This document shows positions 1 through 64,000 of a stretch of 64,000 nt of DNA, piece after piece. The stretch is from IMG/VR virus record IMGVR_UViG_3300043788_000169, positions 62,001 through 126,000 of that record, one strand, 5' to 3'. Positions within the stretch are counted from its first letter, which is position 1. Every line of letters begins with the position of its first letter. The stretch comes from a virus. The position numbers were made by a program, and so were the translations under genes. The notes under the pieces were generated by a model. The model saw only the letters and a program-made list of their open reading frames with translations, had not been told where the DNA came from and did not search any database.

Positions 1-309
1 ATCCTGTTCGTCCAGTCGATGTGCCGGCCCCCGGACGTCGCGGCCCCCGAGGTGCAGCGGCTGAGCGAGGACAAGGTCAAGGCCGACGACGCCAAGTACG
101 GCGCTCTCGGTGTCAAGCTGGCCAACCCGGAGCTGGAGGACACGGTCACGATCATCGAGACGGTGATCAAGCAGGAGGCCGAGGACATCCAGGCACTGGG
201 AAAGCGCCTCGCCGGCCTGCTGAAACTGGCGGACAGGACCGGCCAGCTGAAGCCAGGGACTCCGACCGAGCCGCCGACGCCAGCGGAGATGGCAGCAGCG
301 GCCTCGTAG
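1..309 (+). CDS. Tail assembly chaperone G (5' end outside window)
   Basis: Only the 3' part is present; the frame is open from base 1 and stops at a TAG. The product is small, charged and predicted helical, with an Ala/Pro-rich tail. It lies just before a second ORF in the -1 frame and then the tape measure gene, the classic siphovirus G/G-T arrangement. Such chaperones coat the tape measure protein during tail assembly and are absent from the virion. The call rests on gene order and the in-frame slippery heptamer at 198-204 rather than on sequence similarity, because these proteins diverge quickly. Confidence 0.8.
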   Translation: MLFVQSMCRPPDVAAPEVQRLSEDKVKADDAKYGALGVKLANPELEDTVTIIETVIKQEAEDIQALGKRLAGLLKLADRTGQLKPGTPTEPPTPAEMAAAAS

Positions 310-884
310 GCGCATACGCCGTCATCTTCGACCGGATCAGCGCCGAGTACGGATGGCCCGATGAGCGGATCCTCGACCTCACTCTCGGCCGCCTCCGTCA
401 GGTCAGCGAGGCCATCGGCCGCCGTCTCCAGATGGAGGAGGAGGTCCGGCTCAAGGCCCTGGAGTGGCAGACCAAGACCCTGTGCCACTTCATCGCGGCC
501 ACGGTGCAGTTCGACCTGGATAAGACCGGCGGCCGTAATCCGCTGTCTGACCTTGCCGCTGAGATCTCGATCCGGCCCCCTGCGAAGTCCCCGGAAGACG
601 ATGAACTGGACAGGATGCGTGGCGAGCCTGACGGCTGGGTCACGCACGAGGAAGGGATGCGGCGGATGCGCAAGGCAGCAGGCGGCTCGGCCGCTCCCTC
701 CCGCGCGACCGACACGCTGACCGTGGACGCCGACGGCAACGTGACCGGCTCCGCGCTCACCTCTGAGCTGGCGCCGGAGGAGCAGGCAGCGGCCGACGCC
801 AACGCGCCCGGCAGTTTCGAGGCGTTCATGCTGGCCTTCGGCGGCGGCGGGACACCCCCGCCGCGGGGGCCCATCCCCTCCTAG
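1..884 (+). CDS. Tail assembly chaperone G-T fusion by -1 frameshift (5' partial)
   Basis: A ribosome slipping back one base on GGGAAAG (198-204) leaves the G frame and reads on to the TAG at 882-884, adding about 226 residues. The T part has a well-formed helical region (IFDRISAEYGWPDERILDLT, then a basic/acidic stretch) typical of siphovirus T domains, where LTxxQ- or LTLGRL-like helices contact the tape measure protein. T has no convincing start of its own near the end of G, which supports production only as a fusion. The last 60 residues are Ala/Gly/Pro-rich and probably disordered. Confidence 0.85.
   Translation, partial: PVRPVDVPAPGRRGPRGAAAERGQGQGRRRQVRRSRCQAGQPGAGGHGHDHRDGDQAGGRGHPGTGKAPRRPAETGGQDRPAEARDSDRAADASGDGSSGLVGAYAVIFDRISAEYGWPDERILDLTLGRLRQVSEAIGRRLQMEEEVRLKALEWQTKTLCHFIAATVQFDLDKTGGRNPLSDLAAEISIRPPAKSPEDDELDRMRGEPDGWVTHEEGMRRMRKAAGGSAAPSRATDTLTVDADGNVTGSALTSELAPEEQAAADANAPGSFEAFMLAFGGGGTPPPRGPIPS
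198..204 (+). other. -1 programmed frameshift slippery heptamer GGGAAAG
   Basis: In the G frame the bases read G GGA AAG, an exact X XXY YYZ heptamer identical to the one used by lambda gpG/gpGT. Slippage by -1 puts the ribosome into the T frame, open to 884. Position, frame and direction all match the known tail chaperone mechanism. Confidence 0.88.
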
Positions 885-922
885 CGGAGGACATGCAGGT
901 GCGGTAGAGCGGGAGGTGAGAC

Positions 923-3900
923 GTGGCTGACGACTACGACGTCATCTACCGCGCGCTTGCTGACTTCTCCCAGCTGACCACCGCGGCCGCCAAGGCCCGC
1001 GAAGACCTCAAGAGCATGCAGGAGGCTGCTCGCGAGGAGTCCGCCGAGGAGACCCGCGGGGCAGCCGAGTCCGCTGCTGCGCACGACCGGGACACCGCGG
1101 CGATCAAGCGTCAGCGGGACGCGCTGGTCGAGCTGGCCGCCACGTCCAAGGCCGCGAACAAAGAGACCACGTTCGGCGGCCGGGACTCGATGCAGGCGCA
1201 TCTGTCCGACCTGGACGCGGAGCGCCAGAAGGAAGACCTGCTCAACCGCACCCGCTGGGGCGGGATGTCCAACCCGCAGAGCTGGGAGGCGTGGCAGCAG
1301 CAGGTCTGGCAGCACCAGATCATCCGGAACAAGGAAGCCCGGCAGGGTTACGCCACCCCGGACCAGTACCTGAGCTACCTGGACCAGGAGCGCTCGCGGA
1401 TCCAGGCCCAGACCGACGCTATGAAGAGCCGGTCCGGGGCCATCGCGTCCGAGGCCCAGGCCCTGCAGGCCCACAACGACGCGCTGAGGGGCGCGCACGA
1501 GTCCGCGGGCACCCTCGGTACCACCGGGACGCAGAACATCCAGGGCTGGACCTCAGCGCTCGCCGGGGTGCCCACCGACCTCACCACCCGGGTGCGCTTC
1601 GATGATGCCGAGGCCATGCGAGAGGGTGAGCGCTACCGCGCCTCGCTCGCGGGGGCGCCCGGCCAGATCATCACCACCGCCCGGCTCGATCTCGGCACTT
1701 ACCTCTCGGACATCGCCCGGCTCAAGCGCATGGCTGCGCTGGCCGGGCAGCCCGAGGGACCGCTGCCGTCGCTGTCCAGCTACACGCTGTCCGGCCCTGC
1801 GACGGCCGCCGGGCCGGGGATGCTCACGCCGGAGGCCATGCGCCGAATCCAGGCCGGGATCGAGGGCTACCAGGCCCCGCGCAACCAGTTCACCCCGCTG
1901 GAGCAGTACGAGCTGCGCAAGGCGGTCTCGACCTACCAGCCAGCGGGCACCTATCTCCCCGGCTACACGCCGTCGGCTCCGCCCGGCTTCCCTGCCGAGG
2001 TGCCCTACGAGCCGGTGTCCGGGCCGCAGGACGTCTTCACCGGCCATCCGGACCTGTCTGGGAGGTTCCCCGCCGACGTCACGCAGCGGCCGGGGGCTTC
2101 GAGCTTCCCGCCGCTCGCCCGGGTCCGGCCGCCGAGCCCCTTCTGGCAGGGCTCCGCCCGGCCCATGACGCCCGAGGGCGCCCCGATCCTGAGTACCGAG
2201 CCGTACTCCCCGTTCGGGCCCTCGGTCGGCATCCGCGGTAAGCAGACCGCGCTGGAAGACGTCGCCTCGATCAAGAGCGCGCTCAAGGATCTGTCTCAGC
2301 AGATCGCTAACCCCAAGGTGGAAGTCGACGCCGGGCGCACAGTCGACCAGCTGGCCACCGTCAACTTCGCGATGCGCCGGCTGCAGCAGGACTACAAGGG
2401 CACCGGCCTGCAGCCGTCCGGGTACTCCGACCTGCAGCGGCAGTTTAAGGACGTTCAGTCCCAGGCTGAGCGCGCGTTCGACTCGATCTCCGCCAAGGGC
2501 AGCAGCTCGGCCAACTCTGTCGGCGCCCGGTGGTCCGCGCTCAAGGGCGCCGTCGGTGACGCGTTCCGGTCCATGGAGGCCGGGGCCGACGACGCTGCCC
2601 AGCATGCCGGCGGCGCGTTCGCCACCCTCGGGGACCGGCTGCAGGGCGCGCTGCGCGGGCTGGCCGGCGGTGGCGGGGTCGGCAACGTCTTCAAGTCCCT
2701 GGCGCTCGCGGCGGCCGCCGCCGGGTCCTCGATCGTGGGCTCCATTGCTCCGATGATCGCCACCTTCACCGTGGTGATCCAGCTGCTCCCGGCGCTGGTC
2801 GCCGGGTTCGGCGCGCTGGCTACCGTGTTCGCCGCGATGCCGGAGACCATCGCGGCCATCGCCACCGCCATGGCCACGCTCAAGGAAGCGATCGACCCGG
2901 TCGTGGCCGCGCTCCAGGCGTACTCCGCGGTGCTGGAGGCGTCCGAGTCCGCAGCCGCCAACCCGCTGCAGACGGCCATGCAAATGGCCCAGATGCAGAA
3001 CCAGCTGGCCAATGCCTATTACGAGGTCGGGCAGGCCGCGTACGAGGCGATGGAGACCCAGCTCCAGGACGCCCACGCGGTCTCCGACGCCCAGTACAGC
3101 CTGAGCCAGGCGGTCGTCCAGTCTGCGAACGCTCAGGTTGTGGCCGCGCACGCGGTCTACGATGCGCAGTTCCAGGTCAGCCAGGCCAACTTCGAGCAGT
3201 CCATCCAGCAGGTCGAGTCGGCTATGAGCGTGGCCGACGCCCAGCACTCCCTGGCTGACGCGGTCTTCGCCACCCAGCAGGCCCAGTACCAGCTCGACAT
3301 CGCGTGGCAGACGGCGTCGGAGGATCTGGCCAACCTGATGATCCAGGTTGACTACGCCTCGGTCAACCTGCGCGGCGCCCAGCTCGCCCTGGAGCAGGCG
3401 CAGCAGAACTACGCCACGACCATGGCCAACTCCAACGCCACGGCGCTGGACCGGGCCCAGGCTGCCTACCAGATCCAGCAGGCCGAGGAAGCGCTGGCCG
3501 AGCAGGAGCAGCAGAACAAGGACACCGAGACTCAGCTGGCCGACGTCCGCAAGTACGGCGCCAGCCAGGTCTTCGGGGTCACCCAGGCCCAGCACGCGCT
3601 CACCGACGCCGAGTTCCAGCAGCAGCAGGCTGCCAAGGAACTGGTCGTCACCGAGCGTGAGGCGGCCAACGCGCAGATCGAGGCGGCCCACGAGGTCATC
3701 GACGCGGTCTTCGAGCTGCAGCAGGCGTACTTCAACCAGAAAGAAACCGCGATCACGGGGGCCCACCAGGTCTCCGACGCCCAGTTCGAGCTGTCCCAGG
3801 CGCAGATGCAGCAGGGCGAGGGGTTCGTCACCTCGGCCCACGACCAGTCGCAGGCTGCCTTCGAGCTGCAGCAGGCCATTGACCAGATGGCGCTGGGCCT

Positions 3901-6900
3901 GCCGTCCATCGCGAGCGCTGAAGAGCAGCTCGCGACCGACATGTATAAGCTCGGCCCGGCCGCCAAGACCGCGGTGCTCGACCTGGAGCCGCTGGCCAAG
4001 TGGTTCGTCACCAACAAGTCGATCGGCCAGGCGTTCTTCAGCCAGATGCTGCCGTCGCTGTCCCACATCGGCTCCATCCTGCGGCCGCTCCAGGGCTACC
4101 TCGTGTCCATGGCCCTGGTGCTGGGTTCTGCGGCGAACAGCGCACTGACCTGGTTCGAGAAGCTGACCAGCAGCCCGGCCTGGAAGATCCTGACCTCCGG
4201 CGCGATCAGCGTCATCCGCTCGCTGGCGGACGCCGTCGGCCATGTGGCAGACGGCTTCACCAAGCTGGCTATCGTGGCCACGCCGTTCACCGAGTGGCTG
4301 ATGCGCGGGATCGACCATCTCGCTGACCGCTTTGATAAGTGGGCCACCAACGCAGACAAGGCCGGATCGAACTTCCGTCGCTGGCTGCGGGATGTAAAGC
4401 CAGCCCTGGACGACATCGGCGGCGTGGTCAAGGCCATCGTAGATGGCTTCTCCATCATGGCGGGCGGCCCTATGGGCAGCTCGGGTTCTCTTACGGCTCT
4501 GCACGAGTTCGAGAACCTGATGAAGGAACTCAGCACCACTATCCTGCCCGCGTTCTTCTCCATGATCCACGCGCTGTCCAGCCCGCAGATGGTGGCCGCC
4601 ATCACGCAGCTGTTCGGTGCCATGACCAAGCTGCTGCTGATCATCGTCAACACCCCTGGATTCCAGCTCGGGTTCCAGCTGGCCATCCGCGGCTTCACCC
4701 TGCTGCTCGACGCCATCTCCAAGGTGATGGAGGTCAAGGGCGTCGGGGACGTACTCGGCGTCATAGCGGGCGGGATCATCGCGCTCGGCGCCGCGTTCAC
4801 GGTGCTGAAGTACACCGGCATCCTGGCCCTGATCAACAACCTCAAGCGGGTAAAGAGCGCCGCCCAGACCGCTTATGAGTGGCTCAAGAAAGTCACCGGG
4901 TTCGGCGGGGGAACTGGCGAGAGCGGTGCCGGGGAGTCCACCCCCAGCCCCACCACCGGCACTGCGGGCCAGGCTTTCTGGGACAAGATCGTTGACGCCG
5001 CGCAGACGTTCAAGCGGATCATCACGGGCGGGGCCGCTGAGGCCAGCGACGACCTGGAGGCCGGGGGTGCCAAGGCCGGCGACAGCATCGAGGCCGGAGC
5101 GGCCACGGCCAAGGCCGACGAGGAGGTCGGCGGTGCCTCGGGCAGCGGGGAAGGCGTTGCGGGTGGTGGCCTCGCCGCGATCCTGGGCAAGCTTGGGCTG
5201 TCCAGCGGCATCATCACCCCGCTCGGCGCCGGTCTCATCGCAGGCGCGATCATCAGGGCGATCGGGGACCGCCTCGCCCCGGCCGGGAGCACCGCGGGCA
5301 AGTACAGCTCGGCCATCCAGAGCAGCGGCTTCGGCGGCCCGGGCGCGACTGGCCCGGCTGGCTTCATTGGCTGGGCGGCGGCCAACAAAGAGTTCAGCGC
5401 CTACAGCAATGATGTCTACAACTGGTTCACCCAGACGCTGCCGAATGCGGACAAGATCGCAGGCAATGCGATTGCCACTGGCTGGGACTGGGTCAACACC
5501 CAGTGGGTCAACCTCATCCAGAACCCAATTGATAATTTCTTCAACAGCACACTGCCCAACTTCTTCACAAACTCGGTGCCGAGCGCGGCTGCCTCGGGGT
5601 GGAATGCTGTCTGGGAGTTCTTCAGCCGGGACGTGTTCGGCCCGCTCGCTAATTTCTTCACCACCACCGTGCCGGGCTGGTTCAGCCTCACCGGGGTGCA
5701 CTGGGGCGCGCTGTGGAGCACTAGCTGGGACTACTTCACCGGCCATGTCATTGGCCCGGCAGATAATTTCTTCACCAAGGCCATCCCCGGCTATTTCGAT
5801 GACGTAAAGAACTGGTTTGAGCAGAAGGTTGGCTCCCCGATCGGCCACTGGTTCTCCACCACGCTGCCGAGCGGTATCGAGGGAGCCTTCAAGAACTCGA
5901 TCAACTGGGTCATCTCCAACGTGATCAACAAGGCGATCGGGTTCATCAATGATGTAACCGGTGTCGTCGGCATCCCCAAGATCAAGCCGGTGCAGCGGCT
6001 GGCCGCGGGCGGGCATGTCGGATCGGTCCCCGGGACCGGGGATGAGGACAGCGAGCACGCGATCCTCACGCCTGGCGAGTACGTCATCTCCAAGCCCGCG
6101 CGCATGGCGATCGACGCGCAGATGGGTCCTGGGTTCCTCTACGGCCTGAACTCGATGAAGGGCTACGCCTCGGGCGGCAGCGTTGGGGACAACGGATCCA
6201 ACCCGGTGTCCAACATGCTGGGGATCGCTGGCAACTTCCTGTCCGGGCTGGGCAGCGCCGGCGGGGTCATCGAGAACCTGATCGGCGGTGGCCTGCGCAA
6301 GGTCGAGGGCCTGTTCGGCAAGGGAGCCAAGGCTGTCTTCGATGGTGTGTGGGACCACGCCATCGAGCCGCTGGTCAGCAAGTTCCTGGACGGCGACTCG
6401 GCCGTGGACCGGCTTGGCGAAGCCGCCATGGCCAACATCAAGAAGGGAATCGACAAGTACCTGTCCACGCTCGGGCAGACCGGGCCGACGACGGGGATCT
6501 CCAAGCCGGTCACCGCCTTCACCGGCACCATCCTGCAAGTCCTCAAGATGCTCAAGCAGCCAGCGGGTGACCTGAACACCGTGCTGGCGCAGATGACCAC
6601 GGAGTCGGGCGGTAACGAGGACGCGGTCAACCGCACCGACATCAACTGGATCGAGGGCCACCCATCAGTCGGTCTGATGCAGGTGATTGGTCCGACGTTC
6701 GACACCTACGCTGGCCCGTACCGGGATGTCGGGCCCTTCCTGTACGGTGTCTCGACCAACCCGCTGGCGAACATCTACGCGGGCCTGAACTACGCCACCC
6801 ACCGGTACGGCGAGGGCTGGACATCCGTCCTGGGCCACGGCCACGGCTACTACACGGGCGGCGACGTCATCAGCGCCGTCAAGCAGGCCACGGCAAACCA

Positions 6901-8293
6901 GAAGTACCGCGAGGCGATGCTGCTGGGCGCGCAGCTCTCCTCGGGGATGGACCCGGAGTTCGCTCTCGGCGGCAAGCGCTTCGGTGCCTGGTCCCAGCTC
7001 CTGGACAAGGACATCACCGAACGCCGGGCCAAGGACCCGTACTACATGGCCCGCCACCTGCTGCCCGCCTTCGAGCGCGGGGTCTCCCACTACGGCTGGG
7101 GCCGGGTGCCGCAGGATGCGGCCATGGCGGCCGCCATGGCCGAGAAGGTTGGCAGTTTCTACACCAAGGACGGCGCGGGCGCGGTCAACTTGGCGTGGGG
7201 CGATGTGCTGCATGACCTGGGCATCAAGACCCAGACGAGCCCCGGCGCCTCGGGCTCCGGCTCCCAGAAGCCGGGCGGTGAGAGTGGCCTGACGCTGTGG
7301 AACCAGTACGTCCCCAAGCTCAAGGCCGCTGTGCTGGCGGAGCGCAAGGCGTACGACACCCTGTACGGTGCCGGGCCGGGCACGCACTGGGCCGAGAAGT
7401 CTGTCGACGGGGTCAAGCGCGGCAGCGCTGACTGGTCTCGCTGGTATGCGATGGACCTGATCCTGCAGGACGAGAAGGGCAAGGTTCTGTCCGACTCCGC
7501 CTCCAGCGACTACTCCAAGATCGAGGCCCAGCTCGCCAACCCGACCGCCATCTCCACAGCGTGGTGGGCCGACATGCTGACCGGGACCAACGACCTCGCG
7601 CAGTGGGAGTACGGGGACAAGATCCCGCCGCGCTCTGCCTGGGCCGCGGAGCGCGCCGGGCACTGGCCGGGCGGCTTCAGCAAGACCCACCCGGCAGGGC
7701 GTCTGCCCAAGGGCTTCGTCCCCGGCCAGATCCAGCCGTCCATTGCCATGTTCCAGAAGCACCAGCGCACCCCGTGGGAGAGGGAGCACGACGCGCTGCT
7801 GGACGTGAGCAAGATCACCGCCGAGACCGAGGCTGTATGGAAAGAGCTGTACGGCCCGGGTGGCTCGCTCGTCACCCACACGGTTACCGGGCCTCCTACG
7901 CCGGGCCCCGGAACGCCCCCGCCGGCCGCCTACTCCGCTGCCCCGAACTACACCGCGGCGATCCTGGCGTACGCAGGCCAGGGCGGCCCGGCCATCCCGC
8001 AGTACGCGGCCGGCGGCTCGGTCGGTGGTCTTGCTTCGATGTTCTCTGGCTTCCAGGCAGGCGGCAGTGTGCCGGACTTCTCCGACTTCACTCCGGCGTT
8101 CCAGCAGCCCGGCATGCAGCAGGCCCCGCGCGCCCTGAGTGAGGCAGCGCAGGCGAGCGGCGCCGGCCAGAGCATCGGGATGCAGGTCAACGGCGGGATC
8201 AACGTGCATAACCCGCTGCCCGAGCGGGCTAGTGACTCGATAGCCCACCAGGTCAACCGCCTGTCGTTCCTGCACGGAAGGGGCGTGGCCTAG
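923..8293 (+). CDS. Tape measure protein with embedded SLT-type lytic domain
   Basis: This 2456-residue protein sets tail length; at about 0.15 nm per residue a tail near 370 nm is expected. It starts at GTG behind GGGAGGTGAG. A coiled-coil N-terminus leads to seven degenerate repeats of the form HxVSDAQFELSQA (about residues 716-990) and several hydrophobic segments (600-670, 1250-1450). Trp/Phe-rich repeats containing FFxxTxPxxF lie near 1520-1650, and an LTPGEYVIS motif common in actinophage tape measures follows. An SLT transglycosylase/lysozyme-like domain lies near 1880-1990 (TESGGN with the candidate catalytic Glu near 1893, then PSVGLMQVIGPTF), presumably for local wall digestion during DNA entry. 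The C-terminal 450 residues are unassigned. Confidence 0.96.
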   Translation: MADDYDVIYRALADFSQLTTAAAKAREDLKSMQEAAREESAEETRGAAESAAAHDRDTAAIKRQRDALVELAATSKAANKETTFGGRDSMQAHLSDLDAERQKEDLLNRTRWGGMSNPQSWEAWQQQVWQHQIIRNKEARQGYATPDQYLSYLDQERSRIQAQTDAMKSRSGAIASEAQALQAHNDALRGAHESAGTLGTTGTQNIQGWTSALAGVPTDLTTRVRFDDAEAMREGERYRASLAGAPGQIITTARLDLGTYLSDIARLKRMAALAGQPEGPLPSLSSYTLSGPATAAGPGMLTPEAMRRIQAGIEGYQAPRNQFTPLEQYELRKAVSTYQPAGTYLPGYTPSAPPGFPAEVPYEPVSGPQDVFTGHPDLSGRFPADVTQRPGASSFPPLARVRPPSPFWQGSARPMTPEGAPILSTEPYSPFGPSVGIRGKQTALEDVASIKSALKDLSQQIANPKVEVDAGRTVDQLATVNFAMRRLQQDYKGTGLQPSGYSDLQRQFKDVQSQAERAFDSISAKGSSSANSVGARWSALKGAVGDAFRSMEAGADDAAQHAGGAFATLGDRLQGALRGLAGGGGVGNVFKSLALAAAAAGSSIVGSIAPMIATFTVVIQLLPALVAGFGALATVFAAMPETIAAIATAMATLKEAIDPVVAALQAYSAVLEASESAAANPLQTAMQMAQMQNQLANAYYEVGQAAYEAMETQLQDAHAVSDAQYSLSQAVVQSANAQVVAAHAVYDAQFQVSQANFEQSIQQVESAMSVADAQHSLADAVFATQQAQYQLDIAWQTASEDLANLMIQVDYASVNLRGAQLALEQAQQNYATTMANSNATALDRAQAAYQIQQAEEALAEQEQQNKDTETQLADVRKYGASQVFGVTQAQHALTDAEFQQQQAAKELVVTEREAANAQIEAAHEVIDAVFELQQAYFNQKETAITGAHQVSDAQFELSQAQMQQGEGFVTSAHDQSQAAFELQQAIDQMALGLPSIASAEEQLATDMYKLGPAAKTAVLDLEPLAKWFVTNKSIGQAFFSQMLPSLSHIGSILRPLQGYLVSMALVLGSAANSALTWFEKLTSSPAWKILTSGAISVIRSLADAVGHVADGFTKLAIVATPFTEWLMRGIDHLADRFDKWATNADKAGSNFRRWLRDVKPALDDIGGVVKAIVDGFSIMAGGPMGSSGSLTALHEFENLMKELSTTILPAFFSMIHALSSPQMVAAITQLFGAMTKLLLIIVNTPGFQLGFQLAIRGFTLLLDAISKVMEVKGVGDVLGVIAGGIIALGAAFTVLKYTGILALINNLKRVKSAAQTAYEWLKKVTGFGGGTGESGAGESTPSPTTGTAGQAFWDKIVDAAQTFKRIITGGAAEASDDLEAGGAKAGDSIEAGAATAKADEEVGGASGSGEGVAGGGLAAILGKLGLSSGIITPLGAGLIAGAIIRAIGDRLAPAGSTAGKYSSAIQSSGFGGPGATGPAGFIGWAAANKEFSAYSNDVYNWFTQTLPNADKIAGNAIATGWDWVNTQWVNLIQNPIDNFFNSTLPNFFTNSVPSAAASGWNAVWEFFSRDVFGPLANFFTTTVPGWFSLTGVHWGALWSTSWDYFTGHVIGPADNFFTKAIPGYFDDVKNWFEQKVGSPIGHWFSTTLPSGIEGAFKNSINWVISNVINKAIGFINDVTGVVGIPKIKPVQRLAAGGHVGSVPGTGDEDSEHAILTPGEYVISKPARMAIDAQMGPGFLYGLNSMKGYASGGSVGDNGSNPVSNMLGIAGNFLSGLGSAGGVIENLIGGGLRKVEGLFGKGAKAVFDGVWDHAIEPLVSKFLDGDSAVDRLGEAAMANIKKGIDKYLSTLGQTGPTTGISKPVTAFTGTILQVLKMLKQPAGDLNTVLAQMTTESGGNEDAVNRTDINWIEGHPSVGLMQVIGPTFDTYAGPYRDVGPFLYGVSTNPLANIYAGLNYATHRYGEGWTSVLGHGHGYYTGGDVISAVKQATANQKYREAMLLGAQLSSGMDPEFALGGKRFGAWSQLLDKDITERRAKDPYYMARHLLPAFERGVSHYGWGRVPQDAAMAAAMAEKVGSFYTKDGAGAVNLAWGDVLHDLGIKTQTSPGASGSGSQKPGGESGLTLWNQYVPKLKAAVLAERKAYDTLYGAGPGTHWAEKSVDGVKRGSADWSRWYAMDLILQDEKGKVLSDSASSDYSKIEAQLANPTAISTAWWADMLTGTNDLAQWEYGDKIPPRSAWAAERAGHWPGGFSKTHPAGRLPKGFVPGQIQPSIAMFQKHQRTPWEREHDALLDVSKITAETEAVWKELYGPGGSLVTHTVTGPPTPGPGTPPPAAYSAAPNYTAAILAYAGQGGPAIPQYAAGGSVGGLASMFSGFQAGGSVPDFSDFTPAFQQPGMQQAPRALSEAAQASGAGQSIGMQVNGGINVHNPLPERASDSIAHQVNRLSFLHGRGVA

Positions 8294-9183
8294 TGGCGCT
8301 CACCGGCAACACGAACTTCCCGGCAGATGAATACTGGAGCTTCATGCCGTCCTATGGCCAGTATGCCGGGGTCGACGTCAGCCTCCAGATGCAGCACTGG
8401 AACATCGCGGTGTTCGGTGGCAGCCGGTTCAGCCTGCCGACGCTGCGCGGCCAGGACATCGAGCAGCCGTACCGCTCCGGTCTGCAGTGGCGGCCCAAGT
8501 TCCCGAACAGCCGAACGCTCACGCTGGGGATGTGGACCGCAGGCATTAACCAGACCACAGGCGTGCCCGACACAGCTGACCAGCGCCTGGCGTTCAACAA
8601 CAACCTCCAGCAGCTGCGCGCGATGTTCTTCCAGCGCGGGCCGGCCGGGAGCGTTCAGGGCCAGCTGACCCGGCGGTGGTGGCTGACCCAGGGTGGCCTG
8701 AACCAGATCGTCACCGCTTACGCCATGGCCGAGGTTGCCGGCACCATGGAGCCCACCAACATGGGCCGCACGAGCGCGAGCTTCAGCGTCGACCTGCTGC
8801 TGGCCGACCCGTATTTCTACGGAGCTGCCCGGGAGGTCGCTGTCACCACCAGCGGTGCCTCGATCTTCGGCTATGGCGAGGGCGTGGTCGGTGAGGGCTA
8901 CCCGAGCGATGTGAGCGCCTTCACGATTCAGCTCACTGCGGGCCCGGTCACGGTCACCAACAGCACGGCCGGGGTCTCGGTCACCTACGGGGCAGCTATC
9001 GCCAACTCCCCGGTCACCCTCGACATCCTCAACAACACCGCCACAGACGATGCGGGCAACAACGTGATCGCCAACGTCACACACGCCGGGGCCCGTCCCT
9101 GGATGACGCTCGTGCCCGGATCGAACGTCATCGCCGTGTCCGATGGGACCGCCACCTTCACCTTCTCCGACGCCTACGTATAG
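8293..9183 (+). CDS. Distal tail / minor tail protein (Dit-like)
   Basis: 296 residues. The GTG start overlaps the last base of the tape measure stop (TAGTG), so translation is coupled. Being first after the tape measure is the normal place for the distal tail protein that joins tube to tip. The N-terminal half (PTLRGQDIEQPYRSG, RRWWLTQGG, then SVDLLLADPYFYG) matches the pattern of actinophage minor tail proteins, in which a beta-rich domain ends in LADPxFYG. The C-terminal third is a Thr/Val-rich beta region that could be a small carbohydrate-binding or Ig-like appendage. Assignment is by position and this local pattern. Confidence 0.8.
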   Translation: MALTGNTNFPADEYWSFMPSYGQYAGVDVSLQMQHWNIAVFGGSRFSLPTLRGQDIEQPYRSGLQWRPKFPNSRTLTLGMWTAGINQTTGVPDTADQRLAFNNNLQQLRAMFFQRGPAGSVQGQLTRRWWLTQGGLNQIVTAYAMAEVAGTMEPTNMGRTSASFSVDLLLADPYFYGAAREVAVTTSGASIFGYGEGVVGEGYPSDVSAFTIQLTAGPVTVTNSTAGVSVTYGAAIANSPVTLDILNNTATDDAGNNVIANVTHAGARPWMTLVPGSNVIAVSDGTATFTFSDAYV

Positions 9184-9216
9184 AGGTACTCAGATGCCCA
9201 AGAACGTGGCCAGCTG

Positions 9217-10125
9217 ATGGCCAGTCGCTACTACTCCTCGGTCGCTGTCCCGGGCAACCTGGGAGCCTCGATCTCCAACAGCGCGACCAGCTTCTACATG
9301 TCCACTACCCCTGACGGCTATCCAGGGCAGTTCCCGTTCACGATGTGCCTGGACGGCGGGGAGCCGAACATGGAGCTGGTCTCGGTCACGGGCGGCTCCG
9401 GCACGGCGGGCACCCCGTGGACCTGCACCCGCGGGTTCGACGGCACCACCGCCTCGGCCCACACCGGGGGCGCCGGGGTTTCTCACGACTTCAGCGCCTA
9501 CGACCTGACCACCAGCCGCAGCCACGAGGCGAGCGGTTCCGGCTCGGGCGTGCACGGCCTGCCGGCCAGTGCCTGGTCGACTGCGGCGAATGCCGTGATC
9601 AACGAGACGGTGCTGAACAACTCGACCACCGCGGTGCAGACCTGGAGTGGCATCCCCGGCACCTACAACCACCTGATGATCCTCGTGCTCGGCCGGCTGA
9701 CGGAGACCTCCGAGCAGACCGACTACATCACCCTGCAGATAAACGGGGACACCGGGGCGAACTACTCCACCTGCCAGATTGAGACCAACAATGTCGGCGG
9801 CACGCTCAACAGCCCGAACTCGGTGGCCTCCTACGGACAGACGTCGTTCCCGATCGGCCGGCTGACCGCGAGTGGCGGCGGCGGGGCCGCCAACGCGGGC
9901 GCCCTGGTCGCTTACATCCCCTGGTATGCAGGCACCACCTTCAACAAGGTGGTGCAGTCTCAGAGCGGTGGCGGCAACGGCACCAGCGCGCTTGTGGACT
10001 GCCGGATGTTCTGGGGCTTCTACAACCCCACGGTCCAGGCTGCTATCACGTCTCTGTCCATCTCCGCGCCGAGCGGGAGCGATTTCAAGACGGGCACCAG
10101 CTTCGCCCTGCTGGGGGTGAGCTAG
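9217..10125 (+). CDS. Minor tail protein, beta-rich
   Basis: 302 residues, start ATG at 9217 overlapping the stop of a seven-codon ORF (9194-9217). The N-terminus carries a short beta domain with TRGFDGTTASAHTGGAGV, a segment seen in phage baseplate and fibre proteins that form small beta barrels. Residues about 125-302 look like a jelly-roll head (YNHLMILVLGR, TLQINGDTGANYSTC, ALVAYIPWYAGTTF) of the kind found in receptor-binding tail proteins. Low charge and high Gly/Ser/Thr content fit an exposed tail tip component. Its receptor is unknown. Confidence 0.75.
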   Translation: MASRYYSSVAVPGNLGASISNSATSFYMSTTPDGYPGQFPFTMCLDGGEPNMELVSVTGGSGTAGTPWTCTRGFDGTTASAHTGGAGVSHDFSAYDLTTSRSHEASGSGSGVHGLPASAWSTAANAVINETVLNNSTTAVQTWSGIPGTYNHLMILVLGRLTETSEQTDYITLQINGDTGANYSTCQIETNNVGGTLNSPNSVASYGQTSFPIGRLTASGGGGAANAGALVAYIPWYAGTTFNKVVQSQSGGGNGTSALVDCRMFWGFYNPTVQAAITSLSISAPSGSDFKTGTSFALLGVS

Positions 10126-10127
10126 CG

Positions 10128-10364
10128 GTGCATGTCGAGCACATTGTGGACTGCGGCGCGCAGCGCACCAACCACAGTGCGGTAGATGAAGATCTCTCGC
10201 CACAGCGCATGGCGGAGTTCTCCGTCCCCGGGGAGCTGACGTTCGCTCACATCGAGGATCGCAACCGCCGCCAGCGCGCGGCGCTGGACCGGTTGCAGAT
10301 GGCCGCGGTTACCGACGAGCATCTCCGCGACATCCTCATCGTGCTGGGGGTGGAGGACCAGTGA
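10128..10364 (+). CDS. Small tail-region protein, unknown
   Basis: 78 residues beginning at GTG two bases after the preceding stop. The second half is charged and helical (EDRNRRQRAALDRLQMAAV) and may form a coiled coil. It sits between minor tail genes and overlaps the next small gene by GTGA, so it belongs to the tail operon. No recognised family. Confidence 0.65.
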   Translation: MHVEHIVDCGAQRTNHSAVDEDLSPQRMAEFSVPGELTFAHIEDRNRRQRAALDRLQMAAVTDEHLRDILIVLGVEDQ

Positions 10365-10540
10365 GCGAGCCCAACGTGATCACCGCTGAGACGGAGGAGA
10401 TCACCCTGACGGAGGGAGTGGAGATCGTCCAGCTGGTCCGTCCCGGCCGCCCGTACCCGGCCGACCCGTTCCCCGGCCCCGCCCGCCGGGTCATGGCTGC
10501 CGCGCCGGACCGGGGCCAGGGCTCACGCCCGCGGCGGTAG
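10361..10540 (+). CDS. Small 59-residue tail-region protein
   Basis: GTG start overlapping the previous stop (GTGA), ending at TAG 10538-10540. The product is acidic at the N-terminus (ETEEITLTEGVEIVQLVRPG) and proline/arginine-rich at the C-terminus. The tight overlap and the 3-base gap to the large hub gene support expression. Function unknown. Confidence 0.6.
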   Translation: MSEPNVITAETEEITLTEGVEIVQLVRPGRPYPADPFPGPARRVMAAAPDRGQGSRPRR

Positions 10541-10543
10541 CTC

Positions 10544-13500
10544 ATGGCCACAGGAATCGGAACCACCACCCCGAGCATCCCGGAGCTGATCCCGGCCCCG
10601 GTCCAGACCTCCCAGCCAGGCCCCGGCGAGCCCGGTGGCCCTGGCGGCCCTGGCGGGTCAGCAGCACCTGGGCTGGGCTCCGGCTACGAGATAGCTATCC
10701 GTGCCGCCCCGGACTACAACACGCTCATGGCGGTGCTGCCGAGGTACGAGTCGCTTCAGTTCACCAAGATGCTGAACGACAAGGGCTCCGGCTCTGCGGT
10801 GTCCAACCTGGACGACGAGTGGTTCGAGACGGCCACGCTCGCGCTGCCTGCCCCGACCGCCCCGGTGGTCATAGCTCAGGGCAGCTCTGATGCGACAGCT
10901 AACGTGTTCACCGCCGACGTCGAGACCGCTGCGGTGCAGGGCAGCGCGGTCACGGTCGTGTCCAGTGCGAGCGGGTCGAATACCCCCATCACCTGCGTGG
11001 ATACCGAAGGCAACATCTACCTCAACACCCTCGCCGCGCTGCTGTCCTCCAACCCGTACTTTGAGCAGAACGGCGCCGGGTCGGTAGCCGACTGGGCTGG
11101 ATTCAACTGCACAATTGTCCCTCAGGCGCTGAGCGGGCTGCCGGTGCCGTACGGCGTTCTGCTGACGGTAACCACGGCGGGGTGTGCGTGCGAGGGCAGC
11201 CCGTCCAAGTTCACGATCACACCAGGTGCCTCCTACCTCGTCACTGCGCTGGTCTGGCTGCCGGAAGCGGGCACCGTCGTCCTCGGGGCCGACTGGGATT
11301 CCAGCGGCGGGTCCTACGTCTCGACCAGCACCAGCAGCATCTCCGTGGAGGCGGAGACCTGGACGGCGATCGGGACGGTGATCACGGCCCCGGGCAGTGG
11401 TGTGGGCAAGGCATACCCCCGGTGCGGGTACAGCACCGGGACGGGCGCTGGCACCACCATGCAGCTCACCGCCCTGGCGATGCAGCCCGCGGCCAGCATG
11501 CAGGTCTTCCAGGCCCTGAACATCACCGCGCTGACCCTGAATGATGCGATCAGCGTCACCTACGCGGCCGACGACGCTCAGCAGACCAACCTCATCGCGG
11601 TAAACATGACCGGGATCCAGCCGCAGACCGCGGTCGACGTCGCCGTGGCCGCCTCCGGCACCTCCGCGCACGCCACCGCCTCCGGTACCCCGTCCGAGCT
11701 TGGCGAGCTGGGCCTGTTCTTTGTCAACAATGCCGCGGCTGGTGGCGCTCCCTCGGTGCCTGCGAACTGGAGTGAGCTGACCCAGCTGGCCGGAACCGGG
11801 CGGGGCGAGGCCCAGCGGATGCTGATCGGGCTGTACTCCTACCCGCCGAGCGCCTTCTGGACAGCAGCAATCGATGCAGCGCCGACGACGGGCATCATCA
11901 TCGCCAACGTCGACAGCGGCCCGGGCGCCGGCCAGGAGTCCAACTTCCTGGCGGTCTACCAGGAGGCAGCAGCCGCGGGCATCACCCTGGTCGGCTACGT
12001 GTCCACGAACTATGGCGCGGTGAGCCAGACCAGCCTGCAGAACCAGATTCAGCAGTGGAATGATTACTACGGAATCACTAGCATATTCTTTGATACAGTT
12101 AACCCCGCTGCGGATTACGTCGACTACTACCAGGAAGCGGTGCAGTATGTGCACGCTCAGCCCGGTGGTGGTGATGCGATAGTCGTCCTCAATCCGGGGT
12201 CTCCGCCGACGCAGGCGCTGTTCGGGATCCTGGGCGAGAACGACATCATCCAGGTCTGTGAAGATACATATGCGAATTTCGCAGGCGACGGCGCGACCGC
12301 TCCCGCGTACCTGCTTGATGAGAACTCCGCGAATATAGCGATCACCTGTTACGACTGCCCGAACAGCACGGACATGAATACCGTGCTCGGGATCGCGGCG
12401 AGCGATTTCAACGCGGGCTGGGTGTGGGTGACAGATGGAACTTTGCCGAACCCGTACGCGAACGAGCCTGCCTACTTCACCACAGAAGTGTCAGCGCTCG
12501 CAGGCACCGGCACGACCGAGCAGTACACCACGGTCTACTACTCCGAGCTGACCAGTGACGCGGCGCAGTCTCCCTCGGCCACCATTACCAGTGCTGCCTG
12601 GCAGGCGCAGCTGCTTACCCTGGAGGGCACCGGCTCGGCACCGGCCTCCACGCTGTGGGATAACGAGCACCTGTGGCAGGTCATGCTCGACGGCATTGTC
12701 GTCTTCGAGTTCTTTGCCGAAACGATAACCGAGCAGCAGGTCGACCAGAGCGAGCAGCGTAACGTCACCACCACTGGCCCCGGAACGATAACCGCATTGT
12801 CGTGGGCTGCTGCGATGCCTCCCGGTTTCCCCAACATCATTTTCAAATGCGATGCAATCCAGGACGGCTTCGCAGAAATTGATGAGAATGGCAACCTGGA
12901 GGTCGACACCAGCCTGTGGAACATCATCAGCCCGACCGACATGGTCACGCTGAATCCGTCCGGCACGCTGCAGCTCACCGCCTCGCAAGATACAACCTAC
13001 TGCGGTGCCACTCCCTATGACCTGACCGAGTCGCTGATCTCTGCGCAGATAGCCCCGCTCGGCCAGGGAACCGAGAACAGCACCGACATCACCGTGGCGC
13101 TCGACGGCTCCCAGGTCACGCAGTTCTACATCCAGAGCAACGCCAACGCGGACGACTATATTTTGATGGGAGTTACCGCGGCGGGCATCTACTGCCAGCT
13201 TGGGGATACCGAGTCCGGCCCCCAGACCAAGGAACTAGGCGCCTACAACTCCCAGACCCAGCTGTACTGGCAGATGAGTGCCGACTACCTGGACGCCGAC
13301 TCCGGCGCGGTGCAGGTCACCTTCTGGACCTCCGCAGATGGGCAGACGTACACCCCGGTGTGGGTGGTGAACCCGAGCTGGGTGCCCGACAACGTCACAG
13401 TGTTCTTCGCTTGTTCTTACGATCAGAACAACAGCCAGGTGATGAGCATCACCAACGTGAACGGCAATGTCGTCACGCCGAGCAGCAGCGGCAACATCTA

Positions 13501-16201
13501 CTTCGGTGAGCCGATCATGGCTGTCTGGGACTCGATCTTCACCGCGGCGCAGGAGCGCGGCACCATCCCGTTCATCACCACCGCGCTGGACGGGGCGACG
13601 GACAGCTTCGGCAACCCCTGGACCGACAGCGAGAGCGTGCAGATCGAGAATGGGACCGACCTGTACTCGCTGCTGCAGTCCCACACCGCGATTGTCGACG
13701 CCGACTACATCATGCAGCCCGGCTTCGTGCTGCAGGTGGGCCTGCCGGTGGAGGGCTCGATCACCCTCGGGGTCGACCGCAGCGAGCAGGTGGTCTTCCG
13801 CGAGGGACAGTGGATCCAGCAGAAGCAGTACACCCGCGACCGCAGCCAGATCGCCAACCTCGATGGCGGGGTCAACAGCGACGGCACTACGATCAGCGCC
13901 TCGGACGAGGACTCCATCCTGGAGTGGGGGCAGCGCGAGGGGTGGGTTCAGACCGCGGTCCAGGTCAACCCGCAGTCCATGGAGATCGCTGTCCAGGCGA
14001 GCGTGCAGCAGACCGCGGATGAGGTGGAGAGCTATACCATCCAGGTCGACCCGGCCCAGCCCGGCTGCCGTGCGTGGAAGGACTACAACGTCGGGGACTG
14101 GATCGGCCTGGAAGCTCCCGGGCCAGAGCCGGGTGGCCCGGACTTCAGCGCGAACTCGGTCTCGGCCGTCCGCGTCACTGCGATTGCCATCTCGGTCGAC
14201 GCCACCGGCCTGGTTACCTGCCAGCTCACCCTCATGACCTACCTGCAGTGGCTCCAGGAGCAGCTGCAGTATCTGGTGAACAAGATGGGCGGGCAGTTCA
14301 TCAACTCGCTCGGCACCACCCCGGTCACCAGCTCGGCCAACGGTGTCCCTACTCAGCTGCCGACGATCTTCGCCCCCAACATCAACGGGCTCAACGGGGC
14401 GAATGTGCTTGGCACCACAGGCATCCCGAACGGTGCGCAGCTGGTCTATAACGCCATCACCGGCCAGTGGCAGGCCGCGTCCAGCCAGGACCCGGTAACC
14501 GGGTCCACGCTCAGCCCGACCGGCGCGAACCTGTCGACGCTGCAGTACAGCACGCCGCAGGCGAGCCAGGGCAACCTGATCGCCTCGATCAGCAACGCCG
14601 GCGGCACCGACCCGACCGGGAACGCCTACCTGCCTGGCGTGGTGAGCTACGGCTCGACCGAGAGCCAGACCATCCAGCTCTACATGGGTCAGGTCGCGAT
14701 CGGGCAGGCACCAGGAACCCAGATCGTGCTCAACCCCGATGCTGACCAGGTCTTCAACATCACCACCGCGATCGCCGGGACGCTGCAGGCCATCGCTGAG
14801 TTCACCACCAACGACACGAACGAGGTGCTGCCGGGAGTCGCGGGCTCGCTGGTGCTCAACCCGGGGGCCTCCCAGAAGATGGCCACCGCACTGACCAGCC
14901 CGCTGAACGCCAACTCCGCGGCGTGCGTGGTGCTGGAGACCGAGAACGATGCGGGCACCGACACCCCGGTGATCACCTTCGGTCAGGTCACCACCCCGGA
15001 CGACTCGACGTTCGTCTTCACCCCGATTGCCACGCTCACCCCGTGGGCGTTCCTGCTCTACGGTGGCTCGGGCGGCACGGTCGTGGAGACGATCGACGGC
15101 CCGTCTTCCGGCAACTGGCCGGTGCCCGCCACGGTCTCGGTGGTCAAGGCTGAGGTCTGGGGCATGGCCGCGGGAGCCGGCGGCTCGAATCACGGCTTCT
15201 GGACCGTCCAGGCGGGCGGTGGCTCGGGTGGTGGCGGGTACTCCTGTGAGCCGGCCCTGGCGGTCACGCCGGGCGGTAACTGCCCGTATGTGCTGCCAGC
15301 CGGCGGGGCCGGTGGCGTCGGGTCGACGGGCTCGCCCGGCGGGGCTGCTGATGCCACGTTCCAGGGCAGTGCGGCCACGGTCACTGCGCACGGCGGCCTG
15401 CCGGGAGCCGGTGCCGCCTCGCCCGGCAACGGCCAGGGTGGCGATGGGGCTGCGGCCTCGGGCAACACGATCAGCTATCCCGGCGGCCAGGGTGCAACCG
15501 GCGGATATAACGATGGTGGCGGTGGCGGTGGTGCCGCCGGCACGGGCGGCCCTGGTGGCGGGGGCGCGATCAATGGCGGTGGCTCGCCTGGCAGTGGTGG
15601 TGGCAAGGGCGGAAATGGTGGCGTGTCCGGAGGTCCCGGAAGCGGCAGTAACGGTTCCAGTCCGGGTGGCGGGGCTGGTGGCGGGGCGGGCACGTCGGCC
15701 AGCGGGACAGTGGATGGCGGCAGCGGCGGGGCTGCGCGGGCCCGGGTCACCTATACCACCGGGGCCCCGGACATCATGGCCAGCTTCGCGGCCGCCGCGG
15801 GCACCGACCAGTTCGGCAACACCTACCCCGAAGGCACGCTGCTGGCCGGGGCCGATGCCGGATGGACCTACGTCGGCACGGGCGGAGCCCCCGGGTTCGG
15901 CTCGGGCTGGAGCAACGCAGGCAGCGGGAACGCTGATCTGGCGTACCGGATGGTCGGCGCCCCGCACAACTGCGTGCTCATCCTCGGGTATGTGACCAAC
16001 GGGACGGCGGCCAATACGGCGTCGATCTTCACTCTGCCTACCGCTTACCGCCCGGCCAGCCAGCAGATCTTCCCATCCGTCGAGAACGGAGGGACCTACG
16101 GCAACTCGGTGGTTGTGGAGACCAGCGGTGCGGTGAAGATGTTCAACAGCGCTGGCACCGGGAACTACGCGGTCTTCGCTATGGTCAGCCTGGACATTTA
16201 G
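10544..16201 (+). CDS. Tail hub/tip protein with spherulin-4-like and Gly-rich domains
   Basis: 1885 residues, a mosaic. Residues 20-45 are a short collagen-like PGGPGG run; 45-400 are beta-rich. Residues about 420-655 resemble the spherulation-specific family 4 (spherulin-4, GH135-like) TIM barrel: ANVDSGPG, ITLVGYVSTNYG, ITSIFFDTVNPAADYVDYY, VVLNPGSPP. In characterised relatives this fold cleaves galactosaminogalactan. Residues 760-980 look like a concanavalin-like jelly roll. Residues about 985-1260 carry the Gp37-like/tail hub pattern (IPFITTALDGATDSFGNPW, QVVFREGQWIQQKQYTRDRS, DYNVGDWIGL). Residues about 1526-1742 are extremely Gly-rich, like polyglycine-sandwich tail-tip adhesins. Likely the central tail-tip protein combining structure, adhesion and glycan cleavage. 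Confidence 0.85.
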   Translation: MATGIGTTTPSIPELIPAPVQTSQPGPGEPGGPGGPGGSAAPGLGSGYEIAIRAAPDYNTLMAVLPRYESLQFTKMLNDKGSGSAVSNLDDEWFETATLALPAPTAPVVIAQGSSDATANVFTADVETAAVQGSAVTVVSSASGSNTPITCVDTEGNIYLNTLAALLSSNPYFEQNGAGSVADWAGFNCTIVPQALSGLPVPYGVLLTVTTAGCACEGSPSKFTITPGASYLVTALVWLPEAGTVVLGADWDSSGGSYVSTSTSSISVEAETWTAIGTVITAPGSGVGKAYPRCGYSTGTGAGTTMQLTALAMQPAASMQVFQALNITALTLNDAISVTYAADDAQQTNLIAVNMTGIQPQTAVDVAVAASGTSAHATASGTPSELGELGLFFVNNAAAGGAPSVPANWSELTQLAGTGRGEAQRMLIGLYSYPPSAFWTAAIDAAPTTGIIIANVDSGPGAGQESNFLAVYQEAAAAGITLVGYVSTNYGAVSQTSLQNQIQQWNDYYGITSIFFDTVNPAADYVDYYQEAVQYVHAQPGGGDAIVVLNPGSPPTQALFGILGENDIIQVCEDTYANFAGDGATAPAYLLDENSANIAITCYDCPNSTDMNTVLGIAASDFNAGWVWVTDGTLPNPYANEPAYFTTEVSALAGTGTTEQYTTVYYSELTSDAAQSPSATITSAAWQAQLLTLEGTGSAPASTLWDNEHLWQVMLDGIVVFEFFAETITEQQVDQSEQRNVTTTGPGTITALSWAAAMPPGFPNIIFKCDAIQDGFAEIDENGNLEVDTSLWNIISPTDMVTLNPSGTLQLTASQDTTYCGATPYDLTESLISAQIAPLGQGTENSTDITVALDGSQVTQFYIQSNANADDYILMGVTAAGIYCQLGDTESGPQTKELGAYNSQTQLYWQMSADYLDADSGAVQVTFWTSADGQTYTPVWVVNPSWVPDNVTVFFACSYDQNNSQVMSITNVNGNVVTPSSSGNIYFGEPIMAVWDSIFTAAQERGTIPFITTALDGATDSFGNPWTDSESVQIENGTDLYSLLQSHTAIVDADYIMQPGFVLQVGLPVEGSITLGVDRSEQVVFREGQWIQQKQYTRDRSQIANLDGGVNSDGTTISASDEDSILEWGQREGWVQTAVQVNPQSMEIAVQASVQQTADEVESYTIQVDPAQPGCRAWKDYNVGDWIGLEAPGPEPGGPDFSANSVSAVRVTAIAISVDATGLVTCQLTLMTYLQWLQEQLQYLVNKMGGQFINSLGTTPVTSSANGVPTQLPTIFAPNINGLNGANVLGTTGIPNGAQLVYNAITGQWQAASSQDPVTGSTLSPTGANLSTLQYSTPQASQGNLIASISNAGGTDPTGNAYLPGVVSYGSTESQTIQLYMGQVAIGQAPGTQIVLNPDADQVFNITTAIAGTLQAIAEFTTNDTNEVLPGVAGSLVLNPGASQKMATALTSPLNANSAACVVLETENDAGTDTPVITFGQVTTPDDSTFVFTPIATLTPWAFLLYGGSGGTVVETIDGPSSGNWPVPATVSVVKAEVWGMAAGAGGSNHGFWTVQAGGGSGGGGYSCEPALAVTPGGNCPYVLPAGGAGGVGSTGSPGGAADATFQGSAATVTAHGGLPGAGAASPGNGQGGDGAAASGNTISYPGGQGATGGYNDGGGGGGAAGTGGPGGGGAINGGGSPGSGGGKGGNGGVSGGPGSGSNGSSPGGGAGGGAGTSASGTVDGGSGGAARARVTYTTGAPDIMASFAAAAGTDQFGNTYPEGTLLAGADAGWTYVGTGGAPGFGSGWSNAGSGNADLAYRMVGAPHNCVLILGYVTNGTAANTASIFTLPTAYRPASQQIFPSVENGGTYGNSVVVETSGAVKMFNSAGTGNYAVFAMVSLDI

Positions 16202-16209
16202 GAGAGATC

Positions 16210-16641
16210 ATGCCGGTAACCGACAGCGGTGTGGCCGTGTTCGGCCAGATGCTGGCCCGCGGCTCCCGGATCGGCATTGGTGTGGGTGGCGGCAGCAATC
16301 CAGAGGATCGCGCAGCGGCCGCGCTGGGCGGAGATGGCAGCCCGCACACCGCCTGGTACCGCCCCGCCGATACCGGCTTCCCTCAGCTTCAGGCTGATGG
16401 AACTATGATGCTGAGAGTCAGCTTCGACCCGGACGAGGCCAACTTCCTGTGGCGGGAATACTGCATCTTCGTCACCACCGGGAAGATGACTCCGCACCAC
16501 ACTCTGGCCGAGGTGGGCAGGGGAGCGGCCATGCTCAGCCGCCGGGTGCCCGCGGCGCCTTTGCACGGCGAGGCCAAGACCCGCGAGAGCTGGCGGACGT
16601 GGGTGTTCCAGGTGCCGGTGAGGTTCCGCTCTCCCGATTAA
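16210..16641 (+). CDS. Tail tip associated protein, unknown
   Basis: 143 residues; ATG follows the previous stop, whose TAGGAGAG also supplies the ribosome site. The N-terminus (GVAVFGQMLARGSRIGIGVG) and the central MLRVSFDPDEANFLWREYCIF are predicted beta-rich. Phage proteins of this size between hub and fibres often describe the attachment of a fibre to the tip. No family recognised; tail role inferred from position only. Confidence 0.65.
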   Translation: MPVTDSGVAVFGQMLARGSRIGIGVGGGSNPEDRAAAALGGDGSPHTAWYRPADTGFPQLQADGTMMLRVSFDPDEANFLWREYCIFVTTGKMTPHHTLAEVGRGAAMLSRRVPAAPLHGEAKTRESWRTWVFQVPVRFRSPD

Positions 16642-16647
16642 CTGACC

Positions 16648-18393
16648 ATGGCGCTGAACCAGGTCACGCTCACACTCGATGCCTACAACGGCGCCGATGT
16701 CGCGGTGGGCGCGGGCACCGCCTACCTGACGCCGAGCGCCGCGGTGGCCTTCCCTTCCGATCAGACCTACCTGTGGCAGGTCCCGATCGAGGTCAGCCTG
16801 GTACCGCCCGAGGGTGCATCGGATGCTTGGCTGCCGACCGTCACGCTGATATCCAACGACAACAGCGGGGGCAACCCCTCAACCTGGTACTGGGTGATCA
16901 GCTACCAGTCGCCGGGCGCCCCGCCTGGGTTCACCTTCGCGCTGGACTACTCCAACGGCGCGAGCCAGAACCTGTCGGCCCAGGTGCCGGTGCAGTCCAG
17001 CCAGGCAGGCTTCGCTTACCTGCCGCTGCCGACCGGCACGCCCACAGCCGGCCAGGTGCCGGTGGTCCAGACCAACGGGGTGGCACAGACGGCCTGGGGA
17101 AGCGGTGGCGGAGGCGGCTCCTACGTCCCGCTGGCCGGCGGGAACATGACCGGGGCCCTCACTATCAGTGAGTCGGGCGCGTCCGGTGGCCTGCTGGTGG
17201 TCACCAACACCCACAGCACGCCGAGCGCACCGAGCATCCAGCTCGTCAGCCATGCTGCCGCGGATATTGCTCTCGGGCTGGATGTCAGCGGCGACGCGGA
17301 CTACCGCTTTGAGATCGACTCCAACGGCAAGATGTACTGGGGTTCTGGCTCCGCTGCCTCCGATGTGTCCCTGGCCCGGAACTCCTCGGGCCTGCTTCAG
17401 GTTGGCGGGGCGCTCAAGGCGACCGGCGGCGCTGCCGCAGGCAGCGTTTTCACTGTCCAGAACACGACCAGCTCTCCAACCAGCCCCAATGCCATTGTTG
17501 TTGCCGCCGCCGCGGCCGACTCAAGCTTCGGTATCGAGGTCAGCGGCGATGCGGACTTCCGGTTCACCGTCGACTCCAACGGCAAGCACAGCTGGGGCTC
17601 TGGCAGCGCGGTGGCCGACACTACGCTCTCTCGCAGTGCTGCCGGAATCCTCTCTGTAGGCTCTGCTCTCTCGGTGACGGGCCTGACGGGGGCCACGTCG
17701 GCCAGCCGTCTTATCGGGGCAACTGCCAGCGGGGCACCCGCCAGTGGCACCTTCGCCATAGGCGATGTGAATATTGACCAGACCGGGACGCTGGAGATCT
17801 GCACTTCAGCCGGCTCCCCCGGCAACTGGGCGGCTTTGCTCGGCGCTTATTCCTTCCCCACCATCTCGCAGCTCGGCATCCTTGCCCAGAACTACCCGAG
17901 CCTGCTGGCCAGCGTCGCGTCGGCCGCCCTTACATCCGGTCTCATTTACCTTCTCCGGATAAACCTGTCGGGCGCGAGCATCACTGTCACAAACGTGCTC
18001 CTCGGCGTTTACACCGCAGGCTCCAGCCTTACCCTCAATGAATGCTGGTGCGGTCTCTATGATAACAATGGCAATGAGATTGGCATTAGCGCCAACCAGT
18101 CAAGCAACTGGACGACCGCGGGCCTGAAGTCGATGGCCCTGGCGGGAGGCCCGTTTACCGGAACGTGGCCTTTCGTTGATGTAGCCGTCCTGTCAAACGG
18201 GTCGACCAACCCGATCTTCGCCCGTGCGTCCGGCGGGGGCGTGGGCGTAGCTATGGCGAACCTTAACGCCACGGGAGCAGGCTTGATGTGCTCGGTGAAC
18301 GGCACAGGAGCGACGGTGCTGCCGGGCAGCTTCACCTACTCCAGCAACAGCACCGCCAACAACCCGCAGTCGATCTGGTGCGGGGTGTCGTGA
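16648..18393 (+). CDS. Tail fibre with duplicated SGD/DSNGK modules
   Basis: 581 residues. The N-terminal ~115 residues (VTLTLDAYNGADVAVGAGT, ALDYSNGASQNLSAQVPV) are clearly paralogous to the N-terminus of the fibre at 18667, so both probably dock at the same tip site. It is followed by a Gly-rich hinge and two consecutive ~85-residue modules containing SGDADYRFEIDSNGKMYWGSG and SGDADFRFTVDSNGKHSWG-type sequences ending in a LARNSSG/LSRSAAG turn, a pattern of trimeric fibre shafts. The C-terminal ~200 residues form a globular beta head (YPSLLASVASAALTSG, SLTLNECWCGLYDNNG), the likely receptor-binding part. Confidence 0.82.
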   Translation: MALNQVTLTLDAYNGADVAVGAGTAYLTPSAAVAFPSDQTYLWQVPIEVSLVPPEGASDAWLPTVTLISNDNSGGNPSTWYWVISYQSPGAPPGFTFALDYSNGASQNLSAQVPVQSSQAGFAYLPLPTGTPTAGQVPVVQTNGVAQTAWGSGGGGGSYVPLAGGNMTGALTISESGASGGLLVVTNTHSTPSAPSIQLVSHAAADIALGLDVSGDADYRFEIDSNGKMYWGSGSAASDVSLARNSSGLLQVGGALKATGGAAAGSVFTVQNTTSSPTSPNAIVVAAAAADSSFGIEVSGDADFRFTVDSNGKHSWGSGSAVADTTLSRSAAGILSVGSALSVTGLTGATSASRLIGATASGAPASGTFAIGDVNIDQTGTLEICTSAGSPGNWAALLGAYSFPTISQLGILAQNYPSLLASVASAALTSGLIYLLRINLSGASITVTNVLLGVYTAGSSLTLNECWCGLYDNNGNEIGISANQSSNWTTAGLKSMALAGGPFTGTWPFVDVAVLSNGSTNPIFARASGGGVGVAMANLNATGAGLMCSVNGTGATVLPGSFTYSSNSTANNPQSIWCGVS

Positions 18394-18408
18394 TCCGAAG
18401 AGCCTCTC

Positions 18409-18663
18409 ATGCAGATCACCGTTGACAAGCTCCGTCAGATGGCCGGGGAGCTGGCCCTGGAGAATCGTCTCAAGGATGAGACGATCATCGTTCTCCAGTC
18501 ACGGGCCGCGGAGCTGGAGAGCCGGCTGCGCGAGCTGGAGCCGGAAACGCCCCCGGCAGCCGTCCGGGAAGAGGCACCGGCCACGACGACTCCGAACGGG
18601 GTGCTGGTTCGGGACAGGCGCCGCCGCCCGGCCGCCGCTGAGGAGCCTAAGCCCGATAAATGA
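18409..18663 (+). CDS. Short coiled-coil protein between tail fibre genes
   Basis: 84 residues. Residues 1-45 form a heptad-rich helix (LRQMAGELALENRLKDETI, then SRAAELESRLRELE), followed by a Pro/Ala linker and a basic tail. Such short coiled coils can act as fibre-assembly chaperones or oligomerisation pieces, but this is inference. It lies tightly between the two paralogous fibre genes, 15 bases after one and 3 bases before the next. Confidence 0.65.
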   Translation: MQITVDKLRQMAGELALENRLKDETIIVLQSRAAELESRLRELEPETPPAAVREEAPATTTPNGVLVRDRRRRPAAAEEPKPDK

Positions 18664-18666
18664 CGT

Positions 18667-20928
18667 GTGTCTCTCAACACTGTCACCCTGACGCTTGATG
18701 CGTATGCGGGCGACGGTGACCCCATCACCCAGGGCACCGCGTTTCTGGTTCCCAGCGAGCTGCTGGTGGATACCACCGACCACAAGACGGTGTTCCAGAC
18801 ACCCGTCACTGTGGCTCTGGAGCCTCCGGAAGACGCCTCTGAGGGCTGGCTGCCGACCGTCGAGCTGTTCAGTTGCGATAGCTCGAACCTGAGCCCGTCC
18901 GGGTGGCTGTGGGAGATCAGTTTTGAGGGGATGTCGGGGGCCCCTGCTCCCTACAGCTTCGCGCTGGACTACTCCAATGGCGCCGATCAGTACCTGTCTG
19001 CGCAGACTCCGGTGGCGGCCGCCCCGTCGAGCCCCACTCAGTACCTGCCGCAGCCCACCGGCTCCCAGCTTCTCGGGTTCGTGCCGGTCAGTCTGGGCGG
19101 AAGCGCTGAGTCCGAATGGTTCCCCGGGCCAGGGCTGCCCCCGAGTGGAGATCCGACGGGAGCGTCGGACACGGTCAATATCCAGAATCTGCTGAACCTG
19201 ACCGGCCAGGCGCAGCTGCAGTACGGCGTGTTCGAGGTGAACGGCCCGTTTGTGCCGCCATCCGGCAAGCAGCTCTGGGTCCGCGGGTACAAGGGCGGCA
19301 CGCAGTCCGGAGCCGGGGCCGGCAACAACATCGGCACCGTGGTCAAGGCCGTGGCCGGCTGGACAGGCACCGGGCTTCCGGTCACCGCGATGTTCAGCGT
19401 GCTCTACGGCAACGGGACCACCAACACGGCGATCAACGAGGCCCTGGACCTGCGTGACTTGTGGATCGATCTCTCGGCCGGGCCAGCGAACGTGGATGCT
19501 ATTGCCAGCTGGGGAGCGATGCATGGCCTGGTTATGCAGAACCTGGGGATCAACGCTCCCACCGGAAACGGGATCAACCTGCAGAAGAACAGCAACTTCA
19601 CCTCCTCCAATTTCGGGACCGGGGTGAAAGCCGACACCATCGTCATCCAGAACGGTGCCGGTGTCGGGGTGATCAACAACAACACCGATGGCACATGGGT
19701 TAACGTCCACCCGCAAGGCTGTGCCCTCGGGGGATGGCAGGTCAAGGCCGCCAACAACCGGCACATCGGCTGCCGGGCGGACCTGTCCGGGTTCGTCAAC
19801 GGGGTTCCCAGCGGCAACCATGCTCCGGGAGTCCTGATCGACTCCCCCGGCCCTGGCGGCGGGTACCTGGATGCGAACACGTTCATCGGGTTCGGCACCC
19901 AGCGCAACGATGGACCCGCCTTCCTGATCACCAACTCCAGCACCTCGGGCACGTCCCCGCGCAACCCGGTGATCATCCGGGGCGCGTCGCTGGACGGGGA
20001 CTGGGTGAACGGTGGAGCGGGCGCCGCTGGCAAGGGCGCCGTTCAGGTGCAGGGCCGCAACATCGTGGTGATCGACGGCGATGTGCTCGTGCACACCGAG
20101 GACGTGGCCGCCGGGTGCCCGGACTACGCGCTGAACACCGAGACCATCGGCACAGCACCCGGCGCTCCGCTCGTAATCTCCTGGGACGGCGGCCACGTCA
20201 ATGCGATGGTCGGGGACTTCCTGGACTCGGCCAACGTCGGTGCGCTGCTGCTCGTGAGCCCGCTGGTGACCGAGGAGATCGGCGCTCAGGGCGGCTCGGC
20301 CGTGTCTTTGCAGTACAACGCCAAGCTGCCGGTTAACCGGCTTGTGTGGGGTGCTTCCGGCGTCACCGACGTCACCTTGCAGCGCACCGCAGCAGGCCAG
20401 CTGCAGCTGGTGTCCACGTCGTCCGTATCACCGCGGCTGCAGATCAGCTCTGTCTTCTCCAATGCCTCCCAGCCCCTGATACAGCTGATCAACAACGCCT
20501 CCGGGGATCTGGCGTTCACCGGGCAGGTGTCCGGTGACTCCTCCAGCCGGTACCGCATGGACTCCAACGGCCAGATGAAGTGGGGCCCGGGAACCGCCAC
20601 GCAGGATTGCGAGCTGTCCCGCCTGGCCGCCAACATCCTGGGCACCACCACCACGCACCTTGCGGTCGACTCGGCCGGGTACGGCCTGCAGGTCAAGGAA
20701 GGCACCAACGCCAAGCAGGGTGTTGCCACTCTGACTGCGGGCACGGTCGTGGTGGCCAACACGTCAGTCACAGCTAACAGCCGCATCCACCTGACCGCCC
20801 AGGACAACAACTCGACCGGCGCGCTGCGGGTGTCAGCCCGGACCCCGGCCACGTCGTTCACGATTACGTCCAGCAACGCCGGGGACACGGGGGTCGTGGC
20901 TTACGAGATCTTCGAGCCTGCGCCGTGA
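18667..20928 (+). CDS. Tail fibre / tailspike with beta-helix domain
   Basis: 753 residues, start GTG (MSLNTVTLTLDAY). The N-terminal ~110 residues are paralogous to the fibre at 16648. Residues about 160-480 look like a right-handed beta helix of the pectin-lyase type: TGASDTVNIQNLLNLTG opens it as in many tailspikes, followed by short repeats rich in Asn and Gly (IVIQNGAGVGVINNNTDGTW). Beta-helix tailspikes often degrade capsule or wall glycans, but no catalytic residues can be named here. Near residues 600-660 one copy of the SGD...RYRMDSNGQMKWGPG module recurs, showing domain shuffling between the fibres. It closes the tail operon. Confidence 0.82.
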   Translation: MSLNTVTLTLDAYAGDGDPITQGTAFLVPSELLVDTTDHKTVFQTPVTVALEPPEDASEGWLPTVELFSCDSSNLSPSGWLWEISFEGMSGAPAPYSFALDYSNGADQYLSAQTPVAAAPSSPTQYLPQPTGSQLLGFVPVSLGGSAESEWFPGPGLPPSGDPTGASDTVNIQNLLNLTGQAQLQYGVFEVNGPFVPPSGKQLWVRGYKGGTQSGAGAGNNIGTVVKAVAGWTGTGLPVTAMFSVLYGNGTTNTAINEALDLRDLWIDLSAGPANVDAIASWGAMHGLVMQNLGINAPTGNGINLQKNSNFTSSNFGTGVKADTIVIQNGAGVGVINNNTDGTWVNVHPQGCALGGWQVKAANNRHIGCRADLSGFVNGVPSGNHAPGVLIDSPGPGGGYLDANTFIGFGTQRNDGPAFLITNSSTSGTSPRNPVIIRGASLDGDWVNGGAGAAGKGAVQVQGRNIVVIDGDVLVHTEDVAAGCPDYALNTETIGTAPGAPLVISWDGGHVNAMVGDFLDSANVGALLLVSPLVTEEIGAQGGSAVSLQYNAKLPVNRLVWGASGVTDVTLQRTAAGQLQLVSTSSVSPRLQISSVFSNASQPLIQLINNASGDLAFTGQVSGDSSSRYRMDSNGQMKWGPGTATQDCELSRLAANILGTTTTHLAVDSAGYGLQVKEGTNAKQGVATLTAGTVVVANTSVTANSRIHLTAQDNNSTGALRVSARTPATSFTITSSNAGDTGVVAYEIFEPAP

Positions 20929-21009
20929 TCCGCTGAGCAGCGTGGCCCGGCGCGGTTCGCCCGCCGTATGGTGGAATGCATCTGCTTTCCCTGAAGCAGG
21001 AGGATTCCG

Positions 21010-21216
21010 ATGCTCGTGGATGCCCGCAGCGGCCGCTCCAGCTCACGTAACCAGCCCGCACTGCACGAGCCTGAGTGCGCGCCGGCCGAGGCAGCCGCGC
21101 CACGGCCAGAGCACCAGCCCCCGGACGAGAAGTCCTACCGTCCGCGCGAGCTGGGCGACATCGTCTACCTGGGCGATACGGGATCGGGCTGGCGCGGCAT
21201 GGGATGGGACTGCTGA
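21010..21216 (+). CDS. Small hydrophilic protein, unknown
   Basis: 68 residues behind an excellent AGCAGGAGG site seven bases before ATG. Rich in Ala, Pro, Glu and Arg, with an ordered-looking C-terminal end (RELGDIVYLGDTGSGWRGMG). A weak -10-like TATGGT lies about 40 bases upstream. No family recognised; lies between the tail genes and the first palindromic promoter. Confidence 0.65.
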   Translation: MLVDARSGRSSSRNQPALHEPECAPAEAAAPRPEHQPPDEKSYRPRELGDIVYLGDTGSGWRGMGWDC

Positions 21217-21227
21217 GGGCTTCCGTA

Positions 21228-21258
21228 GTTGACACGTGTCTACCTGAGCAGTTATCTT
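21228..21258 (+). promoter_or_regulatory. Palindromic promoter A (leaderless)
   Basis: GTTGACACGTGTCTAC at 21228-21243 supplies a consensus -35 (TTGACA, 21229-21234). TATCTT at 21253-21258 is the -10, spacer 18. Transcription should begin near 21265, right at the ATG of the next gene. First of 15 copies of this palindrome in the window. Confidence 0.85.
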
Positions 21259-21265
21259 GTTCTGC

Positions 21266-21541
21266 ATGATGAATCTTCCGGTGGACGAGTTCTGTGACGG
21301 CTGCGGTCAGCCTGCTGGTCTCTGCGGCGGCGAGTGCAGCTCTGCTCTCATCGAGTACACCCCCGTGATCCGGTATGCCGACGAGGTTCTGCATCTGGTG
21401 AACACCAAAGGCCGGCCGGTGCTGCTCGATCGCTATCCGTCCCCGCACGTGCGCGTGCCGGTCGGGCTCTTCGAGATCACCCGCCACGGCCCCCGGATTC
21501 ACCGGACCCCGGTGCAGCCGCGGGAATGGTGGGAGGACTGA
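21266..21541 (+). CDS. Small Cys-containing protein, probably leaderless
   Basis: 91 residues from ATG 21266 (another ATG follows at 21269). There is no Shine-Dalgarno sequence and the ATG is seven bases downstream of the -10 box, so the mRNA is probably leaderless, a common mode in actinobacteria. The N-terminal part has a possible zinc site (CDGCGQPAGLCGGEC). The rest is a mixed alpha/beta protein (RYADEVLHLVNTKGRPVLLD). No family recognised. Confidence 0.72.
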   Translation: MMNLPVDEFCDGCGQPAGLCGGECSSALIEYTPVIRYADEVLHLVNTKGRPVLLDRYPSPHVRVPVGLFEITRHGPRIHRTPVQPREWWED

Positions 21542-21663
21542 TACCTCCCCGATGCTGACACGCTACCCTGGTCAGCCCTGGGTGGTCCGCCGGCGTTCCC
21601 TGTAATCCTCCCCACGCGCCTAGCCGTCCACCTTTCAGCAGCATGCGCGCGTGGAGGTGGGGA

Positions 21664-21999
21664 GTGGTTGCCCGGTCCGTCCGCAAGATCGTCAAGACCC
21701 AGCGCCGGCTAAGCGAGGAATGCCTCGGGGCGGGCCACTGGGTCATCGAAGGTTACGACGTGCACCGGGCGACCGGCTCGGGCTCGGTCAAGCGGTGGCT
21801 CATAGACGATCCCGGCGGTAACAGGGTCGGACAGCCGGCCACACTTGGACAGGCACGGCAAATGATCAGAGATCTGCTGGGGGAGTTACGTGGTGTTGGC
21901 AGCGCTGACCATCTACAGCCTCATCGGCGGTACGATGGTGTTCTTTGTGTGGGCAGGTCTCACCGGCCAGCTGCCGTATCTGTTCGGCGCCAGTCCTGA
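21664..21999 (+). CDS. Basic protein, unknown, overlapping the next gene
   Basis: 111 residues from GTG 21664, chosen because GGAGGTGGGGA ends just before it; an ATG at 21643 is in frame but has no such site. The N-terminal 75 residues (RKIVKTQRRLSEECLGAGHWV, YDVHRATGSGSVKRWLIDDP) look like a real protein. The last ~36 codons overlap the following gene in another frame and look like shadow sequence, so the native C-terminus may have been altered. Function unknown. Confidence 0.5.
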   Translation: MVARSVRKIVKTQRRLSEECLGAGHWVIEGYDVHRATGSGSVKRWLIDDPGGNRVGQPATLGQARQMIRDLLGELRGVGSADHLQPHRRYDGVLCVGRSHRPAAVSVRRQS

Positions 22000-22195
22000 A
22001 CGCAGAGAGCGTCGCCGGCGCTACCGGCAGGTGATGCGCTGCCGCACCATCCGGGCTCAGTCGGCCATGCTCCAGGAGGCGTGCCCGGAAGACCACGGCA
22101 ACGGCCATGTGGTGCTGTGGGCCGACCACAGGCCCTCCGCGGTCCGGCTTGATCTGCTGTGGGGCCTGTTCACCTTCACCCGCGATCCAAGTTGA
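21890..22195 (+). CDS. Membrane-anchored small protein
   Basis: 101 residues from GTG 21890 (an in-frame GTG follows at 21893) behind GGGGGAG. The first ~30 residues are one transmembrane helix (LTIYSLIGGTMVFFVWAGL), then a basic cytoplasmic segment (PERRERRRRYRQVMRC) and a small domain with Cys and His. It shares 110 bases with the preceding ORF in another frame. Function unknown. Confidence 0.65.
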   Translation: MVLAALTIYSLIGGTMVFFVWAGLTGQLPYLFGASPERRERRRRYRQVMRCRTIRAQSAMLQEACPEDHGNGHVVLWADHRPSAVRLDLLWGLFTFTRDPS

Positions 22196-22221
22196 CACGT
22201 GTCTACCACTCTAAGTAGGCT
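22191..22221 (+). promoter_or_regulatory. Palindromic promoter B (leaderless)
   Basis: GTTGACACGTGTCTAC at 22191-22206; -35 TTGACA 22192-22197; -10 TAGGCT 22216-22221; spacer 18. The next ATG is six bases beyond the -10, so the transcript should begin at or beside that start codon. Drives the overlapping operon 22228-23653. Confidence 0.86.
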
Positions 22222-22227
22222 TGGGGC

Positions 22228-22494
22228 ATGGGTCATCAGATAATCAAGTGCCCGGACGGCACGCTGGCGGTCTTCTCGAACAATGTGGATTCGTGGGTGC
22301 TGACGAATGCCACGCCGGGGGAGCTGCTGGACTACTACGCTGAGAAGGCCGCTAAGCAGGCGCGGGAAGACACTCAGCGGGTTCTGGATGCCGTCCTGGC
22401 TGGTGAGCCCCGCAGGGTGTACTGCCAGTTCACCATGACCTTTGACGAGGCTGATAAGGCCAGCGTCGAGCACGGCGGGGAGTCCCTGAAGTGA
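22228..22494 (+). CDS. Small helical protein, probably leaderless
   Basis: 88 residues, first gene of the six-gene operon ending in the WhiB-like gene. ATG sits where transcription should start and no ribosome site precedes it. Content: a short beta N-terminus (IIKCPDGTLAVFSNN) and a long charged helix (ELLDYYAEKAAKQAREDTQR). Function unknown. Confidence 0.72.
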   Translation: MGHQIIKCPDGTLAVFSNNVDSWVLTNATPGELLDYYAEKAAKQAREDTQRVLDAVLAGEPRRVYCQFTMTFDEADKASVEHGGESLK

Positions 22495-22682
22495 CCCAGG
22501 ACGGCCACTGCCGGCAGCCGGAGTGCACGGCCACCTACGGCCGGCACAAGTGGGGGCAGATCAAGGCACACAATGAGGGCTGGTTTTTCCCGAAGGACAA
22601 CAAGCCCGGCGCCTGGTGCCCGGCGCACCTGCCCGAGTGGGTGCCGGACTGGCGCGCTCGCAAGTCGGCGGCCCGCGGATGA
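22491..22682 (+). CDS. Small zinc-binding protein, unknown
   Basis: 63 residues; GTG overlaps the preceding stop (GTGA). Two Cys and nearby His/Cys (CRQPECTATYGRHKWGQIK, then WCPAHLPEW) suggest one zinc site. Similar small Cys/His proteins recur in this window. Function unknown. Confidence 0.65.
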   Translation: MTQDGHCRQPECTATYGRHKWGQIKAHNEGWFFPKDNKPGAWCPAHLPEWVPDWRARKSAARG

Positions 22683-22942
22683 ACCGGGTCCAGCTTGATC
22701 AGCAGGCCGAGCTGCTGGCCGAGGAGCTGTGGCGTGAGCTTGCCGGGCAGACGATGAAGAAATGGATGCTGCTCACGGGTGAGATGGTCGCTACCCCGGA
22801 GTGGGAGGCGTTCCGGGCCAAGGTCTTCGTCAGAGTAGAGAGCAGGATGAACAACTGGCTGCCCGCCGTCGAGGAGCTGCCCAACGGCCAGGCGCTGTCT
22901 GAGCCGGTCCCAGAGGGCCGCAGGCGCCGGGGGCGGATGTGA
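22679..22942 (+). CDS. Small helical protein, unknown
   Basis: 87 residues, ATG overlapping the preceding TGA (ATGA). Predicted mostly helical (QQAELLAEELWRELAGQTMK) with a basic C-terminal end. No family recognised; membership of the WhiB operon is clear from the overlaps on both sides. Confidence 0.65.
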   Translation: MNRVQLDQQAELLAEELWRELAGQTMKKWMLLTGEMVATPEWEAFRAKVFVRVESRMNNWLPAVEELPNGQALSEPVPEGRRRRGRM

Positions 22943-23259
22943 GCGTCTACCTCATCCACTTCGAGCGCCCGTTTGGACCTGAAGGCGCTCCAGCGGGCAG
23001 CACGGCCCAGCACTACATCGGCAGCTCGCCCGAGTACCGGCTGCAGGCACGTATCCGCGAGGAGCTGTCCGGCTGTGCGGCCGCCGCAGTGATCATGCAG
23101 CACGTTATTGCCGCGGGCATCGCGTGCGAGGTGGTGCGGACATGGCCCGGCGGCCGCAAGCGCGAGCGCCAGATCAAGGAACAGGGAAGCGCCCGGAGGG
23201 TGTGCCCGGCATGCGGGGTCAATCCGGGCAAGGGCTGGACGGTCAGGAGCGTGAAATGA
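22939..23259 (+). CDS. GIY-YIG-like small nuclease-fold protein
   Basis: 106 residues, GTG start overlapping the previous stop. The N-terminus VYLIHFERP...HYIGSSPEYRLQARIREEL places a YLI strand and an HYIG strand at the spacing of a GIY-YIG fold, and TWPGGRKRERQIK supplies the usual basic helix. The C-terminus adds a CPAC pair. GIY-YIG domains cut DNA in homing and repair enzymes. A phage protein of only 106 residues could be a free-standing endonuclease or an inactive DNA-binding relative. Confidence 0.6.
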   Translation: MSVYLIHFERPFGPEGAPAGSTAQHYIGSSPEYRLQARIREELSGCAAAAVIMQHVIAAGIACEVVRTWPGGRKRERQIKEQGSARRVCPACGVNPGKGWTVRSVK

Positions 23260-23396
23260 TCACTGTTCTCGTGGCGTGCGCGATCGGGCTGGTCCTTGCC
23301 GGGGGCATCTTCTGGTTTGCGTGGTGGACGACTGAGCCGCTTCGGGGCTACATGATTACCCGCGGCTGGCCGGCCGACCGGGTGCGCCGCCCGTGA
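23256..23396 (+). CDS. 46-residue single-pass membrane protein
   Basis: ATG overlaps the preceding TGA and the TGA overlaps the next GTG, so it is locked into the operon. One transmembrane helix (VLVACAIGLVLAGGIFWFAW) with a short basic tail. Too short for family assignment. Confidence 0.7.
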   Translation: MITVLVACAIGLVLAGGIFWFAWWTTEPLRGYMITRGWPADRVRRP

Positions 23397-23653
23397 AGGT
23401 CATCGACATCAGCTGGCACGAGCGGGCCCGCTGCAAGGATGCCGACCCCGATCTGTTCTTCACCAAGACTGGCAAGCATGCGGATGAGGCCAAGGCCCTG
23501 TGCCGCGCCTGCCCGGTCCGGACGCCGTGCCTGGAGGAAGCCCTGAAGCTGTCTTCCACGCGCGACTACGGGATCAGGGGCGGGCTGTCGCAGAGAGAGC
23601 GGCAGGCAATAAGAAAGGCCCGGCGCGCGGCCGAGACCAGACTCTCAGCTTAA
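23393..23653 (+). CDS. WhiB-family iron-sulfur transcription factor
   Basis: 86 residues, GTG start overlapping the previous stop. The four cysteines that ligate the [4Fe-4S] cluster are present at about 14, 37, 40 and 46 (CRACPVRTPC), followed by the G[VI]WGG-type turn, here GIRGG (60-64), and a basic AT-hook-like C-terminus (QRERQAIRKARRA). The usual Trp of the turn is replaced by Arg. Wbl proteins bind the primary sigma factor and modulate promoters; phage copies such as mycobacteriophage TM4 WhiB act on host genes and superinfection. It could act at the palindromic promoters of this window, which is conjecture. Confidence 0.92.
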   Translation: MKVIDISWHERARCKDADPDLFFTKTGKHADEAKALCRACPVRTPCLEEALKLSSTRDYGIRGGLSQRERQAIRKARRAAETRLSA

Positions 23654-23687
23654 CACGCCCGTACGTGCAGGTCAGGAGCATAAATAT

Positions 23688-23721
23688 GTGGCCCGCCCGG
23701 CATAGCGCCCAGGCGGGCCAC
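23688..23721. terminator. Hairpin terminator after the WhiB operon
   Basis: Perfect 10-bp inverted repeat GTGGCCCGCC / GGCGGGCCAC around a 14-base loop, 34 bases after the whiB-like stop. Placed between convergent operons. Confidence 0.7.
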
Positions 23722-23801
23722 GAGCTTAGCGTGAGTGCTGTAGTCGATGGTGACGGGGATCTGGTGCAGTTCCCACGTCGGTGCAGCCGAGGAGGTGAGT
23801 C

Positions 23802-23829
23802 AGGCGGGCAGTTTGGCCGCTGCCCGCCT
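23802..23829 (-). terminator. Hairpin terminator of the minus-strand operon
   Basis: Perfect 10-bp inverted repeat AGGCGGGCAG / CTGCCCGCCT with an 8-base loop, 8 bases beyond the stop of the last minus-strand gene of the 26364-23838 operon. No clear U tract. Confidence 0.7.
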
Positions 23830-23837
23830 GGCAAGCC

Positions 23838-24482
23838 CTACTTCAGCAGGCGAGCTACTGTCGTCAGGCTCGTGGTTCTCTCAAGCTGGGACAGCTTCTC
23901 CAGCCGTGCGATGATCAGCGCCAGCTCGTCCAGCTTGAAGCTCATCCGGTCGTCGTGGCGGTAGTCCCTCAGCACCTCGATGCCCAGCACTTCCAGGCGC
24001 GCTGAGAGGTCGTCGCGCTGGAGCTGGAGCCGGTTGCGTGCCGCGGTGGCTTCCTCCCGCTGGCGCCGGTCGTTGTCTTTCTGCCGGGCCATCTGCTGCA
24101 TCACCTCGTCGTAGAGCCCGATGACCGAGGCCATCCGGGTCAGCAGGGTGAGGTAGATCCCGGCGTCAGCGTGCTGCTGCGTCAGCCCCGTGGTGATCGC
24201 GATCGGCTTGATCCTCATCATCGTGGCGATCTGGTCTGGCAGGGCGTTCTGGCGCCCGATCAGCACCGGGTAGCCGACCGCAGGGGAATAGGTGGGCCGC
24301 CCGGCTGCCGGTTTGGTGTAGCCTGCGTCGCCGCCCGGCAGATATGCGGGATCGGAGGGCAGGTCGCCGCGCCACCTCTGGCGGTAGAGCGTGCTGGACA
24401 GAAACACCAGCGGCTGTGGGTGACTCCACGATCGGTTCTGGTAGGCGTAGACGATGCCTAGTTTGATGTCCTGTTTCCTCAT
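23838..24482 (-). CDS. Unknown protein with coiled-coil C-terminal half
   Basis: 214 residues. The N-terminal half is mixed (DIKLGIVYAYQNRSWSHPQP, PLVFLSSTLYRQRW). Residues 115-214 are helical and charged (QQMARQKDNDRRQREEATAA, then two shorter helices), suggesting an oligomerising tail. Last gene of a six-gene minus-strand operon from promoter C; the ATG overlaps the stop of the gene before it. No family recognised. Confidence 0.72.
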   Translation of the reverse strand: MRKQDIKLGIVYAYQNRSWSHPQPLVFLSSTLYRQRWRGDLPSDPAYLPGGDAGYTKPAAGRPTYSPAVGYPVLIGRQNALPDQIATMMRIKPIAITTGLTQQHADAGIYLTLLTRMASVIGLYDEVMQQMARQKDNDRRQREEATAARNRLQLQRDDLSARLEVLGIEVLRDYRHDDRMSFKLDELALIIARLEKLSQLERTTSLTTVARLLK

Positions 24483-24973
24483 CGCTGGAAGTCCTCCGCT
24501 TGGCGGATCAGCAGCACCAGATCGCCGGGGCCGAGAGTGAGCGGGTATCCACGGCCACCATTCGGGTGGGTGCCGAGCAGCACGAGGTGGTCATAGATCC
24601 ACTCCCACCCCTCCCTGATCGCCTGTGCTGTCGTGGCCTGTTCGGCCGCGTCTTTGCACGCTTTCTCCCACGCGAGCGGGGTGAAGTACCAGACCTCGTT
24701 GGTTGGGCTGCGGTCGTATGGGTCCTTGTCGTTCTTCCCGACCTTGCGCACGGTGCCGTCGGCTGTGAGCTTGGCCATTGCCCGGGTGACCTGACCCTGG
24801 AAGGCGACGACCGCCCGCTGCTCGGCCCCGGTGCGGGCGTGTGCGTAGTCGTCCCAGAGGCCCATTCCCTGAGCGACGGCTTGTGTTGCCTCGTAGGACG
24901 CCACCCGCTGGTTGGTGGCTGCGATGTACTTGCGCGCAGCGTCCAGGACCGCGGCTGCTGTGACCTGGATCAT
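24479..24973 (-). CDS. Possible winged-helix protein, unknown
   Basis: 164 residues. Residues 1-75 (QVTAAAVLDAARKYIAATNQ, then VTRAMAKLTADGTVRKVGKN) have the spacing of a winged helix in which a recognition helix is followed by a GTVRKVG wing, so DNA binding is plausible. The remainder is helical. Overlaps its neighbours by four bases on both sides in the minus operon. Confidence 0.65.
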   Translation of the reverse strand: MIQVTAAAVLDAARKYIAATNQRVASYEATQAVAQGMGLWDDYAHARTGAEQRAVVAFQGQVTRAMAKLTADGTVRKVGKNDKDPYDRSPTNEVWYFTPLAWEKACKDAAEQATTAQAIREGWEWIYDHLVLLGTHPNGGRGYPLTLGPGDLVLLIRQAEDFQR

Positions 24974-25299
24974 GATCGCCCCACCGAAGTCACCGTGAAA
25001 GAGTTGGCCACCACCGGCTTGATCACCATCTCCTCGCCTTTCGGCACGGTCGCCCGGATGCTGAGTTCCCCGTCTTTCAGCTCGACGTCGAACGACGTCC
25101 CTTCGTGCTTGTGGCCGAACCGCACCATCACGCCGGAGCCGAGAGGCCGGGGGGTGTCGGAGAACGGGTCAGCTACGGTGTCGCTGTCCTCGGGGCCGGC
25201 CGTGAGCTTGGTCTGTGTGGCTGCGAGACGGTTCTCCAGAAGTGCGACGTGTTGCTGTACCCATGCGGGCAGCTTGCTGGTGTTGCGTGTCTGGTTCAT
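24970..25299 (-). CDS. Unknown, coiled coil plus small beta domain
   Basis: 109 residues: an N-terminal helix (LPAWVQQHVALLENRLAATQ) typical of short oligomerisation helices, an acidic linker, and a beta-rich C-terminal domain (SFDVELKDGELSIRATVPKG). No family recognised. Coupled to the following gene by overlap. Confidence 0.68.
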   Translation of the reverse strand: MNQTRNTSKLPAWVQQHVALLENRLAATQTKLTAGPEDSDTVADPFSDTPRPLGSGVMVRFGHKHEGTSFDVELKDGELSIRATVPKGEEMVIKPVVANSFTVTSVGRS

Positions 25300-25308
25300 C
25301 GTTGCCTC

Positions 25309-25650
25309 CTAGTTCTGCTCTTCCAGCAGGTCGGCCCACCGTCCGGTGAACTCCTCGACTGCGGCGTCCACGATCGGCCACGCCCAGTGCGGGTAGTTGC
25401 CGGGCCCGTAGAAGGGCTCCCTGACCTCTCGTGTGCCCACGGTGCCGTCCTGCTTGATCACGTGGCTGTAGAAGTTGCCGCCGAAGATGCGCCAGGCGTT
25501 GCCGCCCTGGTAGCGCAGCTCGATGCGGATGCTGTGCGCGCGCAGCGTCCAGGGGTTGTACTTGTGCTGGTAGTCCGGCCAGTCGTCCTCGGGCCCGCGC
25601 TCGACGGTGATGTTGCCTCTTGCGTGAGCGCCCATCATGATCTTTGGCAT
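25309..25650 (-). CDS. Unknown 113-residue protein
   Basis: Mixed alpha/beta protein rich in aromatic residues (DDWPDYQHKYNPWTLRAHS, IRIELRYQGGNAWRIFGGNF). ATG directly follows the stop of the previous gene (TAAATG). Small aromatic proteins of this type are common in actinophage accessory regions; function unknown. Confidence 0.68.
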   Translation of the reverse strand: MPKIMMGAHARGNITVERGPEDDWPDYQHKYNPWTLRAHSIRIELRYQGGNAWRIFGGNFYSHVIKQDGTVGTREVREPFYGPGNYPHWAWPIVDAAVEEFTGRWADLLEEQN

Positions 25651-26091
25651 TTATGCCTCCTCCTGGAGCTTGGCCAGCCCGGCGTCGGTGAGCCCGTACT
25701 GGAGCCGGTGCATTGTGGGTGTTCCGAAAGACCGCACCGTGCTGTCGAGCAGGCCGAGGCGCACCAGCCTCTGGGCCAAGCCCGCCATTCTGGCCGGGGT
25801 GCTCTCCAGCGCTTCCGCGAGCATGACGTGTGTGGTGGCACCCTCGTGCACGGCGTTGAGCACCGTCCACAGGCCGTCGGCCATCCGCCTGTCCCGCTCG
25901 GCGGGCAGCAGCGTTGCGTAGATGTCGTGCTGGTCTGTGCGAGCCTGCTCCAGCACCTGCTGCAGTGCGTCGATGTTCCTGACCTTGATCATTTCGGCCT
26001 CGTCGGCCGCGAGGATCCACACCCGGCCCTGGTCGTCCACGCCGATCTGCGCGTCCGACTCGGGTACGTCGTAGGTGATTCGCATGTCCAT
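25651..26091 (-). CDS. Winged-helix-like DNA-binding protein
   Basis: 146 residues. The N-terminal 65 residues form a beta/helix domain; residues about 75-140 read as a winged helix (LWTVLNAVHEGATTHVMLAE, ALESTPARMAGLAQRLVRLG, LLDSTVR, YGLTDAGLAKLQEE), a MarR-like layout with the final YGLTxxG strand. Candidate local regulator, possibly of the palindromic promoters, although nothing in the sequence ties it to them. Confidence 0.62.
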   Translation of the reverse strand: MDMRITYDVPESDAQIGVDDQGRVWILAADEAEMIKVRNIDALQQVLEQARTDQHDIYATLLPAERDRRMADGLWTVLNAVHEGATTHVMLAEALESTPARMAGLAQRLVRLGLLDSTVRSFGTPTMHRLQYGLTDAGLAKLQEEA

Positions 26092-26097
26092 AGGTGA

Positions 26098-26364
26098 TCA
26101 GCTCCCGTCACGCATCGCTGCGCGGATCTGGCGCCAGCGAACGACGTCGACCCGGCCGGCCCAGACCACCATGTTGGGGTGCTCGGGCACGATGTCTGTG
26201 TCGTTGTTGCGCTGCTCTGGTTCTGGTACCCGCAGTGTGGCGGGCGTGGCATCGCAGACTGGGCAGCATGGTCCAGGACGCACCCGGCCGCGGAGGTGGT
26301 CCCACTGCAGGCCGGTGCCCTTGCACGGCTGTGCCTGCAGCGGGTCTGTGTTCGGCACGGTCAT
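26098..26364 (-). CDS. Small Cys protein, first gene of minus operon
   Basis: 88 residues, ATG at 26364 six bases after a leader ribosome site (GAACGGAGG). Contains CPVCDATPATLRVPE, half of a possible zinc ribbon, and an additional Cys near residue 14. It is the promoter-proximal gene on the minus side of bidirectional promoter C. Function unknown. Confidence 0.65.
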   Translation of the reverse strand: MTVPNTDPLQAQPCKGTGLQWDHLRGRVRPGPCCPVCDATPATLRVPEPEQRNNDTDIVPEHPNMVVWAGRVDVVRWRQIRAAMRDGS

Positions 26365-26397
26365 CTTTCAGCCTCCGTTCTCTGGGCTAGTGCTCAT

Positions 26398-26443
26398 ACA
26401 TTAACACATCAGGTTGACACGTGTCTACCGACTCTGCTAGGTT
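26398..26443. promoter_or_regulatory. Bidirectional palindromic promoter C
   Basis: GTTGACACGTGTCTAC at 26413-26428. Plus direction: TTGACA (26414-26419), 18-base spacer, TAGGTT (26438-26443). Minus direction: TAGACA (complement of 26422-26427), 18-base spacer, TAATGT (complement of 26398-26403). Both sides run into the conserved AGCCCA..AACGGAGG leader, so one palindrome serves two operons. Confidence 0.85.
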
Positions 26444-26449
26444 TCTCTC

Positions 26450-26467
26450 ATGACCACAGCCCAGTAA
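26450..26467 (+). CDS. Leaderless five-codon mini-ORF (MTTAQ)
   Basis: ATG lies six bases after the -10 box of promoter C, the expected +1, and reads five codons to TAA inside the conserved leader, 11 bases before the ATG of the ATPase gene. It could be translated as a leaderless upstream ORF and affect ribosome loading downstream. Too short to be judged by composition. Confidence 0.35.
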   Translation: MTTAQ

Positions 26468-26478
26468 ACGGAGGCCAG

Positions 26479-27411
26479 ATGGAAACCTACACGTACGCTG
26501 ACCCGGAGCTGTCGCCCCTGCCCATGCTGTGGGCGTGGCCCGGCTACATCCCGCGGCTGTGCATGACCATGGGATACGGCGAAGGCGGCACCATGAAAGG
26601 GCTGTCGGTCGTCAGCCTGCTGTCGCTGTTCAGCAACGGTCAGGACATGCCGGATGGCAGCCCGAACGGCTTCGGCAAGCCCGTCACCGTGGTCAATATC
26701 ACGGGCGAGGATCTGCGGCGGGAGGGCATGGCATGGCGCTACCGCGCGGCCGGCGCCGACACCCGCAACATCGTGGACCTGAGCACCGACGAGGATGGCA
26801 TGCCGTTCAAGCTGAGCAAGAAAGGTCTCGCCCTCATCCGCGAGGAGATCTGCAAGATCAATGCTCACGAGCCGGGAACCAAATACCAGCACATGGCCGA
26901 CTTCGGGATCTTGTACCTCGATCCCATGATGAGCATCGCGCCGCGGAACGTGTCCCAGAACACGACCTTCCGCTCGGTGCTGCTGGAGCCGCTGGACGCG
27001 CTGTGCTACGAGTTCAAGGCTGCTTGCTGGCTCATGAACCACACCACCAAGGACGGCAAGACCGTGGCCGGCTCGGCCGCCGCGACGCAGGGCCCGCGGA
27101 TGGTGCTCGGCTTCCGGCAGAGTGCCCGCAACCCCACGCACCGTGAGCTGTACCGGTTCAAGACCAACATCACCGAGAACACCCCCGCTCCGGTCCCGTA
27201 CATGAGCGAGGGCCGGGACACGAGTCTGCGGGTGCGGTGGATGACGGACTCCTGGGAGCAGCGCCGCAGCGGGTCCGGTGTCCTGAGCCGGTACGGCTCG
27301 CGCGCCTCGGAGGCCATGGCCCCCTCGCCAGTCCCGGCCCCGTACGCTGCCCCCATTCCGGAGCCGGCCAGCGTTGGCGAGATGTGGAAGAATCTCCAGT
27401 CCAGCATGTGA
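26479..27411 (+). CDS. RepA/AAA_25-like ATPase with degenerate P-loop
   Basis: 310 residues, ATG four bases after the leader GGAGG. The layout is that of RecA-like AAA_25/RepA ATPases: P-loop region near residue 35-45 (GYGEGGTMKGLS), beta-strand VTVVNITGED, Walker B-like GILYLDPMMSI near 150, then WLMNHTTKDG and a sensor-like GSAAATQGPRMVLGF segment. The canonical GxxxxGK[ST] is GEGGTMKG, so Gly and Ser/Thr are changed and ATP hydrolysis is doubtful. RepA-type proteins load or act as replicative helicases; here it stands apart from the DnaB-like helicase at 58294. Confidence 0.75.
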   Translation: METYTYADPELSPLPMLWAWPGYIPRLCMTMGYGEGGTMKGLSVVSLLSLFSNGQDMPDGSPNGFGKPVTVVNITGEDLRREGMAWRYRAAGADTRNIVDLSTDEDGMPFKLSKKGLALIREEICKINAHEPGTKYQHMADFGILYLDPMMSIAPRNVSQNTTFRSVLLEPLDALCYEFKAACWLMNHTTKDGKTVAGSAAATQGPRMVLGFRQSARNPTHRELYRFKTNITENTPAPVPYMSEGRDTSLRVRWMTDSWEQRRSGSGVLSRYGSRASEAMAPSPVPAPYAAPIPEPASVGEMWKNLQSSM

Positions 27412-27418
27412 GGCAGTC

Positions 27419-27694
27419 ATGGAACGTATGCAGCTTGCCGACGCCCGATCAGGACTCGCGCTGCGTGAGGCTGTGTTCCTTGCGCGCGACCAGCGGCTTA
27501 CGACCGAGATCATCGAGGACGGCGTGGTGATCGCTGTCATCGGGCCAGCGCAGAGCGCGGAGCCGGGACAGGCCGCCCGCGACCAGGCGCCGGATGCGAT
27601 CGAGCAGGGCATCGCTGCGGCCAGCCGGCTGAATGCTCAGCTCGGCCTGGAGCTGACCCGTGTCCGCGATCTTGTTGCACAGCAGAGAAGGTAG
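27419..27694 (+). CDS. Small helical protein, unknown
   Basis: 91 residues from ATG 27419, seven bases after the ATPase stop. Starts with a beta/helix segment (LREAVFLARDQRLTTEIIED) and ends in a charged helix (GLELTRVRDLVAQQRR). Probably co-transcribed with the ATPase. No family recognised. Confidence 0.65.
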   Translation: MERMQLADARSGLALREAVFLARDQRLTTEIIEDGVVIAVIGPAQSAEPGQAARDQAPDAIEQGIAAASRLNAQLGLELTRVRDLVAQQRR

Positions 27695-27702
27695 CTCACC
27701 TG

Positions 27703-27732
27703 GTTGACACGTGTCTACCTAGCACGTAGTGT
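27703..27732 (+). promoter_or_regulatory. Palindromic promoter D
   Basis: GTTGACACGTGTCTAC at 27703-27718; -35 TTGACA 27704-27709; -10 TAGTGT 27727-27732; spacer 17. Followed by leader AGCCCAGCAAACGGAGG ending at 27760. No ATG at the expected +1 here. Confidence 0.85.
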
Positions 27733-27769
27733 TAGATCCAATCAGCCCAGCAAACGGAGGATGATGCAA

Positions 27770-28318
27770 ATGAAAGGTATCTGGACCAGAAACCACTTCG
27801 ACGTGATTGCTGCGGTGCTGCAGCGTGCTGTCGACACGGCTGACCACATCGAGGGGCCGCAGGGGAGCAGTGCGCACCGCGCGCTGGAGTTCGTGTGCGA
27901 GGCGTTCGTCGCGGTCTTCAACGCTGACAGCGAGCGCTTCCAGCCCGACCGGTTCCGCCAGGCAGCCGGCCTCGACCCCAAGGGCACCGCGGTCCAGCTC
28001 GATGAGCGGGAGATGTTCTTCTACGAGCACGCCAACTGGGCCGGGAAGTTCGACGGCGAGAGCGCGGCGCATGCCCGCGGCCGCACCGCGATCTTGCTGG
28101 CCGACGCGGAGCGGTGCCTGGAGAAGGCACCGGACACCCGCGTCGAGTGGGAGCGCGACCCTGCAGGCAAGGTCGGCACCGGTTTCTGGGGTGCCTACCT
28201 GTACCAGGGCGGCAGTTTCCTCGGCTCGGACGACGTGGAGCTGACCGGCGACCCGGGGAAGGACTCCATTCGCAAGAGAGTCACCACCGCGGTCCTCGCG
28301 CTGGAGTACCTTGCCTGA
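27770..28318 (+). CDS. Unknown protein in single-gene cassette
   Basis: 182 residues. Three in-frame ATGs (27761, 27764, 27770) follow the leader; 27770 gives the usual 8-9 base spacing to GGAGG. Mostly helical N-terminal half (HFDVIAAVLQRAVDTADHIE) and a mixed C-terminal half with GFWGAYLYQGGSFLGSDDVE. It is a self-contained unit: promoter D, leader, gene and hairpin. No family recognised. Confidence 0.72.
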   Translation: MKGIWTRNHFDVIAAVLQRAVDTADHIEGPQGSSAHRALEFVCEAFVAVFNADSERFQPDRFRQAAGLDPKGTAVQLDEREMFFYEHANWAGKFDGESAAHARGRTAILLADAERCLEKAPDTRVEWERDPAGKVGTGFWGAYLYQGGSFLGSDDVELTGDPGKDSIRKRVTTAVLALEYLA

Positions 28319-28341
28319 CAGGAGGTGAGTGGACTCCACCT

Positions 28342-28377
28342 CGGAGCACCAGTTCTGCGCTGCAGGCTGGTGCTCCG
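28342..28377 (+). terminator. Hairpin terminator
   Basis: Perfect 11-bp inverted repeat CGGAGCACCAG / CTGGTGCTCCG with a 14-base loop, 23 bases after the stop at 28318 and before promoter E. No U tract. Confidence 0.7.
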
Positions 28378-28412
28378 CTGTGTGCGAGGGTACTCCGTAA
28401 GGCCGTGGGTAG

Positions 28413-28442
28413 GTTGACACGTGTCTACCGTACCACTACCAT
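28413..28442 (+). promoter_or_regulatory. Palindromic promoter E
   Basis: GTTGACACGTGTCTAC at 28413-28428; -35 TTGACA 28414-28419; -10 TACCAT 28437-28442; spacer 17. Leader AGCCCACCGAACGGAGG follows, and an in-frame ATG at 28451 lies eight bases past the -10. Confidence 0.83.
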
Positions 28443-28477
28443 GGGGATAGATGAAAGCCCACCGAACGGAGGCCGCC

Positions 28478-28774
28478 ATGACAGCCATACGGGTCACTGT
28501 GGAAGCGATGAAGCATCCGGAGGTGCGGGAAACCCTGGAGGTCGATACTGATCTGCCGCTCCCGCTCACTGCGGACGGGGTAGCGCAGCTCCGGAACTCC
28601 CTGAACGGCCAGAGCAAGGTCACGGCCGTCGCGGGGTCGTTCTGGATTCGCCACGTGCGCGACGAGCACGGCGGCTGCGTGGAGTGCGGCATGCTCGTCT
28701 CCGGCCGGTTCGGCCATGGCCCGTCGTGCTCGGTGCCGACCGGCGGCGAGCCTGCCCCGGTGCTGTTCTCGTGA
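28478..28774 (+). CDS. Small zinc-site protein, unknown
   Basis: 98 residues from ATG 28478 behind the leader GGAGG; an upstream in-frame ATG at 28451 could give a leaderless form nine residues longer. The first half is a beta/helix domain (IRVTVEAMKHPEVRETLEVD). The second half has CVECGMLVSGRFGHGPSC, a likely zinc site with three Cys and a His. Function unknown. Confidence 0.68.
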   Translation: MTAIRVTVEAMKHPEVRETLEVDTDLPLPLTADGVAQLRNSLNGQSKVTAVAGSFWIRHVRDEHGGCVECGMLVSGRFGHGPSCSVPTGGEPAPVLFS

Positions 28775-28956
28775 GGCCGCACCGCTGCTCGCGCCGGCTG
28801 TGCTTCCGCATCGCCCCGATCTGGGTAGGCGTCCCCGGCACGTGGCCAGCCCCGTCGGCCGTCGGCCGGTGGTCCTGCCGACGGCATGCAGGACGGCTGC
28901 GCACCAAGCTGATCCGCGAGATGAGGAAGCACCACCCGTGGCACTTCCACGGGTGA
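28771..28956 (+). CDS. Small very basic protein
   Basis: 61 residues, GTG overlapping the previous TGA. Rich in Arg and His (RPHRCSRRLCF, KHHPWHFHG). Possibly nucleic-acid binding, but composition is the only clue. Second gene of the promoter E unit. Confidence 0.5.
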   Translation: MRPHRCSRRLCFRIAPIWVGVPGTWPAPSAVGRWSCRRHAGRLRTKLIREMRKHHPWHFHG

Positions 28957-28996
28957 AGATCCCCGATTATCTGTATCAGCAGAGAGGAGGCAGTTC

Positions 28997-29227
28997 ATGA
29001 TCATTCTTACGGCTGGCGAGCCCGACCTAGGCCGGGCCGAGACCATGCACGAGCTTGCGTGTGCTGCCTACGATGCAGCTCGCGCGGAAGTTCTCCGGCT
29101 CATCGAAGAGCTGGACGCGACGTACCAGCGGCTGAGTGCGAACACACAGCTTGTCGACACGTCCGCGGTCAACCTCGCGGATACCTGCCAGGCGGCCGGC
29201 CTCACGCCGGTCCTGGAGCCAGCCTAG
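28997..29227 (+). CDS. Small acidic helical protein
   Basis: 76 residues behind AGAGAGGAGG and ATG 28997. Helical (HELACAAYDAARAEVLRLIE) and acidic. Last gene of the promoter E unit, followed by a shared terminator. No family recognised. Confidence 0.65.
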   Translation: MIILTAGEPDLGRAETMHELACAAYDAARAEVLRLIEELDATYQRLSANTQLVDTSAVNLADTCQAAGLTPVLEPA

Positions 29228-29241
29228 GCTGGCACAGCGCT

Positions 29242-29269
29242 CGGGCCCGGGACTAGCTCCCCGGGCCCG
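29242..29269. terminator. Bidirectional hairpin terminator
   Basis: Perfect 10-bp inverted repeat CGGGCCCGGG / CCCGGGCCCG with an 8-base loop, placed between a plus-strand gene ending at 29227 and a minus-strand gene ending at 29301. Confidence 0.75.
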
Positions 29270-29300
29270 TTCGCATGTGTGCAGGACTGTTCGGATCTGT

Positions 29301-29627
29301 TCAGACCTCCGGCCGGCTCGGCCACGGAAACGCGCGCCGCAGCTCGGTCAGGTCGGTCAGGTCGGGTGGCTCCGGCAGGTCGTATGGTGCCTCGTCCGGC
29401 GTCACGAGCGTGAAGTCCTGTACGTCGATGATCTCGTACCCGGCAGCCTGCGCCTGCGCGGCCGCGTCGTCGCTGTCACGCGCTTGGTAGCTCGGCCCGG
29501 TCCATCCGCTAGGGGACATCACCGTGTACGTCTCCAGGAAGCTCTGCGGGCCGACTGGAGCGGCTTCCTCGTCCGGCTCGCCTGCGGGCTGCATGCGGAG
29601 GAGGTCTTTGGTCTGCTGTGCGTCCAT
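29301..29627 (-). CDS. Acidic protein, unknown
   Basis: 108 residues from ATG 29627 (MDAQQTKDLLRMQPAG). Acidic, with a ThrVal-rich middle (SFLETYTVMSPSGWTG) and a DLPEPPDLTDL tail. Last gene of the minus operon from promoter F. No family recognised. Confidence 0.65.
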   Translation of the reverse strand: MDAQQTKDLLRMQPAGEPDEEAAPVGPQSFLETYTVMSPSGWTGPSYQARDSDDAAAQAQAAGYEIIDVQDFTLVTPDEAPYDLPEPPDLTDLTELRRAFPWPSRPEV

Positions 29628-29631
29628 GCGG

Positions 29632-29916
29632 CTACTCCTCGCCCGTGCAGGTGCCCGCGGCCATCGCAAAGAGCGTGGCGAGGTTGACCTCCGCAACGGG
29701 CTTGCCGTCCTGGTACAGCGTGACGTACATCTCCAGGGCTGGCCAGTCGTAGCCGTGCCGGGTCTGCTCCTCCTCGCCCCAGAAGCCGGCGTTGTCGAAG
29801 CTGTGACCCTGGACCTCTGCGGTCACCTCTCGCTCGTCCGGCTCGTGCCAGTCGGCCCGCATGCCAAGCTCGCGTGCAACGGCCTGCAGCTCGGCCTGTG
29901 TGTGAATCATCTTCAT
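29632..29916 (-). CDS. Unknown acidic protein
   Basis: 94 residues. N-terminal helix (MKMIHTQAELQAVARELGMR) and a beta-rich centre (LEMYVTLYQDGKPVAEVNLA). Short spacing to neighbours supports co-transcription. No family recognised. Confidence 0.65.
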   Translation of the reverse strand: MKMIHTQAELQAVARELGMRADWHEPDEREVTAEVQGHSFDNAGFWGEEEQTRHGYDWPALEMYVTLYQDGKPVAEVNLATLFAMAAGTCTGEE

Positions 29917-29926
29917 GGGTGCCTCC

Positions 29927-30481
29927 CTACTGCAGCACGATCCGGGTCTTGTCCTCCAGAGCGCTAGGCTCCACGTGGGCCGGGTATTCCGACCCGTCGC
30001 GCGCCCGGACCATCAGCGGAAGGTCACTCTGCAGCGAGGGATCGGTTGCCGGGATGATGATCTCCCCGGACGCTTCGATCTGGTAGGCCGGCGTGGCGGG
30101 CAGAGACACCACGGTGCACATGCTGAAGAGCATGATCCGGAACTCGCCCGCGGCGACCTCCAGGACCGCCGGCGTGCCTTGCGGAGCGTAGGTGCCTGGC
30201 GTCGCACAGCGGCACGGGGTGTCTGGCTGGCTGTCGTGGTAGTGGCCGGCCTCGTCTTCCGGGATGACCCGGCCGATCGACCACGAGCCTTCCGCGAGCA
30301 CGTCTCCGTCTTCGTCCGTCACGGTGATCTCTCCGCCGCTGGCCACGGTCCACGCGCTCATCGGTGGCATGTCGTAGTCAGGACTTAGCGCAACGATGTC
30401 CAGCGCATCGCTCGCGTCGCTGGCCACGATGGTCACGTTCGCGTAGAGCACGCGCTCCAGTCGCACATCAAACTCTGGCAT
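29927..30481 (-). CDS. Unknown beta-rich protein
   Basis: 184 residues, acidic and strand-rich (FDVRLERVLYANVTIVASDA, GGEITVTDEDGDVLAEGSWS, YQIEASGEIIIPATD). The opening resembles small phage proteins of about 60 residues that start MPxFDVxLERVLYANVxVxA and may be fused here to a second domain. Function unknown. Confidence 0.68.
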   Translation of the reverse strand: MPEFDVRLERVLYANVTIVASDASDALDIVALSPDYDMPPMSAWTVASGGEITVTDEDGDVLAEGSWSIGRVIPEDEAGHYHDSQPDTPCRCATPGTYAPQGTPAVLEVAAGEFRIMLFSMCTVVSLPATPAYQIEASGEIIIPATDPSLQSDLPLMVRARDGSEYPAHVEPSALEDKTRIVLQ

Positions 30482-30535
30482 GGGTCATCACTTCCGTTCT
30501 GGTTGTGGGGGTTCTCCGGTTGGCCGGAGGCGCGC

Positions 30536-31022
30536 TCAGCGGATCCAGTAGTCGACTCCGCCGAAGCTGACCGAGGTGTAGTCGATCTTGAGTTCGTTGG
30601 CTGCCGCTTCCCAGTCGATGTGATTCAGCGGCCACTGCGCGTTGCGGGAGATCGCGCCGATGTCGCTGGCCAGATCTTCCGCGTAGGTCTCGAAGTAGGA
30701 GTCACGGATCAGGGACTCCCCGTGCTCCCAGTCGGGCGCGTAGCCGGAAGCCTCCCCGGCCAGCTCGCGGAGCTGCTCCAGCTCTTTCCGTCTGGTCCTC
30801 GTCCAGCCCGACCCCGTACTTCTCTGCCTGCTCGCGCAGGCTGGCCAGCTCGGCCGCCTCGTCGTCGGACACCCCCGGGTGTGTCTCCAGTGCGCGCAGT
30901 TCCGCGAGCCGGCGCTCTTGCGCTTCCAGCTCGGACAGCTCTTCGATCCGCGCGATCACGTCGCGGCTGTCAATCAAGTCCTCGTCGTTGGTGATCGGGT
31001 CGGTAGCTGTGATCTCTGCCAT
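30536..31022 (-). pseudogene. Frameshifted antirestriction-like (ArdA-type) protein
   Basis: The reading frame from ATG 31022 (MAEITATDPITNDEDLID) runs to a stop at 30702, but the tail of that frame (about residues 93-107) is Arg/Gly/Ala-rich shadow sequence. From about 30795 the +1 frame carries the expected ending: KELEQLRELAGEASGY, ESLIRDSYFETYAEDLASDI, NAQWPLNHIDWEAAANELK, TSVSFGGVDYWIR, stop at 30536. That pattern is common in actinophage ArdA/antirestriction-like proteins. The switch lies near a GGAAAG run (minus strand). Whether this is a mutation, a sequencing error or +1 programmed frameshifting cannot be told from one sequence. Confidence 0.7.
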
Positions 31023-31055
31023 GTCCATCGCCTCCGTTTGCTGGGCTGTGCTCAC

Positions 31056-31085
31056 AGCTTAGCGGATAGGTAGACACGTGTCAAC
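31056..31085 (-). promoter_or_regulatory. Palindromic promoter F
   Basis: GTAGACACGTGTCAAC at 31070-31085 on the plus strand. Read on minus: TTGACA (31084-31079), 17-base spacer, TAAGCT (31061-31056), then leader ACAGCCCAGCAAACGGAGG. Drives 31022 to 29301. Confidence 0.85.
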
Positions 31086-31121
31086 CAGTTAGGGAACTCC
31101 GGCAGCGGGCATAATGGAGCT

Positions 31122-31286
31122 GTGACCATTCTGGTGCTCAGCCTTCTGGCGCTCGCCTTCCTGTGCCGCCGGCCGATCGGCGCATGGGCGGTGCGCAAGC
31201 TCACGCGCCTGGCGATCAAGCTCCGCCCGTTCGGTATCGCCTATGTGCTGCTGCTCGCGTTTTTCTTTGGTGTCCTGCACGTCTGA
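31122..31286 (+). CDS. 54-residue membrane protein
   Basis: GTG 31122 to TGA 31286. Two hydrophobic helices (ILVLSLLALAFLC and FGIAYVLLLAFFFGVLHV) separated by a basic loop (RRPIGAWAVRKLTRLAIKLR). CATAAT at 31110-31115 resembles a -10 that would place transcription start at or beside the GTG; GGAG at 31115 is too close to be a normal ribosome site. Followed by a strong hairpin. A small phage membrane effector is plausible but unproven. Confidence 0.6.
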   Translation: MTILVLSLLALAFLCRRPIGAWAVRKLTRLAIKLRPFGIAYVLLLAFFFGVLHV

Positions 31287-31317
31287 GGGCCCGCCCAGAC
31301 GCATCTAGGCGGGCCCT
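31286..31317. terminator. Bidirectional hairpin terminator
   Basis: Perfect 10-bp inverted repeat AGGGCCCGCC / GGCGGGCCCT with a 12-base loop between convergent genes ending at 31286 (plus) and 31332 (minus). Confidence 0.75.
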
Positions 31318-31331
31318 GGAGTGCTTGTGCG

Positions 31332-31991
31332 CTACTCCTCGTCGTCCTCGTAGGGCTTGACCTGTGCGCGCTGGTCTCCGTCGAAGAATGCACGGGTCTC
31401 CAGGTTGTTGCTGAGGATCAGGCCAAGGGTGCCGTAGTCGGCCTCCACGGTCCACGTGCCCTCGTAGGGGTCCGAGGCGAACATCACCGTGTCACCCTCG
31501 GAGAACTGGACACCCTCCAGCGGCTTGAGCTTCAGCTCGGTCTCTCCGTCCTCCTGGAACGCGTAGACCTCCGCGCCAATGTCGTCCGTGTTGCCGCGCT
31601 CGTTCTGGTACCACGCGTTGGGGTAGCACCCGGACTCCACCATGAGCTTGGCCAGCTCGTAGGTGGCGATCTCGCGCGTGGGATATCCCGGCTCGCGCCA
31701 GTAGGCCGGGCGGTGCGTGCCTTCCATGACCACGCGGTAGGTGCCGCGGTCCTCGGTCACGTAGGCGTCGAACTCGTCGGGCCGGTCCTCCCAGTCAGCG
31801 AGCATGGCCGACGCGTCCAGCGTGGCATTGGCGAGCGCACCGTGCAGCTCGTCCATGTCGGTATGGAGCCGGCCACACTCAATCTCCACCTCATCCCCGC
31901 TGTCCGTGGTGATCTTGAGGGTGATGGCTCCGTACTCGTCATCGGCGCGAGTGATCTCGAATGATGGGTTGCCGTTCAGTGTGAGCTTCAT
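31332..31991 (-). CDS. Acidic protein, unknown, single-gene cassette
   Basis: 219 residues from ATG 31991, five bases after the leader GGAGG. Strongly acidic and beta-rich at the N-terminus (ITLKITTDSGDEVEIECG), a central RGTYRVVMEGTHRPAYW, and a C-terminal region ending in an EDDEE tail. Strong acidity suggests a protein partner or DNA mimicry, but that is speculative. The unit is promoter G, leader, gene, hairpin. Confidence 0.7.
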   Translation of the reverse strand: MKLTLNGNPSFEITRADDEYGAITLKITTDSGDEVEIECGRLHTDMDELHGALANATLDASAMLADWEDRPDEFDAYVTEDRGTYRVVMEGTHRPAYWREPGYPTREIATYELAKLMVESGCYPNAWYQNERGNTDDIGAEVYAFQEDGETELKLKPLEGVQFSEGDTVMFASDPYEGTWTVEADYGTLGLILSNNLETRAFFDGDQRAQVKPYEDDEE

Positions 31992-32020
31992 GTGCGCCTC
32001 CGTTTGTGGGCTGTGCTCAC

Positions 32021-32050
32021 AGCTTAGCGGATAGGTAGACACGTGTCAAC
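32021..32050 (-). promoter_or_regulatory. Palindromic promoter G
   Basis: GTAGACACGTGTCAAC at 32035-32050. On minus: TTGACA (32049-32044), 17-base spacer, TAAGCT (32026-32021), leader AGCCCACAAACGGAGG. The stretch from the palindrome to the leader is nearly identical to promoter F, pointing to duplication. Confidence 0.86.
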
Positions 32051-32055
32051 CAAAA

Positions 32056-32082
32056 GGCCCCCGGAAGTTAGATCCGGGGGCC
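32056..32082 (-). terminator. Intrinsic terminator
   Basis: Perfect 10-bp stem GGCCCCCGGA / TCCGGGGGCC with a 7-base loop followed on the minus strand by TTTT; it ends the 32100-32495 gene just before promoter G. Confidence 0.85.
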
Positions 32083-32099
32083 TCCGTAAGGCCGGAGCG

Positions 32100-32495
32100 C
32101 TAGGAGACCAGCGCGAGGAATGGCGCGGTGCTCCGTGGTCGGCGGTACGGTGCGTACTGCCTGACCTGCCTGATGAAGTCAGCGCGTCCCTTGTACTGGC
32201 CGATGATCGCATCCGGGTCGATCTTGAAGAGGTGCGCGATCATCCAGCCGTAGTCATCCCACGACGCGGCGCGTAGCTCGTCGTCCAGCGGGTAGCTGCC
32301 GATAGTGCGGTGCGCGGTCGGCCTCGTGCCGTGGTGGCTGTAGGCGTAGAACTGCACGCCCTGGCTGTAGCCGGCCAGCCGCGGGCGGAAGTCCCGAACA
32401 TCGTCGGGCCAGATGTCCGCTCCGTTCAGCAGACGCGCCAGGCGGAAAGCCTCGCGCACGTCGTCTGAGGTGATCTTGGTGCTGTAGACCTTCAT
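32100..32495 (-). CDS. Unknown protein, single-gene cassette
   Basis: 131 residues, ATG eight bases after the leader GGAGG and overlapping the stop of a 12-codon mini-ORF. Begins with a strand/helix (MKVYSTKITSDDVREAFRLA), then RLAGYSQGVQFYAYSHHGTR; alpha/beta, slightly basic. No family recognised. Unit: promoter H, mini-ORF, gene, terminator. Confidence 0.7.
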   Translation of the reverse strand: MKVYSTKITSDDVREAFRLARLLNGADIWPDDVRDFRPRLAGYSQGVQFYAYSHHGTRPTAHRTIGSYPLDDELRAASWDDYGWMIAHLFKIDPDAIIGQYKGRADFIRQVRQYAPYRRPRSTAPFLALVS

Positions 32496-32530
32496 GGGCT
32501 TGGCCTCCGTTTAGTGGGCTTGGCTTCCAT
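32492..32530 (-). CDS. Leaderless 12-codon mini-ORF (MEAKPTKRRPSP)
   Basis: ATG at 32530 is five bases downstream of the promoter H -10 box, the expected transcript 5' end. The ORF spans the whole conserved leader and its TGA overlaps the ATG of the next gene (ATGA), so translation of the pair could be coupled. Very basic peptide. Small size means chance cannot be excluded. Confidence 0.4.
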   Translation of the reverse strand: MEAKPTKRRPSP

Positions 32531-32535
32531 CACCT

Positions 32536-32565
32536 ATCGAAGCACATTGGTAGACACGTGTCAAC
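32536..32565 (-). promoter_or_regulatory. Palindromic promoter H
   Basis: GTAGACACGTGTCAAC at 32550-32565. On minus: TTGACA (32564-32559), 17-base spacer, TTCGAT (32541-32536), then leader AGCCCACTAAACGGAGG. The -10 is weaker than at other sites. Confidence 0.78.
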
Positions 32566-32600
32566 CACCATAGGGAACTCCGTAAGGCCGCGGGCAGCAA

Positions 32601-32632
32601 AGACCGCCCGTACCGGCAGGCACGAGCGGTCT
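32601..32632 (-). terminator. Hairpin terminator
   Basis: AGACCGC / GCGGTCT stem of 7 bp around an 18-base loop, followed on minus by TTGCTGCC; it follows the stop at 32662 and precedes promoter H. Confidence 0.55.
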
Positions 32633-32661
32633 CCAGGCCCGATGCAGTTATTCCGAGAGAG

Positions 32662-32940
32662 CTAGGGATAGAACCGGATAGTCGGAACCCCGTTCGCGTC
32701 CCGCTCGGTCACGGTCTCCTCGCGCGGCTCGTAGGCGATCCAGTCTCCGTCGTCAGTGATCGCCCGTACGGGTATCACGTTGCCGGCCGCGTCGGTGGCC
32801 AGCACGAGTCCGGGCCCTAGCACGTCCGCCTCCAGGTAGTAGGTTGCCGACTCAAGGCTGGGCTTAGGCAGGGACAGATGAATCTTGCCATCCCTGCCAG
32901 TGAACGCCGCGACATAGGGGGCTTGGTGTGCAGTGCTCAT
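32662..32940 (-). CDS. Small beta-rich protein
   Basis: 92 residues from ATG 32940 (MSTAHQAPYVAAFTGRDG); an in-frame ATG at 32967 would add nine residues. Strand-rich (KIHLSLPKPSLESATYYLEA, PGLVLATDAAGNVIPVRAI) and acidic. Last gene of the promoter I operon. No family recognised. Confidence 0.66.
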   Translation of the reverse strand: MSTAHQAPYVAAFTGRDGKIHLSLPKPSLESATYYLEADVLGPGLVLATDAAGNVIPVRAITDDGDWIAYEPREETVTERDANGVPTIRFYP

Positions 32941-32967
32941 AGAGATCAGCTCCATTCTCCGATGCAT

Positions 32968-33156
32968 CTATTTTGGCAATAGGCCAAGCTCGCGCATGTC
33001 ATCCATCACCACCCCGAACGGGCTGGAGCCGTCCGGGATCGCTGCCACGCGCCTGGCGAGATCAGTCAGGTACAGCCGCACCGCAAGCGCGTAGGTCTCA
33101 GGCGTGCCGTGGAATTGCCAGGGCACGCGCACGGCCGACTCATCCGTCGCTGCCAT
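32968..33156 (-). CDS. Small helical protein, unknown
   Basis: 62 residues. Central helix TYALAVRLYLTDLARRVAAI and a C-terminal MDDMRELGLLPK. Overlaps the gene before it by 17 bases. No family recognised; operon membership is the main support. Confidence 0.62.
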   Translation of the reverse strand: MAATDESAVRVPWQFHGTPETYALAVRLYLTDLARRVAAIPDGSSPFGVVMDDMRELGLLPK

Positions 33157-33499
33157 GCGCCTCCTTGCCGGGCCAGCGCGGCACGTGTGGCCCGTTGCCG
33201 GCCGGATAGCAGTGATCGTCCCCGGACGTGTCGAATACGCGTCCGTCGCTCGCTAGGTGCACGTAGTCACCACAGCCACGACAGGTCACACCAGGGAGGT
33301 GCGGGGATACCTGAATCAGGAACTGTGAGCCGGCCGCATCGGTGTAGATGAAAGACGCGCCCGTGTTCCATTCCTCCGGCTCAGAGCAGCCGCTCAGGAT
33401 GAGATCTCCGGTTGACAGCTCTTGCGCGACGGACAGCGCATGCTCTGGTTTGGCCAGCGCGCAGAACTCATCCCACAGGGGATCATGCGGTGTGCTCAC
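33140..33499 (-). CDS. Zinc-ribbon-like protein, unknown
   Basis: 119 residues from GTG 33499, overlapping the previous stop (GTGA). Contains GVTCRGCGDYVHLASDGRVF and nearby Cys/His (DDHCYPAGNGPH), a plausible single zinc site. N-terminal half helical (WDEFCALAKPEHALSVAQEL). Function unknown. Confidence 0.68.
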   Translation of the reverse strand: MSTPHDPLWDEFCALAKPEHALSVAQELSTGDLILSGCSEPEEWNTGASFIYTDAAGSQFLIQVSPHLPGVTCRGCGDYVHLASDGRVFDTSGDDHCYPAGNGPHVPRWPGKEAHGSDG

Positions 33500-33657
33500 A
33501 GCCTCACCCCACGATGCACAGGATGATTGATGGGGGTAGCTCGCAAGCGCCGGCGGGCCCGCTTCTGGAGTTCGTGCCATCCTGGCCACGGTCTCAGCAG
33601 ATACAGCATGTGCCGGCGGCACTCCGGGCAGATCAGGAGGAGCACGAGCGCTGTCAT
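33496..33657 (-). CDS. 53-residue protein with membrane helix and CxxC
   Basis: ATG 33657 overlaps the preceding TGA and its own TGA overlaps the next GTG. Hydrophobic start (MTALVLLLICPECRRHMLY) followed by a basic tail. Could be a tail-anchored membrane peptide or a zinc-finger fragment. The double overlap is the main argument that it is real. Confidence 0.55.
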   Translation of the reverse strand: MTALVLLLICPECRRHMLYLLRPWPGWHELQKRARRRLRATPINHPVHRGVRL

Positions 33658-33929
33658 GACGCCGGCCGCGGGGGAGCAATCCAGCATCCTGGCTGGCTCG
33701 CGTCGAAACGCTCATACCATGCATCGCTGGCAGCCTCCGCCTGTGCGTGCGCCTCCGCGCTGTCACGCGGCTGTGCGTCAAGCTCAGCCTGCCTAGCTGT
33801 GCGCTGGTGATACGCGAAATTCTGTTCCGCTATCCTGTTGTACGCTCCGCCCTGCGCGACGTGGCCACAAGTGCAGGTGATGAAACGCTCACCTAGCATT
33901 GTCCGGTCGCTGGAAATCTCGTGCTTCAT
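33654..33929 (-). CDS. Small zinc-site protein, first gene of unit I
   Basis: 91 residues, ATG eight bases after the leader GGAGG. FITCTCGHVAQGG supplies two Cys and a His, and a later His and Cys could complete a zinc site; a long Ala/Glu-rich helix (DAQPRDSAEAHAQAEAASDA) follows. Function unknown. Confidence 0.68.
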   Translation of the reverse strand: MKHEISSDRTMLGERFITCTCGHVAQGGAYNRIAEQNFAYHQRTARQAELDAQPRDSAEAHAQAEAASDAWYERFDASQPGCWIAPPRPAS

Positions 33930-33966
33930 GGTCCTAGCCTCCGTTTGTGGGCTTTGCTGTGTCCTC

Positions 33967-33996
33967 ATTGTCTCATGCCGGTAGACACGTGTCAAC
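33967..33996 (-). promoter_or_regulatory. Palindromic promoter I
   Basis: GTAGACACGTGTCAAC at 33981-33996. On minus: TTGACA (33995-33990), 17-base spacer, GACAAT (33972-33967), leader AGCCCACAAACGGAGG. Drives five overlapping small genes down to 32662. Confidence 0.84.
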
Positions 33997-33999
33997 CAC

Positions 34000-34043
34000 A
34001 GCCGCGGACCCCCGCACCTCTGCAGGCACGGGGGTCCGCGGCT
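34000..34043 (-). terminator. Very strong hairpin terminator
   Basis: Perfect 15-bp inverted repeat AGCCGCGGACCCCCG / CGGGGGTCCGCGGCT with a 14-base loop, after the minus gene ending at 34104 and immediately before promoter I. No U tract. Confidence 0.75.
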
Positions 34044-34103
34044 CTAGGTGGCCTCCTAGTCGCGGCCGGCTGTGCCCGCGGGGAGGTCATCCCACGCGGT
34101 GTG

Positions 34104-35318
34104 CTATATGCGCCATCCGTCTCGGCCTACTTCGCGCAGAACCGTGCACGAGCGTGCCTTGACTTTGTCTCCCAGAGCGATCATGGAAGCCACGTCCACG
34201 GCACAGGCCATGAAGCGCGTTGCGGAGCGGTCATAGCCGAGCGCTTCCCCCACCGTGGCACAGAAGTGCAGACCGTTGCCGCAAACCTCGGTTGGCCGGT
34301 AGTCCGGGGCGGTCACGGTCCGGCCTGGCAGGTACAGGCCAACGCCATTCGCTTGGCCGTTGTCTGACCAGCCGTCCGCACGCACAGCCTTGTAAAGCTC
34401 CACCGTGGCCGGCAGTTCGCTGTTCGGCGTGGCTATGAGGCGATGCCCGGCCAGCCATTCCGCACGCTCACGGGGGATACGCTCGCGCGCTTCCTTGCGA
34501 GCCTGCGCCTCCGCGCGCTTGCGTGCCCGCGCTGCTTTCTCCGCCGCGTGCCGCTCCGCCTCTTCCCGCGCTGCGCGCTCTTCCGGCAGTTCCGGCATGC
34601 GCCGCGCGTCCGGATCGATCACCATGCCGGAGCTGTCCACGCGGATACCGTCATAGAAGATCACCGGTCGTTGCTGTGAGCCGTAGTCGGCAGCCTTCGA
34701 GCCGTGGCAGTTGTGGCATGTGGCCTTGTGGCGGCCGATCACACCCTGCCCGCGGTGCCTGTTCCATTGCCCGACTACGGACGTTCGCATGGGCTGGTCA
34801 GTCAGCGGCCGGCCGTTCCGTCGTAGTGGTTGCGGTGTGGTCCGGACTGCTGAGGGGTGCTGCAGATCGTAGTTCACGCTCCACTCGCTACCCGGGTAGG
34901 TCTCTCCGTCTACCTCAGTCATCCATGCTGAGTAGTCGGCCGTCCGGTAGTAGCTGACCCTGCCCCAGTCGTCTACGGTGACCAGCCCCGTGCCCTTGCA
35001 CGTCCGGCACTTCTGGACCTTGGCCGGCATGCGGGGGTCGGAACTGTGCCACACAGCCCAGACGCCACGGTGTGAGTACACCCGCGCGGGCCCGTAGCCA
35101 TTGATCCTGTCTTTGGTGGTGACGGTCTCCCACCCGCCAGTGTTCAGGGTGTACGTGCCGTCTGCATGGATGGTCACCACGTCTGTGTTGTGGAGCCGCA
35201 CCGCGTAGTCTTCCCCGCGCTGCACTAGATAAGTGTTGTTCTGGAGCAAGCGCCGCTTGCCGTAACCGCGATCTTGTGCACGCGCCATCCTGGTCTGTGC
35301 GTCTTGGTAGCTGAGCAT
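34104..35318 (-). CDS. Large cassette protein with zinc motifs and DUF7666-like end
   Basis: 404 residues. Parts in order: N-terminal alpha/beta domain (DYAVRLHNTDVVTIHADGTY, ARVYSHRGVWAVW); DnaJ-like zinc repeats CRTCKGTG near 105 and CHNCHGSK near 205; a highly charged Ala/Arg/Glu helix at 245-295 (EERAAREEAERHAAEKAARA); and a C-terminal domain (ELYKAVRADGWSDNG, GRTVTAPDYRPTEVCGNGLH, KVKARSCTVLREV) that resembles the DUF7666 fold of phage proteins. No enzymatic function can be named. Single-gene unit from promoter J, closed by the 34000-34043 hairpin. Confidence 0.75.
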   Translation of the reverse strand: MLSYQDAQTRMARAQDRGYGKRRLLQNNTYLVQRGEDYAVRLHNTDVVTIHADGTYTLNTGGWETVTTKDRINGYGPARVYSHRGVWAVWHSSDPRMPAKVQKCRTCKGTGLVTVDDWGRVSYYRTADYSAWMTEVDGETYPGSEWSVNYDLQHPSAVRTTPQPLRRNGRPLTDQPMRTSVVGQWNRHRGQGVIGRHKATCHNCHGSKAADYGSQQRPVIFYDGIRVDSSGMVIDPDARRMPELPEERAAREEAERHAAEKAARARKRAEAQARKEARERIPRERAEWLAGHRLIATPNSELPATVELYKAVRADGWSDNGQANGVGLYLPGRTVTAPDYRPTEVCGNGLHFCATVGEALGYDRSATRFMACAVDVASMIALGDKVKARSCTVLREVGRDGWRI

Positions 35319-35357
35319 TGGTGCCGCCTCCGTTTGTGGGCTTGACCTTGTGACCTC

Positions 35358-35388
35358 ACCTTAGCATGGCTGGTAGACACGTGTCAAC
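35358..35388 (-). promoter_or_regulatory. Palindromic promoter J
   Basis: GTAGACACGTGTCAAC at 35373-35388. On minus: TTGACA (35387-35382), 18-base spacer, TAAGGT (35363-35358), leader AGCCCACAAACGGAGG. Confidence 0.86.
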
Positions 35389-35390
35389 TA

Positions 35391-35428
35391 GAAACCTCCC
35401 GTACCCTGTGGCGGATACGGGAGGTTTC
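35391..35428 (-). terminator. Hairpin terminator
   Basis: Perfect 13-bp inverted repeat GAAACCTCCCGTA / TACGGGAGGTTTC with a 12-base loop, 17 bases beyond the stop of the minus gene at 35445 and abutting promoter J. Confidence 0.8.
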
Positions 35429-35444
35429 CGGGGTGAGCTGAGAG

Positions 35445-35975
35445 CTAGTCAGGCTCGCCTAGCGGGTCGGTCTGGCTGAGAATGTTGGTGATCAGCTCCG
35501 CGCGGTTGGGGATCGCCGGCGAACTCTCCAGCGCTTCCGTGATCTTGCGCCATTCCGCACGGGTGAGGTACGCGCTGAGAATGTCATCGTCGGCAATGCC
35601 GAACGTGTCCGACTCCCAGACGTAGAGCCGGCAGTTGTCGGCCACGTCGTAGGGGAAGTGCTCCTCCACCATGCTCTGTATGGCACGGTTCCACGTGTCC
35701 GGCCGGCCGCGGAAGAGCGGCGCATTGGCGCGCTTGTTGTCGAAGCTGGCAGCGAGGTTATACAGGGTGTCCGCCTTCGCACGGATCTTCCATGCGTCCT
35801 CATACTGGCCGGCGTCCGCGTAGCTGACCGCGGTGTCCCCTGCCTGATCGGCCGACTCGCTCAGCATGCGCCGCGCTTCATCGGCAACGTCGCGCCACGT
35901 CGTGGCCACGCTGAAATTATCGTCGCTCGCGTCCGGCCCGTATCCGGGCAGCCCGTAGGCAAGGATGTAGCGCAT
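35445..35975 (-). CDS. Unknown helical protein
   Basis: 176 residues. N-terminal RYILAYGLPGYGPDASDDNF is followed by helices (TTWRDVADEARRMLSESADQ, EDAWKIRAKADTLYNLAASF), then a mixed C-terminal domain. Acidic. Second gene of the minus side of promoter K. No family recognised. Confidence 0.68.
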   Translation of the reverse strand: MRYILAYGLPGYGPDASDDNFSVATTWRDVADEARRMLSESADQAGDTAVSYADAGQYEDAWKIRAKADTLYNLAASFDNKRANAPLFRGRPDTWNRAIQSMVEEHFPYDVADNCRLYVWESDTFGIADDDILSAYLTRAEWRKITEALESSPAIPNRAELITNILSQTDPLGEPD

Positions 35976-35980
35976 GGCGG

Positions 35981-36163
35981 TTACCTCCCCTGCCTGATCA
36001 GGTATCCGAAGCCGGCCGCGTCACGCTGGTCAGCGCGGAATGCGGCACGCTGCAGACTGGCACGCCGGCGGGCACGCTGCACGCGGCCGGCCTTGACGGC
36101 CAGGCGTTCAGCCAGCGGCGCACGCGGAGCCGCGTGCCGTGGGGTGGGGTTGGTGTCGTTCAT
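35981..36163 (-). CDS. 60-residue basic protein
   Basis: ATG eight bases after the leader GGAGG. Very Arg/Ala-rich (RLAVKAGRVQRARRRASLQR), probably nucleic-acid binding or structural. First gene of the minus side of bidirectional promoter K. Confidence 0.6.
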   Translation of the reverse strand: MNDTNPTPRHAAPRAPLAERLAVKAGRVQRARRRASLQRAAFRADQRDAAGFGYLIRQGR

Positions 36164-36201
36164 TGTTCTAGCCTCCGTTTGGTGGGCTTGCTTACAAGGT
36201 C

Positions 36202-36247
36202 AATCCTGCCATGGCGGTAGACACGTGTCAACCGCTCGTGTTAGTCT
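36202..36247. promoter_or_regulatory. Bidirectional palindromic promoter K
   Basis: GTAGACACGTGTCAAC at 36217-36232. Minus: TTGACA (36231-36226), spacer 18, AGGATT (36207-36202), conserved leader. Plus: TAGACA (36218-36223), spacer 18, TAGTCT (36242-36247), with an ATG six bases further, so the plus transcript is probably leaderless. Confidence 0.82.
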
Positions 36248-36253
36248 GTTCTC

Positions 36254-36433
36254 ATGAAGCGCAGAGTACCTAGCCGGCTGGCAAGCGCTCGCGCTTACTG
36301 GCGGCTGGCAGCTAAATCTCGCCTGTCGGGTGACTACCGGCAAGGTGATCACTGGCAGTCTGTAGGTGATCGGTTCTATCGGATGTATCAGAGAGATCTG
36401 GAAAGATCACTAGGGAACTCCGGCCGGCCGTAA
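36254..36433 (+). CDS. 59-residue basic protein, leaderless
   Basis: ATG 36254 to TAA 36433, six bases after the plus -10 of promoter K and without a ribosome site. Basic and aromatic (RLASARAYWRLAAKSRLSGD, DRFYRMYQRDLERSLG), predicted helical. Codon use is somewhat less GC-biased than in neighbouring genes. Nothing recognised. Confidence 0.65.
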   Translation: MKRRVPSRLASARAYWRLAAKSRLSGDYRQGDHWQSVGDRFYRMYQRDLERSLGNSGRP

Positions 36434-36454
36434 GCATGCACCGATGCCCAGAGC

Positions 36455-37057
36455 ATGCCTGTAGTCGACTCCCCGGACGTCTCAGATCTTCCGCCGGCGT
36501 TGCGGCCGCGTAAGGCCAGCCTGCCGGACGTACTGTCTGATCTTCCTGTCGGGTTTAACGTGCTAGCTCAGCCGCTAGCGCAGGGCCAGCGCGCGGAGCC
36601 GGAGCCGCTAGTTGTCCAGTGCTATCACTGCGCGCGTATCCGCCACAGTAAGTGCGCGCGCATCGCGGGCACCGGTCCCTGTCTGTGCTATCAGTGCCAC
36701 AGATTCAGGATCATTGCCGACGCTGAGAGCGCGCTCGTGTCGCATGACGCGCGGCGCATGGCGGAATCGCTGCAGCTCACGCTGATCTTGCTCGCTCAGC
36801 GCGCCAAGCGTGAGCCAATAGACAATCCGGACCCTTACCCCCCGCGGGCATGCGCGTGCGGCTGTGGCCGGCTCGTCTACAGCTCACCTCTTGGAGGCGC
36901 ACGGAAGAAATACGCGCGTCGCTCGTGCCGTGAGGCTGCGAGCATGCGAAGGTTCCGGGCCCGCAAACGTGAGGGTAAAACAGGGACGTTTGTATTCATC
37001 TCAGCGTTTGATGAGAATGGCTTTCCCCTGCCTGGCATGGTGGCTCCGCCGGCCTAG
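36455..37057 (+). CDS. Multi-cysteine (zinc) protein, unknown
   Basis: 200 residues. Two Cys-rich centres: CYHCARIRHSKC with CLCYQC at 69-95 and CACGCGRLVYSS with a later Cys at 145-170, the latter a ribbon form often found at the ends of phage DNA-binding proteins. Between them is a helix (MAESLQLTLILLAQRAKREP); the C-terminus carries RRFRARKREGKTG. Likely nucleic-acid binding. No strong ribosome site; start ATG 36455 is the first available after the previous stop. Confidence 0.62.
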   Translation: MPVVDSPDVSDLPPALRPRKASLPDVLSDLPVGFNVLAQPLAQGQRAEPEPLVVQCYHCARIRHSKCARIAGTGPCLCYQCHRFRIIADAESALVSHDARRMAESLQLTLILLAQRAKREPIDNPDPYPPRACACGCGRLVYSSPLGGARKKYARRSCREAASMRRFRARKREGKTGTFVFISAFDENGFPLPGMVAPPA

Positions 37058-37121
37058 GCGGGCCCTAGACCGGACGGTATGCCACGATGCAGCTATTTTG
37101 CGAGCTGTGGCGTGGCCAGCC

Positions 37122-37496
37122 TCACCAGTCCACGTCTATCCAGCAGATAGCCTCCCCGGGGCAGTCGCAGCGCTGACCGCGGTGTGAGCCGTCCGGAGCC
37201 GCGAGGTAGAGATCAGTGCGCAGCACCATTTCGGGTAGCGGGTAGTCAAGCGCGTGCGCCTCATCTACCAGAGCTTGCGCCGCGCGCTTGACTTCCGCCT
37301 CCGTGCCCACAGCTAGACGCGCGTCGTTTGGCTGCATCGGCTGGCACTGCCACAGCTCCCACTTAGGGCACCTGCCACACGTGCACGGACGCCGGCCCGG
37401 TTCCAGCCGCTGCAGCTCAGCACACGTGTGGATACCGTCCGGATACTCGCGGCCGACGCGTGCCACTTCGTCTATGGTCTCTTGGCTGATCTTCAT
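37122..37496 (-). CDS. Cys-rich protein, unknown
   Basis: 124 residues; ATG overlaps the previous TGA (ATGA). Possible zinc knuckle CTCGRCPKWELWQC near residues 38-51, and CDCPGEAIC near the C-terminus. Helical centre (EAEVKRAAQALVDEAHALDY). Second gene of the promoter L unit. No family recognised. Confidence 0.66.
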   Translation of the reverse strand: MKISQETIDEVARVGREYPDGIHTCAELQRLEPGRRPCTCGRCPKWELWQCQPMQPNDARLAVGTEAEVKRAAQALVDEAHALDYPLPEMVLRTDLYLAAPDGSHRGQRCDCPGEAICWIDVDW

Positions 37497-38437
37497 GAGA
37501 GCGCGCCAATCTGGTAACCGAGCCGGCTGGACATGGCGCGCATGCCGTCAAGGTCTCCGGCGCAACGGGGGTCGGCTGTGGCAATCGAGAGCGTGAGCGC
37601 CCCCCATACCATCCATAGCTCAGCGACTGACAGCACCCATGGCTGTGGGTCGCTGAGCTTGCCGCGGAGCGCGCGGAGCCGCGCGGCGTTGGCTTCCGTC
37701 ACGCCGGCGTTCTCCAGCGTGCTCAGCGTGTTCTCTGCGGCATCCTGAGCCATGGCACGCTCAGCGCTCGTGAGCAGTCCGGCCGGCCGCGGGTAGGTCT
37801 GTATCGGCTGTGCTTTCCCGTTGACGTTCTGGACGTGATCGCCGGCGTACTCAGCCGACCACACTCGCTCGCGGTCGGCTTCCTGCGCCCACAGCTCAGA
37901 AGCCATGAGCGCGGCCGAGTCAAAGCCGATCCCCGCGTACTGCTCTAGCGCTTGCGCTATGAGTCCCCAGCATGCGCACGTTCCCGCGTGCACCGGATTG
38001 CCGCACGTGTGGCACCAATCGGGGCCACCCCGTGAGCGCAGCCACGCGTCTACCGCGTCCGTGACCGCATTGGCCATGGCCGTCTCAGCATCGCTGAACA
38101 TCACCTCGCTCAGGTCATCCCCGCGCGGCTGGTAGCCGTCAAGCGCGCTGATCACGTACTCGTTGGCGTCCACATGATCATGCAGCTCAGCAAACGAGCG
38201 CGCGGTGTCCGGGATGACGCCGGCTGTCATGTCCTCCGTGATCATGCGCTGAACGTCGGCCGCGTAGCGCTGAATCTGTGCCGGCTCCGGCACTATCGCC
38301 TGTGCCTCACGGTGAGCTGTCGACCGTAGGCAGTTCCCGCACGTGACGTCCGACCATGCGTTCGTGTCCATGACCGTACGTGCGCGCAGTCCGCATGCGG
38401 TGTAGTCGCTTGGTGGTGTCCTGTGGTGAGTCTTCAC
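37493..38437 (-). CDS. Large cassette protein with two zinc motifs
   Basis: 314 residues from GTG 38437, nine bases after the leader GGAGG. N-terminal DYTACGLRAR...VTCGNCLRS resembles the CGxxxx...VTCxxCL zinc motif of small actinophage proteins; a second site is WCHTCGNPVHAGTCACWG near 140. The rest is largely helical (GDDLSEVMFSDAETAMANAV). No enzyme motif seen. Confidence 0.7.
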   Translation of the reverse strand: MKTHHRTPPSDYTACGLRARTVMDTNAWSDVTCGNCLRSTAHREAQAIVPEPAQIQRYAADVQRMITEDMTAGVIPDTARSFAELHDHVDANEYVISALDGYQPRGDDLSEVMFSDAETAMANAVTDAVDAWLRSRGGPDWCHTCGNPVHAGTCACWGLIAQALEQYAGIGFDSAALMASELWAQEADRERVWSAEYAGDHVQNVNGKAQPIQTYPRPAGLLTSAERAMAQDAAENTLSTLENAGVTEANAARLRALRGKLSDPQPWVLSVAELWMVWGALTLSIATADPRCAGDLDGMRAMSSRLGYQIGALS

Positions 38438-38473
38438 TGTGCCTAGCCTCCGTTTGTGGGCTGTGGAGTCTCC

Positions 38474-38504
38474 ACCGTATCATGCACGGTTGACACGTGT
38501 CTAC
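38474..38504 (-). promoter_or_regulatory. Palindromic promoter L (reversed orientation)
   Basis: GTTGACACGTGTCTAC at 38489-38504, but the gene lies on the minus side, so the -35 is the weaker TAGACA (38503-38498). Spacer 18, -10 TACGGT (38479-38474), leader AGCCCACAAACGGAGG. The T arm points away from any gene. Confidence 0.78.
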
Positions 38505-38512
38505 TCAGCACA

Positions 38513-38542
38513 AGACCCCCGCACCAATCGGCGCGGGGGTCT
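38513..38542 (-). terminator. Hairpin terminator
   Basis: Perfect 10-bp inverted repeat AGACCCCCGC / GCGGGGGTCT with a 10-base loop, after the minus gene ending at 38560 and just before promoter L; on minus it is followed by TGTGC. Confidence 0.75.
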
Positions 38543-38559
38543 GTGTGGCTGTGCTGGCC

Positions 38560-38793
38560 CTAGTGCCGGCAGTGACAGCTAGCTAGGCATGCGGGACAGC
38601 CGAACGCCGTTCCGGGGGAGTGCGGCGAGGTGTGCTGTGGCGTGCTGTCGGCGCGCTCGTGCTGCCACGCGCTGGGCAGGAAACCTCCCCCGGACAGCCA
38701 TTCATCCAGACCGGCCATAGCGTCGGCCGCCTCCGTGGCATCCCCGTTTGCGTATGCCGCGCGGAAGTTGGCTAGTGCTGCGTTCGGGTCCAT
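38560..38793 (-). CDS. Small protein with Cys/His tail
   Basis: 77 residues from ATG 38793, nine bases after the leader GGAGG. N-terminal helix (NAALANFRAAYANGDATEAA) and C-terminal CPACLASCHCRH, a possible metal site. Single-gene unit on the minus side of promoter M. Confidence 0.66.
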   Translation of the reverse strand: MDPNAALANFRAAYANGDATEAADAMAGLDEWLSGGGFLPSAWQHERADSTPQHTSPHSPGTAFGCPACLASCHCRH

Positions 38794-38830
38794 TGCTCTG
38801 TGCCTCCGTTTGCTGGGCTGTGGAGACTCC

Positions 38831-38876
38831 ATAGTCCCATGCAGGGTAGACACGTGTCAACCGGACACGCTAGACT
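38831..38876. promoter_or_regulatory. Bidirectional palindromic promoter M
   Basis: GTAGACACGTGTCAAC at 38846-38861. Minus: TTGACA (38860-38855), spacer 18, GACTAT (38836-38831). Plus: TAGACA (38847-38852), spacer 18, TAGACT (38871-38876). Both transcripts carry the conserved CCCA..AAACGGAGGC leader. Confidence 0.83.
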
Positions 38877-38917
38877 CATCCCACGATGCACCGCCCACAA
38901 ACGGAGGCAAGACTCAG

Positions 38918-39238
38918 ATGGCAAAGATCTCAGCCCGTGGCGCAACCGCGCTATGCCAAGTCAAGGCCAGCAAACCGGAGCCAGGCACACAGCTCACGCA
39001 CGACGGCAAGGTGCACCTCACGCTGACACTGGCCAGCGACGGTCGTGTTCTGCGTCAGGTGCACCACAACTTCCGCAGCTCCACAGCCAAGAGCGGTTAC
39101 CGGCGCTCAGCCTCCGGCATGACGGTCGTAACCAAGCTCACCCGTGACGACATGGCCACGCGCTCCACAGCTCAGCTCAGCGCCGGACTGGCCCGCCTAG
39201 CGTGCCGGCTTGGCTTCACTCCAGACAGTGAGGCGTGA
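38918..39238 (+). CDS. Small basic protein, unknown
   Basis: 106 residues from ATG 38918, ten bases after the leader GGAGG. Basic and strand-rich (QLTHDGKVHLTLTLASDGRV) with HHNFRSSTAKSGYRRSASG in the middle. First of three plus-strand genes of promoter M. No family recognised. Confidence 0.68.
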   Translation: MAKISARGATALCQVKASKPEPGTQLTHDGKVHLTLTLASDGRVLRQVHHNFRSSTAKSGYRRSASGMTVVTKLTRDDMATRSTAQLSAGLARLACRLGFTPDSEA

Positions 39239-39243
39239 TCGCC

Positions 39244-39450
39244 ATGGCCTACAGCGAGACGTACACAGCCGACGTCGCGGCACAGTTCCTAGCGGATGCT
39301 GCTGTGCTTACGGCGGACGGACACGCACAGCTCGTGAACGCGCCGCATGGCGAGGTGAGCGGCACGGACACCCGCGCAAGCTTCGTGATCATGCTTGACG
39401 GCACGCCCTTTCGCGTGAGCGTGACGCCGGCCACAGCAGCGGAGGTGTGA
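39244..39450 (+). CDS. 68-residue beta-rich protein
   Basis: ATG 39244; an in-frame GTG at 39235 overlaps the previous stop and is the alternative start. AYSETYTADVAAQFLADAAV and ASFVIMLDGTPFRVSV suggest a small alpha/beta domain. The bases before ATG (GTGATCGCC) are repeated exactly before the next gene. Confidence 0.62.
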   Translation: MAYSETYTADVAAQFLADAAVLTADGHAQLVNAPHGEVSGTDTRASFVIMLDGTPFRVSVTPATAAEV

Positions 39451-39455
39451 TCGCC

Positions 39456-39653
39456 ATGGCTGTCAGGGCACCGGACGTACGCGAGGTGCGCGCCACCCCG
39501 GACGAGCTAGCGGACTGGCGCAAGCGCTACCCCCGCCGTGCCAATCACCCGCCTTACCGCGTCGAGTGCCGGAGGTGCGGGACGCGTATGTGGCTGTCCG
39601 GCATCGGGCTAGGTGCCCACAGGCGCAAGTGCCCCGGAGCCGGGCAGTCCTAG
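39456..39653 (+). CDS. 65-residue zinc-finger-like protein
   Basis: ATG 39456, ten bases after GGAGG; alternative GTG 39447 overlaps the previous stop. Contains CRRCGTRMWLSGIGLGAHRRKC, a C2HC-type arrangement with basic residues, as in small phage DNA-binding fingers. Last gene of the unit, followed by a hairpin. Confidence 0.65.
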   Translation: MAVRAPDVREVRATPDELADWRKRYPRRANHPPYRVECRRCGTRMWLSGIGLGAHRRKCPGAGQS

Positions 39654-39669
39654 TCCCCACGTTCAGCCA

Positions 39670-39706
39670 AACGGGCCGGAGGCGCACAGCAGCTCTCCGG
39701 CCCGTT
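39670..39706 (+). terminator. Hairpin terminator
   Basis: Perfect 12-bp inverted repeat AACGGGCCGGAG / CTCCGGCCCGTT with a 13-base loop, 16 bases after the stop at 39653. Confidence 0.8.
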
Positions 39707-39889
39707 CTCATGCGCCTAGGCGGGCCCCCCACAGGCCCTGCAGCTCTCCGCACAGCCGTTGCCCCATGGCGTCACATGGGGTTTCGTCCGGGCATGGCTG
39801 TAGGCATGATGTACTAAATTGCAGCTCCCCCGCCTACAGCCCGCTAGTAGCGTCTGCCCAGCGCTGAGATTCACGCTGGCAGCCGTTCA
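39707..39889. other. Intergenic stretch without a convincing gene
   Basis: Convergent intergenic region between terminators 39670-39706 and 39890-39919. It has no start with a ribosome site, no palindrome and no tRNA shape; contains scattered GCAGCTC words of the type more frequent near 41.3 kb. Confidence 0.5.
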
Positions 39890-39919
39890 GCCCTACCCGC
39901 ATGAGAGACCGGGTAGGGC
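39890..39919 (-). terminator. Hairpin terminator
   Basis: Perfect 10-bp inverted repeat GCCCTACCCG / CGGGTAGGGC with a 10-base loop, 35 bases beyond the stop of the minus gene ending at 39955. Confidence 0.72.
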
Positions 39920-39954
39920 AACCGGCAGAATCGCTCTCAGGGACGTACAGCCGC

Positions 39955-41025
39955 TTACAAGCGCTGCAGCCACGCGTCATCTATCGCGGCGTCCGTGTTG
40001 CGGTGGCGCCCCGTGTAGTCGCTCGGTATGTCCCACAGCTCTCCGGCGTGGCGTCCGCTCGTGGCGTCCTCTGCCTCCGCTATCGCTGACGCGCTGCAGC
40101 TCCCCGGAATCGGGCAGTCTGGCCCTAGCCGGCAGACACAGCCGGAATCGCTCAGCAGCTCCGCGCAGAAACAGGGGTCCGCACCATGCACGGGGCAGCC
40201 CGCGGCGTTGTCCGAGAGCGTGAGCGCAACTGCCACGGCAAGCACCTCCGCCTCACTGGGCACCGGAACGGCTACCGCGTCCAGCAGCGCGCACATGGCG
40301 CGGCAGTTGGGGCACACGGGCACGTCCTCGCCCATGAGTTCGCTGTAGGCGGTCAGCGTGCCGTCACACGGTGCTGAGCACTCTTCACAGCTCACGAGTT
40401 CGTCAGGGCAGGCAGCGGTAACCAGGAACGTCGTGTGGCACACGGGGCACATGGTCTCCCCGCCGGCCTGCGGGTAGTCAATCCAGACGCCGCAGCACTG
40501 CAGCATGAGCTGTGGAACCGGCTGTGCGGAGACTCGCGTGCTCAGCCCGTGTCGCTCGCTGATCTCGTCAATGAGCGCGTTCGTCTCCGCTACCTCGCGT
40601 GCGGCATCCGCCGGCAGCAGCTCCACGGGCTGATCCGGCCCCCACACGCCAAACTCAAAGAGGTCCGTCTCCGTGGCAAGCGCGGTGGTGAACCGCGCCG
40701 GCTTGGTGTTCTCATACCCCACGTAGTAGGGCTGGCCGTCGCGTTCGCACTGCTCAGCAACCGCGAGCATGGCCGGCTTGTCGCTCACGGCGTTCCAGCC
40801 GTGCGCCTCCGCCACCATGTCCCATGCCATGCGCTGACGCGGGCCAAGCGCCCTGTACTCTGCGCGGTAGGTGCCCGGACCGTCCGTACATCCGCTGTCC
40901 AGTGCTGACTCTTCCACGGCCGGCGCTATCCCGTGCGCACGCCTGTGCAGGTCGTTAATGCGTGCGTGCACGCTGAGCTGCAGATTCGCGTATGACGTGG
41001 CCTCTTGCGCGTAGTGGCTGTGCAT
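39955..41025 (-). CDS. Large Cys-rich protein with several zinc sites
   Basis: 356 residues, ATG eight bases after the leader GGAGG. The N-terminal 165 residues are helical (TYRAEYRALGPRQRMAWDMV). Residues about 170-310 hold a chain of Cys pairs: CCGVW, MCPVCHTT, CEECSAPC, CPNCRAMC, CPVHGADPCFC, CVCRLGPDCPIPGSC, enough for three or more zinc sites. Probably a scaffold or nucleic-acid-binding protein; no catalytic motif seen. Single-gene unit of promoter N. Confidence 0.7.
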   Translation of the reverse strand: MHSHYAQEATSYANLQLSVHARINDLHRRAHGIAPAVEESALDSGCTDGPGTYRAEYRALGPRQRMAWDMVAEAHGWNAVSDKPAMLAVAEQCERDGQPYYVGYENTKPARFTTALATETDLFEFGVWGPDQPVELLPADAAREVAETNALIDEISERHGLSTRVSAQPVPQLMLQCCGVWIDYPQAGGETMCPVCHTTFLVTAACPDELVSCEECSAPCDGTLTAYSELMGEDVPVCPNCRAMCALLDAVAVPVPSEAEVLAVAVALTLSDNAAGCPVHGADPCFCAELLSDSGCVCRLGPDCPIPGSCSASAIAEAEDATSGRHAGELWDIPSDYTGRHRNTDAAIDDAWLQRL

Positions 41026-41068
41026 GTCCTGTGCCTCCGTTTGGTGGGCTGGTTGGGTTGTGCATGCT

Positions 41069-41099
41069 CAGACTCCCAATGCAGTAGACACGTGTCTAC
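41069..41099 (-). promoter_or_regulatory. Palindromic promoter N (perfect palindrome)
   Basis: GTAGACACGTGTCTAC at 41084-41099 is a perfect 16-bp palindrome, so both arms give TAGACA rather than TTGACA. On minus the -10 is weak (GAGTCT or AGTCTG at about 41075-41069). Leader AGCCCACCAAACGGAGG follows. Confidence 0.72.
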
Positions 41100-41148
41100 C
41101 CGTTAAGCCTCTATTGTTATCAACCTGTGACCTGCCCAAATGATCAGC

Positions 41149-41240
41149 CTCCGTTTAGCGCCAGGCGCCTGGCCAGCCACGACTCACCATCCGCCGGCTA
41201 GCCCGGTACTCAATTAGATGGGCACAGCCTCCGTTTAGCT
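41149..41240 (-). other. Two orphan copies of the conserved leader
   Basis: The minus strand carries GCTAAACGGAGGCTG twice, ending near 41149 and 41226, with no gene in phase behind either and no palindrome upstream. They look like remnants of deleted promoter-leader-gene cassettes. Confidence 0.55.
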
Positions 41241-41580
41241 CCCCCGTTCTCACACCCCGATAGTCCCACCCAATGAGACACCCCCCGCGCCGCAGCTCAG
41301 CTCACGCCGCAGCCATGCCGCACAGCTCCCCGTGCGCCGCGCTCAGCTCCCCCCACAGCCACGCTCAGCCCCTGCCCTGTGTCAGGACATGGCCAGCCAC
41401 GCACAGACGCTCTCAGCCCCGCGGGCGCACAGCTCAGCTCCCCGCGCCCGTCCGTCCGGCTCCCCCTGCCGCCGGCTAGGCGTGCGCCCCCGCCGCGGCC
41501 GCCCCCCGTCGTGCGGCGCACGCGGGTTAGGAGTCCCGTTCCTCCGCCCCCGCACTGACCGGCGCCTTCCATTAACAGAT
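41241..41580. other. Gene-poor stretch rich in CAGCTC repeats
   Basis: No ORF with a plausible start. Short words such as CACAGCTC, CTCAGCTCC and GCTCAGCTCCCC recur several times between 41286 and 41445. Could be low-complexity spacer or a binding array; the sequence alone does not decide. Confidence 0.4.
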
Positions 41581-41584
41581 GCAC

Positions 41585-41815
41585 CCGCGACGTCACAGCA
41601 CATCACCCGTCCCCGCGGGATGCAGGGTTTGATGACCGGGGGAAGTGATTGTGATGTGTGATGGAGCCCCCTGACCTGTGATAAGACCAGGAAAGGTGGT
41701 CACTGTGATGTGGCGGGTCACAGTACCCCCCAGATGATGTCACATGCCGCTGACCTGGGCGCATCACTATCTTGTGATGGGGGACATCACAGCCGCCGCC
41801 GGGTGGTGTGATCTG
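41585..41815. promoter_or_regulatory. Cluster of GTGAT/ATCAC and TCACA elements
   Basis: About ten GTGAT or ATCAC and three GTCACA words fall within 230 bases, several paired as inverted repeats; the clearest is TGTGAT (41773-41778), 7 bases, ATCACA (41786-41791). Such density suggests operators for one dimeric regulator or iterons of a replication origin. It lies upstream of the 41952 operon in the largest gene-poor gap of the window. Confidence 0.5.
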
Positions 41816-41951
41816 GCGCCTGGCCGGTAATAATGGCAGGGCGTGCCCCAGGGAGCCTGCGGAACGATGATCAGCGTCCCCGTTCCGGCAAACCAGGACC
41901 GTTACCCCCTGGGGCCGCCCCGCCAGGCGAAACGGAAGGCGGAGAAGTCCC

Positions 41952-42251
41952 ATGACTACGATGACCGCAGGACAGCCGGAGTGGTTCCCGGAAGGCACGA
42001 CCGCCGCGCAGCTGGGGGACCGCATCCACACGGCGCTGGAGATTGCGCCCCTCGCCCAGTTCGATGGAGCCCACCACAAGATGTGGGTGGCTGACCAGAT
42101 GGTGCGGGCGCTGCTGGGGTGCGGGACGGAGCAGCGGGAGTTCACCGGGGCTGGCGGGAGCACTTATACCGCGCGGGTGCAGGGCGAGAACGACGCCTAC
42201 CGGCGGTTCGTGGCACAGCACCCGGACTGGGACGAGGGCATCGCGCCGTGA
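41952..42251 (+). CDS. Small protein, unknown
   Basis: 99 residues behind GGCGGAGAAG and ATG 41952. Helical (TTAAQLGDRIHTALEIAPLA, MWVADQMVRALLGCGTEQRE) with a C-terminal AYRRFVAQHPDWDEGI of the type found in many short actinophage proteins. First gene of the 41952-43765 operon. Confidence 0.72.
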   Translation: MTTMTAGQPEWFPEGTTAAQLGDRIHTALEIAPLAQFDGAHHKMWVADQMVRALLGCGTEQREFTGAGGSTYTARVQGENDAYRRFVAQHPDWDEGIAP

Positions 42252-42568
42252 ACGTTAAGACAGGACAGCAGCCGGAGCCGGGCAGGTCACGGTGGCAGGA
42301 CCGCGTCGACCCGGCTGTTGCCGCCGCCGGCGAACTGGACGGCCCGCTGCCCATCCGCCAGCACCCGGACAGCCCTCCCGGCCCCGCCGTCGGGGCGTAC
42401 TGGATGCACGGGAAGATCCTCGTCGTCGGCATCTACCCGGACGAGACCCACGGCACCGTGTACCGCTGGGACGCCGGCCTGGACGCCGCGCCCACGGTCA
42501 TCCACTGGGAAGCCCCGCACTGCGCTGACGACGAGTGCGGCTCCCCGTGTGTGCACAGCCGTGGCTAG
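42248..42568 (+). CDS. Small protein with Cys/His tail
   Basis: 106 residues, GTG overlapping the previous TGA. A beta-rich middle (GAYWMHGKILVVGIYPDETH) and a C-terminal HCADDECGSPCVH, likely one zinc. Function unknown. Confidence 0.68.
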   Translation: MNVKTGQQPEPGRSRWQDRVDPAVAAAGELDGPLPIRQHPDSPPGPAVGAYWMHGKILVVGIYPDETHGTVYRWDAGLDAAPTVIHWEAPHCADDECGSPCVHSRG

Positions 42569-43145
42569 GCGGCGCCGCAGGAGGTTCCAGGCGGGCTGGC
42601 TGAGCTGGGCGGTGCCGGTGGCCGGGGGTGTGTGGATCTGGACGTCCCTGCACGATCCTGGACGCCAAGCGGGCATGTGGACGATCGAGGGCGCCGCGGT
42701 GCTGGCGTGGCCGCTGGCGCTGACCGCGGTGTTCTACGTGCTGCCCGCGACTGCGATGTCTGTGGTGCCCAGAGGGCTGCGCAGGTGGTGGCGCAGGGGC
42801 TACACCGTGCGGCCTGCGATTCCTGGCTTTATCCGCCGGGCTGTGATGTCTGCCGACTCTCACAGGTGCGTGCACTGCGGGCAGTGGGTGGATCTGCAGC
42901 TCGACCACGTCTTCCCCTGGAGCCTCGGCGGCCTGAGCGTGCTGTTTAACCTGATGGTGCTGTGCGGGACCTGCAACCGGGTCAAGTCCAACTACTGGCG
43001 CTTCCGCTCGGGCCATGAGATCTACCGGGCGTTCGACAACGCCGGCAACATCCGGATGGCACGGGAGATCCTGAGGTCGGAGAAGCTGGCGAGGATCAGC
43101 CCGCTGCGGTGGTACCGCGCGGCGCTGGCCCTGGGGGTGATCTAG
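42561..43145 (+). CDS. Membrane-anchored HNH endonuclease-like protein
   Basis: 194 residues from GTG 42561, overlapping the previous gene by eight bases. A basic start (ARRRRRRFQAG) and two hydrophobic helices (WLSWAVPVAGGVWIW and AAVLAWPLALTAVFYVLPAT) precede an HNH fold at about 100-150: CVHCGQWVDLQLDHVFPWSL with LCGTCNRVKSNYW. The DHVFPWSxGG...N..LC..CN pattern is diagnostic for HNH nucleases. The nuclease half should face the cytoplasm. Confidence 0.85.
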   Translation: MARRRRRRFQAGWLSWAVPVAGGVWIWTSLHDPGRQAGMWTIEGAAVLAWPLALTAVFYVLPATAMSVVPRGLRRWWRRGYTVRPAIPGFIRRAVMSADSHRCVHCGQWVDLQLDHVFPWSLGGLSVLFNLMVLCGTCNRVKSNYWRFRSGHEIYRAFDNAGNIRMAREILRSEKLARISPLRWYRAALALGVI

Positions 43146-43469
43146 GTGGTTCTGGCATTCGGCGCGCTGGCTGCCCTGCTGGTCTCTGCGGTGGCGGGTG
43201 CAGCTTTCGCGGGGATCCGGCACGCGAGCCGGACGGAGGAGAAGCCGGCCAGCCAGCAGGTCGTGTACCTCTACCACCGCCGGCTCGCCCGCGGCGAGGA
43301 GTTCGGCGTCTTCGAGAGCCACGACGATGCGAAGGCTGCAGCTGCCGGCAAGCACGGCTATCTGGTCGAGGTCATCAGCTGCACGGTCATCCCGGCTGGT
43401 TCCCGGCACAAAGGCCACCGCCGGGCACGCCGTCCGGCAGACTGGATGGCAAAGCAGGTGAAGCCGTGA
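43146..43469 (+). CDS. Membrane-anchored small protein
   Basis: 107 residues from GTG directly after the HNH stop. One N-terminal membrane helix or signal anchor (LAFGALAALLVSAVAGAAFA), then a soluble domain (QQVVYLYHRRLARGEEFGVF). Function unknown. Confidence 0.68.
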   Translation: MVLAFGALAALLVSAVAGAAFAGIRHASRTEEKPASQQVVYLYHRRLARGEEFGVFESHDDAKAAAAGKHGYLVEVISCTVIPAGSRHKGHRRARRPADWMAKQVKP

Positions 43470-43765
43470 TAGACGACCGGATGTTTGATGACCCCGTATG
43501 GCCGCGCCGCGTCCCCCAGACGGCCCAGGGGGCGTGGCTGGCTTACCGGCGGCAGCGGCGCAGGCGCATCCTGCGGGATGCTGTCACCGTGCCGCTGTGG
43601 TGCCTGGATGCCACGCTGGGCGGGGTGAGCCTCTCCGTGGCGCTGACAGCCGCCACCGGGGTCTATCTCGGTGCGCTGTTCGAGATGCCGCTGTGGCTGG
43701 TCTGCACCATCCTGTTCGTGGCCAGCGTCCTGCCCGCGCCCCCGGATCACACCTCACAGCAGTGA
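43466..43765 (+). CDS. Small membrane protein
   Basis: 99 residues, GTG overlapping the previous TGA. A basic N-terminal segment (AYRRQRRRRILRDAVTVP) and two hydrophobic helices (LGGVSLSVALTAATGVYLGA and LWLVCTILFVASVLPAP). Last gene of the operon, followed by a hairpin. Confidence 0.68.
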   Translation: MIDDRMFDDPVWPRRVPQTAQGAWLAYRRQRRRRILRDAVTVPLWCLDATLGGVSLSVALTAATGVYLGALFEMPLWLVCTILFVASVLPAPPDHTSQQ

Positions 43766-43798
43766 TCTGGCCAGCTCAGCGGTGTGACATCACTGCTG
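43757..43798. terminator. Bidirectional hairpin between convergent operons
   Basis: Perfect 10-bp inverted repeat CAGCAGTGAT / ATCACTGCTG with a 22-base loop, overlapping the 3' ends of both convergent genes. Confidence 0.6.
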
Positions 43799-45823
43799 GG
43801 GCGGAGGCGGCGTCTTCGGGTACCAGCGGCCGTTCTTGCTGGCGATCAGCTCAGCGTCGCGGTCCTTGCCCAGCTCACGCTGGATGTGCGCGCGGTCGAC
43901 CCCGATCCCTTCTTTCTTGAGGATCGTGAAGATCTCGCTGGTCGCGATGCCCAGCAGCGCGCGCTCGGCAATCAGCGCGTAGGCGCGCAGCTTCCACGCC
44001 GGGGCGTTGCCCTGCGGGGTGTATCCCTGGGCGAAGGTGGACAGGTCGGCCAGGGTGTCGCCCATCATCTCCTGGAACTCCGCCAGCTGCGCACGCCTCT
44101 GTTCCTCGCGGTCGATCACCGCGGTGGCTGCGGTGGTGCGAGCCGGGGTGGCCGGGGGCTCGGGAGCCAGGCTCTGGAACAGCTCGGAGCGCGTCCACCG
44201 CTCGGTGTAGTCGCTGCCCAGCACCGCGAGGTCGGCCGCGTCAAAGACTGGCCGTATGACCGAGCAGCGGGCCGCGATCCGGTCGACCTTCGCGCGGTCC
44301 TCGGGGTGCTCGTCGCCTGGGTCGAGCCGGAAGAACTTCCACACCTTCAGCTTCCGGTCACGGTCGCCCATCCGCCAGATGAGTCCGGTGCCGACGTGGG
44401 CCAGGCGGGAGATCGCCTTGGCCGCCGGGTCGGAGTCCGGCACCGCAGAGCGCGCGTCCATCTCCGTCATCTGGCCGAGGGTTATCCTCAGCCCGCACTG
44501 GCTCTTGAGGTCGCCGGACCCGGCCTGGGAAACGGTTGGCCGCTGTGTGGTCCAGATTGGGTCGATGGCCGAGGGCCGGCCTTTCCGGGTGATGTCGTTG
44601 GCCCAGGCGACCATCTGGACGTTGGAGACGCCGGCCAGCTGCTGCTTCTCGCGCGGGGCGTCGAGCATGAAAATGTCAGCCACCTCGTCGCCCAGAACCA
44701 TCACGGCCGGCTTGGCCCGGGACGGCACGAGCTTGGTCCGGCGCATGCTGGCGTTCTCCTCCCGGCGCCCCATCACGAGCCGGTCGGCTGCCTTGAACAT
44801 CAGGTACGCCTCTTCGCGGGTGGTGGCCACCCAGTCGATGCACGGGCGCAGGCCCTTGCCCCCGTTGTTGAGTACCTCGTCGTTGATCCATGGCTGGATC
44901 CAGGGGCCCGACAGGGAGCCGCCGCCGAGGTCGACACACCAGACGATGACGTCTTCGCATGCGGAGAACTGGGCGATCAGGACGTTGAGAAGATTGCTCT
45001 TGCCCCAGCCTCGCAGGCCGGTCAGGAACGTCGCTACCTCGCGGAACAGGAGGCGGCCCAGCTCACCGATGGCTGCCATGCCGACCGGGATGGGCTTGGT
45101 GATGGTGAGGACTTCGTCGTGCTCGGGGAACGGCACGGTCTCCGCAAAGATGTCTTCCTCGTTGAGGGTCATGATGGCTTCGCCACCATGCTTGCCTCCC
45201 TCGAAGGTGATCGCCCCCGGGTCCATCTTCAGCGGGATGCAGAGCTTCTCCACACAGGACCGCAGGGTGTTCAGGGTGACCGAGCCGTCCGTCGGTAGGC
45301 GCAGGTACACGATGCGGTTGCCCCGGGATTCCTCGATCAGGGTGACCTGGATGTTCGTCAGGCCGATCCGGGTGAAGGCCGCGATGATCTTGCGCCGTGC
45401 CGCCGCTGCGGCGAACGTTGCCACGCGCTCGCTTGCCTGGCGGCTTTCCATATCGTGGCGTTCCCAGACTAGGCCGCCGGCGACAATCACCGCCCCGACA
45501 ACCGCGACCAGAGAAACCAACGCCGGCCAGTGCCACACGCCGGTCAGCTTCGCATACACCAGCCACCCCGGAACAGTGACCGCGACCGCCAGGGAGCAAA
45601 TGACGACCGAGGAGGACTTCGACCGGATCGAGATCCCGGTCGCAATTGAGACGGAGAGCACGAGCGCGAGCGCCCCTGCCGGGAACGCGTGGATCTTGGT
45701 GAGAGCGAACAGGAACAGGGCCACGCCCACAGCCAGCCCGGTCTCGATCATGTGCGTCCACACATGACGAGGTGCCGGGTCAAGGGACTTCGCCGGGACG
45801 GGCTGGCTGCGGGTCGTGGTCAT
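43790..45823 (-). CDS. TraB/FtsK-like DNA translocase
   Basis: 677 residues. N-terminal hydrophobic segments (residues about 25-120: TGLAVGVALFLFALTKIHAF, ALVLSVSIATGISI, LVSLVAVVGAVIVAGG) anchor the protein in the membrane. The motor domain has Walker A TGLRGWGKSN near 268, VIVWCVDLGGG, and Walker B AVMVLGDEVAD near 373, then IWTTQRPT. The C-terminus (YALIAERALLGIATSEIFTI, DRAHIQRELGK) looks like the winged helix that reads specific 8-mers in TraB proteins. Streptomyces TraB alone moves double-stranded plasmid DNA between hyphae. FtsK-like phage motors are the alternative, but the two upstream genes favour the conjugative reading. Confidence 0.83.
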   Translation of the reverse strand: MTTTRSQPVPAKSLDPAPRHVWTHMIETGLAVGVALFLFALTKIHAFPAGALALVLSVSIATGISIRSKSSSVVICSLAVAVTVPGWLVYAKLTGVWHWPALVSLVAVVGAVIVAGGLVWERHDMESRQASERVATFAAAAARRKIIAAFTRIGLTNIQVTLIEESRGNRIVYLRLPTDGSVTLNTLRSCVEKLCIPLKMDPGAITFEGGKHGGEAIMTLNEEDIFAETVPFPEHDEVLTITKPIPVGMAAIGELGRLLFREVATFLTGLRGWGKSNLLNVLIAQFSACEDVIVWCVDLGGGSLSGPWIQPWINDEVLNNGGKGLRPCIDWVATTREEAYLMFKAADRLVMGRREENASMRRTKLVPSRAKPAVMVLGDEVADIFMLDAPREKQQLAGVSNVQMVAWANDITRKGRPSAIDPIWTTQRPTVSQAGSGDLKSQCGLRITLGQMTEMDARSAVPDSDPAAKAISRLAHVGTGLIWRMGDRDRKLKVWKFFRLDPGDEHPEDRAKVDRIAARCSVIRPVFDAADLAVLGSDYTERWTRSELFQSLAPEPPATPARTTAATAVIDREEQRRAQLAEFQEMMGDTLADLSTFAQGYTPQGNAPAWKLRAYALIAERALLGIATSEIFTILKKEGIGVDRAHIQRELGKDRDAELIASKNGRWYPKTPPPPQQ

Positions 45824-45833
45824 TGTGTGCCTC

Positions 45834-47585
45834 CTAGCCGTTCAGCCACATGTGGTGTGCCGAGCGGTGTGTCTGGAACGCGTCGGCCGCCGCGTCCCCG
45901 GTGCTGGACAGAGCCGACGCGTACTCCCTCAGGCTTTCGATGAACGCCTGGTGGATATGCTCGTCTGTCATCCCGTCCGCCGCGGTGCGGATTGCCTTCG
46001 CGATGACGCCAGGCAGCTCGGCCATCTGCCGGGCCCAGGTGTCCAGATCGGAGCCGCTGGCCGGGTGGAACGCGGCAATGTGGTCATGGACGGCCTCCTC
46101 GACCGCCTCGATTCCTGCCATAGGGCCTCCTCTTGTTGATGGTGCTCGCTGCCTGCGCACCTGTGGCGCCTGCAGCCGTGGTGCCGGAGCGGGTGCCGGC
46201 CTCGACGTTCCCTGGGTGGGAGCTGGGGCCGGGGCTGGCGCCGCAGCGGGCTTCTGGCTCTCCCGCCTGGCGCGCTCGCGCTCTTTGCGTTCCTTCCTCA
46301 TGCGCTCGTTCCAGATCTGCTGCCAGCGGCGCCCGAGCTGGTTTCCGTAGTGCAGCCCCGGAATCCGCCGTGGCTGGACCTGCTGGGGCTCTCCCAGCCT
46401 CGGGACCGGACGCCACTGGCCCTTGCGCTGCGCCTTGCGCAGTTTGTGCCTGCGGTACAGCTGGCGAAGCCCGGCCACTGCAGCGATGGGAGCCAGCAGC
46501 TTGCTGGTCCAGCGCTTCCGTGCCTGGCTGCGCAGCTGCTTGCCCCGTGCCCTTCGCTGATTCCGGGTCTGGGTTCGCATCTGCCTGATCTGGCGCCGCA
46601 TCTGCCGGCGCTGGGCCCTGGACTGGCCGCGCAGCTGCTTGCCTCGCTGCCTGCGCAGCTGGCGGCCGTGGCCTTTGGCTCCCGGGCCCCACCGGACCTG
46701 AGGAGCCGCTGGCCGGGCCGATCCGGGGCTGTGCCGCCGGAGCCTTCCCGGAACCAGCCGGCGCAGTGTCTTGCGCGTACGCCCTGGCTTGGGCGTGGCC
46801 GTGCCCGGGGGCTTTGCCCCAGCTGGCCGCAGGCCGCGGGGACGGCTGCGCGGGCGACCGCCCGCTCCTGGCCGTCCTCCTGGCCCCCCGGTGGCCCGTC
46901 GCCGGGCTGGGATGAGCCTCCTGAGCCCACCTCGCGGCCGGCTGCTGGTGCCGGGACGGTGACCGGTACCCGGCCGTCCTCCGCCTGGACGGGATCCCGC
47001 CGGCCTGTGCGGCAGGAACCGCCGCAGACCCCGGCCGCCCGCACCGGTACCTGTGCCGGTGCGCCGTCGACCCGCGCCCGGACCAGTTCCCGTACGGCGC
47101 CTTCCGCTCCCCAGACCGCCGCCTGGGGACAGAGTGCGCCTGCGCGAGCGCCCGGACGATCCGGAAGCGCCTGACCCGGAGCGCTTGCCCCGTCCCAGGC
47201 CCAGACCGCCGCGCCCTGATCCGCCGCCGGACCGCCGGCCACCGCCCGCACCGCGCGAGCGGCCGCCAGAGCCGAGCTTGGGCAGTGCCCGCCCGCCCGA
47301 GGAGGACCGGCGGACGGACCGCCGTTCCCTGCGGGACGAGCCCGGAGGACGTGCGAAGTGCCTCCGGATACGCGGGTACTGCCAGATCCCGACTCCGCCG
47401 GCCCCGGCTGCCCCGGTCCCAGCCGCTGCCATCTCCACCGGGCCTGCGCCGAAACCGTGGACAGCTCCGACCACGGTTGCGATGCCCCCCAGCAGGTAGA
47501 GCAGCGGTCTGCGGCCCCGGACATGTCCGGGGCGCTGCTCTGGGCCTGCACGCGGCTCTTCATCGAGGGTCTCTTCATCAGCCAC
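45834..47585 (-). CDS. Arg/Gly/Pro-rich basic protein of the transfer-like module
   Basis: 583 residues. One hydrophobic segment near 30-50 (LLYLLGGIATVVGAVHG) precedes a ~330-residue low-complexity region of Arg, Gly, Ser and Pro (RSRGAGGGRRSGGGSGRGG; then QRRQMRRQIRQMRTQTRNQ). A compact C-terminal domain of ~110 residues (GIEAVEEAVHDHIAAFHPAS, YASALSSTGDAAADAFQTHR) closes it. Such extreme basicity suggests DNA or wall polymer binding. Spacing and overlap put it in one operon with the translocase and the DUF2637-like gene. Confidence 0.72.
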   Translation of the reverse strand: MADEETLDEEPRAGPEQRPGHVRGRRPLLYLLGGIATVVGAVHGFGAGPVEMAAAGTGAAGAGGVGIWQYPRIRRHFARPPGSSRRERRSVRRSSSGGRALPKLGSGGRSRGAGGGRRSGGGSGRGGLGLGRGKRSGSGASGSSGRSRRRTLSPGGGLGSGRRRTGTGPGAGRRRTGTGTGAGGRGLRRFLPHRPAGSRPGGGRPGTGHRPGTSSRPRGGLRRLIPARRRATGGPGGRPGAGGRPRSRPRGLRPAGAKPPGTATPKPGRTRKTLRRLVPGRLRRHSPGSARPAAPQVRWGPGAKGHGRQLRRQRGKQLRGQSRAQRRQMRRQIRQMRTQTRNQRRARGKQLRSQARKRWTSKLLAPIAAVAGLRQLYRRHKLRKAQRKGQWRPVPRLGEPQQVQPRRIPGLHYGNQLGRRWQQIWNERMRKERKERERARRESQKPAAAPAPAPAPTQGTSRPAPAPAPRLQAPQVRRQRAPSTRGGPMAGIEAVEEAVHDHIAAFHPASGSDLDTWARQMAELPGVIAKAIRTAADGMTDEHIHQAFIESLREYASALSSTGDAAADAFQTHRSAHHMWLNG

Positions 47586-48351
47586 TAGCCACCTCCTGTG
47601 CCATTCCTCGTGCTGCTGCCAGCACCTGCCTTGCGATGTGACGACTGCTCAGGCCGTACGCTTCGCGGAGTCCCCGCTCAGTGAAGCTCGCGCCCTTGCT
47701 GATTTCCTTGGAGATTTCTTGCACGAGCTGGCGCATCGCCGGGTCGGTGTCGAGCTTCGGCTTCGGGCCGCGCTTCGCGTGGATGTCGACCACGTTCTTC
47801 TCGTGTGGCTTCTCGGCGCGCTCGGTCACCACCGCCGGCCGCTTCGGCTTAGGCTGCCTGGCCAGCTCCTCGGCCGCCCTGGCGGTGGCCACAGCGTCCT
47901 TGACCAGGCCGAGGCCAAAGCCAAGTGCGATGGTGGCAGCGAGCGGGGCGATGGCGCTGCCAAGCTTCACGGCGACGCCGGCGTGCAGTCCATCGTGCAC
48001 AGCGTTTCCCAGGACCGACGATGCCAGAGCGCCGGTAGTCACGACCCACGCCCAGCCGCGGGTGCGCCACCGGGTGTCTCTGCGCAGGGCACACAGGAAC
48101 AGCCGCAGTTCTCCCATGGCTATGAGCCAGTCAATTATGATGGGATATCCAGCAGCCCATGCCCCGCGAAGATGAAGGTAGGTATAACCGAACTCGAACA
48201 GCCCTCGGTAGGACTCCGCAAAAGCCCAGGACGTCGCTGAAACGATAATGACAGACAGACCCCATAGAGCAATGGGGTCAGCGCGCTGAAGCGTCCTGCT
48301 CAGCCTGCCTGTCTGCGCTGCGCTGCGGATCTTTCCCATCCTGCCGGCCAT
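47578..48351 (-). CDS. DUF2637-like membrane protein with C-terminal HTH
   Basis: 257 residues from ATG 48351, seven bases after a GGAGGG site. Four membrane helices (ALWGLSVIIVSATSWAFAES, GYPIIIDWLIAMGELRLFLC, AWVVTTGALASSVLGNAVHD, APLAATIALGFGLGLVKDA) match the DUF2637 layout of proteins encoded beside traB in Streptomyces plasmids and integrative elements. The C-terminus holds a charged linker and an HTH-like end (GLREAYGLSSRHIARQVLAA). Probably part of a transfer/spread complex; regulator activity is conceivable. Confidence 0.78.
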   Translation of the reverse strand: MAGRMGKIRSAAQTGRLSRTLQRADPIALWGLSVIIVSATSWAFAESYRGLFEFGYTYLHLRGAWAAGYPIIIDWLIAMGELRLFLCALRRDTRWRTRGWAWVVTTGALASSVLGNAVHDGLHAGVAVKLGSAIAPLAATIALGFGLGLVKDAVATARAAEELARQPKPKRPAVVTERAEKPHEKNVVDIHAKRGPKPKLDTDPAMRQLVQEISKEISKGASFTERGLREAYGLSSRHIARQVLAAARGMAQEVASG

Positions 48352-48535
48352 CCCGGACCCTCCAGGGTTCGTAGTCGGGTGGTTACAGCTCTCGGTGCGA
48401 GTTACTGTAGCCATAACGATTGTGGAGCGCGATTGTTCCTGCGTATGCTGGCCTGTTCGGTGTTTGCCTTTGACACAGTGCTGGCCCTCGCCAGTTAGAT
48501 GGACGCACTTATGCCTACGGCGTCGTGGCCTGCCG
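48352..48535. promoter_or_regulatory. Divergent intergenic region, transfer-like operon
   Basis: 184 bases between the DUF2637-like gene (minus) and the gene at 48536 (plus). It lacks the GACACGTGTC palindrome. No clear -35/-10 pair is obvious on either strand, so promoter positions are left open. Confidence 0.35.
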
Positions 48536-48931
48536 ATGAACGCCTTCATGGACAGGAACCTAAGCCGTCTGCTCCAGACGGGGCACTCGATTCCCGCAGA
48601 TCTCCAGCAAGACGACACCGGCCCGCAGGTAGACGCAGCGGCGGCCGGGTGGGCACGGGTGCGCCAGATCCGCGGTACGCAGGCGGATCCGCGGATGTCC
48701 CGGGTGCAGACTCCGTCCCCGGAGCCAGGGCGGCCGCCGGTCAACCACGCGCTGAGGCAGTTCCTGGCCACCGGCTCCTCGGCACCTCCGGGTGTGCGTG
48801 CCACCGGCCGCACGCCGCAGGCTCCCCGCGAGGTGCCGCCTGCCAAGGAAGACGGCCCGTGGACCGGCCCCGGTTCAGCGGCGGCCGCGGTCCCGGTTGG
48901 CTTGGAGCAGGCGATGGGGCAGGATCGGTAG
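48536..48931 (+). CDS. Unknown Pro/Ala-rich protein
   Basis: 131 residues from ATG 48536 (NAFMDRNLSRLLQTGHSIPA). Largely low complexity and probably disordered (PSPEPGRPPVNHALRQFLAT). A longer version from 48395 exists, but its start has no ribosome site and Cys-rich shadow-like sequence. No family recognised. Confidence 0.5.
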   Translation: MNAFMDRNLSRLLQTGHSIPADLQQDDTGPQVDAAAAGWARVRQIRGTQADPRMSRVQTPSPEPGRPPVNHALRQFLATGSSAPPGVRATGRTPQAPREVPPAKEDGPWTGPGSAAAAVPVGLEQAMGQDR

Positions 48932-49261
48932 CTGCCCCGTAATAGGGTCAGGTGCGGCGGTCAGGGAGGCCCGAGGATCTTGCCGCCGCACCGCAGATGT
49001 CTCAGGCACGACAGCTGTCCTGCGCCCGCCAGAGGCTGGGCGCGGTCCCGAGCCCGGAGTCTGAGACGCGGAGACGAGGGAGGGGCCTTTAAGCAGGTCC
49101 CCTGTAGGTCCCTCCCGACTCTCGGCGCCGGAAGATCACGACTTGGCAGCTCCCCCTTTTCGGTCTTGTCATTTTCTGGACACGACCGGTAGCCTCCAGC
49201 CGATAAGAGACGCCCTTGAGGCGCAGGTCACCACGTCTTGCACCTCGGCTAGGGGGCGTTC
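48932..49261 (+). promoter_or_regulatory. Long non-coding gap with probable promoter
   Basis: 330 bases without a credible gene. Near the end TTGTCA (49166-49171) and TAGCCT (49190-49195) with an 18-base spacer form a likely promoter for the holin-like gene. GGGAGGG (49079-49085 region) and CCCTCCC (49113 region) could pair in an imperfect hairpin. Confidence 0.5.
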
Positions 49262-49603
49262 ATGAATGCTGCTGCGAAGGTCCGGCACGAGCCGGCCGTC
49301 TACTTCGTCACGGTCCTGGGCACGCTCGTCGCGCTCATCGTGGCGTTCGCCCATCTCTCCCAGACCGATGCCGCCTATCTCGGCATGCTGGTTACCGGGC
49401 TGGGCACGATCATTACCGCCCTGCTGGCCCAGCCGCGCCACGTCGCGGTCATCGGCGGGGCAGCCGCTGACATCCTGCAGTCCCTCGTGCTGTTCAAGAT
49501 TCACCTGAGCAGCGGGGAGCAGGCTGCGATCCTCCAGGCGGTGGCGCTGCTCACTGGCTATCTGGCGATGCGGCCGAACCTCACGCCCGACCACAGCGAC
49601 TGA
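49262..49603 (+). CDS. Holin-like membrane protein
   Basis: 113 residues from ATG 49262 behind GGGGGCG. Hydrophobic helices at 12-30 (VYFVTVLGTLVALIVAFAHL) and 38-55 (YLGMLVTGLGTIITALLA), short charged tail. Size and topology suit a class II holin, but no endolysin lies beside it, so another membrane role cannot be excluded. Confidence 0.6.
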   Translation: MNAAAKVRHEPAVYFVTVLGTLVALIVAFAHLSQTDAAYLGMLVTGLGTIITALLAQPRHVAVIGGAAADILQSLVLFKIHLSSGEQAAILQAVALLTGYLAMRPNLTPDHSD

Positions 49604-49627
49604 TCCGGGCGGAGCGGGGACCAGCAC

Positions 49628-50356
49628 ATGATGCTCATCGGTGGTACTTGCGTTTCCCAGGAACAGGCCGTCCATGCCCTCGACGTCCTGCGCGAAAGCC
49701 CTGGGATGATGGTCCGGCAGCCTCTCCAGCGGGCCGGGAACCCGCTGGCGGCCTGCGACTACCACGCGGCCGCTGCGCCGTTCCGTCCCCGGCCCCAGGA
49801 CGTGCCTGCGGCCGGGCGGGGCGCTGCCGGGCGGCACCTGACCAAGCCCGCGTTCGTGCTGGCGATCGAGACAGCTCTGGCTCTCGATCGCCAGGCGGCC
49901 GAGCGCAAAGCCGAGCTGGAGCGGGCGGTGGCCGCCCTGCAGCCGCCCGTGTCCCGTGAGGATGTCGACGCGGCTATGGCGGCCTTCGCCGTTGATTGCT
50001 CTTACGTGACCTCGATGGCCAGCAACGCCGTCGCGGTGCTGCGCAAGCGCTACGCCGCGGGCAGGAGGGTTGCCCTCCGCGCGGCCTCTCAGGCGGCCGT
50101 GGCGCTGTGCTCCAGCCGCCCGGGTGCGTTCCGGTGCGCGGCGGTCGCGCCGTGCGGGACGGGCGACTGCAGGCTCGCCCGCGGGGTGCTGGCGGGACTC
50201 GACGTCCCGGCGGTCAGGGAAGTGCGCGGCCCGGCGCTGGCCCGGCCCGGCAATCACGTGGCGGCCGGGGACCGGTTCGCGCCTGATGTCATGCTCGACC
50301 CCCTGCTGGAGCGGCAGCCCTGGACCGCTGGCGGTGGCCTGGCTGTCGCCGTATAG
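49628..50356 (+). CDS. Unknown protein sharing a domain with the sigma-like gene
   Basis: 242 residues. Residues about 10-45 (ALDVLRESPGMMVRQPLQRA, then GNPLA) closely match a segment of the sigma-like protein at 62682 (ALNVLREAPGIMVRQPLAKA, then GHPLA). A long charged helix near 80-110 (TALALDRQAAERKAELERAV) and a Cys-containing C-terminal half follow. No known function for the shared segment. Ends with a hairpin terminator. Confidence 0.68.
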   Translation: MMLIGGTCVSQEQAVHALDVLRESPGMMVRQPLQRAGNPLAACDYHAAAAPFRPRPQDVPAAGRGAAGRHLTKPAFVLAIETALALDRQAAERKAELERAVAALQPPVSREDVDAAMAAFAVDCSYVTSMASNAVAVLRKRYAAGRRVALRAASQAAVALCSSRPGAFRCAAVAPCGTGDCRLARGVLAGLDVPAVREVRGPALARPGNHVAAGDRFAPDVMLDPLLERQPWTAGGGLAVAV

Positions 50357-50425
50357 TGGCCGGTGCCTAACACCCACCCCGGTGTGCGGCGGTCCAGCCC
50401 CAGCAGGCGAGCAGGGCTGATGGGC

Positions 50426-50456
50426 AGAAGGCCGGGACTCGGACTCCCGGCCTTCT
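50426..50456 (+). terminator. Hairpin terminator
   Basis: Perfect 12-bp stem AGAAGGCCGGGA / TCCCGGCCTTCT with a 7-base loop, 70 bases after the stop at 50356. Confidence 0.8.
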
Positions 50457-50477
50457 GTGTCCCCCGATGTACTGCCC

Positions 50478-50903
50478 GTGGAGTTCAGTGACGATCAGCG
50501 CGCCGCGGTCATCCTCGGCGCTGCCGACGGCCTGACTCTGGCTATCTCCGAGATCCTCGGCCTGCGGCTGCACGAGACCGCGATCTTCCATTCGGGCCTG
50601 TCGGCCGGGCTGGGCGAGCTGGTCGGGATGACCGCGGCTTTGTGGCTGTCTGCGGACAAGCCGAAGGGCTTCCTCGCGGCGCTTGGGTGCGGGATTGCCA
50701 CGCTGCTGGCCTGTGCGCTGCCCTGCGTGCCGTTCGTGGTCGGCGGGTCTCCCGGAGCCTGGATCGCCGCAGTGGGGATGATTGCTGGCCTGGGGGCTCT
50801 GGTGTGCTGGCTGCGGCCGCAGCGCGGCCTGCGTGCGGTGGTCGAGACCTACGGTGTGCTGGCCGCCGCCGGGCTGCTGTGCTTTGTGTCGTCCCTGATC
50901 TGA
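50478..50903 (+). CDS. Multi-pass membrane protein, VIT/CCC1-like N-terminus
   Basis: 141 residues from GTG 50478; GTG 50457 is in frame but falls on the terminator stem edge. About four membrane helices. The opening AAVILGAADGLTLAISEILG resembles the first helix of VIT1/CCC1 iron/manganese transporters (G-x-x-D-G-L). The protein is shorter than those transporters, so the function stays open. Start of a four- or five-gene run of membrane proteins. Confidence 0.65.
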   Translation: MEFSDDQRAAVILGAADGLTLAISEILGLRLHETAIFHSGLSAGLGELVGMTAALWLSADKPKGFLAALGCGIATLLACALPCVPFVVGGSPGAWIAAVGMIAGLGALVCWLRPQRGLRAVVETYGVLAAAGLLCFVSSLI

Positions 50904-50916
50904 CGATGGCGCGGGC

Positions 50917-51360
50917 ATGAACGTCGTCACGGCGCCTGACCCGCGCTCTGCGCGGCTGCCGGTCCGCAGTCTTCTGTTCATCGCCGCGCTCTGCGTGCTC
51001 GCGGTCTTCTACACGATCCACATGCGCCAGTGCCAGTCCGAGGCGTGGCGGATCATCGGCTCGCGCGACCCCACGGGCGCCTGGTACGGGTTCTGGTCGG
51101 GGCTGGGTGGCTCGCTGCCGGACATCGCGCTGTTCACCGGGGTGGCTGCGTGGTACCTGCACCACACCTGCCATATGAGCCCCTGGTGCCTTCGCTGGGG
51201 CAAGTTCGAGGCTGCCGGAGGAGTGTTCAGGCTGTGCCGTCACCATCATCCAGACATCGCCGCGCTGAAGCATCTTTCACGCCGCGACATGATTCACAAG
51301 CTGCACCGGGAGCACCTGGACCGGACCTCTCGCCGGGCACCGGCCAAGCCAAGGGCCTGA
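50917..51360 (+). CDS. Membrane protein with Cys/His cytoplasmic domain
   Basis: 147 residues. Helices at 17-36 (SLLFIAALCVLAVFYTI) and 60-85 (GGSLPDIALFTGVAAWYLHH), then a soluble region with HTCHMSPWCLRWGKFEAAG and FRLCRHHHPDI. This layout is typical of small actinophage membrane proteins carrying a CHxxxCxxxG..CRxHHPD metal motif. Function unknown. Confidence 0.72.
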   Translation: MNVVTAPDPRSARLPVRSLLFIAALCVLAVFYTIHMRQCQSEAWRIIGSRDPTGAWYGFWSGLGGSLPDIALFTGVAAWYLHHTCHMSPWCLRWGKFEAAGGVFRLCRHHHPDIAALKHLSRRDMIHKLHREHLDRTSRRAPAKPRA

Positions 51361-51713
51361 ACACCCACCACAAGGCCGCGCTCGCGACGATCTCGGCCTG
51401 CTCGGCTCTCACGATGCTGTGGGGCTGGCTGTTCTCGCTGGCTGAGCATCTGCCCGTCACCACCGGCCTGTACTGGAGCGTGATCACCGCGGCGACCGTC
51501 GGCTACGGCGACGTGATCCCGCACAACCCGCTTGGCCGGCTGATCGCCGTGGCGGCCGCCATCACCGCGATCCCGCTCTACTCGGCCAGCGTCGGCCTGT
51601 TCATCGGGGGAGTGGCCGCCCGGGTCATCCACAACGTTGTGCACGATGCCAAGACCGAAATCAAGGACCATGTCGAGGAGCGGCTGCGTCATCATCTGCA
51701 AAACCGCATGTAG
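51357..51713 (+). CDS. Two-TM potassium channel-like protein
   Basis: Hydrophobic helix (ATISACSALTMLWGWLFSLA), pore helix and filter (WSVITAATVGYGDVIPHNPL), second helix (LIAVAAAITAIPLYSASVGL), then a charged cytoplasmic helix (HDAKTEIKDHVEERLRHHLQ). TVGYGD is the canonical K+ selectivity filter and the TM-pore-TM spacing fits the Ion_trans_2/KcsA class. No ATG or GTG gives a complete first helix; CTG at 51357 overlaps the previous stop (CTGA) and is proposed as start, ATG 51414 would truncate helix 1. Sits among other membrane genes. Confidence 0.85.
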   Translation: MNTHHKAALATISACSALTMLWGWLFSLAEHLPVTTGLYWSVITAATVGYGDVIPHNPLGRLIAVAAAITAIPLYSASVGLFIGGVAARVIHNVVHDAKTEIKDHVEERLRHHLQNRM

Positions 51714-51783
51714 CCTGCGCGTTTGCCTGCGCTGGGCACTCCACCTGCGGTAAGTTCGCCGCGCAGCCACCGGAAGGGACGCC

Positions 51784-52386
51784 ATGAGCAAGCTGGACCG
51801 CCGCGACGCACTCCGGATCGAGGCGCTGCACGCCGCAGTCGCCTTCGCGGCCTCGGCTGATCCTGATGCAGTGCTGCTTGCAGTAGCCGACGACTGTTTC
51901 GGCTGGCTCGTACGGCATGAGACGGAGAAGCTTGCCATCTCCGTTAAGGTGACCCGTCCCGATGAGACAGTCGCGTTCACCGCCCAGATCACCCAGTCCG
52001 CAGGAGAAGGGAACACGCCGCTCATGACCGCTATGTTCGACGCAGACACCGCCACCATCACCATCGAGCCGGAAGACTCGATGAACCAGCCGACCGGCGA
52101 CAGCCTGACCGTTGCGCAGAGCGACAGCGGCACGCCGACGACCGGCGGCGCCCCGGCCACGCCTGGCACGGTTGCCAACGTCACCTACACCACCGACGAC
52201 AACGGCGCGATCACCGACGTCACGGTCGCCCCGGTGGCCACGGGCTCGGTCACGATCACGGTGTCGGACCCGAGCGCGCCGAGCGTGGCCCCGTTCACCA
52301 ACACCTTCGACGTCGCTGCGGGCGCAACCGCGTCACTGGTCGGCAACGTCACGGTCAACGCAGGGGCGAACTCGCCGTCTGCCTGA
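51784..52386 (+). CDS. Unknown protein with Ig-like beta domain
   Basis: 200 residues, ATG 51784. The N-terminal 110 residues mix helix and strand (DALRIEALHAAVAFAASADP, EKLAISVKVTRPDETVAFTA). The C-terminal 80 residues are Thr/Val/Ala-rich strands (TPGTVANVTYTTDDNGAITD, then GSVTITVSDPSAP), like surface Ig-type modules decorating phage heads or tails. Function unknown. Confidence 0.65.
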   Translation: MSKLDRRDALRIEALHAAVAFAASADPDAVLLAVADDCFGWLVRHETEKLAISVKVTRPDETVAFTAQITQSAGEGNTPLMTAMFDADTATITIEPEDSMNQPTGDSLTVAQSDSGTPTTGGAPATPGTVANVTYTTDDNGAITDVTVAPVATGSVTITVSDPSAPSVAPFTNTFDVAAGATASLVGNVTVNAGANSPSA

Positions 52387-52408
52387 TTTACCGGACGATG
52401 CCCAGGAA

Positions 52409-52912
52409 GTGAGTCCTGAGGCACGTGCCGGCGCAGCCGGGAACTGGCGGTCCTATCCTCCTCTGGTCCGCCAGTTCGTCCGGCTGACGCGTCACCAGCG
52501 CGCCGTGTCCGCCGAAGTCCGGCGGCCGGTGCGTTTTCGTGACCCGGTCACGGGCGACGAGCTGACCCTGGCCGAGGAAGCCTCCTGGAAGATGCAGGGG
52601 ATCATCCGGCGCTGGACGTTCGTGGTGGTCGTCACCCTGGTAACGGCTGCGGTCTGGACCTATGTCGGGGTGTCGGCGGGATGGTCGCTTCGCAGCGGCG
52701 CGCTGGCCGACCTGACGTGGTGGAACCTCGGGGCCTCCTATCTCGCCATCCTCATCGAGTCGACGGTCGGCATCGCAATGTTCAGCCAGACCCGGCGCGA
52801 TGCAGTGAAGATCCGCAAGATCGAGGCCATCGCTGAAAGCCAGACCGCGCTCATGTCCCTGATCTGCGCGCACCTGGGCATAGAGGTGCCCGATAGCAAG
52901 CCACCGGTATAA
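52409..52912 (+). CDS. Two-TM membrane protein
   Basis: 167 residues from GTG 52409. Soluble start (YPPLVRQFVRLTRHQRAV), helices WTFVVVVTLVTAAVWTYVGV and YLAILIESTVGIAMF, then a charged helix (RRDAVKIRKIEAIAESQTAL). The tail is reminiscent of the low-affinity iron permease type (D..i..KldEl), but only weakly. Function unknown. Confidence 0.65.
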   Translation: MSPEARAGAAGNWRSYPPLVRQFVRLTRHQRAVSAEVRRPVRFRDPVTGDELTLAEEASWKMQGIIRRWTFVVVVTLVTAAVWTYVGVSAGWSLRSGALADLTWWNLGASYLAILIESTVGIAMFSQTRRDAVKIRKIEAIAESQTALMSLICAHLGIEVPDSKPPV

Positions 52913-52917
52913 GAGAC

Positions 52918-54639
52918 GTGATCGCTGACGTCAGAACGTGGGATCCGCGTGTCCGCATGCAGGCTGCCTGGATTGCCCACGAGGCGCCCGACATCACCGA
53001 CTACGAGGTTCCAGCCTGCTGGAACGATAGAGTCTGCCTCCAGCACCGGCAGTCTTCCGGCAGCTGCCCGCTGTGCGGCTCGGGCCGCAGCCCGCACCTG
53101 TGCCCGCTGTGCGACTACTGCGGGGTCATGCTCCGGCGCCATCAGCGGACCGGTTCCATGTGGCTGTTCCTGGCGGGAGATGCCCTGCTGGCGGACACGG
53201 TGGGCCTGGGCAAGACGCCCTCGGTGACCGGGATGCTCGCCTTCTGCAGGGAATCCGGCGAGCTGAGCCTGCAGAACCGGGCGGTGGTCGTCGCCAAGTC
53301 CAGTGCCGTTGGCCAGTGGGCCACGCAGCTGACCCGCATGATCCCGTCGCTGCGGGTGATCGCCACGACCGGCAGCATGTCCAAGCAGCAGCGGATCAAC
53401 GCCTACCTGACCCCGTGGGAGGTAGCGGTCATCTCCGAGCGCACGCTGGCCTCGGCCCGCGGGGCGAAGCGGAGCAAGGAAGGCGACCTCACGTATTTGT
53501 CGCACTTCCCGGTCGGGATCGTCGTTGCCGACGACACCGATGCCATGCGCACTCGTACGACCCGGACGTCGCACGCGGTCCGCGAGCTGGCTGGCCGGGC
53601 GTCCCGGGTGGTCATCGTGCACGGTACGCCGCTCCAGAAGAAGATGGATGAGCTTTACAACTTCCTGGAGCCGATCGGTGGCCCGGCCCGCCTCGGCAGC
53701 CAGCGGCAGTTCCACTACCGGTACGTCACCACCTCGACCGACGTCTACTACACCCGCGACAGCACCGGGCAGGTGGTCGAGTGCGAGCGCACCACCGACA
53801 CCGGGGTCAAGAACGAGCAGGAGCTGCAGCAGCTGATCGCCCCGCTGATCCTGCGCCGCCGGCCCGAGCACGTGGACGACATGACCCTGCCCGCGATTCA
53901 GCCGAACGTCGTCTGGCTCGACCCCTCCCCGGCGCAGGCCCGGCGCTATGCCGAGCTGCAGGACGGTGTGCTGCGCCTGATACGTGAGCAGGGCGAGACC
54001 ATCAGCCGTCCGCAGGCGGCCGCGCTGTGGACCCACGGCTGGCAGATCTGCTCCGGGCTGGCCACCCTGGACGAGGGCCCGGGCGACGACAGCATCAAGC
54101 TCGACTGGATCATGGAGCACGTCGAGCCGCCGGGCGCCATGAGCCTGGGCGGGTTCGCTGGCGATAAGGCCGTGGTGTTCGTCAACTTCAAGCCGAACGT
54201 GGAGGCCCTGTCCCGGCGGCTGGACGTCGCGGGCATCCGGCATGTAGTCATGTGGGGGAACGAGACCGGGCAGGCCGAGCGTGACCGCCGGCTGACCGCG
54301 TTCCGCCAGGACCCTGGCTGCCGGATGCTGATCGGGACGACGACTATCGAGATGAGCCTGAACCTCCAGGCCGCACGTCATCTCATTGCCGTCGATACCA
54401 TCCCGAATCCCGCGCGCATGACGCAGCTGGCGGGGCGCGTGAGGCGCGCGGGATCTCCGTTCAGCACGGTGTACTTTCATCAGCTTCTGCTTCGTGGGAC
54501 GCAGGAGGAGGGTATTCTCAACCAGCTGTACTCCGAGCAGGAGACCGCGGACACCGTCTGGGGAGAGCAGGGAGACCTGTTCCAGGACAGGACCCCGCTG
54601 GAGATGCTGCGGATGATCGCAGCCCGGAGGGCGGCATAG
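52918..54639 (+). CDS. SF2 (SNF2-like) helicase/ATPase
   Basis: 573 residues from GTG 52918. A zinc-rich N-terminal region (CPLCGSGRSPHLCPLCDYCG, 42-62) precedes the ATPase: motif I LADTVGLGKT near 94, Ib-like VVVAKSSAVGQWATQL, motif II GIVVADDTDAM near 200 (DDTD in place of DEAH), motif III VIVHGTPLQKK, motif V TTTIEMSLNLQAA, motif VI QLAGRVRRAG near 506. SNF2-like phage proteins remodel or unwind DNA during replication or recombination. First gene of the replication operon, with a six-base gap to the gene before it. Confidence 0.88.
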   Translation: MIADVRTWDPRVRMQAAWIAHEAPDITDYEVPACWNDRVCLQHRQSSGSCPLCGSGRSPHLCPLCDYCGVMLRRHQRTGSMWLFLAGDALLADTVGLGKTPSVTGMLAFCRESGELSLQNRAVVVAKSSAVGQWATQLTRMIPSLRVIATTGSMSKQQRINAYLTPWEVAVISERTLASARGAKRSKEGDLTYLSHFPVGIVVADDTDAMRTRTTRTSHAVRELAGRASRVVIVHGTPLQKKMDELYNFLEPIGGPARLGSQRQFHYRYVTTSTDVYYTRDSTGQVVECERTTDTGVKNEQELQQLIAPLILRRRPEHVDDMTLPAIQPNVVWLDPSPAQARRYAELQDGVLRLIREQGETISRPQAAALWTHGWQICSGLATLDEGPGDDSIKLDWIMEHVEPPGAMSLGGFAGDKAVVFVNFKPNVEALSRRLDVAGIRHVVMWGNETGQAERDRRLTAFRQDPGCRMLIGTTTIEMSLNLQAARHLIAVDTIPNPARMTQLAGRVRRAGSPFSTVYFHQLLLRGTQEEGILNQLYSEQETADTVWGEQGDLFQDRTPLEMLRMIAARRAA

Positions 54640-54641
54640 CC

Positions 54642-54836
54642 ATGGCCGTAACCGATCGGTTCTGGCGAGTGACCTTGAAACTGCCCCACGGAGCCGTGAT
54701 GATGTTTTCCGTAACGGGCGCTACGCGCCATGACGCTGCTGCGGCCACGTTTTACCACCTGCTGCACCACGGGCCGCCCCCTGGCAAGATCAGTGACATC
54801 AAGCTGCTGCAGCAGGCTCACCACGTTAAGTCGTGA
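54642..54836 (+). CDS. Small basic protein, unknown
   Basis: 64 residues. FWRVTLKLPHGAVMMFSVTG and AATFYHLLHHGPPPG suggest a strand-strand-helix fold. Locked between the helicase and the sigma gene (GTGA overlap at its end). No family recognised. Confidence 0.62.
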   Translation: MAVTDRFWRVTLKLPHGAVMMFSVTGATRHDAAAATFYHLLHHGPPPGKISDIKLLQQAHHVKS

Positions 54837-55516
54837 CGCCGGAGATCGAGCGTCTTGTTGCGGAGCTGATGCCCCAGGCCAAGGCCGAGGCTTGGAAGCT
54901 GTTCAACTCGGCGCCCCAGCAGCTGAGCCTGGACGAGCTGGTCTCGTGGGCTTATCTCGGGCTGGCCAAGGCTGGGGACCGGTGGCAGGGGTACTGCGAG
55001 AAGAACAGCTACAGCCCGGACGCCACGCAGTATTTCGCTGCGTATGCGCTGCGCTACATCCGCGGGACGATGGTCGACTCCCTGCGCTCCTCCGACCACG
55101 TCACCCGTTCGATGCGCCGCCGGGCCAAGGATCTGCGCGAGGCCGGCCAGGATCTTGGCGTCGGTGAGGGCGAGCTGGCGGAGAAGACCGGCCTGACCGT
55201 CCAGCAGATCCGGGCCACGGTCGCCGCGGTGGCCCGGCGGCCGGTGTCCATGGATGCCGAGCCCGTCGACATCGCGGATGACGACGACGTGGAGGGCCAG
55301 GCGGTGGTCAATACCGTGCTGGCCGCCGCGGTGCAGGTGCTGCTGGCCCAGCCCCCTGACGTCCAGGCTGTGATCGCGCTGCGCTACCACCAGGGGATGG
55401 ATCTTCGGGCGGTGGCTGCGCAGCTGGGGCGCCCGGAGGCCGAAGTAGGTGACCTGCACACCGCTGGCATCCTCGCCGTGCACGAGGCCATGCTCTCAGC
55501 GGTTGATGAATCCTAG
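54833..55516 (+). CDS. Sigma-70 family RNA polymerase sigma factor
   Basis: 227 residues from GTG 54833. Region 2 is clear (LDELVSWAYLGLAKAGDRWQ, then FAAYALRYIRGTMVDSLRSS with basic SMRRRAKDLREA), close to the FliA/WhiG/SigB class. A region 3-like helix pair follows (GELAEKTGLTVQQIRATVAA). Region 4 is present (DVQAVIALRYHQGMDLRAVA, QLGRPEAEVGDLHTAGI). Phage sigma factors redirect host RNA polymerase to late or middle genes. Cognate promoters have not been identified here; the palindromic promoters look like primary-sigma promoters instead. Confidence 0.86.
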   Translation: MTPEIERLVAELMPQAKAEAWKLFNSAPQQLSLDELVSWAYLGLAKAGDRWQGYCEKNSYSPDATQYFAAYALRYIRGTMVDSLRSSDHVTRSMRRRAKDLREAGQDLGVGEGELAEKTGLTVQQIRATVAAVARRPVSMDAEPVDIADDDDVEGQAVVNTVLAAAVQVLLAQPPDVQAVIALRYHQGMDLRAVAAQLGRPEAEVGDLHTAGILAVHEAMLSAVDES

Positions 55517-55578
55517 GGATCACCATCGGGAGCAGCCCCGTGACCGGTATAAACGAGCGGGTGTGGGGGAGGCGCAGT

Positions 55579-55956
55579 ATGCACGCATATTCTGATGAAG
55601 AGGTGGCCCAGGTAGCGCACGGAGCGCTCCGCAGCCTGCAGGGTATCCACCGGAACCCGTGGCCGGCTGAGCCCTGGGAGGAACTGGGCTCGGACGCCCG
55701 GGCGTCGGTCATCGCTGGTGTCCGGCAGGCTCGGTCCGGGGTGACACCCCGCGGCCTGCACGAGGCGTGGGTGGAGTACCGCCGGCTGGAGGGCTGGCTT
55801 CCGGGGGAAGCCAAGGACCCGGTGCTGCGCACCCACCCGAACCTGGTTCCGTGGGATGAGCTGGACCCCGCCGAGAGGGATAAGGACGTGCTGTTCCTCA
55901 TGGTCGTGACCGCGCTGACGCTCGACATGCGCGGGATGCTGCTCTCCGGTCTGTAA
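55579..55956 (+). CDS. RyR-domain protein
   Basis: 125 residues from ATG 55579 behind GGGGGAGG. Contains the RyR pattern known from ryanodine receptors and small phage proteins: SVIAGVRQARSGVTPRGLHE, HEAWVEYRRLEGWLPGEAKD, HPNLVPWDELDPAERDKDVL, then FLMVVTAL. The order W/H-x-GW...HP.LVPWdEL...E+.KD is the family signature. In phages its role is unknown; ligand binding is likely. Confidence 0.8.
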   Translation: MHAYSDEEVAQVAHGALRSLQGIHRNPWPAEPWEELGSDARASVIAGVRQARSGVTPRGLHEAWVEYRRLEGWLPGEAKDPVLRTHPNLVPWDELDPAERDKDVLFLMVVTALTLDMRGMLLSGL

Positions 55957-55963
55957 CAGCCTC

Positions 55964-56428
55964 ATGCTGGACCGTGCAGAGAAGCTGGCAGGGCGCTGGT
56001 TCAAGGCGCAGATGGATGCCTACCTGGACCGCCTGAACGCCGAGGACCCGCCGAACTTCGTGGTGCCCGAGGTGCTGCGCAACCCGCGCCACGACTGCGC
56101 GCACCGCGGCGGGGTCTCGACGTCCTTCAAGATGGCAGAGATCTATGTCACCTCGCCGGAGATCTGGATCTGCTACTGCAGCGCGACTGGCCTGATGGGG
56201 CCGGACTTCCCTCATGACGACTGCCAGGGCGGCGTCGTGGCTGCGCCGGAGGCCCGTTTCGGGTTCCTGTACTCCGAAGGCCGGTGCCGCTGCGGGATCC
56301 ACGGCCGCTCGCCGTCCGGCCGCATTACCGATGCCTACGACCGACCACCGATCGGAAGGGTACGGGCGTGGCAGACGACGGTCATGGCGGCAAAGTCCCC
56401 GGGAAGTGGAAGGACGCCCTCCCGGTAG
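55964..56428 (+). CDS. Cys/His protein, unknown
   Basis: 154 residues, ATG 55964. Helix near the start (MLDRAEKLAGRWFKAQMDAY) and a metal-binding middle (HDCAHRGGVSTSFKMAEIYV, ICYCSATG, DDCQGG, CRCGIHG). The last ~20 codons overlap the next gene by 61 bases in another frame and look like shadow sequence. Function unknown. Confidence 0.62.
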   Translation: MLDRAEKLAGRWFKAQMDAYLDRLNAEDPPNFVVPEVLRNPRHDCAHRGGVSTSFKMAEIYVTSPEIWICYCSATGLMGPDFPHDDCQGGVVAAPEARFGFLYSEGRCRCGIHGRSPSGRITDAYDRPPIGRVRAWQTTVMAAKSPGSGRTPSR

Positions 56429-56982
56429 TTCCCGATAAGGTCGCGGAGCACCTCGATGCGGGCCGCGACGTGCCGCTGGAAGCCATGGTCAGCGACGCGG
56501 CCATGGAGCAGTTCGAGGACCACGTCAAGCGCCAGGCAGAGCCGGTGCACGCTGAGGATCTGATCCCGGTCGCCCGCAACGACCCGCGGATTCAGGGCCC
56601 TGCCCCGGGCAACGGCTCGGTGCTGCCCAAGGTGCCGGTCCGGCGCCGAGTCATCCCGGCCCCGTTCAAGCGGCCGAGCATCCACATCGACCACCACGGC
56701 AAGAGCTGGCAGGTCAAGCACGCCGGGTCGGTGCAGGCCGGGGACATCGTGCCAGATGTCGGCCGGGTGGCCAAGGCTGAGCAGCGGACCCGGTACGTGC
56801 GGATGTCGGAAGTGATGAGGCTGGAGGATCTTCAGCTGCACGCCCTGAACCCGCACAAGCAGGTGGCGGTCGGCCTCGAAGTCGTGCTCACTGGTATAGA
56901 TGGCCGTGAGCACCTATTTGAGCCGTCTCAGCGCATACGAGTCTTCACCGCGGGAGAGCACGCAGGTGCCCGCGCCGACTAA
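56368..56982 (+). CDS. Unknown charged protein
   Basis: 204 residues from GTG 56368. Acidic helical N-terminus (DAAMEQFEDHVKRQAEPVHA) and a beta-rich C-terminal half (SIHIDHHGKSWQVKHAGSVQ, QVAVGLEVVLTGIDG). No family recognised. Confidence 0.66.
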   Translation: MADDGHGGKVPGKWKDALPVVPDKVAEHLDAGRDVPLEAMVSDAAMEQFEDHVKRQAEPVHAEDLIPVARNDPRIQGPAPGNGSVLPKVPVRRRVIPAPFKRPSIHIDHHGKSWQVKHAGSVQAGDIVPDVGRVAKAEQRTRYVRMSEVMRLEDLQLHALNPHKQVAVGLEVVLTGIDGREHLFEPSQRIRVFTAGEHAGARAD

Positions 56983-57172
56983 GGCCCGCGCCGAGCTGGG
57001 AGCTGTCCCGGCCGAGATGGTCACCGGCCTGCGCCCGCATGACTGCATCAACTGCAGCTGGGCCATGGTCCACAAGGTGTGGACCCTGAAGTTCATCCAT
57101 TCCGAGTGCCCGGCGCACCGCGGCCTGCCGCGCGCCACCGACGGGCTGCGCTCCTGGATGCTTGCCGGATGA
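56966..57172 (+). CDS. Small zinc-finger-like protein
   Basis: 68 residues from GTG 56966; ATG 56900 is a longer alternative that would overlap more. Contains HDCINCSWAMVHKVWTLKFI with HSECPAHRGL, a C..C..H..C..H set fit for one zinc. ATGA overlap with the methyltransferase gene suggests a partner or accessory role. Confidence 0.62.
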   Translation: MPAPTKARAELGAVPAEMVTGLRPHDCINCSWAMVHKVWTLKFIHSECPAHRGLPRATDGLRSWMLAG

Positions 57173-57777
57173 AGACAGGCAGCCTCTGCACGGGCTACAG
57201 CGGCCTGGAGCTGGGTGCCGCCGCCCACTTCGACATCGACCTGCAGTGGGTGGCTGACAATGACCCTGACGCCGCGGTGGCGCTGGCTGAGCACCATCCC
57301 GGTGTGCCGAACCTCGGTGACATCAAAGAGGTCGACTGGTCCCGCGTCACCCCGGTCGAGCTGCTGCTCCTGGGCTTCCCGTGCCAGGACGTCTCGTCGG
57401 CCGGCAGGCGGGCGGGGCTCCAGCCCGGTAACAGGAGCGGGATCTGGTCGCACTGTGCTTATGCGATAGGAGTGCTACGACCCCAGCTGGTGATCATAGA
57501 GAACGTAAAGGGGCTGCTCAGTGCTCGTGCCCACAGCGACGTGGAATCCTGTTCGTGGTGTCTGGGAAACACCACAGAGCGCAGCTTGCGGGCACTTGGT
57601 GCCGTACTTGGCGACCTTGCCACGCTCGGGTATGATGCGGAATGGACGACTCTACCCGCCTCTGACGCGGGATGCTGCCATCCCCGCGACCGGGTCTTCA
57701 TCATCGCTTGGCTTGCGGCTGTTCAAGACGCCGACAGCCCAGCTGGGGATCAACGGCGGGAGCCAGCACCCGTCTAA
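57169..57777 (+). CDS. C5-cytosine DNA methyltransferase, N-terminal/catalytic part
   Basis: 202 residues, ATG overlapping the previous TGA. Motif I CTGYSGLELGAA at 7-18, motif II-like VADNDPDA, catalytic motif IV GFPCQDVSSAGRRAG with Cys72, motif VI ENV at 111-113, motif VIII-like HPRDRVFIIA near 171-180. It ends before the target-recognition domain and motifs IX-X; these are in the +1 frame of the following gene. The enzyme would protect phage DNA from host restriction or mark it; activity may need the second ORF. Confidence 0.88.
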   Translation: MKTGSLCTGYSGLELGAAAHFDIDLQWVADNDPDAAVALAEHHPGVPNLGDIKEVDWSRVTPVELLLLGFPCQDVSSAGRRAGLQPGNRSGIWSHCAYAIGVLRPQLVIIENVKGLLSARAHSDVESCSWCLGNTTERSLRALGAVLGDLATLGYDAEWTTLPASDAGCCHPRDRVFIIAWLAAVQDADSPAGDQRREPAPV

Positions 57778-58306
57778 GCGCAAGGCAGGCGGCCACGGCC
57801 CGACCTTGGCTGACGAGGCTGAGAACGAGCTGTCCTTCTTGCCCACCCCCAACGCTACGGACTGCAAGGGCAGTGGCGGCCTGGGGGACATGGATCTTCC
57901 GGAGGCTGTCTCCCTGCTGCCGACGCCCGCGGCCCGCGACTACAAGTCTGGCGAGTCGAATCTGCTGGAGCGCAACGCGCGGCCGCTCAATGAGGTGGCT
58001 GTCAACCAGCTGCGGCCTGTCGGCGGGATCGTGGACTGGGGCCGGTACGCCCGTGCGGTGCTGTGGTGGGAGCAGGTGTTCGGCCGGATGGCGCCCTGCC
58101 CGCTGGAGCCCGGCCGGGGTAGCAACCTCGTGCTTGCTCCCGTGTTCGTGGAGTGGATGATGGGTCTCCCCCTTGGCTGGGTGACGGATCTCCCCCTCTC
58201 CCGTAACGCCCAGCTCAAGCTGCTCGGCAATGGCGTGGTCCCCCAGCAGGTAGTCCTGGGACTGTCCATCCTGTTGCCGCGGGTACCAGTGCTGTGGAAG
58301 CAATAG
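57521..58306 (+). CDS. Overlapping Dcm C-terminal part / target recognition protein
   Basis: 261 residues from GTG 57521, ten bases after an AAAGGGG site, in the +1 frame inside the methyltransferase gene for 257 bases. Phage Dcm partner motifs: TLPRSGMMRNGRLYPPLTRD, FKTPTAQLGINGG, LLPTPAARDYKSGESN, ARPLNEVAVNQLRP, WMMGLPLGWVTD, and motif X LGNGVVPQQ near the end. The overlap codes in both frames: the first frame still holds motif VIII-type residues. Either a separate subunit or a ribosomal frameshift product. Confidence 0.82.
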   Translation: MLVPTATWNPVRGVWETPQSAACGHLVPYLATLPRSGMMRNGRLYPPLTRDAAIPATGSSSSLGLRLFKTPTAQLGINGGSQHPSKRKAGGHGPTLADEAENELSFLPTPNATDCKGSGGLGDMDLPEAVSLLPTPAARDYKSGESNLLERNARPLNEVAVNQLRPVGGIVDWGRYARAVLWWEQVFGRMAPCPLEPGRGSNLVLAPVFVEWMMGLPLGWVTDLPLSRNAQLKLLGNGVVPQQVVLGLSILLPRVPVLWKQ

Positions 58307-59775
58307 ACCATGGAAAGCGGGTCCTGGGCACGATACTGGGCCACCAGGACCGGCAGGCTCTCGACTACGCCCTGCGGTGGCTCCAGCCCGAGCACTTCAC
58401 CGACGTCGTCCAGGCCAACATCTGGGTGATGTGCCAGCGGTACCTGGATCAGGCTGGCCACGTGCTTACCCGCAGCGCGCTGGAAGACATCATGAGCCAC
58501 CAGCCGCCCGGCACCGCCCTCATGTATACGGAGATGTTCGACAGCCTCGTGACGTGGAAGGCCGACGCTACTGCGGCCGGGGTCGCTGCGTTCCAGTGGT
58601 CGGTGCAGCAGCTGCGCGATCTGGCCGCCGAGCGGATGACGGGTGAGGCGCTGACCAGGGCGATGGAGATCATGCGCCGCGGGTATACCGAGGGCCGCCA
58701 GTCCTGGTCCGGCCACGACGACGCCCGCCGCTGGCTGATCACCCGGTTCTCCGAAATCGAGCGCCAGCTGCGTTACGCCGAGGTTCCCGAGGGCGACATG
58801 CGCACCGAGGCCACGGCCATGCTGAGCGAGTACGGAAACCGCAAGGCCCTGGCCGCCCGGGGGGAGACCGGTCTCATCGCCACCGGGATCCCGGAGCTGG
58901 ACAGGCTGCTCGGTGGTGGCCTGGGCCGCGGCGAGCTGGACTTCGTCGCTGCCTACACCAGCGTCGGCAAGACCAGCATGTGTGTCCACCTCGCCTGGCA
59001 CGCCGCAGTGATGCAGGGCAAGAATGTCGTCTACTTCACCAGCGAGACGCTGCGCGAGCAGATCCGGGTCAAGGTGCTGTCCCGTCACTCCCGGCTGGAG
59101 AAATTCGGGCTGAAGTTCGGCCTCAACAGCAAGGACATCAAGTCCGGCCAGCTCACCCCGGAGGCGGAGCGGGCTCTCTCCATGGTGGCTGACGACTTCT
59201 CCCGGATCGCCGGTCGGCTGTTCATCGCCCAGATCCCCAAGGGCGCCACGGTCAGCGTCATCGACGCGAGCCTGGAGCGCGTCACCCGGGACTGGGAGGC
59301 CGATCTGGTCATCCTGGACTCGGTGAGCCTGCTGCGGCCCGAGGAGGCCCGCCGGTCCGGCTGGGAGGAGCACGCCCGCACGATCAAGGCGTCCAAGGAA
59401 CTGGCAGCCACCTACCACGAGGGCCGCGGGGTGCCGCTGGTCAGCCCGTGGCAGATCTCCAGGGAAGGCCAGCGCGCAGCGCGCGAGCGCGGCTACTACC
59501 TGATTGGTGACCTCGCTGAGGCCCATGAAGCCGGAACCAGCTCGGACGTGGCTTTGTCGCTCATGAGCCCGGCGGACTTCGGCGGCGGCCGCAACGTCAC
59601 GCTGGAGATGAGCGTGCTCAAGAACCGTGACGGAGAGTCTCTCCAGGGAGCGGCCGCCACGCTCAAGCTGCGGACCGACTACGCCACGAGTTACTTCATG
59701 GCCCAGGGCGGGGGCGCCGACAGCGTCACCCAGCTGATGCAGTACCAGGCCAACGGGTCCAATGTCTTTGGGTGA
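58294..59775 (+). CDS. DnaB-like replicative helicase
   Basis: 493 residues from GTG 58294 (13-base overlap). N-terminal helical domain (HGKRVLGTILGHQDRQALDY) as in DnaB; RecA-like motor with GIPELDRLLGGGLGRGELDF, Walker A AAYTSVGKTS near 218, and Walker B DLVILDSVSLL near 340; C-terminal LSLMSPADFGGG and LKNRDGESLQGA. The usual G in the P-loop A position is Tyr-Thr-Ser-Val-Gly, still acceptable. Unwinds the fork together with the primase-like protein that follows. Confidence 0.9.
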   Translation: MEAIDHGKRVLGTILGHQDRQALDYALRWLQPEHFTDVVQANIWVMCQRYLDQAGHVLTRSALEDIMSHQPPGTALMYTEMFDSLVTWKADATAAGVAAFQWSVQQLRDLAAERMTGEALTRAMEIMRRGYTEGRQSWSGHDDARRWLITRFSEIERQLRYAEVPEGDMRTEATAMLSEYGNRKALAARGETGLIATGIPELDRLLGGGLGRGELDFVAAYTSVGKTSMCVHLAWHAAVMQGKNVVYFTSETLREQIRVKVLSRHSRLEKFGLKFGLNSKDIKSGQLTPEAERALSMVADDFSRIAGRLFIAQIPKGATVSVIDASLERVTRDWEADLVILDSVSLLRPEEARRSGWEEHARTIKASKELAATYHEGRGVPLVSPWQISREGQRAARERGYYLIGDLAEAHEAGTSSDVALSLMSPADFGGGRNVTLEMSVLKNRDGESLQGAAATLKLRTDYATSYFMAQGGGADSVTQLMQYQANGSNVFG

Positions 59776-60331
59776 GCTGGCCGGCAGCGAGCTGATCGCC
59801 CTGGCCAACCGGATCGTGCCTTTCCCGCTGGCGTGCCGCGAGGCCGGGATGGATAACGTGCCCGAGCCCCGGCAGAGCGGCAGCCGGGCCTACTGCCCGT
59901 TCGGTGAGTTCAGCCACCCCGATGGTGGCCGGGATCAGGCGCTGCGCGTCTACTACGACCACGGGTTCTGCTTCGCGGAATGGCTGTACCTGTCCCCGGT
60001 CAAGATCCTCGCGCTGGCCCGGGACCTAGCACCGGAAGAGGCTGCCAGGCACCTGCTCGACCGCGTCGGGTACCAGCCGGCCTCATGGCAGGAGCGGTGG
60101 GAGGAGCTGCTGGAAGAGAGGCCGGAACCGGATTACGCTGCCCTGGCCCGTGCTCTTCGTTCCCGGCTGGAGGTTAGGTACGCTGACTGGGGGAATCGCC
60201 AACTCGATTCTAATGTTTCGACAATGCTGGCCAGCTGCCTTGGGCTGCTGACACGGGTCCACTCGGAGGCGGACTGCAAGCTTTGGCTGGAGCGGTCCTC
60301 AGAAGTGATGGCGCAGGCACTAGGAGGATGA
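59762..60331 (+). CDS. Primase-like zinc-binding protein
   Basis: 189 residues, ATG overlapping the helicase end by 14 bases. Zinc-finger region YCPFGEFSHPDGG...ALRVYYDHGFCFAEW at about 40-75 follows the CHC2 primase pattern (C..H..C, here one Cys replaced). The helical remainder (PVKILALARDLAPEEAARHL) has no TOPRIM or AEP motifs, so this may be only the zinc-binding subunit or a helicase loader. The helicase-primase order is common in phages. Confidence 0.72.
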   Translation: MSLGELAGSELIALANRIVPFPLACREAGMDNVPEPRQSGSRAYCPFGEFSHPDGGRDQALRVYYDHGFCFAEWLYLSPVKILALARDLAPEEAARHLLDRVGYQPASWQERWEELLEERPEPDYAALARALRSRLEVRYADWGNRQLDSNVSTMLASCLGLLTRVHSEADCKLWLERSSEVMAQALGG

Positions 60332-60332
60332 G

Positions 60333-60629
60333 ATGACTGCAAAGACCACGCTGAACGTCCCAAAGCTGCCCGGATGGATCACGCTGACCGAGGCGTGCAA
60401 AATCCTGCTGATCTCCCGGTGGGCGGTCCACAAGATGTGCGACCGGGAAGCTCTCAAGCCGGGTGAGAAGCCGGTGCTGAATGCTTTCTACATCGGGGAT
60501 CCGGACCGCCCGGTCTACCTCGTGCGGGAGGCGGAAGTCCTGGCCCTGAAGAGGGAACGGGAACGGCAGGCACAGGGCTACCCCGTGGCCGCCCTCGAAG
60601 CGGCGGCGCCTGAGGTGCAGACGGCGTAA
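60333..60629 (+). CDS. HTH protein, excisionase/MerR-like
   Basis: 98 residues. GWITLTEACKILLISRWAVH followed by KMCDREALKPGE matches the helix-turn-helix and wing of excisionase-type (HTH_17) proteins. Acidic/basic tail (EVLALKRERERQAQG). Candidate DNA-binding regulator or excisionase; no integrase is seen in the window. Confidence 0.7.
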   Translation: MTAKTTLNVPKLPGWITLTEACKILLISRWAVHKMCDREALKPGEKPVLNAFYIGDPDRPVYLVREAEVLALKRERERQAQGYPVAALEAAAPEVQTA

Positions 60630-60676
60630 CAAGAGCAGGGCCCTGGGATCGCGGGCGGCGGCCCCAGGGCTCTTCA
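60630..60676 (+). terminator. Hairpin between operon genes
   Basis: CCCTGGG / CCCAGGG core with outer AAGAG / CTCTT pairing and a five-base bulge, loop of about 15 bases, just after the HTH gene stop at 60629. May lower, rather than end, transcription into the next genes. Confidence 0.5.
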
Positions 60677-60693
60677 CGTTGGAGGGTGGGGAT

Positions 60694-61188
60694 ATGGCGA
60701 TCTTCGCGGACATGGTGGCTGAGCAGGCGGCGGAAGCTGCTGCCACCTACGATGGTCACCGCTGGCAGTGGCTGGTCGAGCAGTGGGGACGCCCGGTACT
60801 TAGATACGGTCTTGTCTCCCCGGAACAGCTGGGGAGCGATGGAGCGGTCATCGACGTAGCAGGCGCTTTGACCTGCGATGCTGTCATGAGGCGCTGGCTG
60901 GGACTGCCTGGCGAGGAGAACGCCCCCAGGCGGCGGGCTGCCCTGGAGCTGCAGGAAGCCCTGCATGGCTTTGAGATGGAGCGTGCGGCCCGCCCGCCGC
61001 AGGTGACTTACTCGATGCCGCTCAGTGCTCCGGTGGCGGAAGACCTGTACGGCAGCACCTATCTCATCTCCGCACCTGCCACTAGCCCGGCAACCATGCC
61101 CGTGCCCGCGGTGCATCCAGCCCGGCCAGGGCTGATCGAGACCACCCATCAGGTCCGGTCGTTCTTCAGGGATCACCTGCGCAGATGA
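60694..61188 (+). CDS. Unknown 164-residue protein
   Basis: ATG 60694 behind GGAGGGTGGGG. Helical first half (IFADMVAEQAAEAAATYDGH), a central ALTCDAVMRRWLGLPGEENA, then a Pro-rich linker and a short C-terminal helix (HQVRSFFRDHLRR). No family recognised. Confidence 0.66.
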   Translation: MAIFADMVAEQAAEAAATYDGHRWQWLVEQWGRPVLRYGLVSPEQLGSDGAVIDVAGALTCDAVMRRWLGLPGEENAPRRRAALELQEALHGFEMERAARPPQVTYSMPLSAPVAEDLYGSTYLISAPATSPATMPVPAVHPARPGLIETTHQVRSFFRDHLRR

Positions 61189-61589
61189 AAACCCTCCTCA
61201 CGTTCATGGCGCCCCGGGAGATGCTGTCTCCCGCACAGCTGTGGTTCCAGGCCGGCCAGGACTCCACGCGCTATCTGGAGCTGATGCGTGAGTACGGGTA
61301 CATCGTGCCTTCCAGCGGCGCTCCCGCCCAGCCGCTGCCGTGTGGCTGGCCAGACAACGGGCACCGGGCGTCGTTCACATACGACGACACCCTGGTCTGG
61401 GAGGAGCCCTCGGACAGTGGCAATGGTGTCTACCTCGTCCGCCAGCTGGCCGATGGGCGCTGGTACTGCCCGTGCTCGGATTTCGAGTACCGCGGCATGG
61501 AGCGGCCGTGCAAGCACATCGTGCGTCGGCAGCGGAAGATCGCAGAGGCTGTCGCAAGCCAGGACGGCAGAGGTAGGGTATCGGCGTGA
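61185..61589 (+). CDS. SWIM-type zinc finger protein
   Basis: 134 residues, ATG overlapping the previous TGA. The motif WYCPCSDFEYRGMERPCKH near 93-112 is a CxC-x(n)-CxH SWIM finger. The preceding part is beta-rich (GVYLVRQLADGRWY). SWIM domains bind DNA or proteins and occur in recombination mediators; here the partner is unknown. Confidence 0.78.
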   Translation: MKTLLTFMAPREMLSPAQLWFQAGQDSTRYLELMREYGYIVPSSGAPAQPLPCGWPDNGHRASFTYDDTLVWEEPSDSGNGVYLVRQLADGRWYCPCSDFEYRGMERPCKHIVRRQRKIAEAVASQDGRGRVSA

Positions 61590-61837
61590 ATGAGCTGCTG
61601 GAGGAACGCGGGTGGGAAGAGCTTCCTCCAGGGGAGCTGTGCTGGCTGGACTGTGCCAGGCAGGCCCTGCACAAGGAATGGCATCACAGCGAGATAGATC
61701 TCTGCGAACCGCACGCCCTGGTGCTGGAGTCCGGGCGGAAGAATGCCACCTACGCCGGGGCGCTGACCCCGTCCGACTCAGTCGCGATCGAATGGCCGTG
61801 GCGCCGCATTGCCCGTCAGCTTGTCGACGTCGTATAA
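61586..61837 (+). CDS. Small acidic protein, unknown
   Basis: 83 residues, GTG overlapping the previous TGA. LPPGELCWLDCARQALHKEW and ALVLESGRKNATYAGALTPS. One Cys pair separated by three residues, otherwise no motif. Function unknown. Confidence 0.62.
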   Translation: MNELLEERGWEELPPGELCWLDCARQALHKEWHHSEIDLCEPHALVLESGRKNATYAGALTPSDSVAIEWPWRRIARQLVDVV

Positions 61838-61842
61838 GCCTC

Positions 61843-62106
61843 ATGGCTGGACGGTGTGAGGGCTGCGGCAAGAGAGGCCCGGTGGGCAAGATCTCCAGCC
61901 ACATCCAGGTATGCGATGACTGGCTGAAGCTGTATGTCCAGGACCCGGCTCTGGCTCTGTCTCCGGAAGAGTCGGCCCGGCGGTGGAAAGGCGGGGGCCG
62001 CGCTTCCGAGCGCGCGGCATACCTGCTGGCTGTAACCTCTGACATCGAGGAGCGCCGGGCCGCTGCCCTGGAGCGCTTCCGTCCCGTTGACATCCTGGCC
62101 GATTAG
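61843..62106 (+). CDS. Small zinc-site protein
   Basis: 87 residues, ATG 61843. RCEGCGKRGPVGKISSHIQV followed by C gives a C..C..H..C finger; the second half is helical and ends FRPVDILAD. Close to other zinc proteins in the operon. Function unknown. Confidence 0.66.
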   Translation: MAGRCEGCGKRGPVGKISSHIQVCDDWLKLYVQDPALALSPEESARRWKGGGRASERAAYLLAVTSDIEERRAAALERFRPVDILAD

Positions 62107-62113
62107 GAGCGCC

Positions 62114-62554
62114 ATGCCCGATGATGCGCAGCCCACGACCAACGCCAGGATCGAGAACATGAAGCGGGCGCGGGAGAAGCAGTTCGCGGAATGGTTCGAG
62201 ACCCGGCACTGGCGGGTGGCCGAGGAGACCAACGGCCTGCGGACGCGCGAGGGCATCACCATCCTGTACGACCACGGGGAGTTCTGGGTCCAGCATCCCG
62301 GTGTGTTCAAGACCCCGCTCGGCCACCGCGGCAAGCGCGGGTTCCTGGTCAAAGAGACCGACGCCGACGGAAAAGACCTTGATCCTGCGTCGGTGCAAGC
62401 CTTCGGTCACCTGACCCTGAAGACGGCCGGGGAGAAGTACGGGACGATCCACGGCCTGCCGGCCGAGCCCCGCAAAGAGCCACCTGAGGAGCTGCTGGAG
62501 CAGCTGGATCCCCCGCACCCAGACTCGGACGACCCTCCTGGGCAGACTGGCTGA
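62114..62554 (+). CDS. Unknown charged protein
   Basis: 146 residues from ATG 62114 behind TTAGGAGCG. Contains a basic helix (NMKRAREKQFAEWFETRHWR) and a strand-rich middle (GITILYDHGEFWVQHPGVFK), ending in an acidic Pro-rich tail. Last gene before promoter O. No family recognised. Confidence 0.66.
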   Translation: MPDDAQPTTNARIENMKRAREKQFAEWFETRHWRVAEETNGLRTREGITILYDHGEFWVQHPGVFKTPLGHRGKRGFLVKETDADGKDLDPASVQAFGHLTLKTAGEKYGTIHGLPAEPRKEPPEELLEQLDPPHPDSDDPPGQTG

Positions 62555-62589
62555 GAACTGTCGCCCCTGGGTGGTAGGATTCCCTTCCA

Positions 62590-62619
62590 GTTGACACGGG
62601 TCTACCACCCGGCTAGTCT
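62590..62619 (+). promoter_or_regulatory. Palindromic promoter O (one mismatch)
   Basis: GTTGACACGGGTCTAC at 62590-62605 differs from the consensus at one inner base. -35 TTGACA 62591-62596, spacer 17, -10 TAGTCT 62614-62619. ATG 62625 lies five bases past the -10, so a leaderless start is possible. This copy is 21 kb from the others and fronts the sigma-like gene. Confidence 0.8.
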
Positions 62620-62681
62620 GCTAGATGGAAGAGCCCAGCCCGTCTGGGCGCGCATTCCAGCTCGGAAGCAGGAGGATGCGC

Positions 62682-63770
62682 ATGCCGCAACCTGTAAGTG
62701 CAGTGCCGTCGTCGCCGGAAGAGTTCGTCAGGCTGTACCGCGATTATGTCGTGCATCTGGTCCGCAAGCTTGGGGTTCCGGACCAGGACTGCGAGGACGT
62801 CGCGAACGACATCCTGGAAAAAGAGCTGAAGGCCAGGAACCGTCTCGATCAGGAGGTCGGGATCCTGGCACTCTACGACCCCGACTTCGAGGTCGAGTTC
62901 CAGGGTGAGCGCAAGAAGGTGACCTTCCGCGCGTTCCTGTCTGCCCGGGTGGCCCGGCGGGTGCGGGGCAAGCGCGAGACCATCCAGCGCCGGGCCGGCC
63001 GTGAGCTGCTGATCTGCGACACCGCGGTTAACGATGGCCAGAGCTGGATCGACCTGTTCGGGGGATCGGTCACCGACGACTACAGCCACCTGGACGCCGA
63101 GGAGTGGCTGGCCGCCATGCGCGACCGGCTGGCCCGCGTCCCCCGCAGCTCCCCCAGTGACAGCTGCGATCTCATCGCCTTGTTTGATGAGCTGGTCAGC
63201 CAGATCAAGCGCACCGGGGCGATCGACCGGGCCGCAGTTCAGGCCCGCTTCGACGTTGCCGACACCACGGTGACCAACTGGCTGTCGCGGCTGCGCGGCA
63301 TCATGGGCGCCGTCCCCGGCACCGAGCTGGCCCAGCCGGAGAGCCGCGTCATCGGCGGCGTGACGCTGACCATGGCGGACATCCGGACGGCGCTCAACGT
63401 CCTGCGTGAGGCCCCCGGCATCATGGTCCGGCAGCCGCTGGCCAAGGCTGGGCACCCGCTGGCCCTGGCCGAGGCGGGCTGGTACCACCCCTTCTCCAAG
63501 GAAGAGATCAAGGCTTTCCCCGAGATCGCGATCGACCCCCAGACCCACCGCAAGCCCGCCGGGCACGTGAAGCTCGCCGTGATCCACCGGCTGGAGCGGA
63601 TGCTCGGGCTGCTCATGGCCGAGGCCCCGGCGCCTGAGCCGGAAGAGCCGCTGACCGAGTGGGAGCTGACCGAGGCCCGCCTGTGGTCGGCCGGCCTGAA
63701 GGACACCTCGGTGCTGGACGAGATCCACAAGTGGTGGGAGACCAGCCACTCGGCGGTATCAGTCGCATGA
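62682..63770 (+). CDS. Sigma-70-like protein with extra C-terminal domain
   Basis: 362 residues from ATG 62682, six bases after CAGGAGG; a leaderless in-frame ATG at 62625 would add 19 residues. N-terminal region 2-like segment (SPEEFVRLYRDYVVHLVRKL, DQDCEDVANDILEKELKARN) and VTFRAFLSARVARRVRGKRE. A region 4-like HTH follows (AAVQARFDVADTTVTNWLSR). After about 233 comes ALNVLREAPGIMVRQPLAKA, shared with 49628, and helical tail sequence. Phage ECF-like sigma or related DNA-binding protein. Confidence 0.78.
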   Translation: MPQPVSAVPSSPEEFVRLYRDYVVHLVRKLGVPDQDCEDVANDILEKELKARNRLDQEVGILALYDPDFEVEFQGERKKVTFRAFLSARVARRVRGKRETIQRRAGRELLICDTAVNDGQSWIDLFGGSVTDDYSHLDAEEWLAAMRDRLARVPRSSPSDSCDLIALFDELVSQIKRTGAIDRAAVQARFDVADTTVTNWLSRLRGIMGAVPGTELAQPESRVIGGVTLTMADIRTALNVLREAPGIMVRQPLAKAGHPLALAEAGWYHPFSKEEIKAFPEIAIDPQTHRKPAGHVKLAVIHRLERMLGLLMAEAPAPEPEEPLTEWELTEARLWSAGLKDTSVLDEIHKWWETSHSAVSVA

Positions 63771-63913
63771 TGGCAGAACAGGCGGTTGTCGTTCAGGGTC
63801 TGGATGTCCTGGGCATCGTTGCAAGTATCGGGCTGGTGGTACTGATCTTTGGTCTTGTGTGGGTCATCAATCTCCTGGGTGACATCCGCAGAGAGTTGCG
63901 GAGGCATCGGTGA
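63767..63913 (+). CDS. 48-residue single-pass membrane protein
   Basis: ATG overlaps the preceding TGA (ATGA) and its TGA overlaps the next GTG. One transmembrane helix (VLGIVASIGLVVLIFGLVWV) with a basic tail (GDIRRELRRHR). Function unknown. Confidence 0.7.
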   Translation: MMAEQAVVVQGLDVLGIVASIGLVVLIFGLVWVINLLGDIRRELRRHR

Positions 63914-64000
63914 TCGTCGGGCACGACCGCGTCATGACCGAGCTGCTGTGCTGCTCCGAGCCGGCCATGCTCCTGCAGGGCCCCTCCAGCGTCGGCAAGT
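63910..64000 (+). CDS. P-loop ATPase (clamp-loader/AAA-like), 3' end outside window
   Basis: GTG overlapping the previous stop; 30 codons are visible. They give VIVGHDRVMTELLCC and MLLQGPSSVGK, a Walker A in the context I(V)GH..V...L...LLxGP.GvGK typical of DNA polymerase III gamma/delta' and RFC-like clamp loaders. The window ends inside the P-loop. Confidence 0.7.
   Translation, partial: MIVGHDRVMTELLCCSEPAMLLQGPSSVGK

Follow-up and report, generated by a model that had tools for sequence, protein, structure and literature searches.

We have identified, in the genome of a virulent-looking siphovirus, an operon of three genes whose content and order are homologous to those of a cassette found on plasmids and phage-plasmids of mycelial actinobacteria, in agreement with the original prediction of a module akin to the transfer genes of Streptomyces plasmids. 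With a confidence that falls just short of even, we propose that it would act as a plasmid-type cassette for the translocation of double-stranded DNA, by which the phage, in a mycelial host, would move its genome across septa or membranes. The window, i.e. the whole stretch of DNA that was analysed (64 kb), covers positions 62001–126000 of an IMG/VR virus record with a full length of 132,501 bp. A second record, IMGVR_UViG_3300044653_000098 (L007; 141,724 bp; hereafter the relative), is 90% identical and possesses the same operon, and comparison of the two records showed them to be colinear circular permutations of one another. The ends of the relative share approximately 180 bp, so that its record closes to a circle and is probably complete. 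Judged against it, approximately 8.1 kb are missing from the window record; in the relative, this stretch encodes RecA and a GH25 lysin. As completed via the relative, the full phage genome measures approximately 141 kb.

The virion genes comprise those for the large terminase subunit (TerL), portal, major capsid protein, Dit and tail chaperone, along with a gene of tape-measure size (2456 aa), all of which is consistent with the earlier assignment to the siphophages. The nearest isolate was found to be Microbacterium phage Magritte (133 kb), with largely the same order of core genes and with identities of 51% (portal), 50% (capsid), 45% (terminase), 39% (DnaB) and 34% (PolI). The cassette is located between the tail and helicase genes, inside a 44-kb stretch (9.2–52.9 kb) nearly devoid of Magritte homologues, and no match to the ATPase was detected in Magritte, which derives from the unicellular Microbacterium.

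The three genes had been described as one operon, and all three open reading frames are indeed present and tightly packed on the minus strand:

43790–48351, minus strand: three-gene operon, in the order DUF2637 protein, basic protein, ATPase
47578–48351, minus strand: first gene, DUF2637 (PF10935) membrane protein with a C-terminal helix-turn-helix, 257 aa
45834–47585, minus strand: second gene, very basic Arg/Gly/Pro-rich membrane protein, partner of the ATPase, 583 aa
43790–45823, minus strand: third gene, FtsK-family membrane ATPase, 677 aa (profile and fold matches; dN/dS approx. 0.29)

Ribosome-binding sites of the GGAGG type precede all three genes; the first two genes overlap by 8 bp and a gap of 10 bp separates the basic protein gene from that of the ATPase. 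Amino acid identities to the relative are 91% for the ATPase, 79% for the basic protein and 82% for the DUF2637 protein, and the corresponding dN/dS values (approx. 0.056/0.196, 0.148/0.460 and 0.101/0.329, respectively) are each close to 0.3, with an excess of third-position changes. All three genes are real and under purifying selection, and, given these ratios, the long antisense reading frames over the operon are not genes under selection. The search for sigma-70 promoters and terminators returned nothing usable above chance.

The product of the third gene clearly belongs to the FtsK superfamily and possesses a Walker A/B motor, despite a score with Pfam FtsK_SpoIIIE (PF01580) of 15.8 bits, under the cut-off of 24. 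It matches PHROG_31069 (E 9.5e-33), and the profile of its family, searched against solved structures, detected FtsK (2iuu, E 1.8e-17) and TcpA (E 5e-16); Foldseek with the ATPase model likewise gave TcpA as the best match (E 3.8e-17), along with the FtsK motor (E 4e-16). The profile searches used alignments narrower than the 17-row one to which the motifs below refer. The following elements were recognised:

45467–45766, minus strand: four predicted N-terminal transmembrane helices (residues 20–119; hydropathy and AlphaFold2)
44996–45019, minus strand: Walker A, G269LRGWGKS276 (G269, G274 and K275 invariant in alignments of 17 and 24 sequences)
44681–44710, minus strand: Walker B, P372AVMVLGDEV381 (P372 and E380 invariant, D379 nearly so)
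43817–43999, minus strand: predicted C-terminal winged-helix-like domain (residues 609–669; three helices and a beta hairpin by AlphaFold2, block pLDDT 83–90)

The model runs from the four N-terminal helices through an alpha/beta part and a RecA-type motor to the C-terminal winged helix. Its mean pLDDT is 73.5, with values mostly of 75–95 in the motor and winged helix and of approximately 35–60 in the transmembrane part, where AlphaFold2 placed the helices with low confidence at residues 20–43, 49–65, 71–94 and 99–152. The four hydrophobic helices are what the original description of the enzyme as membrane-anchored called for, and the anchor and winged helix are, by prediction, of the FtsK/SpoIIIE type.

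In motor-domain trees, the cassette ATPases form one clade (SH-aLRT 98–99) that is separate from TraB, from AICE-like ATPases and from chromosomal FtsK, and the AU test rejects trees that join TraB and the window ATPase (p 0.005). The label of a TraB/FtsK-type translocase can thus be retained for its FtsK part, on the strength of profile and fold, but not for its TraB part. TraB of pIJ101 was also considered as a direct relative of the ATPase and rejected, since weak matches came from other cassette ATPases only and the tree separates them. The TraB/Spd systems of pIJ101 and pSVH1 share with the window an FtsK-family membrane ATPase, a C-terminal winged helix and membrane accessory genes; however, traB comes first there, whereas the order in the window is accessory, partner, ATPase, and among the pIJ101 genes compared no counterpart was found for the basic partner with its C-terminal domain. 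TcpA, the coupling protein of Clostridium perfringens plasmid pCW3, is an FtsK-like conjugation motor, but no Pfam families that would belong to the remainder of a type IV secretion locus were found in the window phage. Chromosomal FtsK/SpoIIIE resembles the window ATPase in its motor fold and membrane anchor, although it belongs to another clade.

FtsK-type pumps work at septa, and the cassette-clade profile scores chromosomal FtsK (approx. 145 bits) above TraB (40–82 bits). Both points would suit a role in segregation or genome processing, in which the translocase would sort phage concatemers or pull them apart, or clear host nucleoids from septa, with no transfer of DNA between cells. We consider this quite unlikely, as the partner and DUF2637 proteins are foreign to the chromosomal FtsK system, the plasmid members of the clade are located in GntR-regulated, transfer-like operons, and packaging is carried out by a separate terminase. 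The presence of this terminase (45% identical to that of Magritte, as above) also ruled out the cassette ATPase as the packaging ATPase, an option that would have counted against the original prediction and that does not apply here.

The two genes upstream of the ATPase carry the following conserved or putative elements:

45837–46121, minus strand: three-helix domain conserved at the C-terminal end of the partner (final 95 aa; HMM 20.7 bits, pLDDT 85)
47611–47682, minus strand: putative C-terminal helix-turn-helix of the DUF2637 protein (FTERGLREAYGLSSRHIARQVLAA), read from the sequence

The basic protein deserves the description given to it originally, i.e. very basic and rich in Arg, Gly and Pro, with 21.6% R+K vs 5.0% D+E and 16.6% G, and it has one transmembrane segment. 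Its C-terminal domain is shared by the middle proteins of the cassettes, some of which are reduced to that domain, and an HMM of the domain, built with the window sequences left out, scores the window protein at 20.7 bits (E 3.5e-7 in a set of 18 sequences). A gene with this domain is located upstream of the ATPase in 25 of the 25 loci found through the ATPase, two of which are the relative of this phage and an isolate already examined. Conversely, when 395 actinomycete genomes were searched with the partner domain, 11 were positive and the ATPase follows all 12 distinct genes. Because the linkage holds in both directions (25/25 and 12/12), the basic protein is regarded as a dedicated partner of the ATPase, an association that is new relative to the original prediction. 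The 11 positive genomes are all of 5.6–9.3 Mb, a size range that describes the positives alone. At locus L057, a gap of approximately 1.2 kb separates the partner domain gene from the ATPase. A fold search with the domain gave no significant match, and its sequence-profile matches were to designed helical bundles and hence were dismissed as chance.

The DUF2637 protein starts with an ATG with GGAGGG upstream and consists of three to four transmembrane segments followed by a helix-turn-helix-like C-terminal stretch. It is a distant match only to PF10935 (26.1 bits with a cut-off of 22.8; 27.2 bits in the genome search), and a plasmid counterpart (locus L074) has a like architecture, with DUF2637 and a weak HTH_23. 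That proteins of this kind accompany TraB, as had been stated, is the case on the 7-kb plasmid NZ_OX371414, where traB is followed by a gene of approximately 98 aa and then by DUF2637 (37.5 bits, weak helix-turn-helix). A second small traB plasmid carries traB, a gene of approximately 97 aa and then a protein annotated as DUF2637. This order matches traB-spdA-spdB of pIJ101, with DUF2637 in the position of spdB. In the window, too, an spd-type membrane gene is found beside the ATPase, the DUF2637 gene lying inside the operon. A direct homology of DUF2637-type genes to pIJ101 SpdB was rejected, the scores being inseparable from those of shuffles that preserve local composition; pIJ101 SpdB itself has no Pfam match.

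Using tblastn, relatives of the ATPase were detected on 32 plasmids and 6 phages, all with 23–30% identity, and the recurrent order was a membrane protein with a C-terminal helix-turn-helix (DUF2637 in several cases), a protein of 520–690 aa and the ATPase. Among the plasmids are Frankia pFQ12, Nocardiopsis pSQ10, Actinomadura pAGRA3207_2, Thermobifida pTH1 and Streptomyces plasmids; among the phages, Hiyaavirus (Galactica, Spocter, Hiyaa and Keanu) and Thermobifida phage P1312. The cassette is furthermore present on the phage-plasmids NZ_CP109240, NZ_CP108279 and NZ_CP108469, together with a terminase and ParA/ParB. DUF2637 proteins are located upstream of the partner/ATPase pair on both plasmids and phages, and the named hosts of both are mycelial. 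Most of the plasmid cassettes agree with that of the window in their three parts and the order of these, in the partner domain and in the ATPase clade; they differ in being plasmid-borne and in an ATPase identity to the phage of 20–27%, and on several small plasmids the cassette is divergent from a GntR regulator, as is traB in pIJ101. In Hiyaavirus and P1312 the partner gene likewise precedes an FtsK-like translocase, with a DUF2637-like gene upstream in Hiyaavirus, but these ATPases fall on other branches of the tree, P1312 has a serine integrase, and the window phage, of Magritte-like lineage, is unrelated to them. The FtsK-like genes of Hiyaavirus and P1312 have already been annotated, one at a time. 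A literature search that covered few subscription journals did not find the cassette described, DUF2637 being named in one paper, on a plant-pathogen genome, and it found no experiment on any member of the cassette-ATPase clade; we know of none either.

A single clade of all phage ATPases is rejected (p 6e-6), and the starred branches of the tree by themselves imply no fewer than three changes of carrier, so that the cassette has passed from plasmid to phage or the reverse on at least three occasions. The window ATPase and that of the relative form a long branch, the exact neighbours of which are unsure. Repeated exchange of this kind might suggest that the operon is a mere passenger, i.e. a plasmid fragment, recently captured and useless to the phage, the more so as it lies in the variable block lacking Magritte homologues and many of its neighbour genes are absent from the close relative. 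The cassette is kept in the relative nonetheless, with all three genes intact in both phages and dN/dS near 0.3; the branch of the window lineage is long and old, and cassettes recur among several unrelated phage groups, which makes useless carriage highly improbable. Another possible explanation is exclusion or takeover, the phage cassette disturbing resident conjugative plasmids or blocking or diluting their transfer machinery. Plasmids of the likely hosts commonly carry homologous cassettes, and phage and plasmid versions are intermixed in the tree, as this explanation would have it; however, intact and conserved Walker A and B motifs and purifying selection are more in keeping with a working pump than with a decoy, and we regard it as improbable.

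The phage encodes PolI, DnaB, a clamp, clamp-loader proteins, a sigma factor and WhiB. Neither tyrosine (PF00589) nor serine (PF00239) integrases are present in the window record or in the complete relative, and ParA, ParB and a repressor were not found in either of them, the missing 8.1-kb stretch included. Thus, structural phage genes are present and the replication genes are phage-type, whereas partition and plasmid replication genes were not found; the phage may carry an RNA-type or novel replicon. With full replication and virion gene sets and no integrase, ParA, ParB or repressor, there is no sign of a phage-plasmid, and the phage looks virulent. The claim that the module marks a phage-plasmid or a prophage is therefore not supported, since true phage-plasmids with the cassette do have such genes. 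If the phage did persist as an extrachromosomal prophage, the cassette would serve virion-free, conjugation-like transfer between hyphae, and the occurrence of the same cassette on the three genuine phage-plasmids above speaks for this, as does the closure of the relative's record to a circle. A circular contig map is, however, equally expected from circularly permuted or terminally redundant virion DNA; Magritte, the relative by core genes, has no annotated integrase or partition genes, and the genes that plasmid-living members possess were not found here, so that we consider a phage-plasmid state unlikely. Across carriers in general, ParA is found in the plasmid-living ones, a serine integrase in P1312 and G009 and a tyrosine integrase in G004, G011 and G013, whereas none of the integrase and partition genes tested was found in Spocter, Galactica, G010 and G012. 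Carriage of the cassette does not, therefore, depend on lysogeny, and, given that the window phage has no lysogeny or partition genes, it is probably used in the lytic cycle.

One noncoding element near the operon was conspicuous:

41593–41811, no strand assigned: noncoding cluster of 10 TGTGA/TCACA words, approximately 2 kb past the operon end

No other 5-mer cluster in the record is as dense (Poisson 1e-14 vs 1e-5.7 for the best of the shuffles), and the cluster is conserved in the relative with 9 copies. It may represent a candidate operator, origin or translocase-loading site, with a putative link to the cassette. The TGTGA word resembles a CRP half site. A tandem array of 8-bp TRS-like repeats of the pSVH1 type was not found at the operon. 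The pSVH1 repeat GACCCGGA is scattered over the two genomes (27 and 28 copies) and forms no cluster at the operon, and de novo searches for clustered 8-mers gave only 4-copy clusters, mostly within coding or repetitive DNA.

According to reviews, TraB moves double-stranded DNA, and transfer within the mycelium depends on Spd membrane proteins whose genes are co-transcribed with traB (PMC12857230); the SpdB2 protein of pSVH1, integral to the membrane, binds both DNA and TraB (PMC4170104). By analogy, the ATPase, with its N-terminal helices in the membrane, would assemble into a ring, presumably a hexamer, and pump double-stranded DNA, while its winged helix probably recognises a sequence at which loading takes place. 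The Arg/Gly-rich part of the membrane-anchored partner would handle DNA, probably by coating or guiding it, and the conserved C-terminal domain of the partner probably mediates docking to the ATPase. The DUF2637 protein, with its helix-turn-helix, would be a Spd-like, DNA-binding membrane accessory in the position of SpdB. The host is probably a mycelial actinobacterium, and with such a host and no lysogeny genes, passage of the genome through cross-walls would be the most economical use of the cassette. The pump would most likely carry copies of the phage genome through septal cross-walls, perhaps also between touching hyphae, and the phage would benefit in that infection could spread through the mycelium with no need for a separate external infection of every compartment.

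A cassette with a fixed partner and DUF2637, common to plasmids, phage-plasmids and phages without lysogeny genes, has apparently not been described before, and DUF2637, a family of unknown function, can now be regarded as a likely membrane accessory of the spread type. These records suggest a DNA-transfer machine that is traded between the plasmids and the viruses of mycelial bacteria. They also raise a testable question, namely whether a phage can cross septa within its host, and the cassette-bearing phages already isolated make that idea accessible to experiment. As a tentative and somewhat doubtful extension, a virulent phage might use a plasmid-type dsDNA pump to spread its naked genome between the compartments of a mycelium, so that one infection could take over a hyphal network before, or even without, the release of particles.

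The following noncoding region was found in the window:

41026-41951, noncoding DNA of ~0.9 kb with repeats and a TGTGA cluster

Three copies of the GCCTCCGTTT repeats are located here, together with AGCTCCCC repeats and the cluster of TGTGA/TCACA words, and a matching region with both repeats and cluster has been retained in the relative that carries the same operon (IMGVR_UViG_3300044653_000098). It is possibly an origin or control region.

Three genes on the plus strand were further considered:

42675-43145, +, membrane-HNH endonuclease gene (HNH families matched in its gene group)
23393-23653, +, WhiB-like regulator gene (Whib match in its gene group)
51030-51713, +, ion-channel ORF of 227 aa (TVGYGD filter motif and Ion_trans_2 match)

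The endonuclease gene and the ATPase gene of the operon are convergently oriented. The Whib match was obtained with an E-value of 1.5e-21, and two plasmids (L025, 1061-1360; L028, 2670-2957) also have WhiB genes upstream of their cassettes. The 227-aa ORF, which possesses the selectivity filter of potassium channels and matches Ion_trans_2 at 48.7 bits, is predicted from these signatures to encode a phage ion channel.

In one Hiyaavirus phage and two plasmids the cassette is joined by a further gene:

L009 (phage), 7413-7898, DUF3307-type membrane protein
L021 (plasmid), 3630-4076, the same
L027 (plasmid), 3824-4246, the same

The proteins of L009 and L021 share 51% identity, and the family is perhaps a fourth part of the cassette. 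Directly past the transfer genes of two other plasmids, the annotation 'Pycsar system effector family protein' was observed (L075, 6881-7333; L076, 6145-6879). A Prauserella plasmid (L029, 6170-10958) carries a tandem pair of FtsK-like genes; in the tree, one of them falls close to chromosomal FtsK and the second forms a very long branch.

Across the whole records of the two metagenomic phages, G000 and G001, a volatile 44-kb accessory block separates the tail from the helicase genes; together they define a Magritte-like lineage of ~141 kb.
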